Part shown: positions 1 through 64,000 of the stretch, piece by piece
Layout: each line of letters opens with the position of its first letter
Position numbering within the stretch: position 1 is the stretch's first letter
Origin: Lachnospiraceae bacterium P6A3
Lineage (GTDB): Bacteria; Bacillota; Clostridia; Lachnospirales; Lachnospiraceae
Direction: 5' to 3'
DNA length: 64,000 bases
NCBI GenBank assembly: GCA_000702085.1
Contig: KL370861.1
Coordinates: 374,911-438,910, forward strand
Program-made: the position numbers and the translations under genes
Notes under the pieces: generated by a model
Databases searched by the model: none
What the model saw: only the letters and a program-made list of their open reading frames with translations
Told to the model about the DNA's origin: nothing

Positions 1-404
1 GTCAGTCCGAGCCTTATGTTCAGGGACAGACCACTTATTCCGATGAGTCACCCAGACCCGGTAACTGCCGTACTTCATGGCTCTCCGGTGCGGTTGCATG
101 GACTTATTATTCACTTACCCAGTACGTACTCGGTATCAGACCTCAGTATGACGGAATGCTCATCGATCCCTGTATCCCCGATTCCTGGGACGGATACGAA
201 GTCGACAGAGTATTCAGAGGAAAGAATCTTCACATCGAGGTTAAGAATCCCGAGCATGTATGCAAAGGTATCTCTTACATCGTTGTAAACGGAGAAAAGC
301 TTGACTCGGCGGTTATTCCCGTATCCAAGCTTAAGGACGGAGACAACAAGATCGAAGCTGTTATGGGCAAAGATGCTCAGAAGGTAGAATTTGAAAGACT
401 TTAA
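1..404 (+). CDS. Cellobiose/cellodextrin phosphorylase family GH94, C-terminal end (5' partial)
   Basis: The reading frame is open from base 3 to a TAA at 402-404, giving the last 133 or so residues of a protein that begins outside the window. It contains RTSWLSGAVAW (around nt 90-125), then GIRPQYDGMLIDPCIP and SWDGYEV, an order characteristic of the end of the catalytic domain and C-terminal beta domain of GH94 phosphorylases. These cytoplasmic enzymes cleave beta-glucobiose or cello-oligosaccharides with phosphate, giving glucose 1-phosphate. The exact substrate cannot be told from this fragment; cellobiose is the commonest. It is followed by a terminator and by fucosidase, xylosidase and GH43 genes, which fits a role in finishing plant-glucan oligosaccharides inside the cell. 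Confidence 0.85.
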   Translation, partial: QSEPYVQGQTTYSDESPRPGNCRTSWLSGAVAWTYYSLTQYVLGIRPQYDGMLIDPCIPDSWDGYEVDRVFRGKNLHIEVKNPEHVCKGISYIVVNGEKLDSAVIPVSKLKDGDNKIEAVMGKDAQKVEFERL

Positions 405-423
405 TTCTTACTAAATTTATTAA

Positions 424-472
424 GATCCCGTGGGAGGATGCGCACCCCGCATCCTTCCGTGGGAATTTTTTT
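424..472 (+). terminator. Intrinsic terminator after the GH94 gene
   Basis: A hairpin of roughly 16 bp (CCCGTGGGAGGATGCG against CGCATCCTTCCGTGGG, with a few wobbles or mismatches) with a CACC-type loop is followed by TTTTTTT at 466-472. The next gene's ribosome binding site, AGAGG, begins at 473, so there is no space for a promoter between this terminator and the GH29 start. Confidence 0.8.
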
Positions 473-487
473 AGAGGTTGTTTTACA

Positions 488-3412
488 ATGAGAAATCTTA
501 TCAGAAGAGCGGGAGCCGGATTGCTGGCTGTACTTACGGCTTTTGCGTTGATGCCGGCAGCAGGCGTAAAGGCTGCCGAACAATATGAAGAAGAACTTTC
601 CGTCTTTATTTCTTTTACCGGATCCGGTGCGGAAGCGGGAGACAGAGGACTGGTGTATGCGGGCCCCGGCAGAGAATCTTCCACGGGCATTACTGCGGTA
701 ACCGCAAGTGCGGCGGTCGGTGATACCGTTACTGTTTCTCTTACCTTTCCCGAAGAAGTAACAGGCGTTTATGATATCGCACCTGTAATAGTATCTCAGT
801 ATGACAATATCGCCATTGAAAATGTCACCGCCGATGTTGCTCTTAAGGTTAACGGAGAAGACGTTGAGATAAACCTTGAGGAAAGCGAAGATATCCCGAT
901 TTCATGGGAATCTTTTAAGGACGATTATAAGACCGCATGGCGCCTTTACGGAGGCATTGAAGAAGGCGGGCTTAAATATGTGGATGCGAATGTATTTAAA
1001 GGTGCAACAAGCATTGAATATACCATCACGATAAAATCCGCGGATGAAACCGGACCTGCATGCGAAGGCGAAGCGAGAGTATTTATCGCTTTCGACGGAG
1101 ATCTGGCTGAAAGCGGGGATCACGGTCTTAAATACTACGGCGAAGGAAATGAGGAAAATGCCGGAGATATCGAAGCGGTGGAAGCGCTTGCTAAGGTAGG
1201 AGATACCGTAACCGTTTCTCTCACCCTTCCTTCCGCATTAAGACATGCATATTTTGTTTCACCCGTCATAGTTCCTGAGGAAGGAACCGAGTACAGCAAG
1301 GCTGATGTAACCGTAGCACTTAATATTGACGGCTCCGTTATAGCTCTTGATGAAACGCTTACGGCCGGAGCGTGGGATGAAGCGCTCCCAGGCATCGAAA
1401 GTGCATGGAGACTTTACGGCGGTGCCGATGATGCGGGGTCGGGTACCGTAGAAGCTGATCTTTTTGCGGGTGTTACCAAGATTGAATACCGGATAACCAT
1501 CAATTCTCTCTATGAAGTTCCCAAAGAGCCCGAACCCGAACCCGAACCTGAGGTCGTTCCCGAAGAGCCTGCTCCCGAAGAAATCGCACCTGCTCCGGTT
1601 GAACCTGTCTCACCTGAAGTGCCTGCTGTTGAAGATGATTCTCAAAAAGGACTTGTCATGGGTATAGTTATCGCAATTATTGCCGTCATAATGATCATTG
1701 CGGGAGCACTTCTTTCCAGAAAGAAAGATCCCGATGAAAGCAAGGACAATAAGAAAAATAAAAACGATGATGATCTGGATATCATCGATCTTTCGGACAG
1801 CGCGGATGAACTTGAAGAAGCCGAAGATGAAGCGGAAGAGATATCCGAAAGTAAGGCAGCTGCCGCGGTAAGCGGAGCGGAAGAGATTGAAGCAGGCGCA
1901 GAAAATCTTTCCGGTGATCTGTACTCGGATCTTCCCGATCTTGATAAAGAGATGAAGAGGATAGATTCGGTCATAGCAAAAGGACCTTACACCGATGACT
2001 GGTCATCACTTTCGAAGAACGGAATTCCCAAGTGGTTTGCGGATTCCAAGTTCGGAATATTTATTCACTGGGGTGCGTTTACTTCCGAGGAATACAAGAA
2101 TGAATGGTATCCCCGCAATATGTATACGGTGGGCAGTGATGAGAATAAGCATCATGTCGAAAAGTACGGACCTTTATCCGAAACAGGATACATCGATTAC
2201 ATAGACCGTTTCAAGGGTGAGAAATTCGATCCGGACAGCTGGATGGATGTTTTCAAAAAATCCGGTGCCAGGTATGTGATCCCCGTGGGAGAGCATCATG
2301 ACGGATTCCAGATGTATAAGAGTAAAGCATCACACTGGAATGCATTCGAAAAGGGACCCTGCAAGGATACATGTGCGATGCTGCAGGAATCTGCGGATAA
2401 GTACGGTGTTAAATTCGGTATTTCATCCCATCGTTTCGAGCACTGGTGGTTCCTCGGAAACGGCAGAAGAAGCGAGACGGATATCAAGGGCGAATACAGA
2501 CGCGGAGACCTCTACTGGCCTTCGGTCATGGATCCTGAAGATATTCAGGACTTTGATGTAAAGCCTGCACCTTCCGAAGAGTTTATGCAGGACTGGCTTT
2601 TCAGAGTCTGTGAGATGGTAGATAAGTTCCTTCCCGAGGTCATTTATTTTGACTGGTGGATAGGACAGAGCGCATTAAAGCCTTATCTCAAAAAGGCTGC
2701 CGCATATTACTACGACGTAATGGAATCAAAAGGACTCAAAGGTATCATGGTTGCAAAGAGCGATGCCTTCGGTCCAGGCGCCTGCGTAAGAGATATTGAA
2801 AGAGGCGGACTTTCCGGAGCTGCCGCATATACATGGCAGTCGGATACTCCCATTTGCAGACAGTCATGGGGATATGTGAAGGATGCGGATTATAAGGGAG
2901 CTTCAGAGGTTGTAAGAGAACTTGTGGATATCGTATCCAAGAACGGAAATCTGCTTCTTAATGTGGGCCCTAAAGCAGACGGAACGCTTTGTGATGAAGA
3001 AAAAGAAGTTCTTCTCGGAATCGGAAAGTGGCTGGATGTTAACGGCGAGATGATCTACGGAAGCAGGCCTTACAAGATCTACGGTGAAGGAAGCGTTAAC
3101 CGTGAAGAGGGCGGATTCAAGGATGCGGAAGTTCTCGATTACACATCCGGAGATTTCAGATTCACAGAAAAAGACGGAAATATCTATGCTGCGGCTATGA
3201 AGCCTTCATCCGATGGTCATTACCTCATTAAGAGCATGGCTAAGAAAGGTGAGGACGGAAGCTCATCATACAAGGGTATACTTTCGGATGTTGTTCTGCT
3301 TGCCGGTGGCAAGACGGTTAAGTGGAATCATCTCGATAACGGTCTTGAGATTGAGACTGACTATATACCCGGTGATGACATGCCTGTAGTCTTTAAGATC
3401 GTGTTGAAATAA
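488..3412 (+). CDS. Membrane-anchored alpha-L-fucosidase (GH29) with duplicated N-terminal domain
   Basis: 974 aa. A Sec signal peptide (about residues 1-30, ending VKAAE) is followed by two copies of a beta-rich domain of about 155 residues, each ending in the motif AWRLYGG (W151 and W307), a Pro/Glu-rich linker (about 345-385), a transmembrane helix (about 388-410) followed by RKKD, an acidic spacer, and a GH29 catalytic domain from about residue 504 to the end. FGIFIHWG is the usual GH29 opening and YFDWWIG (Asp722) is the expected nucleophile region. GH29 enzymes remove terminal L-fucose by a retaining mechanism. The charge pattern predicts the duplicated domains outside and the fucosidase inside, which is unusual. 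The two repeats match no domain I can name. AGAGG at 473-477 supports the ATG. Fucosidase identity is firm; linkage preference is unknown. Confidence 0.85.
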   Translation: MRNLIRRAGAGLLAVLTAFALMPAAGVKAAEQYEEELSVFISFTGSGAEAGDRGLVYAGPGRESSTGITAVTASAAVGDTVTVSLTFPEEVTGVYDIAPVIVSQYDNIAIENVTADVALKVNGEDVEINLEESEDIPISWESFKDDYKTAWRLYGGIEEGGLKYVDANVFKGATSIEYTITIKSADETGPACEGEARVFIAFDGDLAESGDHGLKYYGEGNEENAGDIEAVEALAKVGDTVTVSLTLPSALRHAYFVSPVIVPEEGTEYSKADVTVALNIDGSVIALDETLTAGAWDEALPGIESAWRLYGGADDAGSGTVEADLFAGVTKIEYRITINSLYEVPKEPEPEPEPEVVPEEPAPEEIAPAPVEPVSPEVPAVEDDSQKGLVMGIVIAIIAVIMIIAGALLSRKKDPDESKDNKKNKNDDDLDIIDLSDSADELEEAEDEAEEISESKAAAAVSGAEEIEAGAENLSGDLYSDLPDLDKEMKRIDSVIAKGPYTDDWSSLSKNGIPKWFADSKFGIFIHWGAFTSEEYKNEWYPRNMYTVGSDENKHHVEKYGPLSETGYIDYIDRFKGEKFDPDSWMDVFKKSGARYVIPVGEHHDGFQMYKSKASHWNAFEKGPCKDTCAMLQESADKYGVKFGISSHRFEHWWFLGNGRRSETDIKGEYRRGDLYWPSVMDPEDIQDFDVKPAPSEEFMQDWLFRVCEMVDKFLPEVIYFDWWIGQSALKPYLKKAAAYYYDVMESKGLKGIMVAKSDAFGPGACVRDIERGGLSGAAAYTWQSDTPICRQSWGYVKDADYKGASEVVRELVDIVSKNGNLLLNVGPKADGTLCDEEKEVLLGIGKWLDVNGEMIYGSRPYKIYGEGSVNREEGGFKDAEVLDYTSGDFRFTEKDGNIYAAAMKPSSDGHYLIKSMAKKGEDGSSSYKGILSDVVLLAGGKTVKWNHLDNGLEIETDYIPGDDMPVVFKIVLK

Positions 3413-3432
3413 TAAAACAATAGGAGGGTACA

Positions 3433-5427
3433 ATGTTTTATCAAGACGGAAATGCACTTATTTTTAAGAAGCGCGGGGAAATCGTAAGGATTGAGGGTTG
3501 GGGTAAGAATGCACTCCGTATCAGAGCTACAAGAAATAATGAGTTTACGGGTAATCTCTGGGCACTTTGTCCCAAGGATGAGCTGTCTGCGGATAAGACC
3601 GGAGCGGAGATTAAGATCGGCGAAGACAGATCTTATATCAAAAACGGTTCGACCTCGGCTTCAGTAAGCTCCGAAGGAATCATCACTTATTACAAGAACG
3701 ATGAGTTTTTGATGAGAGAGTACTACAGCAACTACGGCGGAACCGAGAACAATGCCGTAAGCTGCTTTAAGAGAGTGGGAAGAGAGTATAAGCCCCACTT
3801 AAACGGCGATTTCAAACTCACACTCCGCTTCGAGCCCATTAACGGTGAGAAGATATACGGAATGGGTGTTTATCAGAATCCTTTTATCGAGCTCAAAGGA
3901 ACCACCCTGGAGCTTGCACAGCGTAACGCACAGACCTCCATTCCTTTTGAAATTTCCAATAAGGGATACGGACTTCTCTGGAACAATCCTGCGGTAGGTA
4001 ACGTAACCTTCGGTAAAAATATGACGGAGTGGGTAGCGGATGCATCCAAGGAATTCGACCTTTGGATCACCACGGACGATTCACCCAAAGCAATCATCGA
4101 AAACTATACCGAAGTAGTGGGACGTGCACCCGAAATGCCCGAAGACCTGCTCGGACTTTGGCAGTGCAAGCTCAGATACAGAACTCAGGACGAGGTTCTT
4201 ACCATTGCAAGAAAGTACCGTGAACTCGGGATCAAGATCGATGTCATCGTAATCGACTTCTTCCACTGGACTCTTCAGGGCGACTGGAAATTCGACAAAG
4301 AATACTGGCCCGATCCCAAGGCGATGGTCGATGAACTTCATTCATACGGTATCAAGGTCATGGTTTCAGTCTGGCCTTCCGTTGATAAGAAGAGCGAGAA
4401 CTTCGGTGAGATGTGGGACAGAGGCCTTCTCATGAGAACGGAGAAGGGAACGAACGGAACCTACGATTATCAGGGCGACTGCGTTGTCTTCGATGCCACC
4501 AATCCCGAAGCAAGACAGTATGTCTGGGAGAAGTGCAAGAAGAATTATTATGATTACGGCATTGATATGTTCTGGCTCGATAATGCAGAGCCCGATCTTG
4601 CCGCTTATGATTTTGACAATTACAGATATTACCTCGGACCCGGTGCTGAGGTCAGCTGCATCTATCCCAAGTGCTATGCGCAGGGCTTCTATGAAGGAGA
4701 AAAGCAGCTCGATGAGAAGAAGCAGGTTGTAAACCTCCTTCGCTGCGGCTGGGCCGGATCACCCAAGTACGGAACTCTTATGTGGAGCGGAGATGTTTAC
4801 TCATCCTTCGAAGCACTTCAGAATTCCGTAAGAGGCGGACTCGATATCGGACTTGCGGGAATTCCCTGGTGGACCACCGATATCGGAGGATTCATGGAAA
4901 GTGATGTCTTCACCGATTACTTTAAGGAACTTCTTGTAAGATGGTATGAGTGGGCCGTATTTACTCCCATCTTAAGACTCCACGGTGACAGAGGACCTTT
5001 CACAATCCCGGCTCTCGATAACAGGGACTGGGGCGGCGGATATCTCCATACCGGCCAGGATAATGAGATCTGGAGCTACGGAGAAGAGGCTCAGAAGATC
5101 ATGACAGATAACCTTAAGCTCAGGTGGAGCCTTAAGGACTATATCAAGTCACTTTACGATGAAGCATCCGCAAACGGATCACCTCTTATGAGAACAATGT
5201 TCTATGAGTTCCCTGAGGATGAAAAGTGCTGGGATCTGGATGATCAGTACATGTTCGGAAGCGATTACCTCGTTGCTCCCGTAATGTATGAGGGAATGAG
5301 GGAAAGACAGGTTTATCTCCCTGCAGGAAAGTGGGAAGATATCCGTGACGGCAAAGTTTATGACGGAGCTCAGACCATCACCGCAGCAGCTCCCATCGAA
5401 TCAATCCCTGTATTTAAGAGAAAATAA
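3433..5427 (+). CDS. GH31 family glycosidase, probable alpha-xylosidase
   Basis: 664 aa with no signal peptide, so cytoplasmic. An N-terminal beta-sandwich is followed by the GH31 (beta/alpha)8 barrel. The nucleophile motif is FWLDNAEPD with Asp383, and WSGDVYSSFE carries the likely acid/base Asp454. The WLDxAEP form resembles the WMDATEP type of xyloglucan-active alpha-xylosidases more than the starch-type alpha-glucosidases, so alpha-xylosidase is preferred, but alpha-glucosidase remains possible. It starts 20 nt after the fucosidase stop with a strong AGGAGG, so the two are probably co-transcribed. Together with GH94 and GH43 enzymes this fits stepwise trimming of imported xyloglucan oligosaccharides (fucose, then xylose, then the glucan core). 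Confidence 0.85.
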   Translation: MFYQDGNALIFKKRGEIVRIEGWGKNALRIRATRNNEFTGNLWALCPKDELSADKTGAEIKIGEDRSYIKNGSTSASVSSEGIITYYKNDEFLMREYYSNYGGTENNAVSCFKRVGREYKPHLNGDFKLTLRFEPINGEKIYGMGVYQNPFIELKGTTLELAQRNAQTSIPFEISNKGYGLLWNNPAVGNVTFGKNMTEWVADASKEFDLWITTDDSPKAIIENYTEVVGRAPEMPEDLLGLWQCKLRYRTQDEVLTIARKYRELGIKIDVIVIDFFHWTLQGDWKFDKEYWPDPKAMVDELHSYGIKVMVSVWPSVDKKSENFGEMWDRGLLMRTEKGTNGTYDYQGDCVVFDATNPEARQYVWEKCKKNYYDYGIDMFWLDNAEPDLAAYDFDNYRYYLGPGAEVSCIYPKCYAQGFYEGEKQLDEKKQVVNLLRCGWAGSPKYGTLMWSGDVYSSFEALQNSVRGGLDIGLAGIPWWTTDIGGFMESDVFTDYFKELLVRWYEWAVFTPILRLHGDRGPFTIPALDNRDWGGGYLHTGQDNEIWSYGEEAQKIMTDNLKLRWSLKDYIKSLYDEASANGSPLMRTMFYEFPEDEKCWDLDDQYMFGSDYLVAPVMYEGMRERQVYLPAGKWEDIRDGKVYDGAQTITAAAPIESIPVFKRK

Positions 5428-5431
5428 TACG

Positions 5432-5471
5432 AAAGACCGCTTCGTTTTTGACTGCGAAGCGGTCTTTTTTT
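5432..5471 (+). terminator. Intrinsic terminator after GH31
   Basis: The stem AAGACCGCTTCG/CGAAGCGGTCTT with a loop of about 10 nt is followed by a run of T residues ending at 5471. Confidence 0.85.
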
Positions 5472-5473
5472 AC

Positions 5474-5503
5474 TTTACAGAAAGCCCTCCCGAATGGTAT
5501 TTT
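5474..5503 (+). promoter_or_regulatory. Possible sigma70-type promoter for the FliD-like gene
   Basis: TTTACA (5474-5479) and TATTTT (5498-5503) are separated by 18 nt. The site lies just after the GH31 terminator and about 65 nt before the next start. Matches are moderate (5/6 and 4/6). Confidence 0.4.
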
Positions 5504-5568
5504 TAAGTTGAAGGAGCATATGTTGCGGTCTAACCGCTTTTATAGGCATGGATGCCGGAGGTGAAGCT

Positions 5569-6282
5569 ATGAGTATAAATATTCAGGCTAAAACTGATTA
5601 CAGTTCTCTTTTGTCGGGATTATCATCCAAGAATGATTCTTTCAATTCCATGAGCTGGCTTAAGGACTACGGTCTTGTTAAGAGCGGAGCATACGGTAAG
5701 CTCATGAAGGCCTACTATGCGGAAGATAAGACTTCCGAGAGTGCTTCAAAGATTGTTTCCAAAGATGTTAACAAAGCTACCGGCAAGAATACATCATCCG
5801 AAAGCTACGGAAAGGTAGCCGAGGCTGCGGGTTCCGTTAAAGCTTCCGTAGAAAAGATACAGAAAGCAACCGAGGAAGATACGGATCTTCTGGTTTCTGC
5901 GGTTAAGAGCTTTGTAAAAAGCTACAACTCGATGATAGAAGCCGCTGCGGATAAAGAAGTGGTAAACGATTCCTCCATATCCAGCAGGATCACGGTTTTG
6001 AGTTCCCTTTCAAACGGATACACCGAGAAGATGGATTCCATGGGCCTTACGGCCAAAAAAGACGGAAAGCTGGAACTGGATGAAGAGAAGCTTAAGGAAG
6101 CGAAAGCATCCGATATCAAGGACCTGTTTGCCGAGAGATCTTCGTACGGATACAGCGTAAGCGTATCTGCCGGAATGGTTCAGAATAATGCTTCTTACGC
6201 GGCTACCAGAAATTCGCTTTATACGGATGCGGGAACCGCAGCATACGGAGCAGGCGGCTATTTCTTTGATACCGCAACCTGA
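5569..6282 (+). CDS. Small FliD C-terminus-like protein
   Basis: 237 aa from the ATG at 5569, chosen over the in-frame ATG at 5548 because GGAGGTG (5557-5563) sits 5 nt before it. It is soluble, Ser/Ala/Lys-rich, with no signal peptide. The second half resembles the C-terminal part of the flagellar filament cap FliD: a helical stretch (SAVKSFVKSYNSMIEAA), then MGLTAKKDGKLELDEEKLKEA, an element typical of FliD proteins, and a tail with SAGMVQNNASY. It is far shorter than FliD (usually over 450 aa) and lacks the D2/D3-type head. No other flagellar gene is nearby and it has its own terminator. Function is unknown; a flagellum-associated or exported helical protein is possible. Confidence 0.7.
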   Translation: MSINIQAKTDYSSLLSGLSSKNDSFNSMSWLKDYGLVKSGAYGKLMKAYYAEDKTSESASKIVSKDVNKATGKNTSSESYGKVAEAAGSVKASVEKIQKATEEDTDLLVSAVKSFVKSYNSMIEAAADKEVVNDSSISSRITVLSSLSNGYTEKMDSMGLTAKKDGKLELDEEKLKEAKASDIKDLFAERSSYGYSVSVSAGMVQNNASYAATRNSLYTDAGTAAYGAGGYFFDTAT

Positions 6283-6296
6283 TGATTAAATAGTGC

Positions 6297-6336
6297 GGAC
6301 TTTCACCCAAATAAATGGGTGAAAGTCCTTTTTTAT
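6297..6336 (+). terminator. Intrinsic terminator after the FliD-like gene
   Basis: A perfect 13-bp stem, GGACTTTCACCCA/TGGGTGAAAGTCC, with an AATAAA loop, is followed by TTTTTTA. Confidence 0.9.
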
Positions 6337-6424
6337 TGCACCGAAAAAGCGGCCGTGGGATAATAAACAGGTATTGTGACGGGTGCGTTGCGGGTACAAA
6401 TTCAGCATCCGGGGAAGGATAATT

Positions 6425-7852
6425 ATGGACAATAATTTATTAAAAAGCTTTAAGCCTGCCGGTGATCATAATCCGATAATGACTCAGCGTTTCGGTGCGG
6501 ATCCTTTTGCAATGATCTATAAGGACAGGGTTTACATGTATATGACATGTGACATCCTGACCTATGACGAAGCAGGAAAGCTCACGGAAAATACTTATCA
6601 GAAAATAGACACCATCAGTGTCGCATCATCCGCAGATCTTGTTAACTGGACGGATCACGGCGTGGTATATGCGGCAGGTAAAAACGGTATCGCCACATGG
6701 GGAGGCAATTCATGGGCTCCCGCTGCATGCTGGAAGACCATAGGTGGCAAGGACAAGTTCTTCCTTTATTTTGCAAACAGCGGTAACGGAATCGCAGTTC
6801 TTACCTCGGACAGCCCCACCGGTCCTTTTGTAGATCCCATAGGCGGTCCCCTCGTATCAAGAGATACTCCCAACTGTGCTTCCGTAACCTGGCTCTTTGA
6901 TCCCGCGGTTATCGTTGATGATGACGGAACCGGCTGGCTCTATATCGGAGGAGGAGTACCTTCGGATGACAAGGCTTCAAATCCCGGAACCGCAAGAGTT
7001 GTAAGACTCACCGATGACATGATTCATCTGGCAGAAGACCCCAAGCCCATCGAGAATGTTGCATATCTCTTTGAGGATTCGGGCATCAACAAGATAAACG
7101 GAAAATATTATTATTCATATTGCTCCAACTTCAACGTGACTCCCGAAGCAACCGAAAAGCTGGGATTTGAATCGGGCGAGATCCTTACCATGGTATCCGA
7201 TAAACCGGATGGTCCATTTGCTCCCTACTCGGCTGTTCTTAAGAATCCCGGATTCTTCTTCGGAAGAGGCGGAAACAACCACCACTGCATGTTCGAGTTT
7301 AAGGGCAAGTATTACATCGCATATCACAGCCGTATCCTTGAAGAGTATATGGATCTTGATGGAGGTTTCAGAAGCACCAATGTTGACGAGATCAATTTGG
7401 ATGCTGACGGAGCTCCCGCTAAATCAACAGGAACCAGAAAGGGTGTAGCACAGGCAGGAAACTTTAACCCTTACGAATGCGTTCCCGCAGCAACATTTGC
7501 ATCCATGGCAGGTCTTAAGACCGTTCCTTATCTCAAGGGCACCGACGATATGAAGCTCTTTGCAGGTGAGATGCTTGTAAATGCAGGAGAAAAGGGCAGC
7601 TGGATGCTGGTTGAAGGCGCTGATTTCGGAACTCAGGGTGCATCCTCCGTAAGCATCACTTCAAGGTCCAAAGCCGGAATAGGAATCTGCATCTATGCAG
7701 GAGACAGTAAGGCAGCTGAGTTTAAGACCGGTGCATCGGACGGTTTTGCGGAGGAGACTTTTGATCTTTCATCCAAGCTTACCGGAAAGACGGATATCAG
7801 ATTCGTATTTGACGGATCAGAAGGCGATATCAGATGCTGGAAGTTTAACTAA
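6425..7852 (+). CDS. GH43 family beta-xylosidase/alpha-L-arabinofuranosidase with C-terminal CBM6-like domain
   Basis: 475 aa. The ATG at 6425 is preferred over 6383 because GGGGAAGGA lies 5 nt upstream and the family begins near this point. The opening NPIMTQRFGADPFAM contains the general-base Asp region of GH43 (ADPFA); WLFDPAVIVDDDG carries the second (pKa-modulating) Asp; SGEILTM is near the expected Glu acid. This is a five-bladed beta-propeller. Residues from about 370 on form a beta-sandwich resembling CBM6. No signal peptide, so cytoplasmic. Closest in style to GH43 arabinofuranosidases/xylosidases acting on arabinoxylan oligosaccharides; exact specificity cannot be read from sequence. 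Confidence 0.85.
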   Translation: MDNNLLKSFKPAGDHNPIMTQRFGADPFAMIYKDRVYMYMTCDILTYDEAGKLTENTYQKIDTISVASSADLVNWTDHGVVYAAGKNGIATWGGNSWAPAACWKTIGGKDKFFLYFANSGNGIAVLTSDSPTGPFVDPIGGPLVSRDTPNCASVTWLFDPAVIVDDDGTGWLYIGGGVPSDDKASNPGTARVVRLTDDMIHLAEDPKPIENVAYLFEDSGINKINGKYYYSYCSNFNVTPEATEKLGFESGEILTMVSDKPDGPFAPYSAVLKNPGFFFGRGGNNHHCMFEFKGKYYIAYHSRILEEYMDLDGGFRSTNVDEINLDADGAPAKSTGTRKGVAQAGNFNPYECVPAATFASMAGLKTVPYLKGTDDMKLFAGEMLVNAGEKGSWMLVEGADFGTQGASSVSITSRSKAGIGICIYAGDSKAAEFKTGASDGFAEETFDLSSKLTGKTDIRFVFDGSEGDIRCWKFN

Positions 7853-7860
7853 GTGATTGG

Positions 7861-7892
7861 GCGCCCGATCTGGCGGGTCGGGCGCATTTTTC
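7861..7892 (+). terminator. Intrinsic terminator after GH43
   Basis: GCGCCCGA pairs with TCGGGCGC around a short loop, followed by ATTTTTCT. Confidence 0.85.
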
Positions 7893-7914
7893 TACCCTTA
7901 AAGCCTTTGAATTA

Positions 7915-7943
7915 TTGACATTGGGGGCACTTTGTTTTAAAAT
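7915..7943 (+). promoter_or_regulatory. Sigma70-type promoter for tRNA-Leu
   Basis: A consensus TTGACA (7915-7920), a 17-nt spacer and TAAAAT (7938-7943); the predicted start lies a few bases upstream of the tRNA at 7957. Confidence 0.85.
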
Positions 7944-7956
7944 TTGTTCGTTGTCT

Positions 7957-8040
7957 GCAGAAGTGGCGGAATTGGTAGACGCGCACGGTTCAGGTCCGTG
8001 TGGGAGCAATCTCTTGAGGGTTCAAGTCCCTTCTTCTGCA
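7957..8040 (+). tRNA. tRNA-Leu (anticodon CAG)
   Basis: 84 nt. The acceptor stem GCAGAAG (7957-7963) pairs with CTTCTGC (8033-8039) and the discriminator is A. The anticodon stem CACGG/CCGTG encloses TTCAGGT, giving anticodon CAG at 7991-7993 (reads CUG). A long variable arm and a T arm containing GGGTTCAAGTCCC are typical of class II tRNA-Leu. No CCA is encoded, so the tail is added enzymatically. Confidence 0.95.
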
Positions 8041-8089
8041 TAATAGAGCAGGGTCTCGTGAGTTTTACTCACGGGACCCTGTTCTATTA
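8041..8089 (+). terminator. Long hairpin directly after tRNA-Leu
   Basis: A near-perfect 23-bp stem (TAATAGAGCAGGGTC arm, wobble pairs at two positions) with a TTT loop starts at the base after the tRNA. There is no following T-run, so it may serve as a terminator or as a 3' processing and stability structure for the tRNA precursor. Confidence 0.5.
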
Positions 8090-8090
8090 T

Positions 8091-8206
8091 GCAGAAGCGA
8101 GATTGAACCCTGAGGGTTCAATCTCGGGGCACTGGGGAGTGCCCCTCGGTCCGCGCAATACTGGCGTCCACCGGACGCCATGCGCCCCTTCTTCTGCACG
8201 CAGAAG
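8091..8206 (+). repeat. Structured REP-like element mimicking parts of the tRNA-Leu
   Basis: GCAGAAG (8091-8097) and CTTCTGC (8191-8197) form an outer stem identical to the tRNA-Leu acceptor stem. Inside are three perfect hairpins: 13 bp with a TGA loop (8098-8126), GGGCACT/AGTGCCC with a GGGG loop (8127-8144), and GGCGTCC/GGACGCC with an ACC loop (8163-8179). It also shares TGAGGGTTCAA and CCCTTCTTCTGCA with the tRNA, in the same order. A third GCAGAAG follows at 8200-8206. This may be a tRNA-targeting or tRNA-derived repeat; function unknown. The rest of the gap, to 8317, holds only an AT-rich stretch and the next gene's leader. Confidence 0.6.
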
Positions 8207-8317
8207 TGCTCCTCCAAATCGGTGATAAAAATATGATAAAATAAAAAAAGAATTGTGACCCTGGGTGGTTTTTTGTCGTCTGTATAGGTAAGAGCCCCAA
8301 AAAAGGAGGACAATATT

Positions 8318-8761
8318 ATGAAAATCACTAAAGCGGAAGGATATAAGAAACCCAATTATGCAGTGGCTGTAGCGGCGGCAATGGCCATGGTTACGATTAC
8401 CGGATGCGGCGGCCCCAATCTTGAGGGTGCGGCTACCCTGGCCAATCCTGAAGAAGAGATTCAGTATGCCGGAGATATCTCGGTCGAGCAGATGAACAAT
8501 GTGATCGACTACGATGGCGGACTTGAGATGTATACGGAGCCTGAAGATGAAGTACAGCTTGAGGGAGAAGCAATGCCGCCGATTGATGAATCAGATGGTG
8601 AAGAAGACGGTAAAGAACTTGATGACTCCAAAGAGACTGAGTCTAAAGAGTTCTGCGAATCTGTAGATGACGAGCTTGTTCTTGCGGGAGATGTTACGGT
8701 CTGTGATCCCAATGACGATCTTGTTCTTGAAGGTGGTGCGCCCATATATGAAGAACCCTGA
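8318..8761 (+). CDS. Acidic lipobox-bearing repeat peptide, candidate radical-SAM substrate
   Basis: 147 aa with a strong ribosome binding site (AAGGAGG, then 8 nt to ATG). The N-terminus has a basic region containing GYKKPNYA, a hydrophobic core (about 14-28) and ITGC with Cys30 as a possible lipid-modified cysteine. The mature part is very acidic and contains five copies of a loose motif, hydrophobic-(E/A)-G-x-x-x: LEGAATL (35), YAGDISV (50), LEGEAMP (81), LAGDVTV (122) and LEGGAPI (137). Only two further cysteines occur, each in a Cys-x3-Asp arrangement (CESVD at 113, CDPND at 129). The next gene, 31 nt on, is a radical SAM/SPASM enzyme of the peptide-maturase type. A precursor of a ribosomally made, post-translationally modified lipopeptide is the best guess; a plain lipoprotein is the alternative. 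Confidence 0.65.
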   Translation: MKITKAEGYKKPNYAVAVAAAMAMVTITGCGGPNLEGAATLANPEEEIQYAGDISVEQMNNVIDYDGGLEMYTEPEDEVQLEGEAMPPIDESDGEEDGKELDDSKETESKEFCESVDDELVLAGDVTVCDPNDDLVLEGGAPIYEEP

Positions 8762-8792
8762 AATAACCCACTGAGACTGTGAATACAAAAAT

Positions 8793-9854
8793 ATGAATCT
8801 AACATTACATCTTACAGAAAACTGCAATATGGACTGTGCCTACTGTCTTCGTGAGAAATGTCCTAAGGATATGTCCGAAGATGTACTTTATAAGGCATGT
8901 GATCTTGCTTTTTCAAAGGGGCTCAGAGCAGGACTTTGCTTTTTCGGAGGAGAACCGCTTCTGAAAAAGGATCTTATCTATAAAGCTCTTGATTACTGCG
9001 AAGAAAAGTCGAAGCAGACCGGCATGAGATTTGACTGTAAGATGACTACAAACGGTTCGCTTCTTGATGAGGAATTCCTTAAGCGTGCCGTAAAGGCAAA
9101 GATGGGAATAGGTCTTTCCTTTGACGGAACTGCGCAGGACGTTTGCAGGGTATTTGTGGGCGGAAGACCGACATCACCTGTTGTCGAGGAGAAGGCAAAG
9201 CTTCTTCTTAAGTACATGCCGGATTCGACAGCACTTGCAACCATTGCTCCTCAGGCAGTTCCCTATTATGCGGAGTCTGTAAGATATCTTCATGAGCTTG
9301 GCTTCAAAAAGATTTCCATGGTCATTGCCTACGGCAAAAAAGTCACCTGGAAGGATGAAGATCTTGAACTGTTAAGAGATCAACTGGAAAAGACCTGTGA
9401 TTATATCAGGGAGTTATTCATAAAGGGTGACAAGATATTCGTGGGCCCCGTTTATTCCAAGATCGGTGAATGCATCAGGGATAAGAATCCCGCAGAGAAG
9501 TGTCACCTGGGAGTCCGGCAGACACCTGTAACACCTGCAGGAGAGTTATATCCCTGTACGTCATTTATCGGAGATCCCGATTATCTGCTTGGAAATGTAT
9601 TTGACGGAATCAATGAAGATAAAGTAATTGAAATTGCAAAAAGATCTGCAACACCGGCAACCTGCGTCGGCTGTGATCTCGTAAAGCGCTGTACCAATTC
9701 ATGCGGATGTGCCAACAGGATGAACACCGGTAATGAGAATGAGATTTCACCTCTTCAGTGTACATACGAGAGAATGCTTATAGAGATAAGCGATGCTCTG
9801 GGAGAGGAACTGTATCAAACAGATCCTGCAAGATTTGCAAAAGAATTCGCATGA
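8793..9854 (+). CDS. Radical SAM/SPASM domain protein, probable peptide maturase
   Basis: 353 aa, cytoplasmic. CX3CX2C (Cys11, Cys15, Cys18) in ENCNMDCAYC binds the SAM-cleaving 4Fe-4S cluster; FFGGEPLL is the conserved GGE region. A C-terminal SPASM domain with cysteines at about 237, 255, 291, 294, 300, 304 and 306, plus one in PLQC, would bind one or two auxiliary clusters. Enzymes of this layout install thioether, C-C or related crosslinks in peptides, or act as sulfatase maturases. No sulfatase is nearby, whereas a small repeat peptide lies immediately upstream, so peptide modification is inferred. There is no clear Shine-Dalgarno before this ATG, which suggests low expression relative to the peptide or coupling. 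Confidence 0.85.
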   Translation: MNLTLHLTENCNMDCAYCLREKCPKDMSEDVLYKACDLAFSKGLRAGLCFFGGEPLLKKDLIYKALDYCEEKSKQTGMRFDCKMTTNGSLLDEEFLKRAVKAKMGIGLSFDGTAQDVCRVFVGGRPTSPVVEEKAKLLLKYMPDSTALATIAPQAVPYYAESVRYLHELGFKKISMVIAYGKKVTWKDEDLELLRDQLEKTCDYIRELFIKGDKIFVGPVYSKIGECIRDKNPAEKCHLGVRQTPVTPAGELYPCTSFIGDPDYLLGNVFDGINEDKVIEIAKRSATPATCVGCDLVKRCTNSCGCANRMNTGNENEISPLQCTYERMLIEISDALGEELYQTDPARFAKEFA

Positions 9855-9871
9855 TAATTTAACAATGACTC

Positions 9872-9917
9872 AGGGAACTTTTTAATGATAAAATACCAAA
9901 AAGTTCCCTATTTTTTT
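9872..9917 (+). terminator. Intrinsic terminator after the radical SAM gene
   Basis: A 12-bp stem AGGGAACTTTTT/AAAAAGTTCCCT with a 14-nt loop is followed by ATTTTTTT. The start of the next gene lies only 20 nt further on. Confidence 0.85.
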
Positions 9918-9937
9918 ATTTAAACGCAGAGGAATAA

Positions 9938-11026
9938 ATGATGGCTGAAGAGTTTTTGACATTAATGGCTGATCTGGATGAAGAATCCCAGAAAATATTG
10001 AGCGGATGGTATGAGAAACTGCGTGAACAGGGCTTTACCGGTGTGCAGACTCAGAACCTTCCGTTTCATATAAGCATGGGCTCATTTTCATTGGATAAGG
10101 AATCTGAAGTTGTTGAAGAGATGAAGAAGCTCTCTGACCGCTTCCCGGTCATTCCTGTTCATATCAGCCATATCGGATTGTTTGAGGGTGGAAGAGTTCT
10201 GTATGCCGCTCCGGATATGAATCCTGCAGGTCTTCTGGATTTAAGACAGGCTATTCAAACGCAGACCGCTGAGAAATATCCGTGGACACCTCATTGTACT
10301 ATCATGATCGATGATGCCGAAACCATACAAAAAGCAATGCCGGTCCTGGTAAACAGTTTTCATACGTTCATGGCTAAGGTGACGAAATTGCACCTGTGTG
10401 CTTTTTGGCCGACCAGGGAGATTGCATGCGTAAATCTGGGCACATATCCTCCCGCTTCCGAGGCGGAAAGACTTTTGGAGGAGGCGGAAAGCTGTAATCC
10501 CGGACCTTGGGGAGATCACAGCAGGACCGCTGCGCATTGTGCCAAGGCAATAGCTGCAAGATCCGGAATGAATTCTGAAAAGGCATATGTTCTGGGATTG
10601 CTCCATGATATCGGACGGAAGTTTGGAAAGAGGCATCTGGGACATGTGTCAGATGGCTATTCCTATATGAAATCTCTCGGTTATGATGATGTGGCACGGA
10701 TTTGCCTTACACATTCTTTTAATGAGAAAGATATATCTAAATACATAGGTAAATTCGATACCACAGAAGAAGAGACAAGTCTGATAAAAGACAGTCTTGA
10801 CGCAGTTGAGCCTGATGATTATGATCGTCTGATACAGCTATGCGATTCCATTTCCGGTGCGGAAGGGGTTATGGATCAGATTGACCGAATGACTGATGTA
10901 AAGAATCGATACGGGGCTTATGATCAGGGTAAATGGGACACCAACATAAAACTTCGTGAATACTTTGAAGCAAAGATGGGCGAGGATCTTTACATAGCGG
11001 TAGATAAAGACAATTACAAACCATGA
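9938..11026 (+). CDS. Fusion of a 2H (LigT-like) phosphoesterase and an HD-domain hydrolase
   Basis: 362 aa, cytoplasmic. Residues about 1-175 carry the two His-x-Ser/Thr motifs of the 2H phosphoesterase superfamily (HIS at 44, HCT at 119), the fold of 2'-5' RNA ligases and cyclic phosphodiesterases. Residues about 180-345 form an HD domain: His194 in WGDHSRT, His223-Asp224 in LLHDIGRKFGKRH, and later His and Asp residues (CLTHSF, LCDSIS). Both halves are metal- or His-dependent phosphoester hydrolases, so the fusion may act on one nucleotide or RNA-end substrate in two steps; the substrate is unknown. AGAGGA lies 4 nt before the ATG; a second ATG follows directly at 9941. It is convergent with the - strand gene at 11066. 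Confidence 0.8.
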   Translation: MMAEEFLTLMADLDEESQKILSGWYEKLREQGFTGVQTQNLPFHISMGSFSLDKESEVVEEMKKLSDRFPVIPVHISHIGLFEGGRVLYAAPDMNPAGLLDLRQAIQTQTAEKYPWTPHCTIMIDDAETIQKAMPVLVNSFHTFMAKVTKLHLCAFWPTREIACVNLGTYPPASEAERLLEEAESCNPGPWGDHSRTAAHCAKAIAARSGMNSEKAYVLGLLHDIGRKFGKRHLGHVSDGYSYMKSLGYDDVARICLTHSFNEKDISKYIGKFDTTEEETSLIKDSLDAVEPDDYDRLIQLCDSISGAEGVMDQIDRMTDVKNRYGAYDQGKWDTNIKLREYFEAKMGEDLYIAVDKDNYKP

Positions 11027-11065
11027 TTCATAGTCCCGGGAGTGTTCCTTACATGCAAAACTATG

Positions 11066-11602
11066 TTAATCCGGATCTGAAGGGATTTTTCTTTTTCCGA
11101 TCACTCCGAAAGGCCAGAGTTCAATGGTGTTGTTTTCAATCACGAACTTCACCTTCAGGGAAATAAGGAGTTCAAACCAGAGGTTAAAATTTTTCCAAAA
11201 ACCGTGAGGCTGGATGGGGAGTACCAATCTTTTTCCGTTTATATAAATACCAATAGCGAAATTCCCCGAATCCTTATAATAATTTGGGTCGTTAACGAAT
11301 GCTTCGCTTATACTGCGGAGAGAATATGTTCTTTTATAGAATAGTAAATATCTGACAGTCAGCTTGCCGTCTTTTACTTCAATGCTTTCCGTTCCGACCG
11401 CAATGAGCCATATCAGAAAATATAACAGGCACAGTCCTGCTGTAAGGGCAAATATTTTTCCGCCGGTCGAATAGGTCTCCCAATTAATAAGAATGCTGTA
11501 TTTGATACATACATAAGCAAATCCTGCATAGAAGGCGGCTGAGGACAGTAAGATCCATCTCATGCGGTTATATGTTTTGAAATTAGCTTTTCTGATGTTC
11601 AT
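11066..11602 (-). CDS. Two-TM membrane protein with a PH-like C-terminal domain, function unknown
   Basis: 178 aa. Two hydrophobic helices at about residues 15-35 and 48-70 are followed by a soluble beta-rich domain (ESIEVKDGKLTVRYLLFYK, YSLRSISEAFV) that resembles bacterial PH-like domains in YcxB-type proteins. The C-terminus is therefore predicted cytoplasmic. No catalytic motif is visible. One of only two - strand genes in the window; it converges on the 2H-HD gene with 39 nt between stops and diverges from the 4-TM protein gene. Confidence 0.6.
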   Translation of the reverse strand: MNIRKANFKTYNRMRWILLSSAAFYAGFAYVCIKYSILINWETYSTGGKIFALTAGLCLLYFLIWLIAVGTESIEVKDGKLTVRYLLFYKRTYSLRSISEAFVNDPNYYKDSGNFAIGIYINGKRLVLPIQPHGFWKNFNLWFELLISLKVKFVIENNTIELWPFGVIGKRKIPSDPD

Positions 11603-11786
11603 GCAGAGCCTTTCCGGGGTTTTATTTGAGTAATTATATCATGTATGCCGAAGTCCGGTTTGAAGGATGGAATGGGAGAAGCCGGATAAAAACCGTATTA
11701 TATGCATAAATTTACGTAATTTGGGCGTTTTCACAAGCAAACCTCATATGATAATATCAATTTAAAAGGAGTTATGGGAGGTTTGC

Positions 11787-12281
11787 ATGGATAGCAGGGC
11801 AATGAAAAAAGTCGGAATCACCATGAGCGCATTCATGGGTATAGCAATGAGTTTCTTTTTGTCCCTGACAGGGACTGTCACTTCGGGACATTTTACCGTC
11901 CCCTCCTGGCTGATAAGCTTTGTTATCAGCGGTCTGATCTCAATGGTCATCGGAATCATCGTTCCCATGAAGAAGGTCAATGATAAAATTGTGGGAGTTT
12001 TTAAGCTTCCTCCCTTTTCTTTTGCCGGAAGGTGCCTTGAGAGTTTTGTTTCGGATCTTATCTATACTCCGATAATGACATTTTGCATGGTGTTTTTCGC
12101 TTATAAATCAGCGATTGCTCACGGAGCCCCCGCGGAAAGCATGAATCTCGGAAGGATGTTTTTAAGCTCGTTTTTCATCTGCTTTGTGGTGGGATTTGTA
12201 CTGATAATCATCCTTATGCCAATCTTCCTTAAAATAGCCATGAAGATGCATGGAATCGATCCTTCGCAAAAACCCATGTAA
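11787..12281 (+). CDS. Four-TM membrane protein of unknown function (DUF2798-like)
   Basis: 164 aa with four predicted helices (about 8-28, 42-62, 85-108 and 128-152). Two helical hairpins of similar spacing suggest a duplicated two-helix unit, as in DUF2798-type proteins, but the resemblance is weak. A GGAG upstream (TTAAAAGGAGTTATGGGAGG) supports the start. The 185-nt divergent intergenic region before it is AT-rich; a GATAAT at 11750-11755 could be a -10 box but no good -35 is visible. Confidence 0.6.
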   Translation: MDSRAMKKVGITMSAFMGIAMSFFLSLTGTVTSGHFTVPSWLISFVISGLISMVIGIIVPMKKVNDKIVGVFKLPPFSFAGRCLESFVSDLIYTPIMTFCMVFFAYKSAIAHGAPAESMNLGRMFLSSFFICFVVGFVLIIILMPIFLKIAMKMHGIDPSQKPM

Positions 12282-12319
12282 ATTAAAAAAATTTTTTCAA
12301 AAAAATAAAAGGGATTACT

Positions 12320-12356
12320 AAGCCGGCTCGGTATATATATACTGGCCGGTTTTTTT
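12320..12356 (+). terminator. Intrinsic terminator before dgt
   Basis: Imperfect stem built from CCGGCT and GGTAT pairing with ATACTGGCCGG (one bulge each side), followed by seven T residues. The dgt ribosome binding site AGGAG begins 3 nt after the T-run. Confidence 0.7.
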
Positions 12357-12369
12357 ATAGGAGATTGCC

Positions 12370-13377
12370 ATGAAAGTCAGAGAAATGCTCGAAGAGCGTG
12401 AGGAGCAGATTTTAAGCCCTTACGCATCACTTTCCAAAAATTCAAAAGGACGTGACACGGACGAGCCTCAGTGTGATATCAGACCCGTCTATCAGAGGGA
12501 CAGGGACAGAATAGTCCACTGCAAAGCTTTCAGAAGGCTGAAGGATAAGACCCAGGTCTATCTGATCCCCGAGGGTGATCATTACAGGACGAGACTTACC
12601 CATACGCTGGAGGTTTCGCAGATAGCACGTACCATCTCCAAGGCACTGAGACTGAACGAGGACCTTACCGAAGCCATTGCCCTCGGCCACGATCTGGGAC
12701 ATACCCCCTTCGGACATGCGGGGGAAAGAGCTCTGGCATCCGTTTGTCCCTACGGATTTAAACATAACGAGCAGAGTGTCAGAACCGTCGAAAAGCTTGA
12801 AAAAGACGGAAAAGGCCTTAACCTTACATGGGAAGTCAGAGACGGAATATTGAATCACCAGACTTCACTAATGCCTCATACGCTTGAAGGCAAGGTCGTC
12901 AGACTTTCCGATAAGATCGCATATATCCATCACGATATGGATGATGCGGTAAGAGGCGGAGTTCTCACGGAACTTGATGTTCCCGAATCAATCAGAAAGG
13001 TTCTCGGATCCACTCCCGGAGACAGACTTGATACCTTTATGCACGATATCATCACAAACAGCACCGATAAGAATGATATCTGCATGACGGAGCAGGTGGC
13101 TCAGGCGATGAAGGATATCAGACAGTTCATGTTTGACAGGGTATATACCAATCCCGACATCAAATCCGAAGAGGGTAAGGCCGAGACACTTGTCATAACA
13201 CTTTACGATTATTATCTCCATCATCCCGACAAGCTTCCCGAGGAAAACAGAAGGATGGTCGCAGAAGGCGAGAAACTTGAAATAGCCGTTTGCGATTTTG
13301 TCGGAGCCATGACGGACAGATTCGCAATCCTTACATATAATGACTTATTTGTTCCCAAATCATGGGAGATGATTTAA
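12370..13377 (+). CDS. dgt: Deoxyguanosine triphosphate triphosphohydrolase-like HD protein
   Basis: 335 aa, cytoplasmic. The HD-domain signature is clear: RTRLTHTLEVSQIA supplies the first His, LGHDLGHTPFGHAGE the HD pair and further His residues, and HHDMDDAV the later ligands. Family members release tripolyphosphate from dNTPs, adjusting dNTP pools. The length matches the shorter dGTPase type-2 proteins of Firmicutes. AGGAG lies 6 nt before the ATG. It is the first gene of a dgt-dnaG-rpoD-trmK group, a common clostridial arrangement, with only 3 nt between its stop and dnaG. A terminator directly upstream implies transcription by read-through or an internal promoter. Confidence 0.85.
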   Translation: MKVREMLEEREEQILSPYASLSKNSKGRDTDEPQCDIRPVYQRDRDRIVHCKAFRRLKDKTQVYLIPEGDHYRTRLTHTLEVSQIARTISKALRLNEDLTEAIALGHDLGHTPFGHAGERALASVCPYGFKHNEQSVRTVEKLEKDGKGLNLTWEVRDGILNHQTSLMPHTLEGKVVRLSDKIAYIHHDMDDAVRGGVLTELDVPESIRKVLGSTPGDRLDTFMHDIITNSTDKNDICMTEQVAQAMKDIRQFMFDRVYTNPDIKSEEGKAETLVITLYDYYLHHPDKLPEENRRMVAEGEKLEIAVCDFVGAMTDRFAILTYNDLFVPKSWEMI

Positions 13378-13380
13378 CAG

Positions 13381-15180
13381 ATGAGATTTTCCGACGAATT
13401 CATAGAGGAAGTAAAAGCCCGTAATGACATCCTTGATGTTGTCGGCAGCTACATTCCTCTGAAGAAAAAAGGGAATAATTACTGGGGACTGTGTCCTTTT
13501 CATAACGAGAAGACTCCGTCTTTCTCCGTTTACCCGCCCAAGCAGATGTTTCACTGCTTCGGATGCGGCGAAGGCGGTAATGCCATCACATTCGTAATGA
13601 AGTACGAGAATGCTTCATTTGCGGAGGCGGTCAAGATTCTGGCAGAGCGTGCCGGGATGGAGGTCAAGGGGGCGGAAGAGACCGAGGAAGAAAAGGCAAG
13701 GCGTTCCAAAGCCGATATCCTGCGCCAGATTAATTCGGATGCCGCACTGTTTTTTATGAATAACCTTAATACTCCTCACGGAGAAAAGGGACTCAGGTAT
13801 CTGAAGGACAGAGGACTTTCTGATGATACCATCAGACATTTCGGTCTCGGCTTTGCCGGAAATAACGGCAGGGAAGTGGTTGAGGCTCTCAGGAAGAAGG
13901 GCTATTCCGACGAGATGCTGGTAGCGGCGGGGATAGCAACCAACTCCGAAAAGTACGGTATGGGATGTTCTTTTTTCGGAAGAGTGATGTTCCCGATAAT
14001 AAGCGCCGATAAGAAGGTCATCGGATTCGGCGGAAGAGTTCTGGGGAGCGGCGAGCCGAAATACCTAAACACTTCGGAAACACAGATCTTCGATAAGAGA
14101 AGAAATCTCTACGGATATAATTTTGCGAAACGCGCGAGAAAAGATTACTACATTCTCTGCGAAGGCTATATGGATGTAATATCCATGCACCAGGCCGGAT
14201 TTGATACGGCGGTGGCATCTCTGGGAACAGCATTTACCGAAGAACAGGCAGCCATGATCAAAAGAGACAGGAAGGAAGTCTACCTGGCCTACGACATGGA
14301 TGAAGCGGGTGAAAAAGCAGCGCTCAAGGCAGTAAGGATGCTCACTGCGGTGGGGATAACGCCTAAGAGGATCAGTTTGAAACCCTGCAAGGATCCGGAT
14401 GAATTTCTGAACCGGTACGGAACGGATGAATTCACAAAGAGGCTGGAGAGTGCCGAGAACGGATTCCTGTATATCGAAGACAGGGTTCGGGATAAGTACA
14501 ACTTATCGGATCCCGAAGAGAAGTATAAATGCGAGCGCGAGATAGTCGAGAACCTGTGGATGTTTGCGGGCGATGAGGTGAGGATGAACACCTACGCTCC
14601 GGAACTTGCCAAGAGGTACGGCTACACAGCTTCCGAAATATCCGGGCTTTTGGAAGAGACAAGACCACGTGAATACGCGAGAAAAGATGACAGAAATTTC
14701 GGTTCCGCTTATTCGCCGCCAAAGAAACCTTCCGGCAGGAAAAAAGAAAACGAATGGACGAGTGCCGAAAGTTCTCTTTTGACCTGGATAACGGATGAGC
14801 CGGATATCTACAAGGTAGTAAAGAGATATCTTAAGCCGGATGATTTCTCGCCGGGCCCATGCAGGGAAATCGCAATCCTGTCGTTTGAAATGCTTGATGA
14901 AGGTGAGTTCAGTATCGATAAACTCATGGCACGGCTTGAGAACGGTGAAATGATAAACGATGCAACGGGAATACTTCAGAATTCGGCACCGGATATAGAT
15001 ACGGCCGAAAAGCGTATGGGAATGCTGAAGGATCTGATAATAAGCGTCATGGAGCGAAAGTGTGAACTGCTTGCTTCAGGCGATGATCCCGAGAAAGAAA
15101 TGAAAGTTTTTACCACCAGACTTGAAATTGACAGATTAAGATCCGGAAAGCTCCGGATGAGTGACGAGGAGGAGTCCTGA
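13381..15180 (+). CDS. dnaG: DNA primase
   Basis: 599 aa. N-terminal zinc-binding domain with [13 protein letters not shown] and [11 protein letters not shown] (CHC2 type, about residues 40-65); the catalytic TOPRIM core has [10 protein letters not shown] and the acidic [14 protein letters not shown] motif (about 255-310); the C-terminal region (after about 440) is the helicase-binding domain. Makes RNA primers for replication with DnaB. Length is normal for the family. Overlaps nothing; the rpoD start follows 1 nt after its stop, so translational coupling is likely. Confidence 0.95.
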
Positions 15181-15181
15181 A

Positions 15182-17278
15182 ATGGCTAAGAAAGAAGATA
15201 AGAATACCAAGAAGAATGTAAAGGCAGCTTCCAAGCCTGCCGCAAAGCCCGCTGCAAAGAAAGCGCCTGCAAAGGCAGCAAAGCCTGCTGCCAAAAAGGC
15301 ATCCGCAAAGCCGGCAAAGGCAGCAAAGCCCGCTAAACCTGCAGTAAAGAAGGCTCCTGCAAAGTCAGCAAAGCCTGCTGCTAAAAAGGCCGCCGCAAAA
15401 CCGGTAAAGGCAACAAAGCCTGTGGCAAAGAAGGCACCTGCAAAGGCAGTAAAGCCCGCAGCAAAGGCATCTGCAAAGAAGGCACCTGCAAAGGCAGTAA
15501 AGCCCGCAGCAAAGGCATCTGCAAAGAAGGCACCCGCAAAGGCAGTAAAGCCCGCGGCAAAGGCACCCGCAAAGAAGGCGCCTGCAAAGGCAGTAAAGCC
15601 CGCAGCAAAGGCATCCGCAAAGAAGGCGCCTGCAAAGACGGTAAAGCCCGCAGCAAAGCCCGCTGCAAAGAAGGCGCCTGCAAAGCAGGTAAAGCCTGCA
15701 GCAAAGGCATCTGCAAAGAAGGCACCTGCAAAGGCTGTAAAGCCTGCAGCAAAGGCACCCGCAAAGAAGGCACCCGCAAAGCCGGTAAAGCCTGCAGCAA
15801 AGACGCCCGCAAAGAAGGCACCCGCAAAGCCCGTAAAGAATACGAAGCCCGTTAAGAACACCAAGCCTGCTGCAAAAACACCTGCCAAGCCCGCAAAGCC
15901 CGAGAAGGTGGTTTCGAAGCCGGCAAAGGCAGATAACAAAAATCAGGATAAGAAAAAGAGGGGAGAGGTAAACTCTGCTCCCGAAAAAGCACCAAAGAAA
16001 GGAAGGGCGACTGCTGAAGCGGCCGGCTCAGGTAAGAGTGCGGACAATTCAAAGAAACCCATGAAGGACGGTTCCGGTAGTATCAAAGGTATGGATAGAG
16101 ATGGTAAGAATGCACCTGATTCTCAGGAAAATGAAGGTGCACTGGATGAAAAGATCACTGAGGTAGTAAACAGCCTCATTAAGAAAGCAAAGAAGGGTTC
16201 TAAACCCGTTGAACTTGATTACACAATGATCGTTGATGCCGTAATGAAGGTTACCGACGATGATGAAATGGTAGATAAGGTAATCGATATGCTCGGAAAG
16301 AACGGAGTTGATGTTCTTCCCATGGAGCCCATCGGTTCCGAAATCGATGATTTTGAACTGGGAGAGCCCAGTGCGGACGATCTTGCAGAGACCGAAGACG
16401 AAGGCGTTGAGAAGATCGACATTGATTCCCTTGTGGAAGGTGTAAGCATTGAAGATCCTGTCCGTATGTATCTTAAAGAAATCGGTAAGGTTCCTCTTCT
16501 TACCGCAGAGGAAGAGATCGAACTTGCAAAGCGTATGGAGAAGGGCGATGAAGAGGCGAAGAACGCACTTGCCGAAGCTAACCTCAGACTTGTTGTTTCC
16601 ATCGCAAAGAGATATGTGGGAAGAGGAATGCTTTTCCTTGATCTGATTCAGGAAGGAAATCTCGGCCTTATCAAAGCGGTTGAGAAATTTGACTACCGCA
16701 AAGGCTACAAGTTCTCAACCTACGCAACTTGGTGGATCAGACAGGCAATCACCAGAGCGATTGCGGATCAGGCACGTACCATCAGAATTCCCGTTCACAT
16801 GGTTGAGACCATTAACAAGCTTATCCGTGTAAGCCGTCAGCTCCTTCAGACTCTCGGAAGAGAACCCAGCCCCGAAGAGATCGCACAGGAGATGAACATT
16901 CCCGAAGAGAAGGTCCGTGAGATCCTCAAGATTTCACAGGAGCCCGTATCTCTTGAGACTCCCATCGGTGAAGAGGAGGATTCACATCTCGGTGATTTCA
17001 TCGAGGATGACAATGTTCCCGCTCCCGCAGAGGCAGCTACACAGATGCTTCTCAGAGAACAGCTCGATAAGGTTCTCGATTCACTTACCGACAGAGAAAA
17101 GAAGGTATTAAGACTTCGTTTCGGTCTTGATGACGGAAGACAGCGTACTCTCGAAGAGGTAGGAAAAGAATTCAATGTAACCCGTGAGAGAATCAGACAG
17201 ATCGAGGCTAAGGCACTTCGTAAGCTTCGTCATCCCAGCCGTTCAAAACAGCTCAAGGATTACCTGGAGGATACATGA
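15182..17278 (+). CDS. rpoD: Primary sigma factor RpoD/SigA with long Lys/Ala/Pro repeat N-terminus
   Basis: 698 aa from the ATG at 15182, chosen because GAGGAGGA lies just upstream inside dnaG; an in-frame upstream start at 15161 is less likely. Residues about 11-243 are almost entirely Lys, Ala and Pro, including eight consecutive 16-residue units of the type [16 protein letters not shown] (nt 15434-15817, 48-bp period). A polar linker and a short region-1.1-like helical domain (about 325-400) follow. Canonical sigma70 regions start at about 423 ([16 protein letters not shown]), with [27 protein letters not shown] (region 2), and [20 protein letters not shown] (region 4). Directs RNA polymerase to housekeeping promoters. 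The protein is about 300 residues longer than typical Firmicute SigA. Co-transcribed with dnaG and trmK. Confidence 0.95.
15434..15817 (+). repeat. Eight tandem 48-bp repeats inside rpoD
   Basis: Eight in-frame units of 48 bp, each encoding a variant of [16 protein letters not shown]. Units 1, 2 and 4 encode the same peptide; units 3 and 7 match each other and the rest differ at one to three residues. Third-position drift (CCT/CCC, GCA/GCG) shows the array is old enough to have diverged. Less regular K/A/P-rich sequence flanks it on both sides (about 15212-15433 and 15818-15910). Confidence 0.9.
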
Positions 17279-17973
17279 GGCTTTCGGACAGACTTGAAAG
17301 CATTATAGAACTGGTTCCGAGAGGTGAGATATGTGCCGATATCGGATGTGACCACGGTTTTACATCCATAGAACTGATAAGCAGACAGATCTCACCCTCG
17401 GTTGTAGCTTCGGATCTTCGCGAGGGACCTCTTGCAAGTGCCCGGGAAAACATAAAAAACGCCGGGCTTGAAGATAAGATAAAGCTTATGATCTCCGACG
17501 GCTTCGATGCATATGAGCCCGGTGAAGTAAGCACCGCGGTAATCGCCGGAATGGGCGGAGTCCTTATTAAGGATATGCTGATTAAGGGAATTGAATGCGT
17601 CCGTAAAATGGGTGCTTTTGTAGTACAGCCCCAGTCCAACATTCCGGAATTCCGTAATTTTCTCAGATTAAACGGTTACGAAATAGAACGCAATGAGATC
17701 GTAATTGATGCCGGAAAGTATTATTTTCCCATGAGGATCAGATATACCGGCAGGGATACATCGGGTGAGGATGTTTCCGTTACACCCGAAGACAGATACG
17801 GTGCGGATCTTATCAGAGAAAACAGAGGGCTTTCGGATTATCTTGATTTTCAGATGGAATCATATGAGAAGATCTGTGACAGACTCCGCAAGGAAGACGG
17901 AATGCACGATGACAGAACCGTTGAAATGAAGTCACTCATGGATCTTAACCGCAGTATCAGATGCAATTTTTAA
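17275..17973 (+). CDS. trmK: tRNA (adenine(22)-N1)-methyltransferase
   Basis: 232 aa; its ATG overlaps the rpoD stop (ATGA at 17275-17278). The opening [29 protein letters not shown]-type region (split by the SAM-binding loop ADIGCDHG at about 22-29) and [12 protein letters not shown] are signatures of the TrmK/YqfN family, which methylates A22 in the D loop of tRNAs with SAM. The C-terminal coiled-coil helix is present. Position directly after rpoD is conserved in Firmicutes. Confidence 0.9.
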
Positions 17974-17992
17974 AAGATTGAGAGGACATCTT

Positions 17993-19648
17993 ATGTATAC
18001 GCTTATTATCGAAGGCGAGAAAAAGGAATATCCCGAAGGCGTGATCTGGGAGGATATTGCAAAAGAATATCAGAAGAATTACTCCTCACCCATTGCTGCC
18101 GTCAGCCTTGACGGTAAGATCAGAGAACTGTTTAAGAAAGTTTCCAGAAACGGAGAGGTAAAGTTTTTCACTCTTTCCGACAATGTGGGACATCTTACAT
18201 ATATCAGAAGTACCACCATGCTCATGATGAAAGCCATCTTTGACCTCTTCGGTCAGGATGTGGTCAATAAGTGCAGAACAGACTTTACCGTAGGAAGAGG
18301 TCTGTTCATGAATACCAACGGCACCATCGAAGCAACTCAGGAAAATGCCGATAAGATCAAAAAGCGCATGAATGAGATCGTTGAGGCAGGTACTCCTTAC
18401 ATGAAGAGGTCTTATCCTCTTGATGATGCCATGGATATTTTCTCCAAGAGAGGAATGACCGATAAGGTTAAGCTCTTTAAATACAGAAGAAGCTCCAGTG
18501 TAAACATCTATGAGATGGACGGATACCGTGATTATTACTACGGATATATGCTTCCCAATGCTTCGTACGTAAAGTATTTCGACCTGATCGCATACGATAA
18601 CGGCTTCATGCTCCTTATCCCCACCAAGCAGGAGCCTACCGTTGTTCCCAAGTTTGAAGAGAGCAGAATGCTCTATGATACATTCCAGAAGTCTCACGAG
18701 TGGTGTAAATATGTGGGCATAGAAAATGTCGGAGACCTTAATGAGAGAATCTGCTCCGGTAATATGGATGATCTTATCCTCGTTCAGGAAGCCGAGCAGG
18801 AGAGACGTATCGCTGAGATCGCATCTACCATTGCTTCAAGAAAAGATGTCAAGTTTGTAATGATCGCAGGACCTTCTTCTTCCGGAAAGACAAGCTTTTC
18901 ACACAGACTTTCCATTCAGCTTCGCACCTTCGGACTTAAGCCTCATGCCATCGGTCTTGATGATTATTTTGTAAACAGAGAGGATACTCCCAGGGACGAA
19001 AACGGAGATTATAATTTCGAGTGCATCGAAGCAATCGATACAAAGGGATTTAATGACGACATGCTTAAACTCCTTGCAGGAGAGAGAGTTGAGCTTCCCA
19101 CCTTCAATTTCAAGATCGGACAGAGAGAATATCACGGCAATTATATGCAGCTTGATGACGATGATATTCTGGTCATCGAGGGAATTCACGGACTTAATCC
19201 CAAGATGAGTTATGCTCTTCCCGATGAGAGTAAGTTCAAGGTTTACATCTCCGCACTTACTTCCATCAACATCGATGAGCACAACAGGATTCCCACCACA
19301 GACGCAAGACTTCTTAGAAGAATGGTAAGAGATGCAAGAACCAGAGGATCGGATGCAAGAAGAACCCTCAATATGTGGGCTTCCGTAAGAAGAGGTGAGA
19401 CCGAGAACATCTTCCCCTTCCAGGAAGAAGCGGATATGATGTTCAACTCGGCACAGATTTATGAGCTTGCACTTCTCAAGCAATTCGCCGAGCCCCTTCT
19501 TTTCAGTATCGGCAAGGATGATCCGGCATATTACGAAGCAAAGAGACTTCTTAAGTTCCTCGATTACTTCCTGTCGGTTCCAAGCGAATTCCTTCCCAAC
19601 AACTCAATCTGCAGAGAGTTTGTGGGAGGAAGCTGTTTCAATGTATGA
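17993..19648 (+). CDS. Uridine-kinase-like protein with N-terminal TGS and ThrRS editing-like domains
   Basis: 551 aa from the ATG at 17993, which has AGAGGA 6 nt upstream; an upstream TTG at 17978 is unlikely. Residues about 1-60 form a TGS domain, about 65-200 resemble the second additional domain of threonyl-/alanyl-tRNA synthetases (DFTVGRGLFMNTNGT), and from about 280 on is a P-loop kinase of the phosphoribulokinase/uridine kinase family (MIAGPSSSGKTSFSHRL, then IGLDDYFVNREDTPRD and VIEGIHGLN). Known in Firmicutes as an uncharacterised nucleoside kinase. A link to translation or nucleotide salvage is plausible, but the phosphate acceptor is not known. Confidence 0.8.
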   Translation: MYTLIIEGEKKEYPEGVIWEDIAKEYQKNYSSPIAAVSLDGKIRELFKKVSRNGEVKFFTLSDNVGHLTYIRSTTMLMMKAIFDLFGQDVVNKCRTDFTVGRGLFMNTNGTIEATQENADKIKKRMNEIVEAGTPYMKRSYPLDDAMDIFSKRGMTDKVKLFKYRRSSSVNIYEMDGYRDYYYGYMLPNASYVKYFDLIAYDNGFMLLIPTKQEPTVVPKFEESRMLYDTFQKSHEWCKYVGIENVGDLNERICSGNMDDLILVQEAEQERRIAEIASTIASRKDVKFVMIAGPSSSGKTSFSHRLSIQLRTFGLKPHAIGLDDYFVNREDTPRDENGDYNFECIEAIDTKGFNDDMLKLLAGERVELPTFNFKIGQREYHGNYMQLDDDDILVIEGIHGLNPKMSYALPDESKFKVYISALTSINIDEHNRIPTTDARLLRRMVRDARTRGSDARRTLNMWASVRRGETENIFPFQEEADMMFNSAQIYELALLKQFAEPLLFSIGKDDPAYYEAKRLLKFLDYFLSVPSEFLPNNSICREFVGGSCFNV

Positions 19649-19653
19649 TTTTT

Positions 19654-19699
19654 CGGATTGCTTCATCGTCTGACGGTGAAGCAATCCGTCTTTATTTTT
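19654..19699 (+). terminator. Intrinsic terminator after the uridine-kinase-like gene
   Basis: A perfect 12-bp stem CGGATTGCTTCA/TGAAGCAATCCG followed by TCTTTATTTTT. Confidence 0.85.
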
Positions 19700-19748
19700 A
19701 CTTATTTTAATTTTATATCTATTTAATAGGTTTATTTGACACGTGTTG

Positions 19749-19754
19749 TATAAT
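19749..19754 (+). promoter_or_regulatory. -10 box for the RNase P RNA
   Basis: TATAAT at 19749-19754 lies 7 nt upstream of the predicted RNA 5' end. No good -35 stands at the right distance; a TTGACA at 19736-19741 is only 7 nt upstream and cannot pair with it. Confidence 0.55.
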
Positions 19755-19760
19755 ACATGT

Positions 19761-20094
19761 TGAGCGAAACGGACGATCGCGGGAGCATTGCTCGTGAGGA
19801 AAGTCCGGGCTCCACAGGGCAGGATGCCGGATAACGTCCGGCGGAGGTGACTCCCGGGCCAGTGCAACAGAAAACAACCGCCTGCTTTTGCAGGTAAGGG
19901 TGAAAAGGCGGTGTAAGAGACCACCGTTCGCATGGTAACATGCGAAGCTGTGTAAACCCCATCCGGAGCAAGACCAAACAGAAAGGTTAAGGGCTGCCCG
20001 CCCGTCTTTCAGGTAGGTCGCTTGATGCGTGCGGTAACGTACGTACTAGATAGATGATCGTCTATTACAGAACCCGGCTTATAGTTTCGCTTAT
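19761..20094 (+). ncRNA. rnpB: RNase P RNA
   Basis: About 334 nt. The universally conserved GAGGAAAGTCCGGGCTCC (from 19796) and the 3' element ACAGAACCCGGCTTATAG (from 20067) form the P4/J core of bacterial RNase P RNA. The ends AGCGAAAC (from about 19763) and GTTTCGCT (to 20091) pair as helix P1. This ribozyme removes 5' leaders from tRNA precursors with the protein RnpA. Exact termini are estimated from P1. No protein gene fits this region. Confidence 0.95.
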
Positions 20095-20106
20095 TTTATT
20101 AACCGT

Positions 20107-20132
20107 TATCCGCTTAATGCGGATTATTTTTA
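20107..20132 (+). terminator. Intrinsic terminator after rnpB
   Basis: The 6-bp stem ATCCGC/GCGGAT with a TTAAT loop is followed by TATTTTTAT. The stem is short but it is placed correctly at the end of the RNA gene, and lies 23 nt before the next start codon. Confidence 0.6.
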
Positions 20133-20154
20133 TCATTTGATCGGAGGTAACAAA

Positions 20155-21342
20155 ATGACCAGAATCGACGTTGTCAGCGGTTTCCTTGGCGCAGGCAAAA
20201 CCACACTTATCAAAAAGCTTCTCAAAGATGCTGTTGATGCTTCCAAGACTGTTCTTATCGAAAATGAATTCGGAGAGATAGGCATTGACGGAGGTTTCCT
20301 TGAGGATTCGGGTATAGAAATCAAGGAGATGAGCCAGGGATGTATCTGCTGCTCACTTGTGGGAGACTTCGGAACATCTCTTAAGGAAGTTATCGATACT
20401 TATTCTCCCGAAAGGATCCTTATCGAGCCCTCGGGTGTAGGAAAGCTTTCCGATGTACTTAAGGCTATTGAAAGAGTTGCGGGAGAGCTTGATGTCAAGA
20501 TCAATTCCGCCGTTGCTGTTGTCGATGCATCCAAAGCTAAGATGTACTCCAAGAACTTCGGCGAGTTCTTCGTAAATCAGATCGAGTATGCCGGAACCGT
20601 TATCTTAAGCCGTACCGATACCGCATCTGCAGAGAAGATCGCAGAAGCGGTTGCAATAGTAAAGGAGCACAATCCCAAGGCGACCATTATCACCACTCCT
20701 CTCGATCAGCTCGATGCCAAGGCTGTTCTTGATGCAATCGAAGGAAATGACAGCATAGATGCGCTTCTTGCGGAAATGATGGAGAAAGCCAAGGAGGCTC
20801 CCGAGCACCACCATCACCATCATCATGACCATGACGATCATGACGAAGAGTGCTGCTGCCATCATCACCATGACGATGATGATGACGATGATCACGAGTG
20901 CTGCCATCACCATCATCACGACGATGATGACGATGACGACGATGATCATGAGTGCTGCCACCATCATCACCACGATGATGACGATGATCATGAGTGCTGC
21001 CACCATCATCACCACGACGATGACGATGATGACCATGAGCATCATCATCACCATCACCACGGACATGATGCGGATGAGATCTTTACAAGCTGGGGAATCG
21101 AATCTCCCGTTAAGTTTACAGCTGAGCGCATAGAGTCGATTCTTAAGGCTCTTGATTCGGGAGAGTACGGCATCATCCTCAGAGCAAAGGGAATGGTTCC
21201 CGCAGAAGACGGAACCTGGATCTATTACGATTATGTTCCCGAAGAGACCAATGTCAGAGCCGGTAAGCCTCAGGTAACCGGTAAGATCTGTGTCATCGGA
21301 TCCGAACTTAAAGAAGACAAGCTTAAAGAGCTTTTCGCATAA
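20155..21342 (+). CDS. COG0523 (CobW/ZNG-type) metal-chaperone GTPase with huge His/Asp/Cys tract
   Basis: 395 aa from the ATG at 20155 (GGAGG 7 nt upstream). Walker A GFLGAGKTT at the N-terminus, the metal-binding CxCC motif (GCICCSL at about 62-68), and SRTD in place of NKxD identify a G3E family GTPase of the COG0523 group, which load or traffic metals such as Zn, Co or Ni using GTP. Residues about 218-305 are nearly all His, Asp, Glu and Cys, built from repeats of the form ECC-H(4-5)-D(5-9). A CobW C-terminal domain follows (about 308-395). The tract is a probable metal store or sensor. Immediately followed by a second COG0523-like gene, 9 nt away. The metal cannot be told from sequence; Zn is most likely. 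Confidence 0.9.
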   Translation: MTRIDVVSGFLGAGKTTLIKKLLKDAVDASKTVLIENEFGEIGIDGGFLEDSGIEIKEMSQGCICCSLVGDFGTSLKEVIDTYSPERILIEPSGVGKLSDVLKAIERVAGELDVKINSAVAVVDASKAKMYSKNFGEFFVNQIEYAGTVILSRTDTASAEKIAEAVAIVKEHNPKATIITTPLDQLDAKAVLDAIEGNDSIDALLAEMMEKAKEAPEHHHHHHHDHDDHDEECCCHHHHDDDDDDDHECCHHHHHDDDDDDDDDHECCHHHHHDDDDDHECCHHHHHDDDDDDHEHHHHHHHGHDADEIFTSWGIESPVKFTAERIESILKALDSGEYGIILRAKGMVPAEDGTWIYYDYVPEETNVRAGKPQVTGKICVIGSELKEDKLKELFA

Positions 21343-21351
21343 GGAGCTGAA

Positions 21352-22305
21352 ATGTTTGCAGGTAAGCCTAAACAGGTATATATAATCAACGGATTTCTTG
21401 AAGCCGGTAAGACTGAATTCATAAAGTTTACCCTGGCACAGGATTATTTCCGTATAAAAGGAAACACTCTTCTCATTCTCTGCGAAGAGGGAGAAGAGGA
21501 GTATCCTGCGGAGCTGATGAAGAAATCCGGAACCGATATGATTCTCATTGAGGAGGAAGAGCAGCTTAATCCCATGCAGCTTGCTTCCATCGAGAAGACA
21601 TACAAGCCCGACCGTATCATAATCGAATGGAACGGCATGTGGAATTTCAAGGATTTCAAGATGCCGGATAACTGGAAGCTTGCACAGCAGATAACGGTTA
21701 TCGATGCATCCACATTCCCTGTTTATTACATGAACATGAAATCACTTCTTGCGGAGCAGATCAGAAATTCCGAAATGATCATCTTCAACAGATGTGATAA
21801 CGTAAGAAACGATCTTCCCACATACAGAAGAAACATCAAAGCCGTTAATCCTTCTGCGGATATCGTATTCGAGGATGCCAACGGTGAGATCAATGAGATA
21901 TTCGAAGAGGACCTTCCTTACGATCTTAAGTCCGATGAGCTTACTCTCGATACCAATGCGTACGGTATTTTTTATCTGGATGCGATGGATCATCTTGAGA
22001 GATATGTCGGCAAAAGGATCGTATTTCAGGCGCTTTGCATGACACCGCCCGATTTCCCGAAGGGATATTTTATTCCCGGAAGAATGGCAATGACATGCTG
22101 CGCTCAGGATATGGCTTTTCTGGGATATGCATGTAAATACGGTGAGGGACAGGAACCTGTTAAAGATAAAGACTGGGTTGTGGTAACCGCAACCGTCAAA
22201 CAGGAATTCTTCCCCGAATACGGCGGAGAGGGTCCCGTTTTATATGCCGAGAAGATTGAGAAGTCACGTGAACCCAAAGATGCGGTGGTTTCTTTTACGG
22301 CTTAA
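21352..22305 (+). CDS. COG0523-like GTPase fused to a YcgQ/DUF1980-like domain
   Basis: 317 aa. A P-loop at the start (NGFLEAGKTEF) and the following order of strands match COG0523 proteins, but the CxCC metal motif of the family is missing and the usual base-recognition motif is altered to FNRCD. Residues about 220-310 (FPKGYFIPGRMAMTCC, then VVVTATVKQEFF and PVLYAEKIE) resemble the C-terminal domain of YcgQ-type proteins (TIGR03943/DUF1980), a family often found with COG0523 GTPases and a partner permease. Here no permease gene is adjacent. Likely works with the His-rich protein upstream (9 nt gap, same operon) in metal homeostasis. Confidence 0.7.
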   Translation: MFAGKPKQVYIINGFLEAGKTEFIKFTLAQDYFRIKGNTLLILCEEGEEEYPAELMKKSGTDMILIEEEEQLNPMQLASIEKTYKPDRIIIEWNGMWNFKDFKMPDNWKLAQQITVIDASTFPVYYMNMKSLLAEQIRNSEMIIFNRCDNVRNDLPTYRRNIKAVNPSADIVFEDANGEINEIFEEDLPYDLKSDELTLDTNAYGIFYLDAMDHLERYVGKRIVFQALCMTPPDFPKGYFIPGRMAMTCCAQDMAFLGYACKYGEGQEPVKDKDWVVVTATVKQEFFPEYGGEGPVLYAEKIEKSREPKDAVVSFTA

Positions 22306-22311
22306 ACTTTT

Positions 22312-22339
22312 CTGCCTGACTTGATGTCAGGCAGTTTTT
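22312..22339 (+). terminator. Intrinsic terminator after the COG0523 pair
   Basis: A perfect 9-bp stem CTGCCTGAC/GTCAGGCAG with a TTGAT loop and TTTTT. The next gene's GAGGTG begins 3 nt later. Confidence 0.8.
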
Positions 22340-22351
22340 GCGAGGTGTGAT

Positions 22352-23323
22352 ATGAGTCAGTATCTGTTCAGAGAGTGGGTATTCATATTCTGTTTGTACT
22401 CGGTTGTAGGGTATATTTGGGAGACTGTTTTTTGTTCACTCAAAGAAGGCAAATTATTGAACAGAGGTTTTATGAAGGGGCCGTTCTTGCCCATCTACGG
22501 TTTCGGCGTCTGCATAATGATGATCGCAGCAGGGCCGTTTAACGGCAAGAATGTTCTGTTCGAATGTATATCGGGAATGGTGTGTGCGACGGTTCTGGAA
22601 TATGTGACCGGAGAACTCATGCAGCATCTCTTCAAAGTCAGATACTGGGACTATTCCAAAGAAAAATTTAATCTGAACGGCCATATATGTCTTGGCGCTT
22701 CGCTCGGATGGTTTGTTGCGACATTCATCGTTAACGAGATATTCAGGGGACCGGTTGACAGACTGGTTCATTCCATGAGTGCTTTTCAAATGTACCTTGC
22801 GGACAATATCGTGATGGGAATTGCGATTGTGGATTTTGCCATATCGTTCAAGGCTGCCATGGATCTTCGTGTCATTCTCGTTAAAATGGAAAAGGCACGT
22901 CATGAGCTTAAGCTTATGCAGAAGAGACTTGATGTTCTGGTAGCCGTGGTATCCGACGAAACCAAGCAGACCTATAAGGAATTTACCGGAAACATCAGTG
23001 AGATGTACGATGACTTTACAGATTCCGTAAGCGAACGCTTCGATCATTTTGAAGCAGGCATCGGCAGAAGACTTGATTTCCTCAAGGATAATGCCAAGGC
23101 TCTGGGAGACAGGATGATCCCCGATTCCGGCAGGAAGGTAGTGGACGAAGTTTTCTCCATGACCGAGAGATATACCGCAGCTATCAAGGAGCATGCCTCC
23201 TTCGATCATCTTAAGAGCAAGATCAAGAAGTTCTACATTATGAGCATTATCAGATCGAACCCTTCCATGACTTCCGACGAGTATAAGGAAGCTCTCGAAG
23301 ACCTTAAATCATCACATAAGTAA
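22352..23323 (+). CDS. CmpB-like putative ABC-type transport membrane protein
   Basis: 323 aa. The first 180 residues hold about five membrane helices and the family motif VVGYIWETVFCSLKEGKL followed by NRGFMKGPFLPIYGFG, matching the ABC_trans_CmpB group of membrane proteins common in Clostridia. Residues about 185-323 are hydrophilic and helical, predicted coiled coil. No ABC ATPase gene is adjacent, and the family's transport role has not been shown to my knowledge. GAGGTG lies 4 nt before the ATG. Confidence 0.75.
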   Translation: MSQYLFREWVFIFCLYSVVGYIWETVFCSLKEGKLLNRGFMKGPFLPIYGFGVCIMMIAAGPFNGKNVLFECISGMVCATVLEYVTGELMQHLFKVRYWDYSKEKFNLNGHICLGASLGWFVATFIVNEIFRGPVDRLVHSMSAFQMYLADNIVMGIAIVDFAISFKAAMDLRVILVKMEKARHELKLMQKRLDVLVAVVSDETKQTYKEFTGNISEMYDDFTDSVSERFDHFEAGIGRRLDFLKDNAKALGDRMIPDSGRKVVDEVFSMTERYTAAIKEHASFDHLKSKIKKFYIMSIIRSNPSMTSDEYKEALEDLKSSHK

Positions 23324-23386
23324 GTGACAGTGGGGACGCTTCATTTTTGTCACCGGGTGACAAAAATGAAGCGTCCCCGCTGTCAC
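23324..23386 (+). repeat. 63-bp near-perfect palindromic repeat, copy 1
   Basis: Starts with GTGACAGTGGGGACGCTTC and ends with its reverse complement around the centre GTCACCGGGTGAC. It begins at the base immediately after the TAA of the upstream gene. A second copy at 32925-32987 has the same length and placement. The GTGACA-TGGGGACG ends are typical of small palindromic elements mobilised by IS200/REP-type transposases (RAYT-like); no such transposase is in the window. Confidence 0.85.
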
Positions 23387-23395
23387 TCTTTACCC

Positions 23396-23424
23396 TTGAA
23401 ATACCTCATGTGTGATGATAAAAT
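23396..23424 (+). promoter_or_regulatory. Sigma70-type promoter for the nitroreductase gene
   Basis: TTGAAA (23396-23401), a 17-nt spacer and TAAAAT (23419-23424), ending 33 nt before the start codon. Confidence 0.7.
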
Positions 23425-23457
23425 CAGTAACGATAGGTTTTCCCGAAGGAGGCTGAG

Positions 23458-23997
23458 ATGGAAACAGTAAAATGCATTAAAGAACGTCGCAGCGTACGTA
23501 AATTCGATACTTCCCGAGAGGTATCCAAAGAGCTCATTGATTCCGTTATTGATGCGGCTCGTTTTGCTCCCAGCTGGAAAAACACTCAGGTTACCCGTTA
23601 TTATGTACTTACTGGTGAAGCGAAGAATGCTCTTGCCGATTGTACCAATATTTGGGCCAAGAACGGAGACATTATGAGAGGAGCTCCCATGGTGGTTGCT
23701 CTCAGCGTTGTCGATAAGAGAAGCGGATATGAAAGAGACGGCTCTCCCTCCACTCCTTTGGGGTCGGGATGGCAGATGTTTGATTCGGGTATTGCCTGCC
23801 AGACATTTTGTCTCGCTGCACATGATGCAGGTCTTTCATCCGTTATCATGGGACTTTATGATGACAATGCAGCAGAAGTTATCGGTATTCCGGAAGGACA
23901 GATTCTTACGGCACTTATTGCTGTCGGATATGCCGCTGAGGAACCTGTAGCTCCAAACCGTAAAGAACTTTCCGATCTGGTCACCTATAAGAGTTGA
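23458..23997 (+). CDS. Nitroreductase family protein
   Basis: 179 aa, cytoplasmic. The N-terminal IKERRSVRKF is the FMN-phosphate-binding start of the family; FAPSWKNTQV and the C-terminal LIAVGYAAEEP are also typical. Such small FMN enzymes reduce nitro or quinone compounds, or other electron acceptors, with NAD(P)H; the natural substrate is unknown. It has its own promoter, and the GGAGG at 23447 region supports the start. A terminator separates it from pyrB. Confidence 0.85.
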   Translation: METVKCIKERRSVRKFDTSREVSKELIDSVIDAARFAPSWKNTQVTRYYVLTGEAKNALADCTNIWAKNGDIMRGAPMVVALSVVDKRSGYERDGSPSTPLGSGWQMFDSGIACQTFCLAAHDAGLSSVIMGLYDDNAAEVIGIPEGQILTALIAVGYAAEEPVAPNRKELSDLVTYKS

Positions 23998-24004
23998 TCT
24001 TTTT

Positions 24005-24034
24005 AAGGACTGAAATTTATTTCAGTCCTTTTTT
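24005..24034 (+). terminator. Intrinsic terminator between nitroreductase gene and pyrB
   Basis: An 11-bp stem AAGGACTGAAA/TTTCAGTCCTT with a 4-nt loop and TTTTTT. It ends 15 nt before the pyrB start, so it may act as an attenuator for pyrBI. Confidence 0.85.
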
Positions 24035-24049
24035 ATGGAGGTATATTGT

Positions 24050-24979
24050 ATGAGACATTTGATGAGTCCTTTGGACTTCACCACCGAAGAGCTTGATAAG
24101 CTTTTCGACCTTGCCGCCGAAATCGAGGCAGATCCCGAGAGGTTTGCCCATGTCTGCGACGGAAAGATTCTTGCGACGGCTTTTTATGAGCCCAGCACAA
24201 GAACAAGATTATCATTTGAGGCTGCCATGCTCAGACTCGGCGGCAAAGTAATAGGCTTCTCTGATGCGGGTTCTTCATCTGCCGCAAAGGGTGAAAGCGT
24301 ATCCGATACAATCAAGGTAATATCACAGTACGCCGATATCTGCGCAATGAGACATCCCAAGGAAGGTGCCGCGTTTGTCGCAGCTTCCAAATCGGAGATT
24401 CCGGTTATCAACGCAGGCGACGGCGGACATCAGCATCCCACTCAGACTCTTGCGGATCTTATGACCATCAGAAGCATGCACGGCAAGCTGAGCGGTTTTA
24501 AGATCGGACTTTGCGGAGACCTTAAATTCGGACGCACCGTTCATTCGCTGATCAACGCCCTTGTGAGATACGAGGGAATAAGCTTTGTGTTTATATCTCC
24601 CCCGGAACTTAAAGTTCCCGATTACATCATCGATATGCTTAAGGAGAAGAATATCCCTTACACCGAAGTTATCAAACTCGAGGAAGTGATTGCAGATCTC
24701 GATATGCTCTATATGACAAGAGTACAGAAAGAAAGATTCTTCAACGAAGAAGACTATGTAAGACTCAAGGATTTCTATATTCTGACCAAAGAAAAAATGA
24801 GCATGGCGAGCAAGGACATGCTGGTACTTCATCCCCTTCCCAGAGTCAATGAGATCTCCGTGGAGGTGGATGATGATCCCAGAGCATGCTACTTCAAGCA
24901 GGTTAAATACGGAATGTATGTGAGAATGGCCCTTATCATGACACTTTTGGGCATTAATACGGAGGTGAACAATGCTTAA
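24050..24979 (+). CDS. pyrB: Aspartate carbamoyltransferase catalytic subunit
   Basis: 309 aa from the ATG at 24050; GGAGG (24037-24041) overlaps the alternative ATG at 24035, which is therefore not the start. [13 protein letters not shown] is the carbamoyl-phosphate-binding loop, and [10 protein letters not shown] supplies further active-site residues. It condenses carbamoyl phosphate and aspartate to carbamoyl aspartate, the committed step of pyrimidine synthesis. Forms an operon with pyrI, whose start overlaps its end by 8 nt. Confidence 0.95.
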
Positions 24980-25409
24980 CGTAGGTAAGATAGAAGAAGG
25001 CTTCGTGCTCGATCATATCCAGGCCGGCAAATCCATGAGTATCTACGAACACCTCGGACTCGACAAGATGGATTGCACCGTTGCCATTATTAAAAATGCC
25101 CGTTCCAAGATCATGGGTAAAAAAGACATCCTGAAGGTAGAATGTGATATCGATACACTGGATCTGGACGTCCTGGCATTCATCGATCACAACATTACTA
25201 TTAACGTCATCAAGGCCGGCGAGATAATAGAGAAGAGAAGTCTCAAGCTTCCCAAGGAAGTTAAAAATGTCATCAAATGCAGAAATCCCAGATGCATTAC
25301 TTCCATCGAACAGGAACTTCCTCATATTTTCTTCCTGGCAGATGAGGAAAAAGAGATCTACAGATGCAAGTACTGTGAAGAGAAGTTCTCACAGAAGGAC
25401 AAATTCTGA
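24972..25409 (+). CDS. pyrI: Aspartate carbamoyltransferase regulatory subunit
   Basis: 145 aa. The N-terminal allosteric domain ([12 protein letters not shown]) binds nucleotides in characterised homologues; the C-terminal zinc domain has Cys103, Cys108, Cys132 and Cys135 (CRNPRC and CKYC). Forms the holoenzyme with PyrB and mediates CTP/ATP control. The start overlaps the pyrB end and GAGGTG lies inside pyrB, so the two are translationally coupled. Confidence 0.95.
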
Positions 25410-25440
25410 CTCGGAAAATAACATAAAAACATAAAATATT

Positions 25441-25476
25441 ATCCCTGTATCCCGTATTCGGGTACAGGGATTTTTT
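25441..25476 (+). terminator. Intrinsic terminator after pyrBI
   Basis: The stem ATCCCTGTA/TACAGGGAT with an inner CCG/CGG pair is followed by TTTTTT. Confidence 0.9.
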
Positions 25477-25502
25477 GCGGGCTGTCCGGGTTACCTATTC
25501 TT

Positions 25503-25531
25503 TTGTAAAATCAAGGCTTTTGTGGTATATT
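25503..25531 (+). promoter_or_regulatory. Sigma70-type promoter for the transglutaminase-like gene
   Basis: TTGTAA (25503-25508), a 17-nt spacer and TATATT (25526-25531), 41 nt before the start codon. Confidence 0.65.
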
Positions 25532-25572
25532 CAACATTGAAAGATTTTGTCCGAAAGTGAAAGGAGGAGGGC

Positions 25573-27234
25573 ATGGGCTTTTTGAAAAAGCTTGGGTACG
25601 GGCTCCTGGCCGTTTTGGCTGCCGTATGCATATTTGTACTCCTCTGCGCGCTTAATCCCAACCTCACTCAGGGACTAAGCGAGATACTTTACGGCAAGGA
25701 CGGAAACAGCGGTCTTATAGGTTCCAATACCTCGGAAGAGGTTACGGCCGGTTCCCCCGCGCTGCATACACCCGCAGAAACTGGTATACCCGCGGCGGAT
25801 TCCGGAATAGATGTATCATCGCTTATTCCTTATACGCCATATAACGGAACGATTACCACCATTCCCGACAACGTTCTGGGCAGAAACGGCTACATGCCGG
25901 TATCGGGAACGGGACAGGAACTTTCCGAATCTCAGGCCAAAGAGACCGAGGAGAGCATAGATAACGGTTCCGACGGATCGGGTCTTGAATTTGACCCGGA
26001 GATGTATCCCTATTATGCGATGCTGGATACCACCTGTCAGGAACTTTACAAACAGATATACGCTAATGCCTGTGACCTGGTGTCATCTTTTGCACCCTGC
26101 AAAATAGTCAATACGGATCAGGTCCAGTACACTTTTGAAGCCGTGTTTGCCGATCATCCCGAACTTTTCTATGTACAGACGGCATATACGGAGAAGTACA
26201 CATCGGACAGAAAAGTCGTGGAAATCGATATGGCATATTACACCATTGCCAACGATCTCGAAAATGCGAAGGCTTCTTTTGAGAGTGCGGCTACCGCAAT
26301 CGAAGAAGGCGCCAGACAGTACCCCGATGATTATTCAAAAGAAAAATATGTGCATGATGCACTTCTGCAGACGGTTGTTTATGATTCCGCGGCGCCCATG
26401 GATCAGAGCGCATACAGCGCACTTGTAAACGGCAGGAGCGTATGTGCGGGATATGCAAGGGCATTCCAGTACATCATGCAGAACCTTGGAATTCCCACAT
26501 ATTACTGCGCGGGATCGTCGGGTGAGGACCATGCCTGGAACATTGTGAAACTGGGGGACGGATATTATAATGTTGACGTTACCTGGGACGACACGGATCC
26601 TTCATCCTATGACTATTTCAACAAGACCGACGGAGATTACGCGGGAACCCATGTAAGAAAGAGCTTATCCGTTTATCTGCCGGCATGTACCGGAACTCAG
26701 TACAGAAATCTGGAAAGTTCGTCGCCGGAAGGAGAAGAGGGAGATGAGAATTCACCCACCGAACCTGTCAGCGACACGGGATCCGAACACTACGATCCTT
26801 ATTTTGATCCTTATATCAATAATGATCCTCAGACGCCTCTTGATTATGAGGCAGAGCATCCGGAACTTAACCCGACAGCCGGTACGGGTAACGGATCTTC
26901 CGCAAGCCCGTCGCCTTCTGCGAGTAACGCTGCGGCCCAGCTGGCCGTATACGGGTTAAAAGAAAGCGATGCGGTCACCACGCTTCAGGATTATTACAAT
27001 GACTGTAAAGTCCAGCTTGTATCTTGCGGTATGGGAGATCATTGTTTTTATAACGTCGTTCCGGAATCACTTTTCAGAACAATTGAGAGTGAATACGGTA
27101 AAGGCAATCATTTGAGCGGCTATATGAACAGCGCTCTTAAGACTATAGGTGCTTCGAACTGCAATATAGTCTTACAGGCCGAAAGGCTCGGAGGGGGGTA
27201 CTACAGAGTCTGGCATAATGTTTATGTTTGGTGA
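25573..27234 (+). CDS. Membrane-anchored transglutaminase-like protein
   Basis: 553 aa. An N-terminal hydrophobic helix (about 7-27) with Lys residues before it anchors or exports the protein. The transglutaminase-like core (about 160-370) has the triad Cys291 (SVCAGYARAF), His320 (DHAWNIV) and Asp335 (YYNVDVTWDD), so it is probably an active cysteine protease or amidase acting outside the cell, perhaps on wall peptides. It is followed by a Ser/Pro/Glu/Asn-rich low-complexity segment (about 375-455) and a C-terminal domain (about 460-553) that I do not recognise. AAAGGAGGAGG precedes the ATG. The diguanylate cyclase gene begins 24 nt downstream, so the two may be co-transcribed. Confidence 0.75.
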   Translation: MGFLKKLGYGLLAVLAAVCIFVLLCALNPNLTQGLSEILYGKDGNSGLIGSNTSEEVTAGSPALHTPAETGIPAADSGIDVSSLIPYTPYNGTITTIPDNVLGRNGYMPVSGTGQELSESQAKETEESIDNGSDGSGLEFDPEMYPYYAMLDTTCQELYKQIYANACDLVSSFAPCKIVNTDQVQYTFEAVFADHPELFYVQTAYTEKYTSDRKVVEIDMAYYTIANDLENAKASFESAATAIEEGARQYPDDYSKEKYVHDALLQTVVYDSAAPMDQSAYSALVNGRSVCAGYARAFQYIMQNLGIPTYYCAGSSGEDHAWNIVKLGDGYYNVDVTWDDTDPSSYDYFNKTDGDYAGTHVRKSLSVYLPACTGTQYRNLESSSPEGEEGDENSPTEPVSDTGSEHYDPYFDPYINNDPQTPLDYEAEHPELNPTAGTGNGSSASPSPSASNAAAQLAVYGLKESDAVTTLQDYYNDCKVQLVSCGMGDHCFYNVVPESLFRTIESEYGKGNHLSGYMNSALKTIGASNCNIVLQAERLGGGYYRVWHNVYVW

Positions 27235-27258
27235 TTCTGAAAAACCGGGAGAAATCAT

Positions 27259-28425
27259 ATGGATGCGTTTTTGTTGTTTAACATAGGTGTTGATGCCTTT
27301 GCGGTCATCGTAATGGTGATCCTGATCCTCACCTGTTATATGAGCTTCGACAACACGCAGGATGTTCGCTACATGAGAAGAGCATTCCTTGTGTTGCTTT
27401 TGGTGCTTCTTACGGATCTGTTCCAGTGGGCTCTGGACGGAGGATCCGGTTCGGCGGTCAGGACACTTCTGTACATAGACAATACTTTCTATTACATATT
27501 CCAAATAGGAGCGGTCATCGTCTGGAACGATTATGTACACTACAGAGTGCTTAGGAAGGTTAAGACCAAGAACGAGATTATTGTTACATCGATCGTTCCC
27601 TTTGCTCTTGTTTTGGTCCTTATGCTAACCAATCCTCTTACCCGTTTTATTTTCGTAATCGGAAACGGTAATCATTATGAGAGAGGACCTTTGAGCAGTC
27701 CTCTGGCATTCCTTGTTATGGGATATCTTCTCTATACATCGTTCTGGATCATGTATATGAGGAGAAAAGAAATGCTGGCAAGTATCAGGAGAGAGTATCT
27801 TATCCTTGCGGGATTCGTAGTTGCTCCTTTCCTCGGCGCGATAATTCAGCTTAACGCATTCGGCATCAGTCTTATCTGGCCCCTTGCAAGTATCAGTATG
27901 CTGATCCTGTACATCAACAGGTCACAGGATGAGATTTCAATCGATGCGCTTACCGGCCTCAATAACAGGGGAAGCCTTGATAAGTACCTTGTTGAGCGCG
28001 TATTCCCCGAGTCCGAGGAAAGACTTACACTTATCCTCATGGACCTTGATAAATTCAAGAACATCAACGACGAACTTGGTCATGACATGGGTGACGTCGC
28101 ACTCAGGGAAGTTGCAGAGATCATAAGGCAGTCGTTTTCAAGCGGCCATAATTTCCTGGCAAGATACGGCGGAGACGAATTCGTTGTTGTAATACCTCAG
28201 ATAGACGATCCCAGAATGATCGACAGTTATACGAAGAATCTGAGATCGAATGTAGAAGCATTTAACAAAGCGGGAACTTTCCCCATCAAGATCAGCATCA
28301 GCTGCGGAATGGCATTTTATCCGAAAGAAGATATACATACTCCCGAAGATCTTCTTAAGTCAGCGGACAATCAGATGTATGAAGAAAAAGAAAGACATCA
28401 TGCTGAGATGGGTTACAGAAAATAG
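27259..28425 (+). CDS. Membrane diguanylate cyclase (GGDEF)
   Basis: 388 aa. Six to seven hydrophobic helices (about 8-230) form a membrane sensor region without a recognised ligand domain. The GGDEF domain follows (about 235-388); the active-site loop GGDEF is intact at 304-308 and DALTGLNNR opens the domain. No RxxD inhibitory site is present at the usual place before GGDEF, suggesting no c-di-GMP product feedback. No EAL domain. The next gene, a hemerythrin, begins 10 nt later, hinting that oxygen sensing and c-di-GMP signalling may be linked. Confidence 0.85.
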   Translation: MDAFLLFNIGVDAFAVIVMVILILTCYMSFDNTQDVRYMRRAFLVLLLVLLTDLFQWALDGGSGSAVRTLLYIDNTFYYIFQIGAVIVWNDYVHYRVLRKVKTKNEIIVTSIVPFALVLVLMLTNPLTRFIFVIGNGNHYERGPLSSPLAFLVMGYLLYTSFWIMYMRRKEMLASIRREYLILAGFVVAPFLGAIIQLNAFGISLIWPLASISMLILYINRSQDEISIDALTGLNNRGSLDKYLVERVFPESEERLTLILMDLDKFKNINDELGHDMGDVALREVAEIIRQSFSSGHNFLARYGGDEFVVVIPQIDDPRMIDSYTKNLRSNVEAFNKAGTFPIKISISCGMAFYPKEDIHTPEDLLKSADNQMYEEKERHHAEMGYRK

Positions 28426-28435
28426 GTGAGGGCAT

Positions 28436-29281
28436 ATGGCATCCATTAAGTTTGACTGGTCCGAGCACTATGAGACCGGCATTCCTGAAATTGATGAGCA
28501 GCATAAGCAGCTTTTCTCCATAGGACGTACCATAGAACAGATGAGTATGAAGGGCGGGGAAAATGTTACGGACCAGGAAATCCTCGGTCTCGTAAACAGT
28601 CTTAGGGATTACACCGGCTTTCATTTCTACTCTGAAGAAAAACTTATGGAGGAAGTCCGCTACGAGGACATGCAGCTTCATAAGAAGCACCATGCCCAGA
28701 TGCTTTATTTTGTTTCGAACTATGACATCAGAAAGTTCAGAAAGAACTTTGATGCCACGGTTAATGAAATACTTGATATCATAAGCGATCAGGTCGTCCA
28801 TCATATCCTGGGCGATGATAAGAAATTTGCGGCCGCATACAAAACCTATCAGAAGATCCACAAGCACATGGATGAAAAGGTCAAAGCGGACCGTATGGAA
28901 AATGAGGAAAGCTACGGTTTCCCCATAAAGGAATTCAATTCCTCCATAGCATACCTTATGAGAGACCAGAGTGCATCGGGCCACTGTGTCGTCGTCAATA
29001 AGGAGAAGAAGGCCAAGTATCTTGCCATGACCGCACTTGAAAGAGACTCCTTCCATGCGGACATGATCAGGGTTGCCAAGGCGGTTAAGAAAGTATTCAA
29101 GCCCGATGCCATCGATTATATGTATTTTGAAGATGTTGATGAGAATCTTCTTTTCCATATAATCCCCAAATATCAAAGTGCCGAAGACTTCGGAAAAGCT
29201 CCCGTATTGGATGCGGGTAAGGAACTGACCGAAGATGAATACAAGGATCTTGTAGCAAAGATCGGTTCGGAAATAAAATGA
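28436..29281 (+). CDS. Bacteriohemerythrin fused to a degenerate HIT-like domain
   Basis: 281 aa, cytoplasmic. Residues 1-140 carry the di-iron ligands of hemerythrin: His23 (IDEQHKQLF), His63 and Glu67 (FHFYSEEK), His82 and His86 (LHKKHHAQM), and a late HxxxxD (HHILGDD). Such domains bind O2 reversibly. Residues about 161-262 resemble HIT nucleotide hydrolases (HCVVVNKEKKAKYL, then LLFHIIPKY with His241), but the His triad HxHxH is reduced to a single His, so hydrolase activity is unlikely. It follows a diguanylate cyclase gene by 10 nt and precedes trpS by 16 nt. Role inferred: oxygen sensing or storage in an anaerobe. Confidence 0.75.
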   Translation: MASIKFDWSEHYETGIPEIDEQHKQLFSIGRTIEQMSMKGGENVTDQEILGLVNSLRDYTGFHFYSEEKLMEEVRYEDMQLHKKHHAQMLYFVSNYDIRKFRKNFDATVNEILDIISDQVVHHILGDDKKFAAAYKTYQKIHKHMDEKVKADRMENEESYGFPIKEFNSSIAYLMRDQSASGHCVVVNKEKKAKYLAMTALERDSFHADMIRVAKAVKKVFKPDAIDYMYFEDVDENLLFHIIPKYQSAEDFGKAPVLDAGKELTEDEYKDLVAKIGSEIK

Positions 29282-29297
29282 TCGGAGATAGATTTTA

Positions 29298-30341
29298 ATG
29301 GACGAAATAAAGAATGTGCAGCCGGCTCCTTCCGATGCGGCACCCGCTAAGAAAGTAATGCTTTCCGGAATTCAGCCCAGTGGTGATCTTCACCTGGGCA
29401 ATTACCTCGGAGCAATCAAGAACTGGGGTGCCAGGACGGAAGAGTTTGACTGTTATTATTTTATGGCAGATCTTCATACCATCACCGTAAGACAGGAGCC
29501 TGCTGAACTTAGGAGAAGAACCCTTGAGCAGCTTGCTCTTTATATTGCGTGCGGACTTGATCCCGAGAAGAACACTCTTTTCATCCAGTCCCAGGTTCCC
29601 GCGCATGCACAGCTCGGCTGGATTCTCCAGTGCTATACACAGTTCGGTGAGCTTTCAAGAATGACCCAGTTTAAGGATAAGTCCGAGAAGCATAAGGACA
29701 ATATCAACGCGGGCCTGTTTGCATATCCTTCACTTATGGCTTCTGACATTTTGCTGTACCGTCCCGATTATGTGCCTGTCGGTGAAGACCAGAAGCAGCA
29801 CGTGGAACTTACCAGAAACATTGCCACCAGATTTAATTCCATCTACGGCGATGTATTCAAGATTCCCGAGCCTTATATCGCCAAGACCGGTGCGCGTATC
29901 TACGGACTCACCACTCCCGATTCGAAGATGAGTAAATCCATTCCCGAAGGATGCGTATTCCTTATGGATGATCCCGATACCATTGCACGTAAGTTTAAGC
30001 GTGCGGTAACCGATTCCGATACGGAAAAGTGCGTAAGATACGATAAGGCAGGTAAGCCCGGTGTATCCAATCTTATGAATATCTATTCCACCATCACCGG
30101 CAAGACATTCGAAGAGATCGAAGCGGAATTTGACGGTAAAGGATACGGAGTATTCAAGCCTGCGGTAGGTGAAGCGGTTATCGAAACTCTTCGCCCCATC
30201 AGGGAAGAAGCTTCCAGGATCATTAAGGATAAGGCATATCTTGAATCCGTTTATAAAGACGGTGCCGCAAGAGCATCCAGAGTCGCTAACAAGACTCTTG
30301 CCAAGGTTTGTAAGAAGGTAGGTTTTGTTCCTTTGTCATGA
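29298..30341 (+). CDS. trpS: Tryptophan--tRNA ligase
   Basis: 347 aa class I synthetase. The HIGH-type motif is GIQPSGDLHLGNYLGA (about 17-32) and the KMSKS loop is intact in PDSKMSKSIPEG. Charges tRNA-Trp with ATP. Slightly extended N-terminus compared with the usual 330 aa. Its stop overlaps the start of the glycosyltransferase gene (ATGA). Confidence 0.95.
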   Translation: MDEIKNVQPAPSDAAPAKKVMLSGIQPSGDLHLGNYLGAIKNWGARTEEFDCYYFMADLHTITVRQEPAELRRRTLEQLALYIACGLDPEKNTLFIQSQVPAHAQLGWILQCYTQFGELSRMTQFKDKSEKHKDNINAGLFAYPSLMASDILLYRPDYVPVGEDQKQHVELTRNIATRFNSIYGDVFKIPEPYIAKTGARIYGLTTPDSKMSKSIPEGCVFLMDDPDTIARKFKRAVTDSDTEKCVRYDKAGKPGVSNLMNIYSTITGKTFEEIEAEFDGKGYGVFKPAVGEAVIETLRPIREEASRIIKDKAYLESVYKDGAARASRVANKTLAKVCKKVGFVPLS

Positions 30342-32161
30342 TCAGATTATTTATATCAAAAGTAAAACAAAAAGGTTTTAAAACCGTAATGAGGATCTGT
30401 TTTGTGAGACTTAAGTATTTCATAAGACAGATCTTTTCCGGAAAGAGTTTGAGAGAGTCCTGGTCGAGAACTCTTTTTTACGGTATCAAACCTGTCGAAT
30501 ATGATGAGCTTGTAAGAGAAAGGGAGGCGCAGGTTCCTCATCCTGATGACCTTGAGTACCGGCCTCTTGTTTCCATAATCATTCCCGTTTACAACATCGA
30601 AGACAGATTCTTAAGACCCTGCCTCGATTCATGTATGGAGCAGACTTATAAGAATTTCGAAGTCTGTGTTTCCGATGATAATTCCGGCCTGGAAAGTGTC
30701 AGAAAGACTCTTGAAGAGTACGAAGCAAAGTACGATAACTTCCATGTTTTTTGGAGAAAAGAAAACGGAAGGATCTCGGAAAATACCAACTCCGCGCTCT
30801 CCATTGCAAAGGGAGAGTTCATTGCACTTGTGGATGACGACGATCTTCTCGAGCCTTATTCGCTCCTCGAGATGGTCAGATATATAAATGAGCATCCCGG
30901 AACCGACATGGTATATTCCGATGAGGATATGCTCACGGAAGACGGCTTAAAACGTCATGATCCCAAATTTAAGCCCGACTGGTCGCCGGATTCTTTTATG
31001 TCCATCATGTACACATGCCATCTTTGTGTGGTCAGAAAATCACTTGTGGACAAAATCGGCGGATTTGATAAGAGATTTGACGGAGCACAGGATTACGACC
31101 TTATAATGCGCATTTCCGAGATCACAGACAACATCGGACATGTGCCTCAGATTCTTTATCATTGGAGAGAAATACAGGGTTCCACCGCACTTGATATGGG
31201 AGCCAAGGAATACCTGAAAGCCGCCAGCGAGAATCTGAAAAAAGAAGCCCTCGAAAGAAGAGGATTCAAAGGACATATAGTCTGGTGTCCCCTTAAAGAA
31301 GTGGTTCAGTGCTTCCCTGTTTACGAGACGGATGACGATGACCTGGTAAGTATAGTCATTCCCTCCAAGGATAATTTCAAAGTCCTGAAGAGATGTATCG
31401 ACAGTATTCATGAAGTTCCTGCGGGAGTTAAGTTCGAAGTCATCGTAGTGGATAACGGATCGAACGATAAGAATAAAGCCAAATACGAAAAGCTTCTTGA
31501 AGGCTACGGTGATTCGTATGTATACGAGCCTCTCAAGTTTAACTTTTCCAGGATGTGCAATATCGGTGCATCTCATGCCAAGGGAAATATTATTCTCTTT
31601 TTGAATGACGATATTAAAGTCCACGGAGACGGCTGGCTCGGTATAATGGCAGGTCATGCAAAACTGCCCCATGTGGGAGCGGTGGGATGTAAGCTTTATT
31701 ATCCCAAGGGATGCGCCATCCAGCATTGCGGAGTAGTTAATACCGCCGCAGGTCCCGGACATGCATTCTACGGCATAGAGGATAAGGATATCGTAATGTA
31801 CGGCGGAAGAAATCTTCTTCCTTACAATTTTGCCGTTGTTACCGGCGCTGCGTTAATGGTTTGCGCCGATAAGTTTAAAGAAGCAGGAGGCTTTGAAGAG
31901 ACTCTTACCATCGCTTATAACGATGTTGCACTTTGCTTCTCACTTCTCGAAAAGGGTTACAGAAATGTATTAAGACCCGATGTTGCACTTACTCATTATG
32001 AGTCCGTAAGCAGAGGACTTGACGATAAGGACAGCGAGAAGACCAAGAGAAGGATTGCGGAGATGGAGAGACTCTATGAACTTCATCCCGCCATGAAGGG
32101 CTTTGATGCCTGCTTCAATCCCAATTTCAAAAATGATTCGGCTGATTTCAGATACGAATGA
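30338..32161 (+). CDS. Bidomain family 2 glycosyltransferase
   Basis: 607 aa with no signal peptide. Two GT-A domains occur in tandem: the first from about residue 73 (VSIIIPVYN) with the DxD-like ALVDDDDLLEP, the second from about 335 (VSIVIPSKDN) with LFLNDDIKV. GAQDYDLIMR and AYNDVALCFSL are the catalytic-base regions. Proteins of this shape make rhamnan, teichoic-acid-like or other cell-surface polysaccharides from nucleotide sugars at the membrane. The sugar cannot be assigned. It overlaps trpS by 4 nt but no other polysaccharide genes are near. Confidence 0.85.
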   Translation: MIRLFISKVKQKGFKTVMRICFVRLKYFIRQIFSGKSLRESWSRTLFYGIKPVEYDELVREREAQVPHPDDLEYRPLVSIIIPVYNIEDRFLRPCLDSCMEQTYKNFEVCVSDDNSGLESVRKTLEEYEAKYDNFHVFWRKENGRISENTNSALSIAKGEFIALVDDDDLLEPYSLLEMVRYINEHPGTDMVYSDEDMLTEDGLKRHDPKFKPDWSPDSFMSIMYTCHLCVVRKSLVDKIGGFDKRFDGAQDYDLIMRISEITDNIGHVPQILYHWREIQGSTALDMGAKEYLKAASENLKKEALERRGFKGHIVWCPLKEVVQCFPVYETDDDDLVSIVIPSKDNFKVLKRCIDSIHEVPAGVKFEVIVVDNGSNDKNKAKYEKLLEGYGDSYVYEPLKFNFSRMCNIGASHAKGNIILFLNDDIKVHGDGWLGIMAGHAKLPHVGAVGCKLYYPKGCAIQHCGVVNTAAGPGHAFYGIEDKDIVMYGGRNLLPYNFAVVTGAALMVCADKFKEAGGFEETLTIAYNDVALCFSLLEKGYRNVLRPDVALTHYESVSRGLDDKDSEKTKRRIAEMERLYELHPAMKGFDACFNPNFKNDSADFRYE

Positions 32162-32187
32162 TAAACTGACTATACCGGAGGTGTGAA

Positions 32188-32661
32188 ATGGCTCTTAACG
32201 ATGCTTGTGCAAAACTTGAAAAAGCGGTCAATGCTTATGTGTTCCGCAAAAGTGATGAGACGGATCTCGAGTTCAGAGAAGAGCTTGTCGGTTTCATAAA
32301 CAGAAACGAGACCGTTCTTACCTCCGTAAAGATCCTCAAAAAGGGCGCTACATTCGATGATGTGGCAAATGAAAAGAATGCGGACGGATCAAGACCTATT
32401 TCCATCTCACTTGTGGGTGCATCCGACGGAGTGTGGATCCCCGTATTTACCGGAAACGAACAAAAAAATCTCGGAGCAGGTCACGAACTTCTTGAGACCG
32501 GTATTATCTGGATCCTTGATTATGCTCTTTCCGTAAACGATGTTAAGGGAGTGTCCATTAATCCCTTCGGAGAGCAGATTAACCTTGACCGTAATTCCAT
32601 CAGAACACTTCTCAGAGCTGCCAATGTTGAAGCCGGTTTTGAAGCCGGAGCCGAAGGCTGA
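32188..32661 (+). CDS. SseB-like protein
   Basis: 157 aa, cytoplasmic. Residues about 60-145 (SLVGASDGVWIPVFTGNEQ, then GVSINPFGEQINLDRNSI) match the layout of the SseB N-terminal domain, a small fold with no catalytic residues whose role is largely unknown in Gram-positive bacteria. GGAGGTG lies 4 nt before the ATG. The small gene at 32667 follows with a 5-nt gap. Confidence 0.65.
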   Translation: MALNDACAKLEKAVNAYVFRKSDETDLEFREELVGFINRNETVLTSVKILKKGATFDDVANEKNADGSRPISISLVGASDGVWIPVFTGNEQKNLGAGHELLETGIIWILDYALSVNDVKGVSINPFGEQINLDRNSIRTLLRAANVEAGFEAGAEG

Positions 32662-32666
32662 CAGGT

Positions 32667-32924
32667 ATGAACGAGGAAAAATACAGAGGAATAGAATATC
32701 CCGAAAGGGAAGCAACCGATGAGTTCATAGAAGAGGTCATTGCACATCTTGATAATGAGCTCGAGATCGGTGCGGTCAAAATGACCGTCGAAATGGATGA
32801 TCATCAGGAAGAACACGCCAAGGTTTCCCACAAATGCTCCAAGGCCTACGGCAGGGAAGCCACAACAATGATCGCCCAGCTGGACATGATCCATGATTTG
32901 TATCTGTCCGATATGGAAGATTAA
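32667..32924 (+). CDS. Small acidic protein of unknown function
   Basis: 85 aa, rich in Glu, Asp and His, with no membrane segment. I do not recognise a family. It is predicted largely helical. The ribosome binding site is weak (only ACAGG before the ATG), so translation may be coupled to the SseB-like gene 5 nt upstream. It ends exactly at the start of palindromic repeat copy 2. Confidence 0.6.
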   Translation: MNEEKYRGIEYPEREATDEFIEEVIAHLDNELEIGAVKMTVEMDDHQEEHAKVSHKCSKAYGREATTMIAQLDMIHDLYLSDMED

Positions 32925-32987
32925 GTGACATTGGGGACGCTTCTATTTTGTCACCGGGTGACAAAATAGAAGCGTCCCCAATGTCAC
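32925..32987 (+). repeat. 63-bp near-perfect palindromic repeat, copy 2
   Basis: Same length, centre (GTCACCGGGTGAC) and ends as the copy at 23324-23386. Differences between copies are paired on both arms (for example AGT/GCT against ATT/AAT), so the hairpin is kept. Like copy 1 it starts at the base right after a TAA stop codon. Confidence 0.85.
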
Positions 32988-33046
32988 CTTTATAAAACTT
33001 TTAGATATCTCCAAATGCAGAAAATATAAGGGTTTCAGGCACTTTG

Positions 33047-33073
33047 TTAGCACTCTTGCCAAAAGAGTGCTAA
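33047..33073 (+). promoter_or_regulatory. CIRCE operator (HrcA site)
   Basis: TTAGCACTC, nine bases, GAGTGCTAA: a perfect match to the CIRCE consensus bound by the heat-shock repressor HrcA. It ends 7 nt before the -35 box of the htpG promoter. Confidence 0.95.
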
Positions 33074-33080
33074 TTTTTTC

Positions 33081-33109
33081 TTGACTTTAAAAATAGGCGG
33101 TCATAAGAT
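33081..33109 (+). promoter_or_regulatory. Sigma70-type promoter of htpG
   Basis: TTGACT (33081-33086), a 17-nt spacer and TAAGAT (33104-33109), 44 nt before the start codon and directly downstream of CIRCE. Confidence 0.8.
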
Positions 33110-33153
33110 GATAATCGTGGTTTAGCATTACGCGCTATAAGGAGGCGATTTTT

Positions 33154-35223
33154 ATGAACGAAAAAATGGGAAATCTTTCGATAGACAGCGAAAATATATT
33201 CCCGATAATCAAGAAGTGGATGTACTCTGACCACGATATTTTCTATCGTGAGCTGGTATCCAACGGATGTGATGCGGTTACCAAGCTTAAGAAGCTGGAT
33301 ATGATGGGAGAGTATGAACTTCCCGAAGGTTTCAAGGGCAGAATCGATGTTGTTCTCGATCCCGCCGAGAAGACTATTTCCATTATCGATAACGGACTCG
33401 GAATGACTGCCGAAGAGGTAGAGGAATATATTACCAAGATCGCATTTTCCGGAGCTACCGATTTCATTGAGAAGTATAAGGATAAGAGCAATTCCGATCA
33501 GATCATCGGACATTTCGGACTCGGATTCTATTCCGCATTCATGGTCGCGGATGAAGTCCACATCGATACCCTTTCATACAAAGAGGGAGCAAAGCCCGTT
33601 CACTGGGAGTGCGACGGAAGCACATCATACAGCATCGCGGACGGAGATAAGGCTGAGGTCGGAACCAAGATCACTCTGTATGTAAATGAGGACTGCCTTG
33701 AGTTCTGCAATGAATACAAGGCAAGAGAAGTTCTCAAGAAGTACTGCGGCTTCATGCCCACAGAGATCTTCTTGTCCAAGGCGGGTGACGATTCCACGGA
33801 GACCATCGATCTCGAGGATAAGAGAGATGACGATGTCGTCGTAGAAGAGATCCATCCTACCGTAGAGAAGAAGGATGACGGAACGGAAGAGGTTAAGGGC
33901 AAAGAGAGATTAAAGATCAAAAAGCGCCCCGAACTCATCAACGATCCCACTCCTCTTTGGACCAAGACTCCTTCGGAGTGCACAAGAGAAGAGTATCTGG
34001 AGTTCTACCGCAAGGTATTCCAGGATTACAAAGAGCCTCTTTTCTGGATCCATTTGAATATGGATTATCCTTTCAACATGAAGGGAATCCTGTACTTCCC
34101 CAAGATCAATATGGAGTACGATTCGCTTGACGGAACCATCAAGCTTTACAATAATCAGGTATTTATAGCTGACAACATTAAAGAGGTAATTCCCGAATTC
34201 CTGATGCTCCTTAAGGGTGTCATCGATTGTCCCGATCTTCCTCTTAACGTTTCCAGAAGCGCACTTCAGAATGACGGCTTCGTAGCCAAGATCGAGGAGT
34301 ATATCTCCAAGAAGGTTGCCGAGAAGCTTTCCGGAATGTGCAAGACCGAGAAGGAAGATTACGAGAAATACTGGGATGACATTGCTCCCTTCATCAAATT
34401 CGGATGCCTCAAGGATGATAAGTTCTGCACCAAGATGAATGATTACATCCTCTTCAAGAACATCGACGGAAAGTACCTGACTCTTCCCGAGTGCCTTGAA
34501 ACCAAGCCCATCGACGGCGAGGATGAGGAAGCAGATAAGACTGAGGAGAGCGCAGAGGAGAATACCGAAGAAACTTCTGAAGAAGCTAAGGACGACGAGA
34601 AGAAGGAGAAGACCATCTACTATGTCACCGATCCTCAGCAGCAGAGCCAGTACATCGCAATGTTCAAGGCTTCCAAGATGGATGCGGTTATTCTTACCCA
34701 CAACATCGATATGCCTTTCATCCAGCAGCTTGAGAGCAAGAATGAGGGAATCAGATTCAAGCGTATCGATGCCGATGTCACCGATGCTATGAAGACCAAG
34801 ACTTCCAAGAAGGCAGAGGAAGAGCTTGCGGAGCTTACAACCAAGGTAGAAGGCATCATGAAGAAGGTGCTCAAGAAGGATAAGATCACCATCAAGGTTG
34901 AGAAGCTTAAGAATAAGAAGGTCGCTTCAATGCTTACCCTTTCAGAGGAAACCCGCAGAATGCAGGATATGATGAAGATGTATGCTGCAAGGGGAATGGA
35001 TATGGGCAGCTTCGGAAGCGAGGGAGAAACCCTTATCCTCAATGCCGGACATCCTCTTGTAAAGTATGTTACCGAGCATGAAGACGGAGAAAACACCCGC
35101 ATGATATGCGAGCAGCTCTATGATCTTGCCAAGATCCAGCAGGCTCCTCTTTCCGCAGATGACATGGCGACATTCATCACCAGAAGCAATGATATTCTCC
35201 TTATGCTTGCAGGTGAAAAATAA
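33154..35223 (+). CDS. htpG: Hsp90-family chaperone HtpG
   Basis: 689 aa. N-terminal GHKL ATPase: ELVSNGCDAV, DNGLGMTAEEV and GHFGLGFYSAFMV (about 28-125) bind ATP. The middle domain follows (PLWTKTPSECTREEYLEFYRK region, about 265-440) and then the C-terminal dimerisation domain. It is longer than most bacterial HtpG (620-640 aa): an acidic Glu/Thr/Asp-rich insertion lies at about 452-487, and there is a charged stretch before the middle domain at about 228-255. AAGGAGGCG precedes the ATG. The single-gene transcript is bounded by a CIRCE-promoter and a terminator, so HrcA control is expected. Confidence 0.95.
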   Translation: MNEKMGNLSIDSENIFPIIKKWMYSDHDIFYRELVSNGCDAVTKLKKLDMMGEYELPEGFKGRIDVVLDPAEKTISIIDNGLGMTAEEVEEYITKIAFSGATDFIEKYKDKSNSDQIIGHFGLGFYSAFMVADEVHIDTLSYKEGAKPVHWECDGSTSYSIADGDKAEVGTKITLYVNEDCLEFCNEYKAREVLKKYCGFMPTEIFLSKAGDDSTETIDLEDKRDDDVVVEEIHPTVEKKDDGTEEVKGKERLKIKKRPELINDPTPLWTKTPSECTREEYLEFYRKVFQDYKEPLFWIHLNMDYPFNMKGILYFPKINMEYDSLDGTIKLYNNQVFIADNIKEVIPEFLMLLKGVIDCPDLPLNVSRSALQNDGFVAKIEEYISKKVAEKLSGMCKTEKEDYEKYWDDIAPFIKFGCLKDDKFCTKMNDYILFKNIDGKYLTLPECLETKPIDGEDEEADKTEESAEENTEETSEEAKDDEKKEKTIYYVTDPQQQSQYIAMFKASKMDAVILTHNIDMPFIQQLESKNEGIRFKRIDADVTDAMKTKTSKKAEEELAELTTKVEGIMKKVLKKDKITIKVEKLKNKKVASMLTLSEETRRMQDMMKMYAARGMDMGSFGSEGETLILNAGHPLVKYVTEHEDGENTRMICEQLYDLAKIQQAPLSADDMATFITRSNDILLMLAGEK

Positions 35224-35241
35224 TACGTAAATACTGTAAAT

Positions 35242-35277
35242 GCCCCGAAGAAATCCGCGTTTCTTCGGGGCGTTTTT
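35242..35277 (+). terminator. Intrinsic terminator after htpG
   Basis: A perfect 12-bp stem GCCCCGAAGAAA/TTTCTTCGGGGC with a 6-nt loop, followed by GTTTTT. Confidence 0.9.
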
Positions 35278-35279
35278 GG

Positions 35280-35308
35280 TTTACTAAACAGGCGTTTTTT
35301 GGTATACT
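35280..35308 (+). promoter_or_regulatory. Sigma70-type promoter of the four-gene cassette
   Basis: TTTACT (35280-35285), a 17-nt spacer and TATACT (35303-35308), 32 nt before the start of the first gene. The same TTTACT -35 with a 17-nt spacer occurs at purA. Confidence 0.7.
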
Positions 35309-35340
35309 TTATGTATCTTTGTGAAGGTGGAGAAGGATAC

Positions 35341-38300
35341 ATGCGCCGAGTTCTTTCGAGAATATTACAGGGCAATTACACATCTGAAGATCTTTCTCTT
35401 GATTTTTCCTGTTCCAGGATAGAATTGGACGTTCTCGCAGGTGAGGAATACGAAGGTTCTTTCCACGTTTATTCGTCATCCAATGTGATCCCCGAGGGAA
35501 AGGTAGTATCATCCGATCTGAGGATGGTGCTCATTTCGGATACCCTTACGGGCAAAGACTCCGAGATCACCTACAGACTTAATCCCGCATACTGCAATGA
35601 GGGAGACAATGTAAAAGGTGTTTTCTCCATCATTTCAAATATGGGAGAGTACTATATCCCTTTTTCGGTCAATATCGTAAGATCGGTTCCCGATTCTTCC
35701 ATAGGACCCGTTAAGAACCTGTTCCATTTCACCAACCTGGCAAGGGCTGAGTGGAAGGAAGCACTCTCACTTTTCTATTCAAAGAATTTCCCCTATGTCA
35801 TAGCTGATTCCGATACGCAGACAAAGCTTGCATATAAGGCTCTTTCCGCGCAGAGGGGCAATGAACTGAATATGGAGGAGTTCCTTATCTACGCGGGCAA
35901 AAAGAACCGCGTCAATTACACGTTCAGGCAAGGGGAGGTCAATGTATCAGTTTCTTCCTCCGAACGCGGTATGGGACTTAAGGAAGTATCCGTCGAGATA
36001 GGCAAGGACGGATGGGGTTACACTCATCTTGATGTTAAATGCGAAGGCGGTTTTCTTTTCTCGGAAACGTCGGTGCTTAATGCCGATGATTTTTCGGGAA
36101 ATATCTGCTCGCTCAAATTCTTCGTGGATTCATCCGCGTGTGCATCGGGACTTCATCCCGGCAAGATAATCCTGTCCAATTCATATACCGAGCTTGTTAT
36201 ACCCGTATGGCTCAGTGTGGGCGGTAAGAGTAAAACCGCCGGTGAGGAGCATTCCAAGAAAACACTCTTTGTCAGGGTTACCAAGATCTATGTCAGCAAG
36301 ATACTCGGCGAGATAGAGAGAAACACTTATATCGCTGAGGTCAGCAGGCTTATAGATCATATACTTACTCTTGATGAGTACGATATAACGGCTAAGCTTA
36401 TGCAGGCTCATGTCCTTATGCTTCAGGGAAGGGACAGCGAGGCTCAGTGGACTTGCGATTACGCTTCGCAGCTTCTTGAGAAAAACGATAACAACAGAGC
36501 GGTGGATTCAAAATCCCTCGTGCTTGATAATGCATATCTCGATTACCTGAGAATACTCACCGGTGATGACAAGACCGTGAGCAAAGCACGCAAACATCTT
36601 GAGGAAATGTCCAAACGTTACAGGGATGACTGGCGTGTAAGATGGATCTATTCGAAAGCACGTTTCGCTGAAAACAATGATATCCCCGCATTCTGGAACG
36701 CACTCAGAAAACTCAGCGAGGAAGACTGTAACAGCCCCGCTATTTATGCCGAGGGAACACTTCTGTTAAAAGAAGACCCTTCCCTGGCATCCGAACCTGA
36801 CAGGTTTACTTTGAGAACGATCCTCTTCGGCCTTAAGAGAGGTATCCTCGGCGAGGAGATCAAAGAAAACCTTCTCTACATTTCCGGAAGAAGCCGTACC
36901 GCGCTTCCCATGCTTTTAAGAGCACTTGAGGAAATGTATAAAGTAAGTCCCGACAACCGTATCCTGGAGGAAATCTGCTCGCAGCTTATCAGAAGCTTCA
37001 GACGTGACGAGCAGGCTGCGGTCTGGTATAAGAGAGCGGCCCAGGAGGATATCAGACTTACCAACCTCTATGAGAATTACATTATGAGTCTCGGCGAAGA
37101 TTCATTCGAAGACATTCCCATGAATGTCCTCAAATATTTCTCCATGTCCGATACTCTCGATGCAGTACATACAGGAAGCCTTTATCATTATGTGATCAGG
37201 CACAAGAGAGACATAGGTCCTCTCTTTGATGTATATCTTCCCAAGATGGAAAGCTTTGCGATGGACCAAATCGGCAAGGGAGTTATCACCAGACACCTGG
37301 CCGCGGTTTATTACGATGTTATCAATCCCGCATCCCTTGACAGAAACAATGCAAGGATATTTGCGGACATGCTTTATTCCGTATGGCTCCAGTCATCGGA
37401 TTCCAAGTATGTTAAGGCATATGTATATCAAAAGGGATTTAAAAATCCGTGGGAATATAAGCTGGGTGAGGGCAACGGATGGATATCCGTATACGGCAAC
37501 GATTACGTGGTTGCACTTGAAGACTCTTACGGCAACAGATATGTAAAGAGCTCCGACTATACCCTCGAAAAACTCATGCTTCCCGGTAAGTTCATAAAGG
37601 CTGTTGCGGACTGTGTTTATGACAACGACAGATTCAACATGAACATTCTTCATACCGCTAAGGGAGAAGTTACGGTTGATGAAAGTAATATCCTCAGGTA
37701 TCAGAATCTTGCCGCATCTCAGGAACTTGAAAGAAGCGTTGCGGATTCTTATATGCTCAGGCTTCTTGATTACTTTGCTCTTAAGGGCGACAGACTGTCT
37801 CTTATAAACGGACTTAAGAATCTTCATCCCGGACTTATGAATGCCGAGGATAAGTGCGAAGTTATGAGACTGATGCTCATGACTGCGGACTATAAGCCTA
37901 TATATGAATTAATCAAAGCCTGCGGACCCTATTTTGCGGATCCCAGATATATGCAGACATTCCTGGACAGAAGGCTTATCGATACGGAAGGCGAAGATCC
38001 CATACTTACCGCATCCGCAATCTATTGCGTAAGCCTGGGCAAAAAGGACGGAATAATCCTTCAGTATCTGTCGGATTATTATTCCGGTCAGTGCAAGGAT
38101 CTGAGAAATATCTGGAGAATGTCCGGCGGATACGGAGTCAACCGTAAGGGCATAGAAGAGAGAATGATCATACAGATGCTCTACAGCGGGGCATTTGTGG
38201 GTGAGAGGAACGAGATCTTCGAGGATTATCTGATAGACGATCCCGATACGGAAGTGGTAAGGGCATTCCTGCTTCAGTCCTGTTACGATTATTTCGTACA

Positions 38301-38967
38301 TGAGAAGCTGATCGCTCCGAGCGTATTTGCGGAACTCGAAAAATACGAGACGGATTTTAAAGCTCTTCCCAAGGAAGCATCCCTTGCTTATCTGAAATAT
38401 TATTCGGAATCTCCCAGGGAGATCACCGATGAGATAAGAGTCAGGATAATCTCTCTTCTTGAGATGATGATGAAAGACCGTATTCATCTGGGAATGTTCC
38501 AGAGCTTTTTGTCCGAAGAAGCATTCCCCGAGGGTGATCTGAGAACGGATCTTCTCGAAGTACTGGATGTAATGCATGACCGTACCATTATCGATTACAG
38601 GGCATCCGAGGGAAATACCGCGATCATCCATTACACATTTGCGGGCGATTCGGAAGAAGACTGCAAGTATAAAGAAGAACGCATGAGAGATGTATGCGGA
38701 GGAGTATGCTTCAAAGAGTTCGTACTCTTTTTCGGAGAATGTGTTCAGTACTATATAACCGAGGAGACGGCTGCCGGATCGGAGCTTAAGACCAGCGGAG
38801 TACTCAGGAAAAATGATGTGCTGGGCGCTTCCGAAGGATCCGTGTTCGGGCTGATATCCGATATGCTTGTCAGCAACACCCTTCAGGATTACGACACATT
38901 CGATAAGCTTTACGACGAATATTACAGAAAAGAATTTTTGAACAAAAAACTGTTCAGTCTGGAGTGA
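35341..38967 (+). CDS. Giant DUF5717-like repeat protein of unknown function
   Basis: 1208 aa from the ATG at 35341 (GGAGAAGGA 4 nt upstream; an earlier TTG at 35299 falls in the promoter). No signal peptide or membrane helix. The N-terminal 300 residues look beta-rich, with two Ig-like or sandwich-like segments; the rest is helical and reminiscent of TPR/alpha-solenoid repeats (QAHVLMLQGRDSEAQWTCDY and similar). I believe it belongs to a family restricted to Clostridia (DUF5717) and found next to an Hsp70-like gene; this cannot be verified here. First gene of four with gaps of 1, -1 and 6 nt. Probably a large scaffold or client-binding partner of the next protein; the function is unknown. 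Confidence 0.7.
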   Translation: MRRVLSRILQGNYTSEDLSLDFSCSRIELDVLAGEEYEGSFHVYSSSNVIPEGKVVSSDLRMVLISDTLTGKDSEITYRLNPAYCNEGDNVKGVFSIISNMGEYYIPFSVNIVRSVPDSSIGPVKNLFHFTNLARAEWKEALSLFYSKNFPYVIADSDTQTKLAYKALSAQRGNELNMEEFLIYAGKKNRVNYTFRQGEVNVSVSSSERGMGLKEVSVEIGKDGWGYTHLDVKCEGGFLFSETSVLNADDFSGNICSLKFFVDSSACASGLHPGKIILSNSYTELVIPVWLSVGGKSKTAGEEHSKKTLFVRVTKIYVSKILGEIERNTYIAEVSRLIDHILTLDEYDITAKLMQAHVLMLQGRDSEAQWTCDYASQLLEKNDNNRAVDSKSLVLDNAYLDYLRILTGDDKTVSKARKHLEEMSKRYRDDWRVRWIYSKARFAENNDIPAFWNALRKLSEEDCNSPAIYAEGTLLLKEDPSLASEPDRFTLRTILFGLKRGILGEEIKENLLYISGRSRTALPMLLRALEEMYKVSPDNRILEEICSQLIRSFRRDEQAAVWYKRAAQEDIRLTNLYENYIMSLGEDSFEDIPMNVLKYFSMSDTLDAVHTGSLYHYVIRHKRDIGPLFDVYLPKMESFAMDQIGKGVITRHLAAVYYDVINPASLDRNNARIFADMLYSVWLQSSDSKYVKAYVYQKGFKNPWEYKLGEGNGWISVYGNDYVVALEDSYGNRYVKSSDYTLEKLMLPGKFIKAVADCVYDNDRFNMNILHTAKGEVTVDESNILRYQNLAASQELERSVADSYMLRLLDYFALKGDRLSLINGLKNLHPGLMNAEDKCEVMRLMLMTADYKPIYELIKACGPYFADPRYMQTFLDRRLIDTEGEDPILTASAIYCVSLGKKDGIILQYLSDYYSGQCKDLRNIWRMSGGYGVNRKGIEERMIIQMLYSGAFVGERNEIFEDYLIDDPDTEVVRAFLLQSCYDYFVHEKLIAPSVFAELEKYETDFKALPKEASLAYLKYYSESPREITDEIRVRIISLLEMMMKDRIHLGMFQSFLSEEAFPEGDLRTDLLEVLDVMHDRTIIDYRASEGNTAIIHYTFAGDSEEDCKYKEERMRDVCGGVCFKEFVLFFGECVQYYITEETAAGSELKTSGVLRKNDVLGASEGSVFGLISDMLVSNTLQDYDTFDKLYDEYYRKEFLNKKLFSLE

Positions 38968-38968
38968 T

Positions 38969-40240
38969 ATGCTTAAACTTCCCGGGGGCTTTGGAAGCTC
39001 CGGAAAACGATATATAGTCGGCTTCGATCTGAGCGATGTTTCCTGCGGTATCAGCTACTGCTCCGACCGCGGAGATATCCGCACGGTCTCTTTGGTTGCG
39101 GGAAGCGAGGAGTATGTTATCCCAGTGGCACTTTCCAAGAGACACGGTGCCGGACAGTGGTTCTTCGGAAAAGAAGCCTTTACCTCATCCGATGCGGGTG
39201 AGAGTATTCTTGTCACGGGACTGTACAGTAAGGCTCTTACCGGTGAAGACACTCAGATAGACGGTCTTGTTTACGGAGCGGATTCGCTTCTTACCCTGTA
39301 TCTGAAGAGAGCCTTCGGGCTTTTGCAGAATGTGGGGTCTTCCGACAGAATGGAAGCGGTTATGTTCACACTTCCGGAAGTTACCGACAGAGCCATGGAG
39401 CTTATAAAGGAATGCCTGAAGAGTCTTCATATCAAGACCGATAAGGTATTTTTCCTCAGTCATTCTGAGAGCTTTTTCTATTATGTTTCCAATCAGGGTG
39501 AAGACAGGATGCATCTTAATCCCATCCTGTTCACCGTAGACGATAAATACATAACTCAGACAAAGCTTCCTCTTAACAGGCGCACGACACCTCAGGTGGT
39601 CTATGCGGAAAATTCATATTTCGAACTTCCTGCGGGAAGAGGCGCACTTCCCGATGAACTGGATAACCTGCTTCTTAAAGCCGCTCAGGGCGGAAGGGAA
39701 TTCGGACAGGAATATTCCTACTATCTTGTGGGTGAGGACTTTGCCGAAGAAGCAATATCCAATTCACTCAAGTTCATGTGCAGCAGGGGTAAGGTTTACG
39801 GAGGAACCAATCTCTTTTCCAAAGGTGCCGTATATGCCCTTTTGGAAAAGCTTAAAACTCCCGGAGAACCTTCACCTTATATATTCCTCGGCGAGGATAA
39901 GCTTTCCGCAAATATCGGAATGAACATCTTAAGCCAGGGAAGCGATGTTTACTACGCACTGCTGGATGCCGGCACCTGCTGGTACGAAGCGGAAGCGGAA
40001 CTGGAATTCTACATATCCGGAGGAAATGATATAACTCTTACCTTGTCGTCCATCATCGGCGGCGGTAATTCGGACGTTATCATCACACTTGAAGGATATG
40101 AAGGTGAACTGACCAGAATGAAACTGACGGCGACCATGTCGGGTCCCGGACAGCTCAGTATCGTTATAGAAGACAAGGGACTCGGTGCTTTTACCCAGAC
40201 CAAGGCCCGTAAATGGGAAGAGGAGATAAAACTTCCGTAA
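38969..40240 (+). CDS. Hsp70/actin-fold-like protein (DUF5716-like)
   Basis: 423 aa, cytoplasmic. YIVGFDLSDVSCGISY resembles the phosphate-1 loop of Hsp70 and actin-fold ATPases, and an internal CSRGKVYGGTNLFSKGAVYALLEK stretch (described in two parts: CSRGKVYGGTNLF and KGAVYALLEK) is where such proteins carry a late nucleotide-contact region. The canonical DLGTT is altered, so ATP hydrolysis is doubtful. The C-terminal 100 residues (LTLTLSS- and ITLEGYEGEL-type strands) are beta-rich, like a short substrate-binding domain. It starts 1 nt after the giant protein and its stop overlaps the next start. Most likely a diverged chaperone-like component of the cassette. Confidence 0.7.
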   Translation: MLKLPGGFGSSGKRYIVGFDLSDVSCGISYCSDRGDIRTVSLVAGSEEYVIPVALSKRHGAGQWFFGKEAFTSSDAGESILVTGLYSKALTGEDTQIDGLVYGADSLLTLYLKRAFGLLQNVGSSDRMEAVMFTLPEVTDRAMELIKECLKSLHIKTDKVFFLSHSESFFYYVSNQGEDRMHLNPILFTVDDKYITQTKLPLNRRTTPQVVYAENSYFELPAGRGALPDELDNLLLKAAQGGREFGQEYSYYLVGEDFAEEAISNSLKFMCSRGKVYGGTNLFSKGAVYALLEKLKTPGEPSPYIFLGEDKLSANIGMNILSQGSDVYYALLDAGTCWYEAEAELEFYISGGNDITLTLSSIIGGGNSDVIITLEGYEGELTRMKLTATMSGPGQLSIVIEDKGLGAFTQTKARKWEEEIKLP

Positions 40241-41100
40241 TGGCATCAAGAATATCTCTCAGCATCGGAATATATTCTCAGGTCCCCTATGTAATGCCGG
40301 CAATCGAGATCCCGGTTTATTGCATAGAGGAGCTTTGTGTTGCCTTTAAGGAGAATGCTGTTCTTATCGATGAGCAGATAATGAACAAACCTCTTCTGGA
40401 ATGGATTTACAGAGATCTGGGACTTAAGGAACTTGCGGATGCGCTTGCGGGTATCGTTGCCGCAAAAGGCACCCTCGGCGATTTCTGCAGATATATTCTC
40501 GAATACACCGGACTCTTTGACAGGGCCACCGTATTTGAAATCTGCAAAATGCTTACCATGGGCGTTGGAATGTCCACTCTCGAAAGGCAGAAGAAGCAGG
40601 CGGACAATCTGTCGGAAAGCGGCAATTTCGAAGCGGCGATCCATGCGTACAGAAATGTTATTGCAAAGTGCGGAGGACTGGATGCCACAACTTCACAGGC
40701 TTCGCTTTCGCTTCTCGGAAATGTATATCACAATCTCGGATGTTCATATGCCGGCATGATGAAATACAGACTGGCGGCAGCATCCTTTAAGAAAGCATGC
40801 GAGTGTGAGGATACTCCCGCACATCGTCACAGCTATATCGCATCTCTCAGGCTTTCCATGTCGGGCCCCGATTTTGTTAAGTATGTTGCGACTCATCCGG
40901 AACTGGGTCCCGATTCCATCGCAATCGACGGAGAAATCGATTCTCTGAAAAAAGAATACGAATCATGCGGAGAGGGTATGTCGCATCAGATCATGAAGAA
41001 GACCAAAGAGTCCATGGATTACAATGACATATCACGCGATAACGAGCATATCCTTGAAGGTCTCAAGGACAAGTACAGAAGTCAGATGCCTGTCGGTTAA
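40240..41100 (+). CDS. TPR-like protein of the four-gene cassette
   Basis: 286 aa from the ATG at 40240, which shares its A with the upstream stop (TAATG); GAGGAG lies 13-19 nt upstream. No signal peptide. Residues about 115-215 contain two to three tetratricopeptide-like helix pairs (LSESGNFEAAIHAYRNVI, NLGCSYAGMMKYRLAAASF), which mediate protein-protein contact. The N-terminal 110 residues are helical and unrecognised. Translational coupling with the Hsp70-like gene suggests a fixed stoichiometry, in the manner of a co-chaperone. Confidence 0.7.
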   Translation: MASRISLSIGIYSQVPYVMPAIEIPVYCIEELCVAFKENAVLIDEQIMNKPLLEWIYRDLGLKELADALAGIVAAKGTLGDFCRYILEYTGLFDRATVFEICKMLTMGVGMSTLERQKKQADNLSESGNFEAAIHAYRNVIAKCGGLDATTSQASLSLLGNVYHNLGCSYAGMMKYRLAAASFKKACECEDTPAHRHSYIASLRLSMSGPDFVKYVATHPELGPDSIAIDGEIDSLKKEYESCGEGMSHQIMKKTKESMDYNDISRDNEHILEGLKDKYRSQMPVG

Positions 41101-41106
41101 GGAAAA

Positions 41107-42285
41107 ATGGGATTTTTATCAAAACTGTTTAAAATTGCATCGGGTAAAAAGCATGCCTTCGCCGAAGAAGAAAACGAGGAAATCGTATACGACAGGGAAG
41201 GCATTGATTTTCATGACCAGACTCAGCGTACGAGATATGTGGCTGAGTGTCTCGAACAGATTGCCGAAGGCAGCAGGGAAATGGATCTTCTCAGAAATGA
41301 GTACGATCTCGTGACATCTTACCTGAAGGATATGGAAGAGATCGAAGCTCTTCCCGATAAGCAGAGGCACGAGATTGACGCCCTTGCAAGGCAGATTGAA
41401 AGCTACGAAAGCGATATCGAAAAATTCAGGACCAGAAAATCCCCTCTTACCGATGAGCAGTTTGCTTCCCTCAGGAGAAGGGAGAAGGAAATCCCCGAGG
41501 GACTTTCCAAGATAAAAGAAAACGAACGCATGGCAGTTCTTATCAAGAAGGATTTAAAGAGACTCGACGGTGAGAGAAAGGCTCTTGCATTCAGGGAATC
41601 GGAGCTTGACGAGACCATGGAGAATATGCGCGGCATGGCTGTTATTTTCACCGTGGCCGCTGCGGCTCTTATGATAATCCTGGCAATAATGCAGTTTGCC
41701 TTCGGAATGACCGTATACATCGGTTATTTCCTTGCAATAGCAACTGTTGCCATAGCACTTACCGTAGTGTGCGTTAAGTATATAGATGCCAATAAGGAGC
41801 TTTCCAAAGCTTCCGGAAATATGGGAAAACTTATCCAGCTTCAGAACACGGTTAAGATAAGATACGTCAATAACAGGAATCTTCTTCAGTACCTGTACAT
41901 AAAGTTTGAATGCAAAAACGGCAAGGAACTGGACGATCTCTGGGGAATGTACACTCAGGAAGCGGAAGAAAGAAGAGCCTTCAATGAAAATTCCGCAGGA
42001 GCCGAGATTGCAAAAGATGATCTGATAAGACTTTTGAGTAAATATCATGTCGCCCGTCCCAGAAGATGGCTGGACCAGATCCCGGCCCTTCTCGATAAAC
42101 GCGAGATGGTGGAGCTGCGTCACGGATACATATTAAGGCGCCAGTCGCTCCGCGAGCAGATCGACTATAACGAGACCAGGGCCCGCTCCGCCAAAGAGGA
42201 GATCACATCCCTCGCCAAGGCTTATCCCATGTATGCCGGCGAGATCCTCGAAATGACCGAAAAATTCGATCCGGAAACAGAATAA
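41107..42285 (+). CDS. Coiled-coil membrane protein of the four-gene cassette
   Basis: 392 aa. A long helical, charged N-terminal half (about 45-172) is predicted coiled coil. Two transmembrane helices (about 177-199 and 203-225) form a hairpin, so both ends face the cytoplasm, and a second helical region (about 228-392) follows with basic RPRRWLDQIP and ALLDKRE. It is the only cassette member with membrane segments and so is probably the membrane anchor. It starts 6 nt after the TPR gene; AAGGA lies just before the ATG. No family recognised. Confidence 0.65.
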   Translation: MGFLSKLFKIASGKKHAFAEEENEEIVYDREGIDFHDQTQRTRYVAECLEQIAEGSREMDLLRNEYDLVTSYLKDMEEIEALPDKQRHEIDALARQIESYESDIEKFRTRKSPLTDEQFASLRRREKEIPEGLSKIKENERMAVLIKKDLKRLDGERKALAFRESELDETMENMRGMAVIFTVAAAALMIILAIMQFAFGMTVYIGYFLAIATVAIALTVVCVKYIDANKELSKASGNMGKLIQLQNTVKIRYVNNRNLLQYLYIKFECKNGKELDDLWGMYTQEAEERRAFNENSAGAEIAKDDLIRLLSKYHVARPRRWLDQIPALLDKREMVELRHGYILRRQSLREQIDYNETRARSAKEEITSLAKAYPMYAGEILEMTEKFDPETE

Positions 42286-42289
42286 GATT

Positions 42290-42532
42290 CAGTCAGCGGC
42301 GTGCGGGCGTAATTATATTTTTATGCGACATTTGAGCAAGCCGTGAAATTTCTTGGAATGCCTCATGAAAACAGGTGGGATTTTGCCCGGATGGCAAAAT
42401 CAGCGAACATGAGACAGGAAGTCGAATGTGAGCGACACCGGAAGATGCATGGGATGGAATGCATTCCTTAGAAATTACCGGCGAAGCGATCATGAGCAGA
42501 AAAATATAATTACGCCCGTGCGTCACTGACGG
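42290..42532. repeat. 243-bp imperfect inverted-repeat element (MITE-like or structured RNA)
   Basis: The two ends are inverted copies: CAGTCAGCGGCGTGCGGGCG at the left and its imperfect complement at the right, including a 19-bp perfect core CGGGCGTAATTATATTTTT. Pairing continues less perfectly inward (AATTTCT and GGAATGC on both arms) for about 75 nt. The centre holds GATTTTGCC/GGCAAAATC as a small hairpin and GC-rich conserved-looking sequence. No ORF is present. It accounts for most of the 322-nt gap before purC; the remainder holds the purC promoter. Confidence 0.7.
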
Positions 42533-42539
42533 ATTGATA

Positions 42540-42568
42540 TTGCAACCGGGGGCATAAAAGTGTATATT
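42540..42568 (+). promoter_or_regulatory. Sigma70-type promoter of purC
   Basis: TTGCAA (42540-42545), a 17-nt spacer and TATATT (42563-42568), 39 nt before the start. No purine riboswitch is visible in the short leader. Confidence 0.7.
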
Positions 42569-42607
42569 ATTTGGGTCTTTAAACTGACCTTTAAGAGGAG
42601 ATAAAAA

Positions 42608-43480
42608 ATGGAAGAACTTAAGCCGGTTAAAGAGGGAAAAGTAAGAGAGATCTATGACAACGGAGATTCTCTGATCATGGTAGCTACCGACAGGATCAGC
42701 TGCTTTGATGTAATCCTTCACAACATCGTTACCAAGAAGGGCACCGTCCTTACCCAGATCTCAAAGTTCTGGTTTGATTTTACCAAGGACATTGTTCCCA
42801 ACCATATGATCACCGTGGACAATAATGAAATGCCCGAGTACTTCAGACAGCCCCGGTTCACCGGTAACTCAATGATGTGCAGAAAGCTTGAGATGCTTCC
42901 TCTTGAGTGCATCGTAAGAGGCTATATCACCGGAAGCGGCTGGGCTTCATATCAGAAGAACGGCACCGTTTGCGGTATCACCCTTCCCGAGGGACTTAAG
43001 GAGTCGGAGAAGCTCCCTGAGCCCATCTACACCCCTTCAACCAAGGCTGAGATCGGTGACCATGACGAGAATATTTCTTACGAGCAGTCCATTGCCCACC
43101 TTGAGAAGTACTATCCCGGAAAAGGTGAGGAGTATGCCGCAAAGCTTAAGGAACTTACCATCACTCTTTATAAGAAGTGTGCAGAGTATGCTCTTTCAAG
43201 AGGCATAATCATCGCAGATACCAAATTCGAGTTCGGACTTGATGAGGACGGTAACATCGTTCTCGCGGATGAGATGCTCACTCCCGACAGTTCCAGATTC
43301 TGGCCCCTTGAGGGATATGAAGCAGGAAAGGGACAGCCTTCCTTCGATAAGCAGTTCGCCCGTGACTGGCTCAAGGCTAATGACGGAAAGCACGATTGGA
43401 CCCTTCCTCAGGAAATCGTCGACAAGACAATCGAGAAATATCTGCAGGCTTACAAGCTTCTTACAGGCAAAGAGTTATAA
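42608..43480 (+). CDS. purC: Phosphoribosylaminoimidazole-succinocarboxamide synthase (SAICAR synthetase)
   Basis: 290 aa. KEGKVREIYD is the nucleotide-binding opening; ECIVRGYITGSGW is the PROSITE-type core, and ADTKFEFG with LADEMLTPDSSRFW completes the ATP-grasp-like active site. Joins aspartate to CAIR with ATP in purine synthesis. The length fits the long (~290-aa) form rather than the 240-aa bacterial one. AGAGGAG lies 7 nt before the ATG. Confidence 0.95.
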   Translation: MEELKPVKEGKVREIYDNGDSLIMVATDRISCFDVILHNIVTKKGTVLTQISKFWFDFTKDIVPNHMITVDNNEMPEYFRQPRFTGNSMMCRKLEMLPLECIVRGYITGSGWASYQKNGTVCGITLPEGLKESEKLPEPIYTPSTKAEIGDHDENISYEQSIAHLEKYYPGKGEEYAAKLKELTITLYKKCAEYALSRGIIIADTKFEFGLDEDGNIVLADEMLTPDSSRFWPLEGYEAGKGQPSFDKQFARDWLKANDGKHDWTLPQEIVDKTIEKYLQAYKLLTGKEL

Positions 43481-43488
43481 AATAAAAC

Positions 43489-43513
43489 GCGGAGTGTAAA
43501 AACTCCGCTGTTT
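43489..43513 (+). terminator. Intrinsic terminator after purC
   Basis: A 7-bp stem GCGGAGT/ACTCCGC with a 6-nt loop and TGTTTT. The T-run is short, so termination may be partial, allowing purB expression. Confidence 0.6.
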
Positions 43514-43553
43514 TGCGTAATAGTTTACCCGTTTGATTTAGAAAGGAATTGCC

Positions 43554-45011
43554 ATGGCTACTGATCGTTACACAAGTCCTCTCTCCGAGCGTTATGCAAG
43601 CAGGGAGATGCAGTTTATCTTTTCACAGGATAAGAAATTCCGTACTTGGAGAAAGCTCTGGATCGCACTTGCCGAGACCGAGATGGAACTCGGACTTTCC
43701 GAGAACGGAAAGCCCGTCATCACTCAGGAGATGATCGATGAGCTTAAGAGCCATGCCGAGGATATCAATTACGATGTGGCCAAAGAGCGTGAGAAGCAGG
43801 TTCGTCACGATGTAATGAGCCATGTTTACGCATACGGCCAGCAGTGCCCCAAGGCTGCGGGAATCATTCACCTTGGAGCTACCAGCTGCTATGTAGGCGA
43901 CAATACCGATATTATCCTTATGAAGGAAGCACTCCTTCTCATTCGTAAGAAGCTTCTCAATGTTATTTCCAACCTTGCAGAGTTTGCGGACGAATATAAG
44001 GATCTTCCCACCCTTGCATTTACTCATTTCCAGCCCGCTCAGCCCACAACCGTAGGCAAGAGAGCAACCCTCTGGCTTAATGAGTTCATGATCGACCTTG
44101 AGGATCTTGATTATGTACTCGGATCCCTTAAACTTCTCGGTTCAAAGGGTACTACCGGAACCCAGGCTTCTTTCAAGGAGCTTTTCAACGGAGATGATGA
44201 GACCATCGACAAGATCGATCCCATGATCGCTAAGAAGATGGGATTTGATGATGTTTATCCCGTATCGGGACAGACCTATTCACGTAAGGTAGATACCAGG
44301 GTTATCAATGTGCTTGCGGGAATCGCCGCATCGGCTCACAAGATGAGCAACGATATCAGACTTCTCCAGCATTTAAAGCAGGTTGAAGAGCCTTTCGAGA
44401 AGAGCCAGATCGGTTCTTCCGCAATGGCATACAAGAGAAACCCCATGAGAAGCGAGAGAATCGCATCTCTTTCCAGATATGTAATGGTGGATGCTCTTAA
44501 TCCTGCCATCACTTCAAGCGTTCAGTGGTTTGAGAGAACACTGGATGACTCCGCAAATAAGAGACTTTCCGTTCCCGAAGGCTTCCTTGCCACCGACGGA
44601 ATCCTCGATCTTTGTATGAACATCACCGCACCCGGCGGAATGAAAGTTTATCCCAAAGTTATCGAGAAGCAGTTCATGGCCGAGATTCCTTTCATGGCTA
44701 CCGAGAATATCATGATGGATGCGGTTAAGAACGGCGGAAACAGACAGGAACTCCACGAGAAGATCAGAACCCTCTCAATGGAAGCGGGAAAGCATGTTAA
44801 AGAAGAGGGAAGAGACAACGATCTCCTTGAGATGATCGCAGCCGATCCCGATTTCGGAATGAATCTCGAGGATCTTAAGAAGACTCTTAAGCCCGAGAAC
44901 TACGTAGGACGTGCTCCCAGACAGGTTGAAGTATATCTCAGAGATGTTGTAAGACCTGTTCTTAAGGCTAATTCCGAGGCTCTCGGACTCGAGGCGGAGA
45001 TCAATGTTTGA
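43554..45011 (+). CDS. purB: Adenylosuccinate lyase
   Basis: 485 aa of the fumarase/aspartase superfamily. GSSAMAYKRNPMRSE is the signature loop with the catalytic Ser, and GATSCYVGDNTD lies earlier (about residue 103). Cleaves SAICAR and adenylosuccinate, serving both de novo IMP synthesis and AMP formation. AAAGGAA precedes the start. No convincing promoter is visible between the purC terminator and this ATG, so read-through from purC is likely. Confidence 0.95.
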   Translation: MATDRYTSPLSERYASREMQFIFSQDKKFRTWRKLWIALAETEMELGLSENGKPVITQEMIDELKSHAEDINYDVAKEREKQVRHDVMSHVYAYGQQCPKAAGIIHLGATSCYVGDNTDIILMKEALLLIRKKLLNVISNLAEFADEYKDLPTLAFTHFQPAQPTTVGKRATLWLNEFMIDLEDLDYVLGSLKLLGSKGTTGTQASFKELFNGDDETIDKIDPMIAKKMGFDDVYPVSGQTYSRKVDTRVINVLAGIAASAHKMSNDIRLLQHLKQVEEPFEKSQIGSSAMAYKRNPMRSERIASLSRYVMVDALNPAITSSVQWFERTLDDSANKRLSVPEGFLATDGILDLCMNITAPGGMKVYPKVIEKQFMAEIPFMATENIMMDAVKNGGNRQELHEKIRTLSMEAGKHVKEEGRDNDLLEMIAADPDFGMNLEDLKKTLKPENYVGRAPRQVEVYLRDVVRPVLKANSEALGLEAEINV

Positions 45012-45029
45012 TTTAGTACTTTACTAAAT
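45011..45029. promoter_or_regulatory. Palindrome overlapping the purA -35 box, candidate operator
   Basis: ATTTAGT (45011-45017), five bases, ACTAAAT (45023-45029): a perfect 7-bp inverted repeat lying over the -35 box. No T-run follows, so it is unlikely to be a terminator. The binding protein is unknown. Confidence 0.45.
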
Positions 45030-45048
45030 GAAAGTGCTGTCATATAAT
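45020..45048 (+). promoter_or_regulatory. Sigma70-type promoter of purA
   Basis: TTTACT (45020-45025), a 17-nt spacer and a consensus TATAAT (45043-45048), 46 nt before the start codon. Confidence 0.8.
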
Positions 45049-45094
45049 ACATAAGGTTTGTTAACAGACAGGTTTAAGAAAGGCGGAAATGTAA

Positions 45095-46387
45095 ATGGTC
45101 ACAGCGATCGTAGGCGCTAACTGGGGCGATGAAGGAAAGGGCAAGATGACCGATATGCTTGCTCAGGATTCCGATATTATCATCAGATTTCAGGGCGGAG
45201 CTAATGCAGGACACACCATAGTAAATAACTACGGTAAGTTCGCACTCCATACGCTTCCTTCGGGAGTGTTCTATTCACATACTACTTCAATAATAGGTAA
45301 CGGTGTTGCACTCAACATCCCTCTTCTTGTGGGTGAGATAAACGGTCTTGTGGAGAAGGGCGTACCCAAGCCTCACATCCTCGTATCCGACCGTGCACAG
45401 GTTGTAATGCCTTACCACATTCTTTTCGATGAATACGAAGAGGAGAGACTTGCAGGCAAGTCATTCGGATCCACCAAGTCCGGAATTGCTCCTTTCTATT
45501 CCGATAAATATGCCAAGATCGGCTTCCAGGTAAGCGAGCTTTTCGATGATGAGCTTCTTGAGGAGAAGGTGCCCAGAGTGCTGGTTCAGAAAAACGTCCT
45601 CTTAAGAGAGCTTTATCACAAGCCCGAGATTCAGGCTGAAGACGTTCTTAAAACTCTCAGAGAGTACAGAGATCTCATTGCTCCTTATGTATGCGATGTT
45701 TCTCTTTTCCTTGATGAAGCACTTAAGGCAGGCAAGAAGATCCTTCTTGAGGGTCAGCTCGGAACCATGAAAGATCCCGATCACGGAATCTATCCCATGG
45801 TTACCTCATCCTCAACGCTTGCTTCCTACGGTGCGATCGGTGCGGGAATTCCTCCTTATGAGATTAAGAGGATCGTTACCGTATGTAAGGCCTACTCATC
45901 AGCCGTAGGTGCCGGTGCATTCGTATCTGAGATCTTCGGAGACGAGGCGGAGCAGCTCAGGAAAAACGGCGGAGACGGCGGAGAGTACGGCGCTACCACC
46001 GGACGTCCCAGAAGAGTGGGCTGGTTTGACTGTGTAGCTTCCAAGTACGGATGCAGACTTCAGGGAACCACCGATGTTGCATTTACCGTTCTTGATATCC
46101 TCAAGTACCTTGATGAGATTCCCGTCTGCGTCGCTTATGAGCTTGACGGCAAGGAGATTAAGGACTTCCCCGTTACTTCCAAGCTTGAGAAGTGTAAGCC
46201 CGTTCTTAAGACATTCAAGGGATGGAAGACCGATATCAGGGGAATCAAGAATTACGAGGATCTTCCCAAAGAGTGCCGCGACTATGTAGAGTTCATCGAG
46301 CAGGAGATCGGATATCCCATCACCATGATATCCAACGGACCTTCAAGAGATGATATCATCTACCGCAAGTCACCTCTTTCAAAATAA
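45095..46387 (+). CDS. purA: Adenylosuccinate synthetase
   Basis: 430 aa. GANWGDEGKGKMTD is the GTP P-loop, GGANAGHTI carries the catalytic His, and TTGRPRRVGWFD is the IMP-binding segment. Converts IMP, aspartate and GTP to adenylosuccinate, the step directly before PurB. Length is normal. It has its own promoter and terminator. Confidence 0.95.
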   Translation: MVTAIVGANWGDEGKGKMTDMLAQDSDIIIRFQGGANAGHTIVNNYGKFALHTLPSGVFYSHTTSIIGNGVALNIPLLVGEINGLVEKGVPKPHILVSDRAQVVMPYHILFDEYEEERLAGKSFGSTKSGIAPFYSDKYAKIGFQVSELFDDELLEEKVPRVLVQKNVLLRELYHKPEIQAEDVLKTLREYRDLIAPYVCDVSLFLDEALKAGKKILLEGQLGTMKDPDHGIYPMVTSSSTLASYGAIGAGIPPYEIKRIVTVCKAYSSAVGAGAFVSEIFGDEAEQLRKNGGDGGEYGATTGRPRRVGWFDCVASKYGCRLQGTTDVAFTVLDILKYLDEIPVCVAYELDGKEIKDFPVTSKLEKCKPVLKTFKGWKTDIRGIKNYEDLPKECRDYVEFIEQEIGYPITMISNGPSRDDIIYRKSPLSK

Positions 46388-46400
46388 TACAAAGGCAATG

Positions 46401-46436
46401 GGGTCAGGGTGCTGAGGGTGCCTTGACCCTTTTTTT
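46401..46436 (+). terminator. Intrinsic terminator after purA
   Basis: GGGTCA pairs with TGACCC, extended by GG/CC past a bulge, and TTTTTTT follows. The next gene's AGGAG begins at 46437. Confidence 0.75.
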
Positions 46437-46448
46437 AGGAGTTTATAA

Positions 46449-47054
46449 ATGATCAAAAACATAGTATTCGATATCGGCAATGTCCTTACGGATTTCAGAT
46501 ACAGGGGATTCCTTCAGGATAAGGGCCTTGATGAGGCCATGATAGACCGAATTGAGAAATGCACCGTAGATACACCATACTGGCATGAATTCGACAGATG
46601 TGTCATCAGCTATGATGAGGTGGTTGAAAACTTTGTGTCTCTGGATCCCGAGATTGGAGATATCCTGAGGACAGTATTGGCGGATCTCCATGGTATGGTT
46701 ACTCCCAGAGATTATGCTATCCCCTGGATAGAGAAGATAAAAGCCGCAGGCTATAAGGTATATTACCTCTCCAATTTCTCCGAGAAGGCATATAACGAGT
46801 GCAGGGATGCTCTTACCTTTGACGGGCATTGTGACGGAGGTATTTACAGCTTCACCGAGAGACTGGTAAAACCGGATCCTGCGTTCTTTAACCTGCTTCT
46901 GGACAGATACGCTCTTAAGGCATCCGAATGCGTTTTCTTTGACGATACGGAGCGGAATGTCAAAGCTGCCATAGAATGCGGTTTTAATTCCTTTGTCTTT
47001 GAAACTCCTGATAAGGCAAATGAGGATCTTAAGAGCCTGGGCGTAGAGATCTGA
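46449..47054 (+). CDS. HAD-superfamily hydrolase
   Basis: 201 aa, cytoplasmic. VFDIGNVLTDF supplies the nucleophile Asp of motif I; YLSNFSEKAY is motif II (Ser); KPDPAFFNLL holds the motif III Lys, and FFDDTERNVKAA motif IV. This is a subfamily IA phosphatase resembling the YihX/epoxide-hydrolase-type group. The substrate is unknown, most likely a phosphorylated sugar or nucleotide. AGGAG begins directly after the purA terminator T-run and lies 7 nt before the ATG. Confidence 0.85.
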   Translation: MIKNIVFDIGNVLTDFRYRGFLQDKGLDEAMIDRIEKCTVDTPYWHEFDRCVISYDEVVENFVSLDPEIGDILRTVLADLHGMVTPRDYAIPWIEKIKAAGYKVYYLSNFSEKAYNECRDALTFDGHCDGGIYSFTERLVKPDPAFFNLLLDRYALKASECVFFDDTERNVKAAIECGFNSFVFETPDKANEDLKSLGVEI

Positions 47055-47064
47055 AAATAAAAAT

Positions 47065-47086
47065 TTCCCGGGTTGTCACCCGGGAA
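47065..47086. terminator. Hairpin between convergent genes, probable bidirectional terminator
   Basis: A perfect 9-bp stem TTCCCGGGT/ACCCGGGAA with a TGTC loop. Read on the - strand it is followed by ATTTTTATTTT, a good terminator for the gene at 47129; on the + strand only CTGTTTTG follows. Confidence 0.7.
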
Positions 47087-47128
47087 CTGTTTTGTCAAGG
47101 CTGTTTTGCTTTGCTTGTGGTATACTGA

Positions 47129-47440
47129 TTACTTGGAAACGGAAGTCTCATCCGAAGACTCAGGGGTTTCTTCCGGGATTTCCTTATTAAGCAGATCTTC
47201 ACCTTCTACCTTGGGAACCGAAGCAATGGTTCTTTTATCGGTTATCTGAGTGTAGACCCAGATATATGCGTAGGCAACTATAGGCACGATGACAGTGGCA
47301 AACAGGCATATTGCAAAAAGCTTAGCGCCGTTTCCCGGCCAGACGATAGCCACAACCAGCGTCATCACATATATCATCACCAAAAAGATTATAACCAGGA
47401 TCGCACATATTCTTTTGGGTGTCCATTTGTTATTGTCCAT
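47129..47440 (-). CDS. Small two-TM membrane protein of unknown function
   Basis: 103 aa. Basic N-terminus, two helices (about 10-32 and 38-62), and a polar, Glu-rich cytoplasmic tail of about 40 residues. AAGGAG lies 6 nt before the ATG on the - strand and a good promoter stands upstream, so the gene is probably real. No family recognised. It lies convergent with the HAD gene and divergent from the DUF2974-like gene. Confidence 0.65.
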   Translation of the reverse strand: MDNNKWTPKRICAILVIIFLVMIYVMTLVVAIVWPGNGAKLFAICLFATVIVPIVAYAYIWVYTQITDKRTIASVPKVEGEDLLNKEIPEETPESSDETSVSK

Positions 47441-47478
47441 GACTGCTCCTTGTTTTTGGTTTTTGTACGTTTGACCTT

Positions 47479-47507
47479 AGTATCATACTATTAACACAGA
47501 CTGACAA
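47479..47507 (-). promoter_or_regulatory. - strand promoter of the small membrane protein gene
   Basis: On the - strand: TTGTCA (47507-47502), a 17-nt spacer and GATACT (47484-47479), about 38 nt before the start. Confidence 0.65.
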
Positions 47508-47541
47508 CAACACTTTTCTGTTATGTGAAAAGGAGCCGTAT

Positions 47542-48798
47542 ATGTCCGATACAATTCTTGAATATCTTGAAAAATTCGGAAGCAAGACTTTCAAACGTCT
47601 CCCTTTTGGTGAGGTGGATGCTCTTATTCTATCCCAGTTTTCATACCTGAAATTTGACGGCATCGTTCCGGGGCCGGAGGATGCGGATTCTTTTGTTACG
47701 CTTGAGGATATTAAAAAGAATCCTTCTTTTGACAGTCTTTTTTCGGACAAGAGATACGAGAAGCCAAACCGTAAGCTTTTTAAACTCATGTCGGAGAGCA
47801 TAAGATTCGGCAATCTTAAGATGAATCTGTACGTAAACATCATCGGAGAAGAAAGGCAGATACAGTTTTCCGCGGTGACTTTCAGTTTTCCCGAAGGCAT
47901 TCACTACGTCGCCTACAGGGGTACCGACGAGAATATGGTGGGCTGGAAGGAAGACGCCAATCTGTCGATCATGGATGAGATTCCCGGTGAAAAGGAAGCC
48001 GTAAAATATCTTAAAGACGTTTCCAAGGTGATAAAAGGCGATTTCTATGTGGGCGGTCATTCCAAGGGAGGACTCAATGCAATATATGCGTCCGCTGCAT
48101 CGCCCGTTTCCGTAAAAAAGCGTATAATAGGCATATATAGTTTTGACGGCCCCGCCATCAGGGAAGATGTACGGAGCAAGGTAGATTATGCGGGGGTCAG
48201 GGACAGGTATCACAAGTTTGTTCCCAAAAGCTCTCTTATAGGCATGATATTTGAAACGGATGACATATATACCGTCGTCAAAAACAAAGCTGCGGGTATT
48301 TTGCAGCATGATCCTTATAACTGGATAGTGCAGGACATAGATCTATGGTATGAAGACTCACTCAGTAAAAGCGCGGAGATTGTAAATTCCGCAATGGCAA
48401 ACTGGCTTAAAGGTCTTGATAAGGATGCCAGAAGCAGATTTATAGATTGTGTCTTTGAGGTTGCGGACGCATGTCAGGATAATGATCTTGTGTCCATATA
48501 TTTAAATCCGGTCAAGAGCATCAGGCAGATGCTTGACGGTTATGACAGGATGGATGAGGGGCAGAGAGAGTTTCTCAAGGAAGTCTTGAGCGGTCTTATC
48601 AAAAACACGGAAGGCCGCGCCAAGGGAGAGGTTCAGACCGGATGGGGCGAATTTACCGAATCCGTGGACAAATGGATCGTCATGGTGCAGGGTGTCATAG
48701 AAGAAAAGCAGGCTTCCAAAAAAGGGGATAAAACAAAGCATTCCAAAAAGAAGTTAAATCCCAAGAAGCTTAACAATAAGAAAAAAACGAAAGGTTAA
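47542..48798 (+). CDS. Mbeg1-like (DUF2974) alpha/beta-hydrolase
   Basis: 418 aa, cytoplasmic. The lipase-like nucleophile elbow GGHSKGG places Ser174 at the centre of a GxSxG motif; VAYRGTDENMVGWKED before it and YSFDGPAI after it are typical of the DUF2974/Mbeg1-like group of class-3-lipase relatives. The last 40 residues are Lys-rich and disordered. The substrate is unknown (ester or lipid). AAAAGGAG precedes the ATG. Its stop lies 5 nt before atpB, so it is probably co-transcribed with the ATP synthase operon. Confidence 0.75.
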   Translation: MSDTILEYLEKFGSKTFKRLPFGEVDALILSQFSYLKFDGIVPGPEDADSFVTLEDIKKNPSFDSLFSDKRYEKPNRKLFKLMSESIRFGNLKMNLYVNIIGEERQIQFSAVTFSFPEGIHYVAYRGTDENMVGWKEDANLSIMDEIPGEKEAVKYLKDVSKVIKGDFYVGGHSKGGLNAIYASAASPVSVKKRIIGIYSFDGPAIREDVRSKVDYAGVRDRYHKFVPKSSLIGMIFETDDIYTVVKNKAAGILQHDPYNWIVQDIDLWYEDSLSKSAEIVNSAMANWLKGLDKDARSRFIDCVFEVADACQDNDLVSIYLNPVKSIRQMLDGYDRMDEGQREFLKEVLSGLIKNTEGRAKGEVQTGWGEFTESVDKWIVMVQGVIEEKQASKKGDKTKHSKKKLNPKKLNNKKKTKG

Positions 48799-48803
48799 AG
48801 AGT

Positions 48804-49493
48804 ATGGAGCATATAGCTGAAGAGTTAATGGAACAGCTCGAGACAGCGGATGCGTTTTCTTTTACCGTGTCGGGATACACGATAAACATTGCGGAGTCCG
48901 TGGTCGTAAGCTGGATCGTTATCGGGATAGTCCTGGTGCTGTGTCTGATACTCACAACGGGACTTAAGGTAGACCACATCTCAAGAAGACAGGCGCTTGC
49001 CGAATGGCTCGTCGAAAAAGGTGAAGGCCTGATAGAGAGTATGGTAGGAGAGGAAGGTAAAGAGTATATTCCTTATCTGCTCTCGGTCCTTGTGTTCATC
49101 GGATTGTCCAATACCATCGGACTCATCGGAATGAAACCGCCCACCAAAGACCTTAACGTAACCGCCGCACTGGCAATTATGAGTATCGTTCTGGTACAGG
49201 TTGCCGCCATCAGAAAGAAACGTATCGGCGGATGGCTGAAGGGCTTTACTCATCCCGTTGCGATAGTTACACCGATAAACATTCTGGAACTCGGAATTAA
49301 ACCACTGTCGCTGTGCATGCGACTTTTCGGTAATGTGGTCGGTGCATTCGTAATAATGGAGCTGTTAAAAACCGTCGTACCGGTTTTGGTGCCTGCCGTA
49401 TTTTCACTTTATTTTGACATATTCGACGGATTACTTCAGGCATATGTATTTGTATTTCTGACATCAATGTATATCAAGGAAGCTCTTGAATAA
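48804..49493 (+). CDS. atpB: ATP synthase Fo subunit a
   Basis: 229 aa with about five to six membrane helices. LCMRLFGNVVGAFVIM carries the essential Arg of the ion half-channel and GLLQAYVFVFLTSMYI is the conserved last helix. Forms the stator ion channel next to the c ring. The start lies 5 nt after the DUF2974-like gene. No atpI gene precedes it. Confidence 0.9.
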   Translation: MEHIAEELMEQLETADAFSFTVSGYTINIAESVVVSWIVIGIVLVLCLILTTGLKVDHISRRQALAEWLVEKGEGLIESMVGEEGKEYIPYLLSVLVFIGLSNTIGLIGMKPPTKDLNVTAALAIMSIVLVQVAAIRKKRIGGWLKGFTHPVAIVTPINILELGIKPLSLCMRLFGNVVGAFVIMELLKTVVPVLVPAVFSLYFDIFDGLLQAYVFVFLTSMYIKEALE

Positions 49494-49531
49494 GAGCGAA
49501 AAACATAAGCTGACTATTAGGAGGAAACAAA

Positions 49532-49756
49532 ATGGTAGCACTTGGAGCAAGTATCGCGGCACTTGGATGTATAGGAGCAGGCGTAAGCCTCGGACTCGCA
49601 ACGGGAAAGGCATGTGATGCATGTGCACGTCAGCCCGAAGCGGATTCTAAGATCATGAAGCTTCTCATTCTCGGAGGAGCACTTGCGGAGGCAACCGCAA
49701 TCTATTCTTTCGTTATCGGAATACTTATCATTCTTTTCATGGGCGGTGCATCATAA
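49532..49756 (+). CDS. atpE: ATP synthase Fo subunit c
   Basis: 74 aa, a two-helix hairpin. The polar loop is ARQPEA and the ion-binding Glu is in GGALAEATAIYSF (about residue 53) in helix 2. The Gln and Ser that complete the Na+ site in known Na+-type c subunits are replaced by Leu (GVSLG) and Ala (EAT), so H+ coupling is favoured, though Thr after Ala is kept. AGGAGG lies 6 nt before the ATG. Confidence 0.95.
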   Translation: MVALGASIAALGCIGAGVSLGLATGKACDACARQPEADSKIMKLLILGGALAEATAIYSFVIGILIILFMGGAS

Positions 49757-49779
49757 CTAAAAAAATTTAGAGGTGAAAA

Positions 49780-50256
49780 ATGCTCAGATTTGACATTAAT
49801 TTCGTATTTACGATAATAAACGTTCTTCTTCTCTTTGCAGTCGTCAAGATCTTCCTGATCGGACGTGTGCATAAGATTCTTGATGCCAGAAAAGCTCAGG
49901 TTGACGAGCAGTATTCTCAGGCGGACAAGAAGCTGGAAGAAGCGGAAAAGACAAGACAGCAGTACGAGGATTCCATTAAAGGAATCGAGGAAGAAAAAGA
50001 GCGCCGCTTTACCGAGGCAAGAAATCAGGCAAAGAGCGAATATGAGCGCCTGATGGAACAGGCTAAGAAAGAATCCGACAAGATTCTGGCAACAGCACGT
50101 AAAGAGGCAGAGGAAGAGAGGCAGATCAGATTAAAACGCGCCAATCAGGAGATTACCGATATGGTTGCCAAGGCTGCCGAGAGAATCGTTACTGCCGATC
50201 AGAGCGAAGAAATGGATAAGCAGCTCTATGACAGATTCCTTGAACAGGCAAAATAA
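49780..50256 (+). CDS. atpF: ATP synthase Fo subunit b
   Basis: 158 aa. One N-terminal membrane helix (about 8-28) is followed by a long charged helix that dimerises as the peripheral stalk (EEAEKTRQQYEDSIKGIEEE region). Length and layout are normal. GAGGTG lies before the ATG. The next gene is the delta-alpha fusion rather than a delta gene, so the far end of b must contact that fused domain. Confidence 0.9.
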   Translation: MLRFDINFVFTIINVLLLFAVVKIFLIGRVHKILDARKAQVDEQYSQADKKLEEAEKTRQQYEDSIKGIEEEKERRFTEARNQAKSEYERLMEQAKKESDKILATARKEAEEERQIRLKRANQEITDMVAKAAERIVTADQSEEMDKQLYDRFLEQAK

Positions 50257-50270
50257 GGGGGAGCAGGTCA

Positions 50271-52046
50271 ATGAGTAAAAAAGCCGCATTCAAAGTGGTT
50301 TTATATTATGTCACGCCTCCCACCGCAGAGCAGCTTCAGGGTATCTGGAATTTTGTGCTCGGCAAATATGTGACCGAGGAAAGGACTGCGGAAGACATCG
50401 ATTTTTCCGTAGAAGAAGATCCTTCACTCGGCGGAGGTTTCATTCTCAAGTGTGAAAATGAAGTCTACAACTGGAGTACAAGAGGAAGGCTCGGACAGTT
50501 TAATGAAAAACTTCAGGACATCCGCAGAAGAGTGGGTGCCGATGAAGATGTTGTTTCCATACTCAAAACAACCGTAGATGAGTTCAAACTTTCAAAGCGT
50601 TTCAGAAGATCCGGATATGTCACATCCGCCGGAGACGGAATTGCGAGAGTCAAGGGACTTGAAAGAGCCGAATACGGCGAGATACTTATTTTTGCCAACG
50701 GACTTAAGGGAATGGTACAGGATATCCGCAAGGAAGACTGCGGTGTAATTCTCTTCGGTAAGGATGATGAGATAAGAGTATGGGACGAGGTTGCAAGAAC
50801 CGGAATGAGAGCCGGCATTCCCGTAGGTGACGGTCTTCTGGGAAGAGTGCTCAATTCTCTCGGAGAGCCCATAGACGGCGGAAAAGACTACGATTCGGAA
50901 GGCTTCAGACCTATCGAAAGTCCCGCTCCTTCCATTACGGCAAGACAGCCCGTAGATACACCTCTTGAGACCGGAATCCTTTCCATTGATTCCATGTTTC
51001 CCATAGGAAGAGGACAGAGAGAGCTTATTATCGGAGACAGACAGACCGGTAAGACCTCCATAGCGATAGATACCATAATCAATCAGAAGGGCAAGGGCGT
51101 AAAGTGTGTTTACGTTGCCATCGGACAGAAGGCATCCACCATTGCCCGTCTTGTAAACCGTCTAAAAGAGGCCGGTGCCATGGATTATACGGTCGTTATT
51201 TCCTCGACCGCATCCGATCCCGCTCCTCTTCAGTACATTGCGCCTTATTCCGGAACATCGATTGCAGAATTCTTTATGAACAAGGGTGAAGATGTACTGA
51301 TCGTATATGACGATCTTTCAAAGCATGCCGTTGCATACAGAGCTCTTTCACTTCTTCTTGAAAGAAGCCCCGGACGTGAGGCGTATCCCGGAGATGTATT
51401 CTATCTTCATTCAAGACTTCTTGAAAGAAGTGCGAGACTTTCCGATGAACTGGGCGGTGGTTCCATCACAGCGCTTCCCATCATCGAAACACAGGCGGGA
51501 GATGTATCTGCATATATTCCCACAAATGTTATATCCATAACCGACGGACAGATCTATCTGGAGAGCGAACTGTTCTTCCTGGGATTCAGACCCGCGGTAA
51601 ACGTAGGTCTGTCTGTATCGCGTGTCGGCGGTGCTGCTCAGACTAAGGCCATGAAGAAAGCGGCCGGATCCATCAGAATAGATCTTGCACAGTACAGGGA
51701 GATGGAAGTCTTCACACAGTTTTCGTCAGACCTTGATGAAGCTACCAAGAATCAGCTTCGTCACGGAAGAATACTTATGGAACTGTTAAAGCAGCCTCTC
51801 GGACATCCCAGGTCCATGGCGGATCAGGTAATACTCCTTACCGTGGTTAATTCGGGTGTTATAGATACGGTTCCCGTGGAGATGGCGAGAGAATTTACGG
51901 ACAGACTTCTTGCCAAGGTTCATGACGAGCAGCAGACAACGGTACATGATATTGAGACTCTCGGAGTTCTTAATGATGATGAGAAATATTTCCTTGTGGA
52001 TCTTGCGGGAAAAGAACTTCGTGAATTCATGAGCGTAAAGGAATGA
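50271..52046 (+). CDS. atpA: ATP synthase F1 subunit alpha with N-terminal delta-subunit C-terminal-like domain
   Basis: 591 aa, about 85 longer than a normal alpha subunit. Residues about 1-85 (VTPPTAEQL, DPSLGGGFILKCENEVYNWS, RGRLGQFNEKL) match the C-terminal domain of the delta subunit, which in other bacteria is a separate protein (AtpH) between b and alpha. The alpha core follows: SAGDGIARVKGL, P-loop GDRQTGKTS at about 261-269, and PAVNVGLSVSRVGGAAQ near the end. The six-helix N-terminal domain of delta is absent here and no other delta gene is in the operon. GGGGGAG precedes the ATG. Part of F1; alternates with beta. Confidence 0.9.
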   Translation: MSKKAAFKVVLYYVTPPTAEQLQGIWNFVLGKYVTEERTAEDIDFSVEEDPSLGGGFILKCENEVYNWSTRGRLGQFNEKLQDIRRRVGADEDVVSILKTTVDEFKLSKRFRRSGYVTSAGDGIARVKGLERAEYGEILIFANGLKGMVQDIRKEDCGVILFGKDDEIRVWDEVARTGMRAGIPVGDGLLGRVLNSLGEPIDGGKDYDSEGFRPIESPAPSITARQPVDTPLETGILSIDSMFPIGRGQRELIIGDRQTGKTSIAIDTIINQKGKGVKCVYVAIGQKASTIARLVNRLKEAGAMDYTVVISSTASDPAPLQYIAPYSGTSIAEFFMNKGEDVLIVYDDLSKHAVAYRALSLLLERSPGREAYPGDVFYLHSRLLERSARLSDELGGGSITALPIIETQAGDVSAYIPTNVISITDGQIYLESELFFLGFRPAVNVGLSVSRVGGAAQTKAMKKAAGSIRIDLAQYREMEVFTQFSSDLDEATKNQLRHGRILMELLKQPLGHPRSMADQVILLTVVNSGVIDTVPVEMAREFTDRLLAKVHDEQQTTVHDIETLGVLNDDEKYFLVDLAGKELREFMSVKE

Positions 52047-52047
52047 T

Positions 52048-52956
52048 ATGGCCGGATTAAGAGAGATATCGGGACGAATAAGAAGCGTCCGCGATACCAT
52101 GAAAATCACAAATGCCATGTATATGATCTCCTCGACCAAGCTGCGTAAAGCCAAGAAGGACGCGGAGCTCAATAATCCATACTTTGAAGCGATGCAGGAG
52201 ATGCTTCTGGGTATCATGAATACTTCGGATCATCTGCAGCATAAATACACGGACAGAAGACCGGAGAAAAAAGGTAAGGACCGGACACATGCGGTAATAG
52301 TCATAACTGCCGATAAAGGACTTGCGGGAGCATATAACCACAATGTGGTAAAGCTTACGGAAGAGAAGTTTTTCGGCAAGGAAGAAAAGACTGTTCTCTA
52401 TGTTGTGGGCGAAGCGGGAAGAACTTATTTTGCCAGCAAGAAAGTTCACCTCGAGGGTCAGTTTAAATACACCGCACAGAATCCCACACTTCACAGAGCG
52501 AGAGTCATATGCGAGACCATGCTGAAAGAATTCAATGCCGGCAGAGTCGATGACGTATCCATCGTATATACGGGAATGAAGGATCAGCTTACAAGCGAAG
52601 CGAGAGTGATGCATCTTCTTCCTCTGGTTCATGAAGAGGTGGAAGGCAGGATTGTGGTTGAAGAATCCTATGATGACGATCTTAAATTCCACCCTTCAGC
52701 GGAAGAAGTTATGAACATCATTGTTCCCGATGTTCTCACCGGATATATATACAGCGCACTGGTTGATTCTTTTTGCAGCGAACAAAATGACCGCATGATG
52801 GCAATGGATGCCGCGGACAGAAATGCGGGAGAGATGATCAGAACTCTTTCAATTCAGTATAATCGCGAAAGACAGGCAATGATCACTCAGGAGATAACAG
52901 AGGTTGCATCCGGGGCAAGAGCACAGAAAAAAGCCAAAGCCCGGAGGGGAAACTGA
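52048..52956 (+). CDS. atpG: ATP synthase F1 subunit gamma
   Basis: 302 aa. LREISGRIRSVRDTMKITNAM at the N-terminus (first 20 residues: LREISGRIRSVRDTMKITNA) and a C-terminal helix with EITEVASGA form the central rotor coiled coil. ADKGLAGAYNHNV is the conserved Rossmann-like core. Starts 1 nt after atpA. Confidence 0.95.
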   Translation: MAGLREISGRIRSVRDTMKITNAMYMISSTKLRKAKKDAELNNPYFEAMQEMLLGIMNTSDHLQHKYTDRRPEKKGKDRTHAVIVITADKGLAGAYNHNVVKLTEEKFFGKEEKTVLYVVGEAGRTYFASKKVHLEGQFKYTAQNPTLHRARVICETMLKEFNAGRVDDVSIVYTGMKDQLTSEARVMHLLPLVHEEVEGRIVVEESYDDDLKFHPSAEEVMNIIVPDVLTGYIYSALVDSFCSEQNDRMMAMDAADRNAGEMIRTLSIQYNRERQAMITQEITEVASGARAQKKAKARRGN

Positions 52957-54363
<1,407 letters not shown>

Positions 54364-54364
54364 T

Positions 54365-54805
54365 ATGAGTGAAGTTTTTCATCTGAAAATCCTGGCAAGT
54401 GACAAAACCTTCTACGACGGACCGGTGATCAGTATGACGATTCCTGCTTTTGACGGATCCTATCAGATCATGGCCCATCATGAGCCTGTGGTTATGGCTC
54501 TCAAGGAAGGCGTTATACGCCTGAAATACGAGGAAGATGACGGCAGTGAGGTATGCCTGACCGGTATTAACGGTCTGGGACTTGTGAATATCACAAGGGA
54601 TATGGTCACTGTTTTGGTGGATTCCATAGAGGCGCCCGAAGATATAGACAGGGCAAGGGCAGAGAAGGCTCTTCAGAGAGCCATGGAGCAGCTCCGTCAG
54701 GATCAAAGCATTCAGGAGTACGAGATGAGCAGGGCTTCCATGGCCAGGGCGATGCTCAGACTCTCGAATTCCGGTAATCCCAATGACGGGTTCGGCGATA
54801 AATAA
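54365..54805 (+). CDS. atpC: ATP synthase F1 subunit epsilon
   Basis: 146 aa. The N-terminal beta-sandwich (FHLKILASDKTFYDGPV, GSYQIMAHHEPVVMAL) binds the c ring and gamma; the C-terminal helical hairpin (DRARAEKALQRAMEQL) is the regulatory arm. Starts 1 nt after atpD, closing the operon. No clear terminator follows. Confidence 0.9.
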   Translation: MSEVFHLKILASDKTFYDGPVISMTIPAFDGSYQIMAHHEPVVMALKEGVIRLKYEEDDGSEVCLTGINGLGLVNITRDMVTVLVDSIEAPEDIDRARAEKALQRAMEQLRQDQSIQEYEMSRASMARAMLRLSNSGNPNDGFGDK

Positions 54806-54888
54806 TTTACTGTCGGAAATCCGAAAAATTTGGTAAAATATAGTGTTGTTTGCCCGACTGACGTATGTGACCCGTAAGGAGATATGTT

Positions 54889-55299
54889 ATGGCACTTCGT
54901 AAAAACGAATCAATAGAAGATTATCTTGAGTGCATTCTGATGCTCAGCGAGAAAAAACCTGTGGTCAGAAGTGTTGATATTGCAAACGAGATGGGATTCA
55001 AGAAGTCATCTGTTTCCGTTGCAATGAAGAATCTCAGGGAAAAAGAGCACATCGTAGTTTCGGATGAAGGATATATCACTCTTACCGACTCGGGAAAAGA
55101 AATCGCAACCAGGATCTACGAAAGACATTCACTCCTTACCGAGTGGTTTGTGAACATAGGTATCGATCCCGAGATCGCAGCCGATGATGCATGCAAGGTC
55201 GAGCATGATATATCGCAGGAGAGCTTTGAAGCTATCAAGAAATATGTGATGAACTGTCGCAAGAATTGCAAGTCTTGCGAATATTATAAAAGGAGTTAA
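54889..55299 (+). CDS. DtxR/MntR-family metal-dependent transcriptional regulator
   Basis: 136 aa. The N-terminal winged helix (NESIEDYLECILMLSE, then DIANEMGFKKSSVSVAMKNL) binds DNA; the dimerisation domain has ERHSLLTEWF, and EHDIS contains metal ligands. No SH3-like third domain, as in MntR. Usually Mn or Fe acts as corepressor. The Cys-rich C-terminus (NCRKNCKSCEYY) is longer than usual and could add metal ligands. The permease gene follows 5 nt later and is the likely target or partner. Confidence 0.85.
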   Translation: MALRKNESIEDYLECILMLSEKKPVVRSVDIANEMGFKKSSVSVAMKNLREKEHIVVSDEGYITLTDSGKEIATRIYERHSLLTEWFVNIGIDPEIAADDACKVEHDISQESFEAIKKYVMNCRKNCKSCEYYKRS

Positions 55300-55304
55300 T
55301 CAAA

Positions 55305-56597
55305 GTGAAGATCGCTGCTATTATTTTGTTTGTGATCATGTATGTATGCATGATCGCATTTCCTAAGAGAAGACCCGTATTTGCGCTTTCTACAGCCGCA
55401 ATTTATATAATCATTTCGTTTCTTCCCATGGCGGATGTTTCGATCCTTAAACTGACGGATCTGCCGAATGTGATCGATTGGAACGTTATAATGATGATCA
55501 CCGGAACCATGCTGATCGTCGACTATTTCATCGAATCCAAGATGCCTAATGTTATTGCCGAGGCACTTTTAAGGGTTGCACCCAATGTACTTTGGGTTAC
55601 TGTTTTGATGTCACTTTTTTCCGGCATCATTTCTGCGTTTATAGACAATGTAGCTACCGTACTCATGGTAGCCCCTGTAGCAATCGTAATTTGCAAGAAG
55701 CTTAAGATATCACCCGTAGGAATGGTAATCTGTATCGCGGTTTCATCAAACCTTCAGGGTGCGGCTACTCTTGTGGGAGATACAACTTCAATCATGCTTG
55801 CAGGCGCGGCTTCCATGAACTTTGCAGACTTTTTCGTAATGCACGGAAAAGCCGGAATGTTCTTTGCAACCGAGCTGGGCGCACTCTTTACCGTTCCCAT
55901 CATGATGATAATGTTCAGGAAGGAAAAGGAGCCCGTTACTTCAACGGAGAGAACCAAGGTTACGGATTTCTTTCCTACCGTAATGATGATCTCTTATGTT
56001 GTGGCACTGATCATCGCTTCGTTCATTCCCAATACCCCCGACTGCATCAACGGATATATCTGTATCACGGGAGCTGTAATCACCGTAGTGGTTGAACTCA
56101 TGATCCATAAAAATACCGAAGGGCTTAAGCATTCCTTCAAGAATCTTGACGTTGATATGATCCTCCTGCTCATCGGTCTCTTTTCCGTTATCGGAGGAAT
56201 TACTAATGTGGGAGTCATCGGAGATCTTGCGGGACTTATAGCCTCAGCAGGCGGAAGCAACAAGTTCCTTCTTTATACCATCGTAGTATGGGGCTCCGTT
56301 GCGATTTCGGCATTTATAGACAATATCCCTTATGTAGCGACAATGCTTCCCATTCTGGGCGGTGTTGCCTCCACGCTGGGTATCGAACCTTACTTCCTTT
56401 ATTTCGGACTGCTCGTGGGCGCAACCCTCGGCGGAAATCTCACTCCCATCGGAGCTTCCGCCAATATCGCTGGTGTCGGTATGCTGAGAAAAGAAGGATA
56501 CGAGGTTTCCTTCGGAGACTTCATGAAGATCGGAGTTCCCTTTACCCTGACTGCGGTTATGACGGGTTACCTCTTCGTATGGTTCATATGGGCTTGA
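55305..56597 (+). CDS. ArsB/NhaD-type permease (ion transporter superfamily)
   Basis: 430 aa with a GTG start (AGGAG about 10 nt upstream). About eleven membrane helices in two inverted repeats; each repeat has a re-entrant region, FSGIISAFIDNVATVLM and VAISAFIDNIPYVATML, the DN motif found in ArsB, NhaD and related SLC13-like transporters. Co-transcribed with the DtxR-type regulator, so a role in metal or anion efflux is inferred, but the substrate is unknown. Confidence 0.8.
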   Translation: MKIAAIILFVIMYVCMIAFPKRRPVFALSTAAIYIIISFLPMADVSILKLTDLPNVIDWNVIMMITGTMLIVDYFIESKMPNVIAEALLRVAPNVLWVTVLMSLFSGIISAFIDNVATVLMVAPVAIVICKKLKISPVGMVICIAVSSNLQGAATLVGDTTSIMLAGAASMNFADFFVMHGKAGMFFATELGALFTVPIMMIMFRKEKEPVTSTERTKVTDFFPTVMMISYVVALIIASFIPNTPDCINGYICITGAVITVVVELMIHKNTEGLKHSFKNLDVDMILLLIGLFSVIGGITNVGVIGDLAGLIASAGGSNKFLLYTIVVWGSVAISAFIDNIPYVATMLPILGGVASTLGIEPYFLYFGLLVGATLGGNLTPIGASANIAGVGMLRKEGYEVSFGDFMKIGVPFTLTAVMTGYLFVWFIWA

Positions 56598-56620
56598 CAA
56601 TAAGGTTAAAATTTTATTCT
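56594..56620 (+). promoter_or_regulatory. Possible promoter of prfC
   Basis: A consensus TTGACA (56594-56599) overlaps the stop of the permease gene. The -10 is weaker (TATTCT at 56615-56620, spacer 15). AGGAGAT follows before the ATG. Confidence 0.4.
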
Positions 56621-56647
56621 AAACATCTAGACAGGAGATCTTTGAAA

Positions 56648-58264
56648 ATGAGTTCCGGAAATACTGCTTCAGAAATAAACCGCAGGCGTACGTTTGCCAT
56701 CATATCCCACCCGGATGCAGGTAAAACGACCCTTACCGAAAAATTCTTATTATACGGCGGAGCCATCAATCTGGCCGGTTCCGTTAAAGGAAAAGCGACT
56801 GCAAGACATGCGGTTTCCGACTGGATGGAAATCGAGAAGCAGCGTGGTATTTCCGTTACATCATCAGTTCTTCAGTTCGAATATGACGGTTACTGCATAA
56901 ACATCCTCGATACTCCCGGTCACCAGGACTTCTCCGAGGATACTTACAGAACACTCATGGCAGCGGATTCCGCAGTCATGGTCATAGACGGATCAAAGGG
57001 CGTTGAGGCTCAGACCAGAAAACTCTTCAAGGTCTGCGTCATGCGCCATATCCCTATTTTCACATTTATCAATAAGCTGGATCGTGATGCCATGGATACT
57101 TTCGATCTTCTCGACGATATCGAAAAAGAGCTTGGCATTGCTACCTGTCCCGTAAACTGGCCCATCGGCTCCGGTAAGGAATTCCAGGGCGTTTACGACA
57201 GAAAGACGCAGACGGTCATTACATATTCCGATACCGAAAAGGGTACCAAGGAAGGCGTATCCGAGGTTGTATCCGTATCCGACGAATCCGCAATGAGAAA
57301 ACTCATCGGCGACAATGCTGCGGATAAGCTTCTCGGAGAGATGGAGCTTCTTGACGGAGCGGGTGCGGATTTTGATCTTGAAGCCGTAAGAGCGGGAGAG
57401 CTTACTCCGGTATGTTTCGGTTCCGCACTTACCAATTTCGGTGTAGAGATATTCTTAAAGCACTTCCTCGATATGACCACTTCACCTCTTCCCAGAGAGG
57501 CATCCAATGCTGCGGGAGAGAGAATCACGGTCAATCCTCTTGAGGATGAATTCTCGGCCTTTGTATTTAAAATCCAGGCCAATATGAACAAGGCTCACAG
57601 AGACAGAGTCGCCTTCATGAGAATAGTATCCGGCAGATTTGATGCCGACAAAGAAGTAAAGCACCTTGCAACCGGAAAGACCATGAGACTTTCACAGCCC
57701 CAGCAGATCATGGCGGATGAAAGGAAGATTCTTTCCGAAGCATACGGCGGAGATATCATTGGCGTATTCGATCCCGGTATCTTTTCTATCGGAGATACGG
57801 TCTGTGCTCCTTCCATGAATGTTAAGTTCGACGGTATCCCAACCTTCGCTCCCGAGCATTTCTGCAGGGTACATTTGATGGATACCATGAAGAGAAAGCA
57901 GTTCGTAAAGGGTGCTACCCAGATAGCCCAGGAAGGTGCCATCCAGATCTTCACGGAGCTTTCCGGAACAATGGAAGACGTTATAGTCGGTGTTGTAGGC
58001 GTGCTTCAGTTCGACGTATTTAAATACCGTATGGAAAACGAGTACAATGTTGAAGTCAGAATGGATTCGCTTCCTTACGAGCATATCCGCTGGATCGTAA
58101 ATCCCGGAGATTTCGATCTCGACCGTCTGACCGGTACTTCCGACATGAAGAAGGTACGCGATATGAAGGGCAATCCTTTGCTTCTGTTCGTAAACGAGTG
58201 GAGTGCCCAGATGACCATAGACAGAAACAAGGGCCTCGAACTTGCCGATTTTTCAAAGAATTAG
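56648..58264 (+). CDS. prfC: Peptide chain release factor 3
   Basis: 538 aa from the ATG at 56648, chosen for AGGAG upstream; the frame is open further back into the permease gene without a start that makes sense. GTPase motifs: SHPDAGKTTLTEK (G1), DTPGHQDFSEDTYR (G3), FINKLDRDAMD (G4). The prfC-type domains II and III follow. Recycles RF1/RF2 after termination. Length matches the family (about 530 aa). Confidence 0.95.
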   Translation: MSSGNTASEINRRRTFAIISHPDAGKTTLTEKFLLYGGAINLAGSVKGKATARHAVSDWMEIEKQRGISVTSSVLQFEYDGYCINILDTPGHQDFSEDTYRTLMAADSAVMVIDGSKGVEAQTRKLFKVCVMRHIPIFTFINKLDRDAMDTFDLLDDIEKELGIATCPVNWPIGSGKEFQGVYDRKTQTVITYSDTEKGTKEGVSEVVSVSDESAMRKLIGDNAADKLLGEMELLDGAGADFDLEAVRAGELTPVCFGSALTNFGVEIFLKHFLDMTTSPLPREASNAAGERITVNPLEDEFSAFVFKIQANMNKAHRDRVAFMRIVSGRFDADKEVKHLATGKTMRLSQPQQIMADERKILSEAYGGDIIGVFDPGIFSIGDTVCAPSMNVKFDGIPTFAPEHFCRVHLMDTMKRKQFVKGATQIAQEGAIQIFTELSGTMEDVIVGVVGVLQFDVFKYRMENEYNVEVRMDSLPYEHIRWIVNPGDFDLDRLTGTSDMKKVRDMKGNPLLLFVNEWSAQMTIDRNKGLELADFSKN

Positions 58265-58339
58265 AAAAAGAGCCCGAAATATGGTAAAATATTATGGTCT
58301 ATTCAGACCACAGGTTTGTTTTTCGAAAGGAGACCTAAA

Positions 58340-58714
58340 ATGGCTGCTGTTAAAGAAAAGAAGGTCAAAGCACCCAAGAATACCACGGAGAAGTCAGGAA
58401 TCTCCATCGGAACCAGCGGGAATAACGGTCACGTATTTATCGCCGATGCAGTGGTAGCCGAGATTGCCGCTCTTGCCGCAAGCGAGATCGAAGGCGTTGA
58501 AGGCATCGCTGAAAAGGCTAAGAATAAGTCACTTATCAAGGCTGACATTGCGGGAACCAATGTTAAGATATCCATGATCATTTCCACCAGATTCGGATAT
58601 CCCATCCCTGCAACATGCCAGGCTGTTCAGTCCAGGGTTAAACAGTCCGTCGAGAATATGACCGGACTTACCTGCACCGATGTAAATATCAGAGTAAGCG
58701 GAGTAGAGATCTGA
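58340..58714 (+). CDS. Asp23/Gls24 family protein
   Basis: 124 aa from the ATG at 58340 with AAAGGAG upstream. VFIADAVVAEIAALAASEIEGVEGIA and GYPIPATCQAVQSRVKQSV (both quoted in part) are the core Asp23/Gls24 segments; the longest safe quote is AEIAALAASEIEGVEGIA. Family members sit at the membrane or respond to envelope stress in Gram-positive bacteria. A basic N-terminus (about 20 residues) precedes the domain. Lies 1 nt before nusB, the usual clostridial neighbour. Confidence 0.9.
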   Translation: MAAVKEKKVKAPKNTTEKSGISIGTSGNNGHVFIADAVVAEIAALAASEIEGVEGIAEKAKNKSLIKADIAGTNVKISMIISTRFGYPIPATCQAVQSRVKQSVENMTGLTCTDVNIRVSGVEI

Positions 58715-58715
58715 C

Positions 58716-59150
58716 GTGGATATTACCGATAAAAAAAACATGACAAGACATATGCTGCGGGACAAGGTCTTCGGACTTGTGTTCCGCATTGAATTTTATC
58801 CTGAAAACGAGCTTGAAGAGCAGGTAAAATTCTTCGAAGAGTACGCCGGAGAGGAAGAATACCTTCCCGAGGATCTGGAGTATATCATCGGGAAATTCAA
58901 GGCCGTAAAGGATAAACTTACGGATATAGATCAGGCGATAGACAAATGTGCCGTCGGCTGGACCAGAAGCCGTATGGGTAAGTGTGAACTTGCCGCACTG
59001 AGACTGGGTATATATGAGATGCTCTACGATGATGATATTCCCGAGGGTGTTGCAATGGACGAAGCCGTTGAAATTGCCAAAACATACGGAGATAACACAT
59101 CCGGAGCTTTTGTAAATGCCATCCTTACCAAGGTCAGGGAAAATTCTTAA
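58716..59150 (+). CDS. nusB: Transcription antitermination protein NusB
   Basis: 144 aa with a GTG start; an in-frame ATG at 58740 (protein beginning MTRHMLRDKVFGLVF) is a possible alternative and lines up with typical NusB. The C-terminal half has LGIYEML, GVAMDEAVEIAKTYG and FVNAIL, diagnostic of the family. Binds boxA in rRNA antitermination. Stop overlaps the xseA start (TAATG). Confidence 0.9.
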   Translation: MDITDKKNMTRHMLRDKVFGLVFRIEFYPENELEEQVKFFEEYAGEEEYLPEDLEYIIGKFKAVKDKLTDIDQAIDKCAVGWTRSRMGKCELAALRLGIYEMLYDDDIPEGVAMDEAVEIAKTYGDNTSGAFVNAILTKVRENS

Positions 59151-60439
59151 TGGCATTCAAAGTATCGGAACTTGTTCAGAATCTGAATAATGCCATCAGA
59201 CTGAGCAACTCTTTGAGCAAAGTAGAGATAGAAGGCGAGATATCGAATTATCACGGTCCCAACAGGAGCGGCCATATCTATTTTGATCTTAAGGATGATA
59301 AAGCAATAATCAAGTGCATGATGTTTGCCAGCAAATGCACTTATGAGTATAAACAGATCATCCGCGAAGGAGCTGAGGTCGTATTATACGGGAGCCTGAA
59401 TTACCACCAGCAGTTCGGGCTTTCTTTTGTATTTGAGAGAATAGACGACGGCGGTGAAGGCGCAAGGATGAGGGCTCTCGAAGAACTTAGGCGTGAGCTG
59501 GAAGAACTCGGAATGTTTGACGAGATGTATAAAAAGCCAATTCCGAGATTTCCTAAGACCATAGGACTTATCACTGCTCTTTCCGGAGCGGCCATAAGCG
59601 ATGTGGTAACCAATGCACGTAAGAATAATCCTTATGTCAGGATAGTCGTTGCTCCCGCACTTATGGAGGGCGACGGGGCAGTTTCCGAGGTTGTCCGTGC
59701 CATAAAACTGATGGATAAGTTTTCACCCGATGTAATACTGCTTACAAGAGGCGGAGGGTCCAAGGACAGTCTTTGGACATTTAACGAAAGAGAAGTGGCA
59801 CAGGCGGTATTTGATTGTGAGACGCCCATAGTATCCGCCATCGGACATGACAGGGATCATTCACTTACCGACGATATTGCCGACCATCATGAATCGACAC
59901 CCACGGGCGCGGCACTGTTCCTTACCGGAGAATTCAGGCAGCTTTTAGAATATCTTGATGAAGCACCGGACGCGCTCCTGTCTCTCATGAATTCCCATAT
60001 CAAAGACAGCAGAGTCAGAGTCAGGGAGGCCGGTGCTCTTGTAAAATACAATTCGCCTCAGAGCAGGCTGGAAAGACGCAAAAAGGAACTTGAAAAATAC
60101 GGCGTTACATTAAATGGACTTATGGATTCGAAACTGTCCGCGGATAAGGCAAAGCTCGATAAAGCACGTAACCTGCTTCCGGCATATATGGACAGATCGC
60201 TTAAGAAAGCGCATTACAGCAGGGATCTTTATGTGGGCAAGCTTGAAGGCTTATCACCTGTATCCAGATTAAAGGGCGGATATTCATATGTATCCGACTC
60301 AAAGGGAAAGAACATCAGATCCGTTTCGGGTGTGAAAAAAGGTGATGAGATAAAGATCAGGGTATCCGACGGAGAGATAACATCGACGGTCGAATCTCTG
60401 GCACGGATTTCGGAGGAAGAAAATGGCAGCAAAGGCTGA
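59150..60439 (+). CDS. xseA: Exodeoxyribonuclease VII large subunit
   Basis: 429 aa. The N-terminal OB fold (EGEISNYHGPNRSGHIYFDL) is followed by the catalytic domain (GLITALSGAAISDV, LLTRGGGSKDSLW, SAIGHDRDHSLTDDIADHHE). Degrades single-stranded DNA with XseB. xseB overlaps its 3' end by 17 nt. Confidence 0.95.
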   Translation: MAFKVSELVQNLNNAIRLSNSLSKVEIEGEISNYHGPNRSGHIYFDLKDDKAIIKCMMFASKCTYEYKQIIREGAEVVLYGSLNYHQQFGLSFVFERIDDGGEGARMRALEELRRELEELGMFDEMYKKPIPRFPKTIGLITALSGAAISDVVTNARKNNPYVRIVVAPALMEGDGAVSEVVRAIKLMDKFSPDVILLTRGGGSKDSLWTFNEREVAQAVFDCETPIVSAIGHDRDHSLTDDIADHHESTPTGAALFLTGEFRQLLEYLDEAPDALLSLMNSHIKDSRVRVREAGALVKYNSPQSRLERRKKELEKYGVTLNGLMDSKLSADKAKLDKARNLLPAYMDRSLKKAHYSRDLYVGKLEGLSPVSRLKGGYSYVSDSKGKNIRSVSGVKKGDEIKIRVSDGEITSTVESLARISEEENGSKG

Positions 60440-60653
60440 TAAAGAAAACGTTAAAGAAAATACTCTTGAAGAAAATTTCGAACTTCTGAGCGAGGTTACC
60501 GAAAAACTTCAGTCGGACGATCTTCCTCTTGAGGAAGCTTTCGAGAATTACAAAAAGGGTATGGACCTGATCAAAAAATGTTCGGATCAGATCGACAAGG
60601 TTGAGAAGGAAGTCCTCAAACTCAATTCGGATCTGAGCCTTGAGAAAATCTGA
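60423..60653 (+). CDS. xseB: Exodeoxyribonuclease VII small subunit
   Basis: 76 aa helical. LEENFELLSEVTEKLQSDDLPLEEAFENY region (core: SDDLPLEEAFENYKKGM) is the family signature. Starts inside the end of xseA. Confidence 0.9.
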   Translation: MAAKADKENVKENTLEENFELLSEVTEKLQSDDLPLEEAFENYKKGMDLIKKCSDQIDKVEKEVLKLNSDLSLEKI

Positions 60654-60662
60654 GGGGATAAA

Positions 60663-61613
60663 GTGGACAGAAAAGTATTCGTAACGGAATTAAAACGTCA
60701 GACCGAGATTGCGGAATACATTGTGATGAAATATCTTCCCAATCCGGAAGATAGGTTTCAGCAGTCGGTTATAGAGGCAATGAATTATTCGGTGACCGTG
60801 GGAGGTAAAAGGCTCAGACCGCTTCTCATGCAGGAAACATACCGAATGTTCAGGGGACAGGATGAGATCATTGAGCCCTTCATGGCGGCGATAGAGATGA
60901 TTCATACATATTCTCTCGTGCACGACGATCTGCCTGCCATGGATAACGATACCCTCAGAAGGGGTAAAGAAACCACCTGGAAAAAGTACGGCGAAGCAAT
61001 GGCCATACTTGCGGGCGACGGTCTTCTCAATTATGCATACGAGACTGCGATAAAGAGTTTCGACCTTGTGGAGAAAGAGGGTGCCATGTATGAGGCCGGG
61101 CCCGAGACCATTTCCTCCAGATATCAGTCATGTGCGAAAGCTATGTCGATTCTTACAGAAAAGGCCGGAATATTCGGAATGGTCGGTGGGCAGTGCCTTG
61201 ATGTGGAGGCCGAGAAAAAAGATTTGGATCTGTCCGAAGAGCAGCTTCTTTTTATACATGAACATAAAACCGCGGCACTTATACAGGCCAGCTTCATGAT
61301 AGGCGGTGCGCTTGCCGGTGCGGGAAAAAGACAGATAGAGAGACTTGAAAAGATCGGATACAACATCGGAGTTGCTTTCCAGATAAGGGACGACTGTCTT
61401 GATGTTATAGGCGATACCGAGACACTTGGAAAGAATGTGGGTTCCGACGAAAAAGACGGAAAGAAGACTTATGTTACTCTTCACGGACTCGAACAGTCCG
61501 AAGAGGATGAGAAGAGAATGACCGAAGAGGCGCTTGAACTTCTCAAAGGCTTACCGGGAAAACACGAATTTATGGAGGAGCTGCTCCTTTCGCTCCTTGG
61601 AAGACGAAATTAA
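60663..61613 (+). CDS. ispA: Polyprenyl diphosphate synthase (farnesyl/geranylgeranyl type)
   Basis: 316 aa with a GTG start; GAGGGG lies 6 nt upstream. The first Asp-rich motif is LVHDDLPAMDND (DDxxxxD) and the second is FQIRDDCLDV (DDxxD); both bind Mg and the allylic diphosphate. Makes C15 or C20 prenyl diphosphates for undecaprenyl-phosphate or quinone synthesis. Residues before the first motif match short-chain enzymes. The operon with dxs and tlyA is typical of Clostridia. Confidence 0.9.
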   Translation: MDRKVFVTELKRQTEIAEYIVMKYLPNPEDRFQQSVIEAMNYSVTVGGKRLRPLLMQETYRMFRGQDEIIEPFMAAIEMIHTYSLVHDDLPAMDNDTLRRGKETTWKKYGEAMAILAGDGLLNYAYETAIKSFDLVEKEGAMYEAGPETISSRYQSCAKAMSILTEKAGIFGMVGGQCLDVEAEKKDLDLSEEQLLFIHEHKTAALIQASFMIGGALAGAGKRQIERLEKIGYNIGVAFQIRDDCLDVIGDTETLGKNVGSDEKDGKKTYVTLHGLEQSEEDEKRMTEEALELLKGLPGKHEFMEELLLSLLGRRN

Positions 61614-61614
61614 A

Positions 61615-63483
61615 ATGATCCTTGATTCTATTAACAAAACAGGTGACATAAAGAATGTCCCTTATGACAAGATGGGTGAACTGGCATCCGAGATCAGGCA
61701 GTTTTTGATCGATAAGGTCAGCAAGACCGGCGGTCATCTCGGCGCCAATCTCGGCGTTGTTGAACTGACCATGGCACTTCACCTTGAACTTGATCTTCCC
61801 AAAGACAAGATCATCTGGGATGTAGGTCATCAGTCATATACTCATAAGATACTTACCGGAAGAAAAGCCGGTTTCGATAACCTGCGTAAATACGGAGGGA
61901 TGAGCGGCTTCCCCAAAGCTGCCGAAAGTGACTGTGACTGCTTTGATACGGGGCACAGCTCAACTTCAATCTCGGCAGGTCTCGGTATGGTATGCGCGCG
62001 TGATATGAGAGGAAGCGATGAAACCATCGTTTCGGTTATCGGGGACGGATCTCTTACCGGAGGAATGGCATACGAAGCTCTCAATAATGCCGGAAGACTC
62101 GATTCGAATTTTATCATCATTCTTAACGACAACAACATGTCCATATCCGAGAATGTAGGCGGTGTTCCCAAGTATCTTAATTCCATCAGAACATCGACCG
62201 GATACCTCGGACTTAAAGAGAGCGTATATAACAAGATCAAAGACAAGCCCTACGGTGACAATGTCGTAGGCAAGATCAGAAGGGCAAAGAACAGCTTTAA
62301 ATCCCTTATGGTTCCTGCAGGAATGATGTTTGAGGAAATGGGAGTCGTATATCTGGGTCCTGTCGACGGACATAACATCTATGCCCTCAGAACCGCCATA
62401 ACGGAGGCAAAGCGTTTTAAGAGAGCCGTACTTATACATGTCATAACCAAGAAGGGATATGGCTTCGAACCTGCCATCAAGCATCCCGCAAGATTCCACG
62501 GCACGGAGCCTTTTGACGTTACAAACGGTGTGCCTCTTAATCACAGAACCGTTGCGGGCTGGACCGATATTTTCTCTACCGTAATGTGCAAACTCGGTGA
62601 AAGAGATGACAAGGTTGTTGCGATAACCGCTGCCATGGCCGAAGGATGCGGTTTAAAACGATTCAGGAATAAATTCCCCGAAAGATTTTATGATGTGGGA
62701 ATTGCCGAGCAGCATGCCGTTACTTTTGCTGCGGGACTTGCAAGAGGCGGATATAAGCCTATAGTTGCGGTTTATTCATCCTTCCTGCAAAGAGCATACG
62801 ATCAGGTTCTCCATGATGTCTGCCTCCAGAATCTTCCGGTTGTTTTTGCCATAGACAGAGGCGGACTGGTAGGTGCCGACGGAGAAACTCATCAGGGTGT
62901 GTTTGACCTTGCATATCTCACCCAGATACCCAATATGGTCGTAATGTCTCCCAAGAATAAATGGGAGCTTTCGGATATGCTTAAATTCGCGGTTTCTTAT
63001 AACGGCCCCATTGCGGTCAGATATCCCAGAGGAACCGCTTATGCAGGACTTCAGGAGAAGAGACAGCCCATAGAGCTCGGCAAGAGCGAATGGATATGCG
63101 AGGAAGACGGTATCTGCATTATGGCCATCGGAAACATGGTGGAGACTGCGCTTGAGGTAAAAGAGATCCTTGATAAATCTTCGCTTCATGTAAGCATTGT
63201 GAACGCAAGATTTGCGAAGCCTCTCGATGAAGAGATGATACTTGCCGCATGTAAGAATCATTCTCTTATTGTTACACTCGAAGATAATGTGGTATACGGC
63301 GGATTTGGCAGCGGAGTTCTGAAACTTCTTGCGGACCAAGGCATTCAGAAAGAAGTTATGTGCCTCGGAATCCCCGACAGATTTATTCATCAGGGAAGCA
63401 TAGACCAGCTCAGAAAAGAGATAGGCCTCGATCCCGAAAGCATTGCGGAAGCAATACAAAAAAAGCTTTCCATGGGACTTTGA
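61615..63483 (+). CDS. dxs: 1-deoxy-D-xylulose-5-phosphate synthase
   Basis: 622 aa from the ATG at 61615, 1 nt after the ispA stop; the frame is open upstream inside ispA but the family begins here. GDGSLTGGMAYEALNNAG and NDNNMSIS bind thiamine diphosphate and Mg; DVGIAEQHAVTFAAGLA and AIDRGGLVGADGETHQG are in the second half. First step of the non-mevalonate isoprenoid pathway, supplying IspA next door. Confidence 0.95.
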   Translation: MILDSINKTGDIKNVPYDKMGELASEIRQFLIDKVSKTGGHLGANLGVVELTMALHLELDLPKDKIIWDVGHQSYTHKILTGRKAGFDNLRKYGGMSGFPKAAESDCDCFDTGHSSTSISAGLGMVCARDMRGSDETIVSVIGDGSLTGGMAYEALNNAGRLDSNFIIILNDNNMSISENVGGVPKYLNSIRTSTGYLGLKESVYNKIKDKPYGDNVVGKIRRAKNSFKSLMVPAGMMFEEMGVVYLGPVDGHNIYALRTAITEAKRFKRAVLIHVITKKGYGFEPAIKHPARFHGTEPFDVTNGVPLNHRTVAGWTDIFSTVMCKLGERDDKVVAITAAMAEGCGLKRFRNKFPERFYDVGIAEQHAVTFAAGLARGGYKPIVAVYSSFLQRAYDQVLHDVCLQNLPVVFAIDRGGLVGADGETHQGVFDLAYLTQIPNMVVMSPKNKWELSDMLKFAVSYNGPIAVRYPRGTAYAGLQEKRQPIELGKSEWICEEDGICIMAIGNMVETALEVKEILDKSSLHVSIVNARFAKPLDEEMILAACKNHSLIVTLEDNVVYGGFGSGVLKLLADQGIQKEVMCLGIPDRFIHQGSIDQLRKEIGLDPESIAEAIQKKLSMGL

Positions 63484-63484
63484 T

Positions 63485-64000
63485 ATGAAAGAAAGACTTG
63501 ATGTTTTGCTTGTAAATAAAGGACTGGCTCCTTCCAGGGAAAAAGCCAAAGCACTTATCATGGCCGGTGAAGTATTTGTTGACGGAAACCGCGAGGATAA
63601 GGCGGGAGCAAGCTTTAATCCCGAAGGAATAAATATCGAAGTCAGATCCAAACAGCTTAAATATGTAAGCCGCGGCGGATTCAAACTTGAAAAAGCCATG
63701 GATGTCTGGGGAATAGATTTAAGCGGTAAGGTGTGCATGGACATAGGTTCATCTACCGGAGGTTTTACCGACTGCATGCTCCAGAACGGTGCTGTAAGGG
63801 TTTATTCCGTCGATGTGGGAAGAGGTCAGCTTGACTGGAAACTTCGAAACGACGAGAGAGTCGTGGTTATGGAACAGACCAATTTCAGGTTCCTGACTCC
63901 CGCGGACGTTCCCGAAAAGATTGATTTTGCCAGTGTGGATGTTTCTTTTATCTCTCTTGATAAGATCCTGATACCGGCCAGAAATCTCCTCTCGGATCAC
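63485..64000 (+). CDS. tlyA: TlyA-family rRNA 2'-O-ribose methyltransferase (3' partial)
   Basis: 172 residues are present before the window ends. The N-terminal S4 RNA-binding domain (RLDVLLVNKGLAPSREKAK) is followed by the FtsJ-like methyltransferase start (KYVSRGGFKLEKAM, then the SAM loop MDIGSSTGGFTDCMLQ and DVGRGQLDWKLRND). TlyA proteins methylate 16S and/or 23S rRNA. Starts 1 nt after dxs and continues past base 64000. Confidence 0.9.
   Translation, partial: MKERLDVLLVNKGLAPSREKAKALIMAGEVFVDGNREDKAGASFNPEGINIEVRSKQLKYVSRGGFKLEKAMDVWGIDLSGKVCMDIGSSTGGFTDCMLQNGAVRVYSVDVGRGQLDWKLRNDERVVVMEQTNFRFLTPADVPEKIDFASVDVSFISLDKILIPARNLLSDH

Follow-up and report, generated by a model that had tools for sequence, protein, structure and literature searches.

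Lachnospiraceae bacterium P6A3 carries, in the window analysed here (the whole stretch of 64,000 nucleotides from contig KL370861.1), a gene for a small acidic protein with a lipobox directly ahead of a gene for a radical SAM/SPASM enzyme. The question raised by this locus is whether the first protein is the substrate of the second and, if so, where and by what chemistry it would be modified. The host, a rumen bacterium, has a 2.98 Mb genome spread over 9 contigs. The two co-directional genes, separated by a 31 bp gap and with an AGGAGG upstream of the precursor ORF, lie between tRNA-Leu(CAG) (7956-8041) and a single ORF in which a 2'-5' RNA ligase-like domain is fused to an HD domain (9938-11026). 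The coordinates and lengths of both ORFs (Table 1) had been given correctly in a preliminary description of the locus, and the lipobox Cys30, the two CX3D sites (residues 113-117 and 129-133) and the terminator reported there were confirmed in the sequence. Between the tRNA gene and the precursor there is also a nearly perfect long inverted repeat (8030-8200; TTCTGCATAATAGAGCAGGGTC and its near-complement), which takes in the final bases of the tRNA, with two more hairpins beyond it.

Table 1. Features of the precursor-enzyme locus; positions are those of the window.
Feature	Position	Strand	Basis or conservation
Precursor (putative substrate lipoprotein), 147 aa, type B (LxG repeat kind)	8318..8761	+	ORF; orthologues beside the enzyme in all 11 enzyme-bearing genus genomes
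N-terminal motif MKITKAEGYKKPNYA, the proposed recognition sequence, before the hydrophobic signal core	8318..8362	+	M1, I3, Y9, P12 and A15 invariant
Lipobox I-T-G-C30 (I27 to C30), expected signal peptidase II site and lipidation Cys	8396..8407	+	Sequence; G29 and C30 invariant in 10 aligned precursors
LxG site 1, LEGA, aa 35-38	8420..8431	+	Gly37 invariant in 10 aligned precursors
LxG site 2, YAGD, aa 50-53	8465..8476	+	Gly52 invariant in 10 aligned precursors
LxG site 3, YDGG, aa 65-68	8510..8521	+	Gly67 invariant in 10 aligned precursors
LxG site 4, LEGE, aa 81-84	8558..8569	+	Gly83 invariant in 10 aligned precursors
LxG site 5, LAGD, aa 122-125	8681..8692	+	L122 and Gly124 invariant in 10 aligned precursors
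LxG site 6, LEGG, aa 137-140	8726..8737	+	Missing from some orthologues
Radical SAM/SPASM maturase (proposed), 353 aa, without N-terminal RRE extension	8793..9854	+	ORF
CX3CX2C radical SAM cluster motif, C11, C15, C18	8823..8846	+	Invariant in 15/15 aligned relatives
SPASM cysteines C237, C255, C291, C294, C300, C304, C323	9501..9761	+	Invariant in 15/15 aligned relatives
Intrinsic terminator: 16-pair stem (9871-9910), then T-run	9871..9919	+	Hairpin search listed the stem on the minus strand; T-run read on the plus strand

The precursor has a basic N-terminus, a hydrophobic stretch, a lipobox and an acidic tail of 117 aa, with D and E making up 32% of the mature part, and its signal sequence and lipobox Cys, as sequence motifs, mark it as a predicted bacterial lipoprotein. 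Pfam gave no match to it at E ≤ 1, and in NCBIfam nothing came close to a cut-off. The mature tail contains six hydrophobic-x-Gly-x (LxG[DE]-type) sites, whereas 20,000 shuffles of its 117 residues gave a mean of 0.68 and never as many as six. These are the LEG/LAGD-type repeats of the preliminary description, which had counted five; conservation across precursors, proposed there as a check, applies to the five glycines kept in all 10 aligned genus precursors but not to site 6. The conserved elements are Leu-x-Gly-[Asp/Glu] and, above all, the motif before the signal sequence, which that description had missed and in which five residues are invariant in 16 of 16 aligned N-termini (Table 1). 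Purifying selection acts on the precursor; over all pairs of the 11 genus precursors, dN/dS was lowest at the N-terminus (0.13), with 0.32 at the repeat motif positions and 0.25 in the linkers, and by this crude measure the motif positions are no more constrained than the linkers.

Of the other 30 genomes of the genus, ten have an enzyme orthologue (82-95% identity), and the same kind of precursor is encoded just upstream of the enzyme in each of these ten, with two in tandem in L063. In G016, also one of the ten, the contig bearing the whole enzyme begins within the precursor tail; a different contig has the whole precursor, next to an incomplete second copy of the enzyme. The closest enzyme relative among the matches listed was that of L074, an uncultured Lachnospiraceae MAG (95% identity), in a scan of species genomes that may omit records very near the window genome. 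Using a 16-sequence profile of the precursor N-terminus, strong matches (E ≤ 1.1e-16) were obtained in exactly the 11 enzyme-bearing genomes of the 31 in the genus; a looser cut-off (E ≤ 0.05) gives 22 of the 31, including weak matches at E ≥ 0.001, and the one weak match inspected (L164) is a membrane protein with a similar stretch in its interior.

Beyond the genus, the enzyme was found at E ≤ 1e-40 in just seven of 397 family genomes, and its distribution is therefore patchy. The partners were labelled by eye as type A (globular) or type B (repeat, as in the window); the globular kind occurs in four of the 397 family genomes, all among the seven with the enzyme, and the remaining three (G000, G001 and G145) have the repeat kind. 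The preliminary description had named precursor homologues occurring without the enzyme as evidence against a dedicated pair; there were none in the 20 enzyme-less genus genomes, nor any of the globular kind at E ≤ 1e-4 in the 390 enzyme-less family genomes. The pairing of precursor and enzyme is not due to chance, and the co-occurrence in genus and family genomes supports the dedicated pair proposed earlier.

As a separate observation on the locus, a tRNA-Leu(CAG) gene is found just upstream of the pair in five genus loci including the window, and a tRNA-Leu(AAG) gene in L061, the listed loci with a tRNA-Leu before the pair being the window, L057, L058, L060, L061 and L063. A partial tRNA-Leu is located 3 kb away in L064, and the other loci show no tRNA. 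The ORF past the enzyme in L061 is presumably an IS-type transposase. The pair may be a mobile cassette at tRNA sites.

A wider collection of species genomes was scanned with the enzyme alignment and the best 80 loci were kept, although more exist, much of the enzyme family being known through metagenome-assembled genomes. Nineteen of these loci, at 46% identity or more, are from gut and rumen Bacillota, and the others include other Bacillota, Bacteroidota, Firestonebacteria, Hydrogenedentes, Lentisphaerota, Planctomycetota, Myxococcota, Acidobacteriota and Verrucomicrobiota, among other phyla. At many of them the enzyme has an exported neighbour with a motif of approximately MK[IV]xPxKxY[KR]xPxY[PA] before the signal sequence. 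A strict rule, by which an adjacent co-directional ORF has to contain PxY[PAIV] followed by a hydrophobic stretch, was satisfied at 49 of the 80 loci in several phyla, namely 15 of 19 at 46% identity or more, 21 of 32 at 32-45% and 13 of 29 at 27-31%, in comparison with none of 43 SCIFF-maturase loci and three of 24 other radical SAM loci of the own genome.

The rule fails at 31 loci, 16 of them in the lowest band. Failures in the two upper bands comprise contig ends (L085, L095, L102), near-motifs (L087, L088, L099, L101, L103, L113, L124), a degenerate motif (L107) and exported partners without the motif (Fibrobacter L120, and L141); no partner was found in the 5 kb upstream of the enzyme in L090, and the partner is absent from L116. 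A motif profile, trained on 21 close relatives only and run on 20,688 start codons of the 80 loci, gave eight matches at E < 1 in seven of the 61 distant loci, all adjoining the enzyme on the same strand. In the 27-31% band the profile scores were above those of the SCIFF controls (p = 4e-5) but not above those of the own-genome controls (p = 0.55). For loci with an enzyme identity of about 32% or more there is a strong case for a single system; for the rest of the 80 the case is weak. In five loci of distant enzyme relatives from archaea, Chlorobium/Chlorobiaceae and Saprospiraceae (L136, L137, L143, L149 and L150), the small neighbour has a PHxHYKGxxYxLD-type motif and no obvious export signal; these proteins are possibly a different family of radical SAM substrates.

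When the flanking ORFs of 89 loci were compared all against all, the families recurring beside the enzyme on the same strand were the partners, the repeat kind at 19 loci and the globular kind at 11. Other widely spread clusters (histidine-kinase-like at nine loci, ABC-ATPase at five, mixed at five) occur at scattered distances and on both strands, as large families would, and the remaining clusters are present only in close relatives. No conserved third gene accompanies the pair among these flanking ORFs, and no conserved protease, transporter or separate RRE protein was seen, while the pair itself stays together in differing gene contexts. The enzyme tree separates the two kinds of partner with one change each (support of 77 for the repeat kind and 95 for the globular kind). 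An association by neighbourhood only, with the enzyme acting on some other target in the cell, would be in keeping with the enzyme relatives that have no visible partner; it is nevertheless highly improbable given the perfect co-occurrence in the genus, the retention of the pair in different contexts and a partner kind that tracks the enzyme tree.

Type B partners have an acidic tail with up to about ten LxG sites in the relatives, and some, for instance those of L084, L086 and L096, have an extra C-terminal domain. Around the glycines of 39 type B partners, hydrophobic residues are found at -4, Leu at -2 (5.3 times background), Val at +2 (2.9 times) and Val/Ile at +4. At +1 of all glycines Asp is only 1.5 times and Glu 1.2 times their acidic background, and after L-x-G, Asp or Glu follows at 72 of 109 sites (66% vs 26% background). 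A site matrix, trained on close relatives, was significant (p ≤ 0.002) in four of 20 distant partners (L069, L099, one of the two in L107, L107a, and L125, the last being a Tat-signal protein of Myxococcota), gave p = 0.035-0.045 in three (L120, L121, L126), and showed nothing by site count in the other 13, including all those of the Akkermansia type. Type A partners carry PxF-x-H-G-x-G-x-G-x-x-G-C followed by about 180 residues and have no repeats; the N-terminal Pro and Tyr, Gly97, Gly102, Cys103, Glu114 and Asp170 are invariant in an alignment of 20 rows made after dropping six divergent rows, the Cys not being universal in the 26-row version. None of the partners scanned reached a curated cut-off of Pfam or NCBIfam.

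Two further partner forms were observed. Relatives of only 66-87 aa are encoded directly before the enzyme in L075 (1267-1482), L081 (4797-4994) and L076 (4736-4996); they retain the N-terminal motif and have a TAG[IA]V-type site at their end, the only site in L075 and L081, and are possible minimal substrates. In L153 (Riflebacteria), the partner upstream of the enzyme has CxG[DE][VI]A[ML]P repeats, in which Cys replaces Leu; these were not significant by the site matrix and could be a thioether-forming variant of the LxG site.

The enzyme itself has the CX3CX2C motif, the SPASM cysteine pattern and the matching fold of a radical SAM/SPASM protein. Its best NCBIfam model is that of PapB, the freyrasin maturase (NF047865), with which it shares the SPASM architecture and a multi-site precursor, and PapB has been described as joining Cys with Asp or Glu, the Asp in CX3D (available text of PMC9413430). 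The preliminary description had matched the spacing of the two CX3D sites to freyrasin-type thioethers; on this ranthipeptide reading a PapB-like maturase would link Cys113 to Asp117 and Cys129 to Asp133. Two or more CX3D occur in just 1.5% of the shuffles, and Asp is at +4 of 10 of the 14 mature Cys in the 11 genus precursors (counted by eye). With 178.3 bits, however, the enzyme falls far short of the PapB cut-off (340) and also scores below eight confirmed SCIFF maturases (283-300 bits on the same model), and the only member over the cut-off in 250 family genomes is L167 (385 bits). In the enzyme tree, PapB groups with the SCIFF maturases outside the group of the window enzyme (SH-aLRT 99). 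CX3D is found in 12 of the 39 type B partners and is lacking in four of the 11 genus precursors, two of which have no Cys after the lipobox; 15 of the 39 likewise have none, and Cys therefore cannot be required. The precursor also differs from that of PapB in having an export signal and no conserved CX3D. Thioethers of this kind are very unlikely here, and this part of the earlier proposal does not hold.

Scores on other models were also below their cut-offs. The enzyme scored 121.3 bits on the SCIFF maturase model TIGR03974 (cut-off 425; 686-758 for the eight real SCIFF maturases, all of those scanned) and 114.5 on the CXXX-repeat maturase model TIGR04115 (cut-off 350). The anSME sulfatase maturases and the CteB/SCIFF maturase have other substrates, and CteB has an RRE domain (accessible part of PMC8326336), which the window enzyme does not have.

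Here a self-contained maturation cassette is proposed, starting from the observed pairing, conserved motif, conserved sites, enzyme family and lipobox; this reading is probable rather than firm. The radical SAM/SPASM enzyme would act in the cytosol as maturase of the product of the preceding gene, and would recognise this substrate by MK[IV]xxxxxYKKPxY[AP] in the positively charged segment that precedes the hydrophobic core of the export signal. With the motif inside the export signal, the signal peptide would double as the RiPP leader peptide. The enzyme would then act on the repeated h-x-L-x-G-[DE]-V-x-V sites by cysteine-independent C-H chemistry. The simplest change would be an oxidation of about -2 Da per site at the aliphatic or acidic residue beside the conserved Gly, as for TvgB, which modifies the copies of a Cys-free TVGG repeat with a loss of 2 Da each, giving poly-cyclopropylglycine (available text of PMC9062424). 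Sec would export the modified chain, Cys30 would be lipidated, and signal peptidase II would make a cut that also discards the recognition motif and leaves an acidic modified protein anchored on the outer face of the membrane. The earlier suggestion of repeats as the likely modified cores of a membrane-anchored product is, so far as the sequences can tell, supported.

A docking sequence of the cytosolic enzyme is the economical reading of the pre-signal motif, because the best-conserved part of the partners precedes the export signal and would be discarded on export, whether by the lipobox, a signal peptidase I-like or the Tat route. The repeats are taken as the modified sites because of their copy number of up to about ten, the five glycines kept and their recurrence with a related enzyme in Myxococcota. 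The N-terminal motif, and not the repeats, is the part most conserved across all partners, and the repeats could therefore be incidental. The same conservation across partner kinds and phyla, along with the lowest dN/dS, suits an enzyme that modifies Tyr9, Pro12 or Tyr14 of the motif itself, for instance as an export check-point, leaving the acidic repeats unmodified. This is quite unlikely, since signal peptidase would strip the modified residue, a short recognition motif can be conserved without being modified, and both the window protein and four distant partners contain LxG sites well in excess of chance.

With the repeats as the preferred targets, the globular kind, which has no repeats and an invariant Gly-Cys (20 of 20 rows), implies that one chemistry must serve both kinds. 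Epimerisation, without change of mass, in the alternating h-x-L-x-G-D-V-x-V stretches would favour an unusual strand structure; the hydrophobic residues do alternate around the Gly, and radical SAM epimerases act repeatedly along one peptide (accessible part of PMC8326336), yet this chemistry is considered unlikely.

A related model is TIGR04133 (rSAM_w_lipo), which we take to pair with the lipoprotein TIGR04134 and to range over the Bacteroidetes. As in the window, a radical SAM/SPASM protein is predicted alongside a lipoprotein, and the model name suggests that such a pairing had been predicted earlier. The models differ, however, from the proteins studied here: TIGR04133 is absent from the best 25 of the 72 NCBIfam families for the window enzyme (the lowest listed at about 43 bits), the enzyme relative in L069 scores 50.3 bits on it against a cut-off of 425, and TIGR04134 gave no match to the window precursor at E ≤ 1.

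Lipidated RiPPs are known among the MNIO-modified DAG-RiPPs, or RiPP-lipoprotein hybrids, as DybA/DybH and NedA/NedBC (available text of PMC12636315), and these MNIO-made products are the nearest precedent. Similarly to the window pair, they have small precursors with a lipoprotein signal, on which a dedicated oxidative enzyme acts in the cytosol before they are lipidated, and some of the substrates are larger exported proteins (PMC12636315). They differ in that the enzyme is an MNIO (DybH, NedBC), whereas that of the window is a radical SAM protein. In addition, recognition in the ChrH/DybH subfamily is C-terminal, whereas the shared motif here is N-terminal, and the MNIO target motifs named in the available text of PMC12636315 contain Cys, which is dispensable here. 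According to a survey of MNIO clusters, Sec signals are present in most MNIO precursors and rare among bacterial RiPPs (available text of PMC12452194). No radical SAM counterpart is described in the parts of these two sources that were accessible; the term radical SAM occurs nowhere in PMC12636315 and twice in PMC12452194. TvgB is also alike: it belongs to the radical SAM enzymes (IPR023867 subfamily) and modifies a short motif, repeated several times, that has an aliphatic residue and Gly but no Cys. Its repeat, however, is TVGG and not LxG[DE], and its system is a five-gene cluster with a dioxygenase and transporters, for which the available text of PMC9062424 mentions no lipoprotein signal. 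A name or description of such pairs was not found in the open-licence literature, which is weak evidence.

Possibly, the pairs form an unnamed multi-phylum class of radical-SAM-modified exported proteins whose RiPP leader is the n-region of an export signal, be it of the Sec lipoprotein, the Sec signal peptidase I or the Tat kind. One enzyme family would then make a Cys-independent x-G-[DE] modification, at a single site in globular partners or at many sites in acidic LxGD repeats, giving surface-displayed proteins. Radical SAM peptide maturases are usually sought by way of small peptides with leaders, and for the present pairs the N-terminal motif offers a simple search key. The Cys-free repeats point away from thioethers and to other chemistry, and the two-gene cassette makes the proposal readily testable. 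With the recognition motif apparently inside the export signal, no dedicated protease or transporter would be needed, and a modified protein anchored to the membrane would result.
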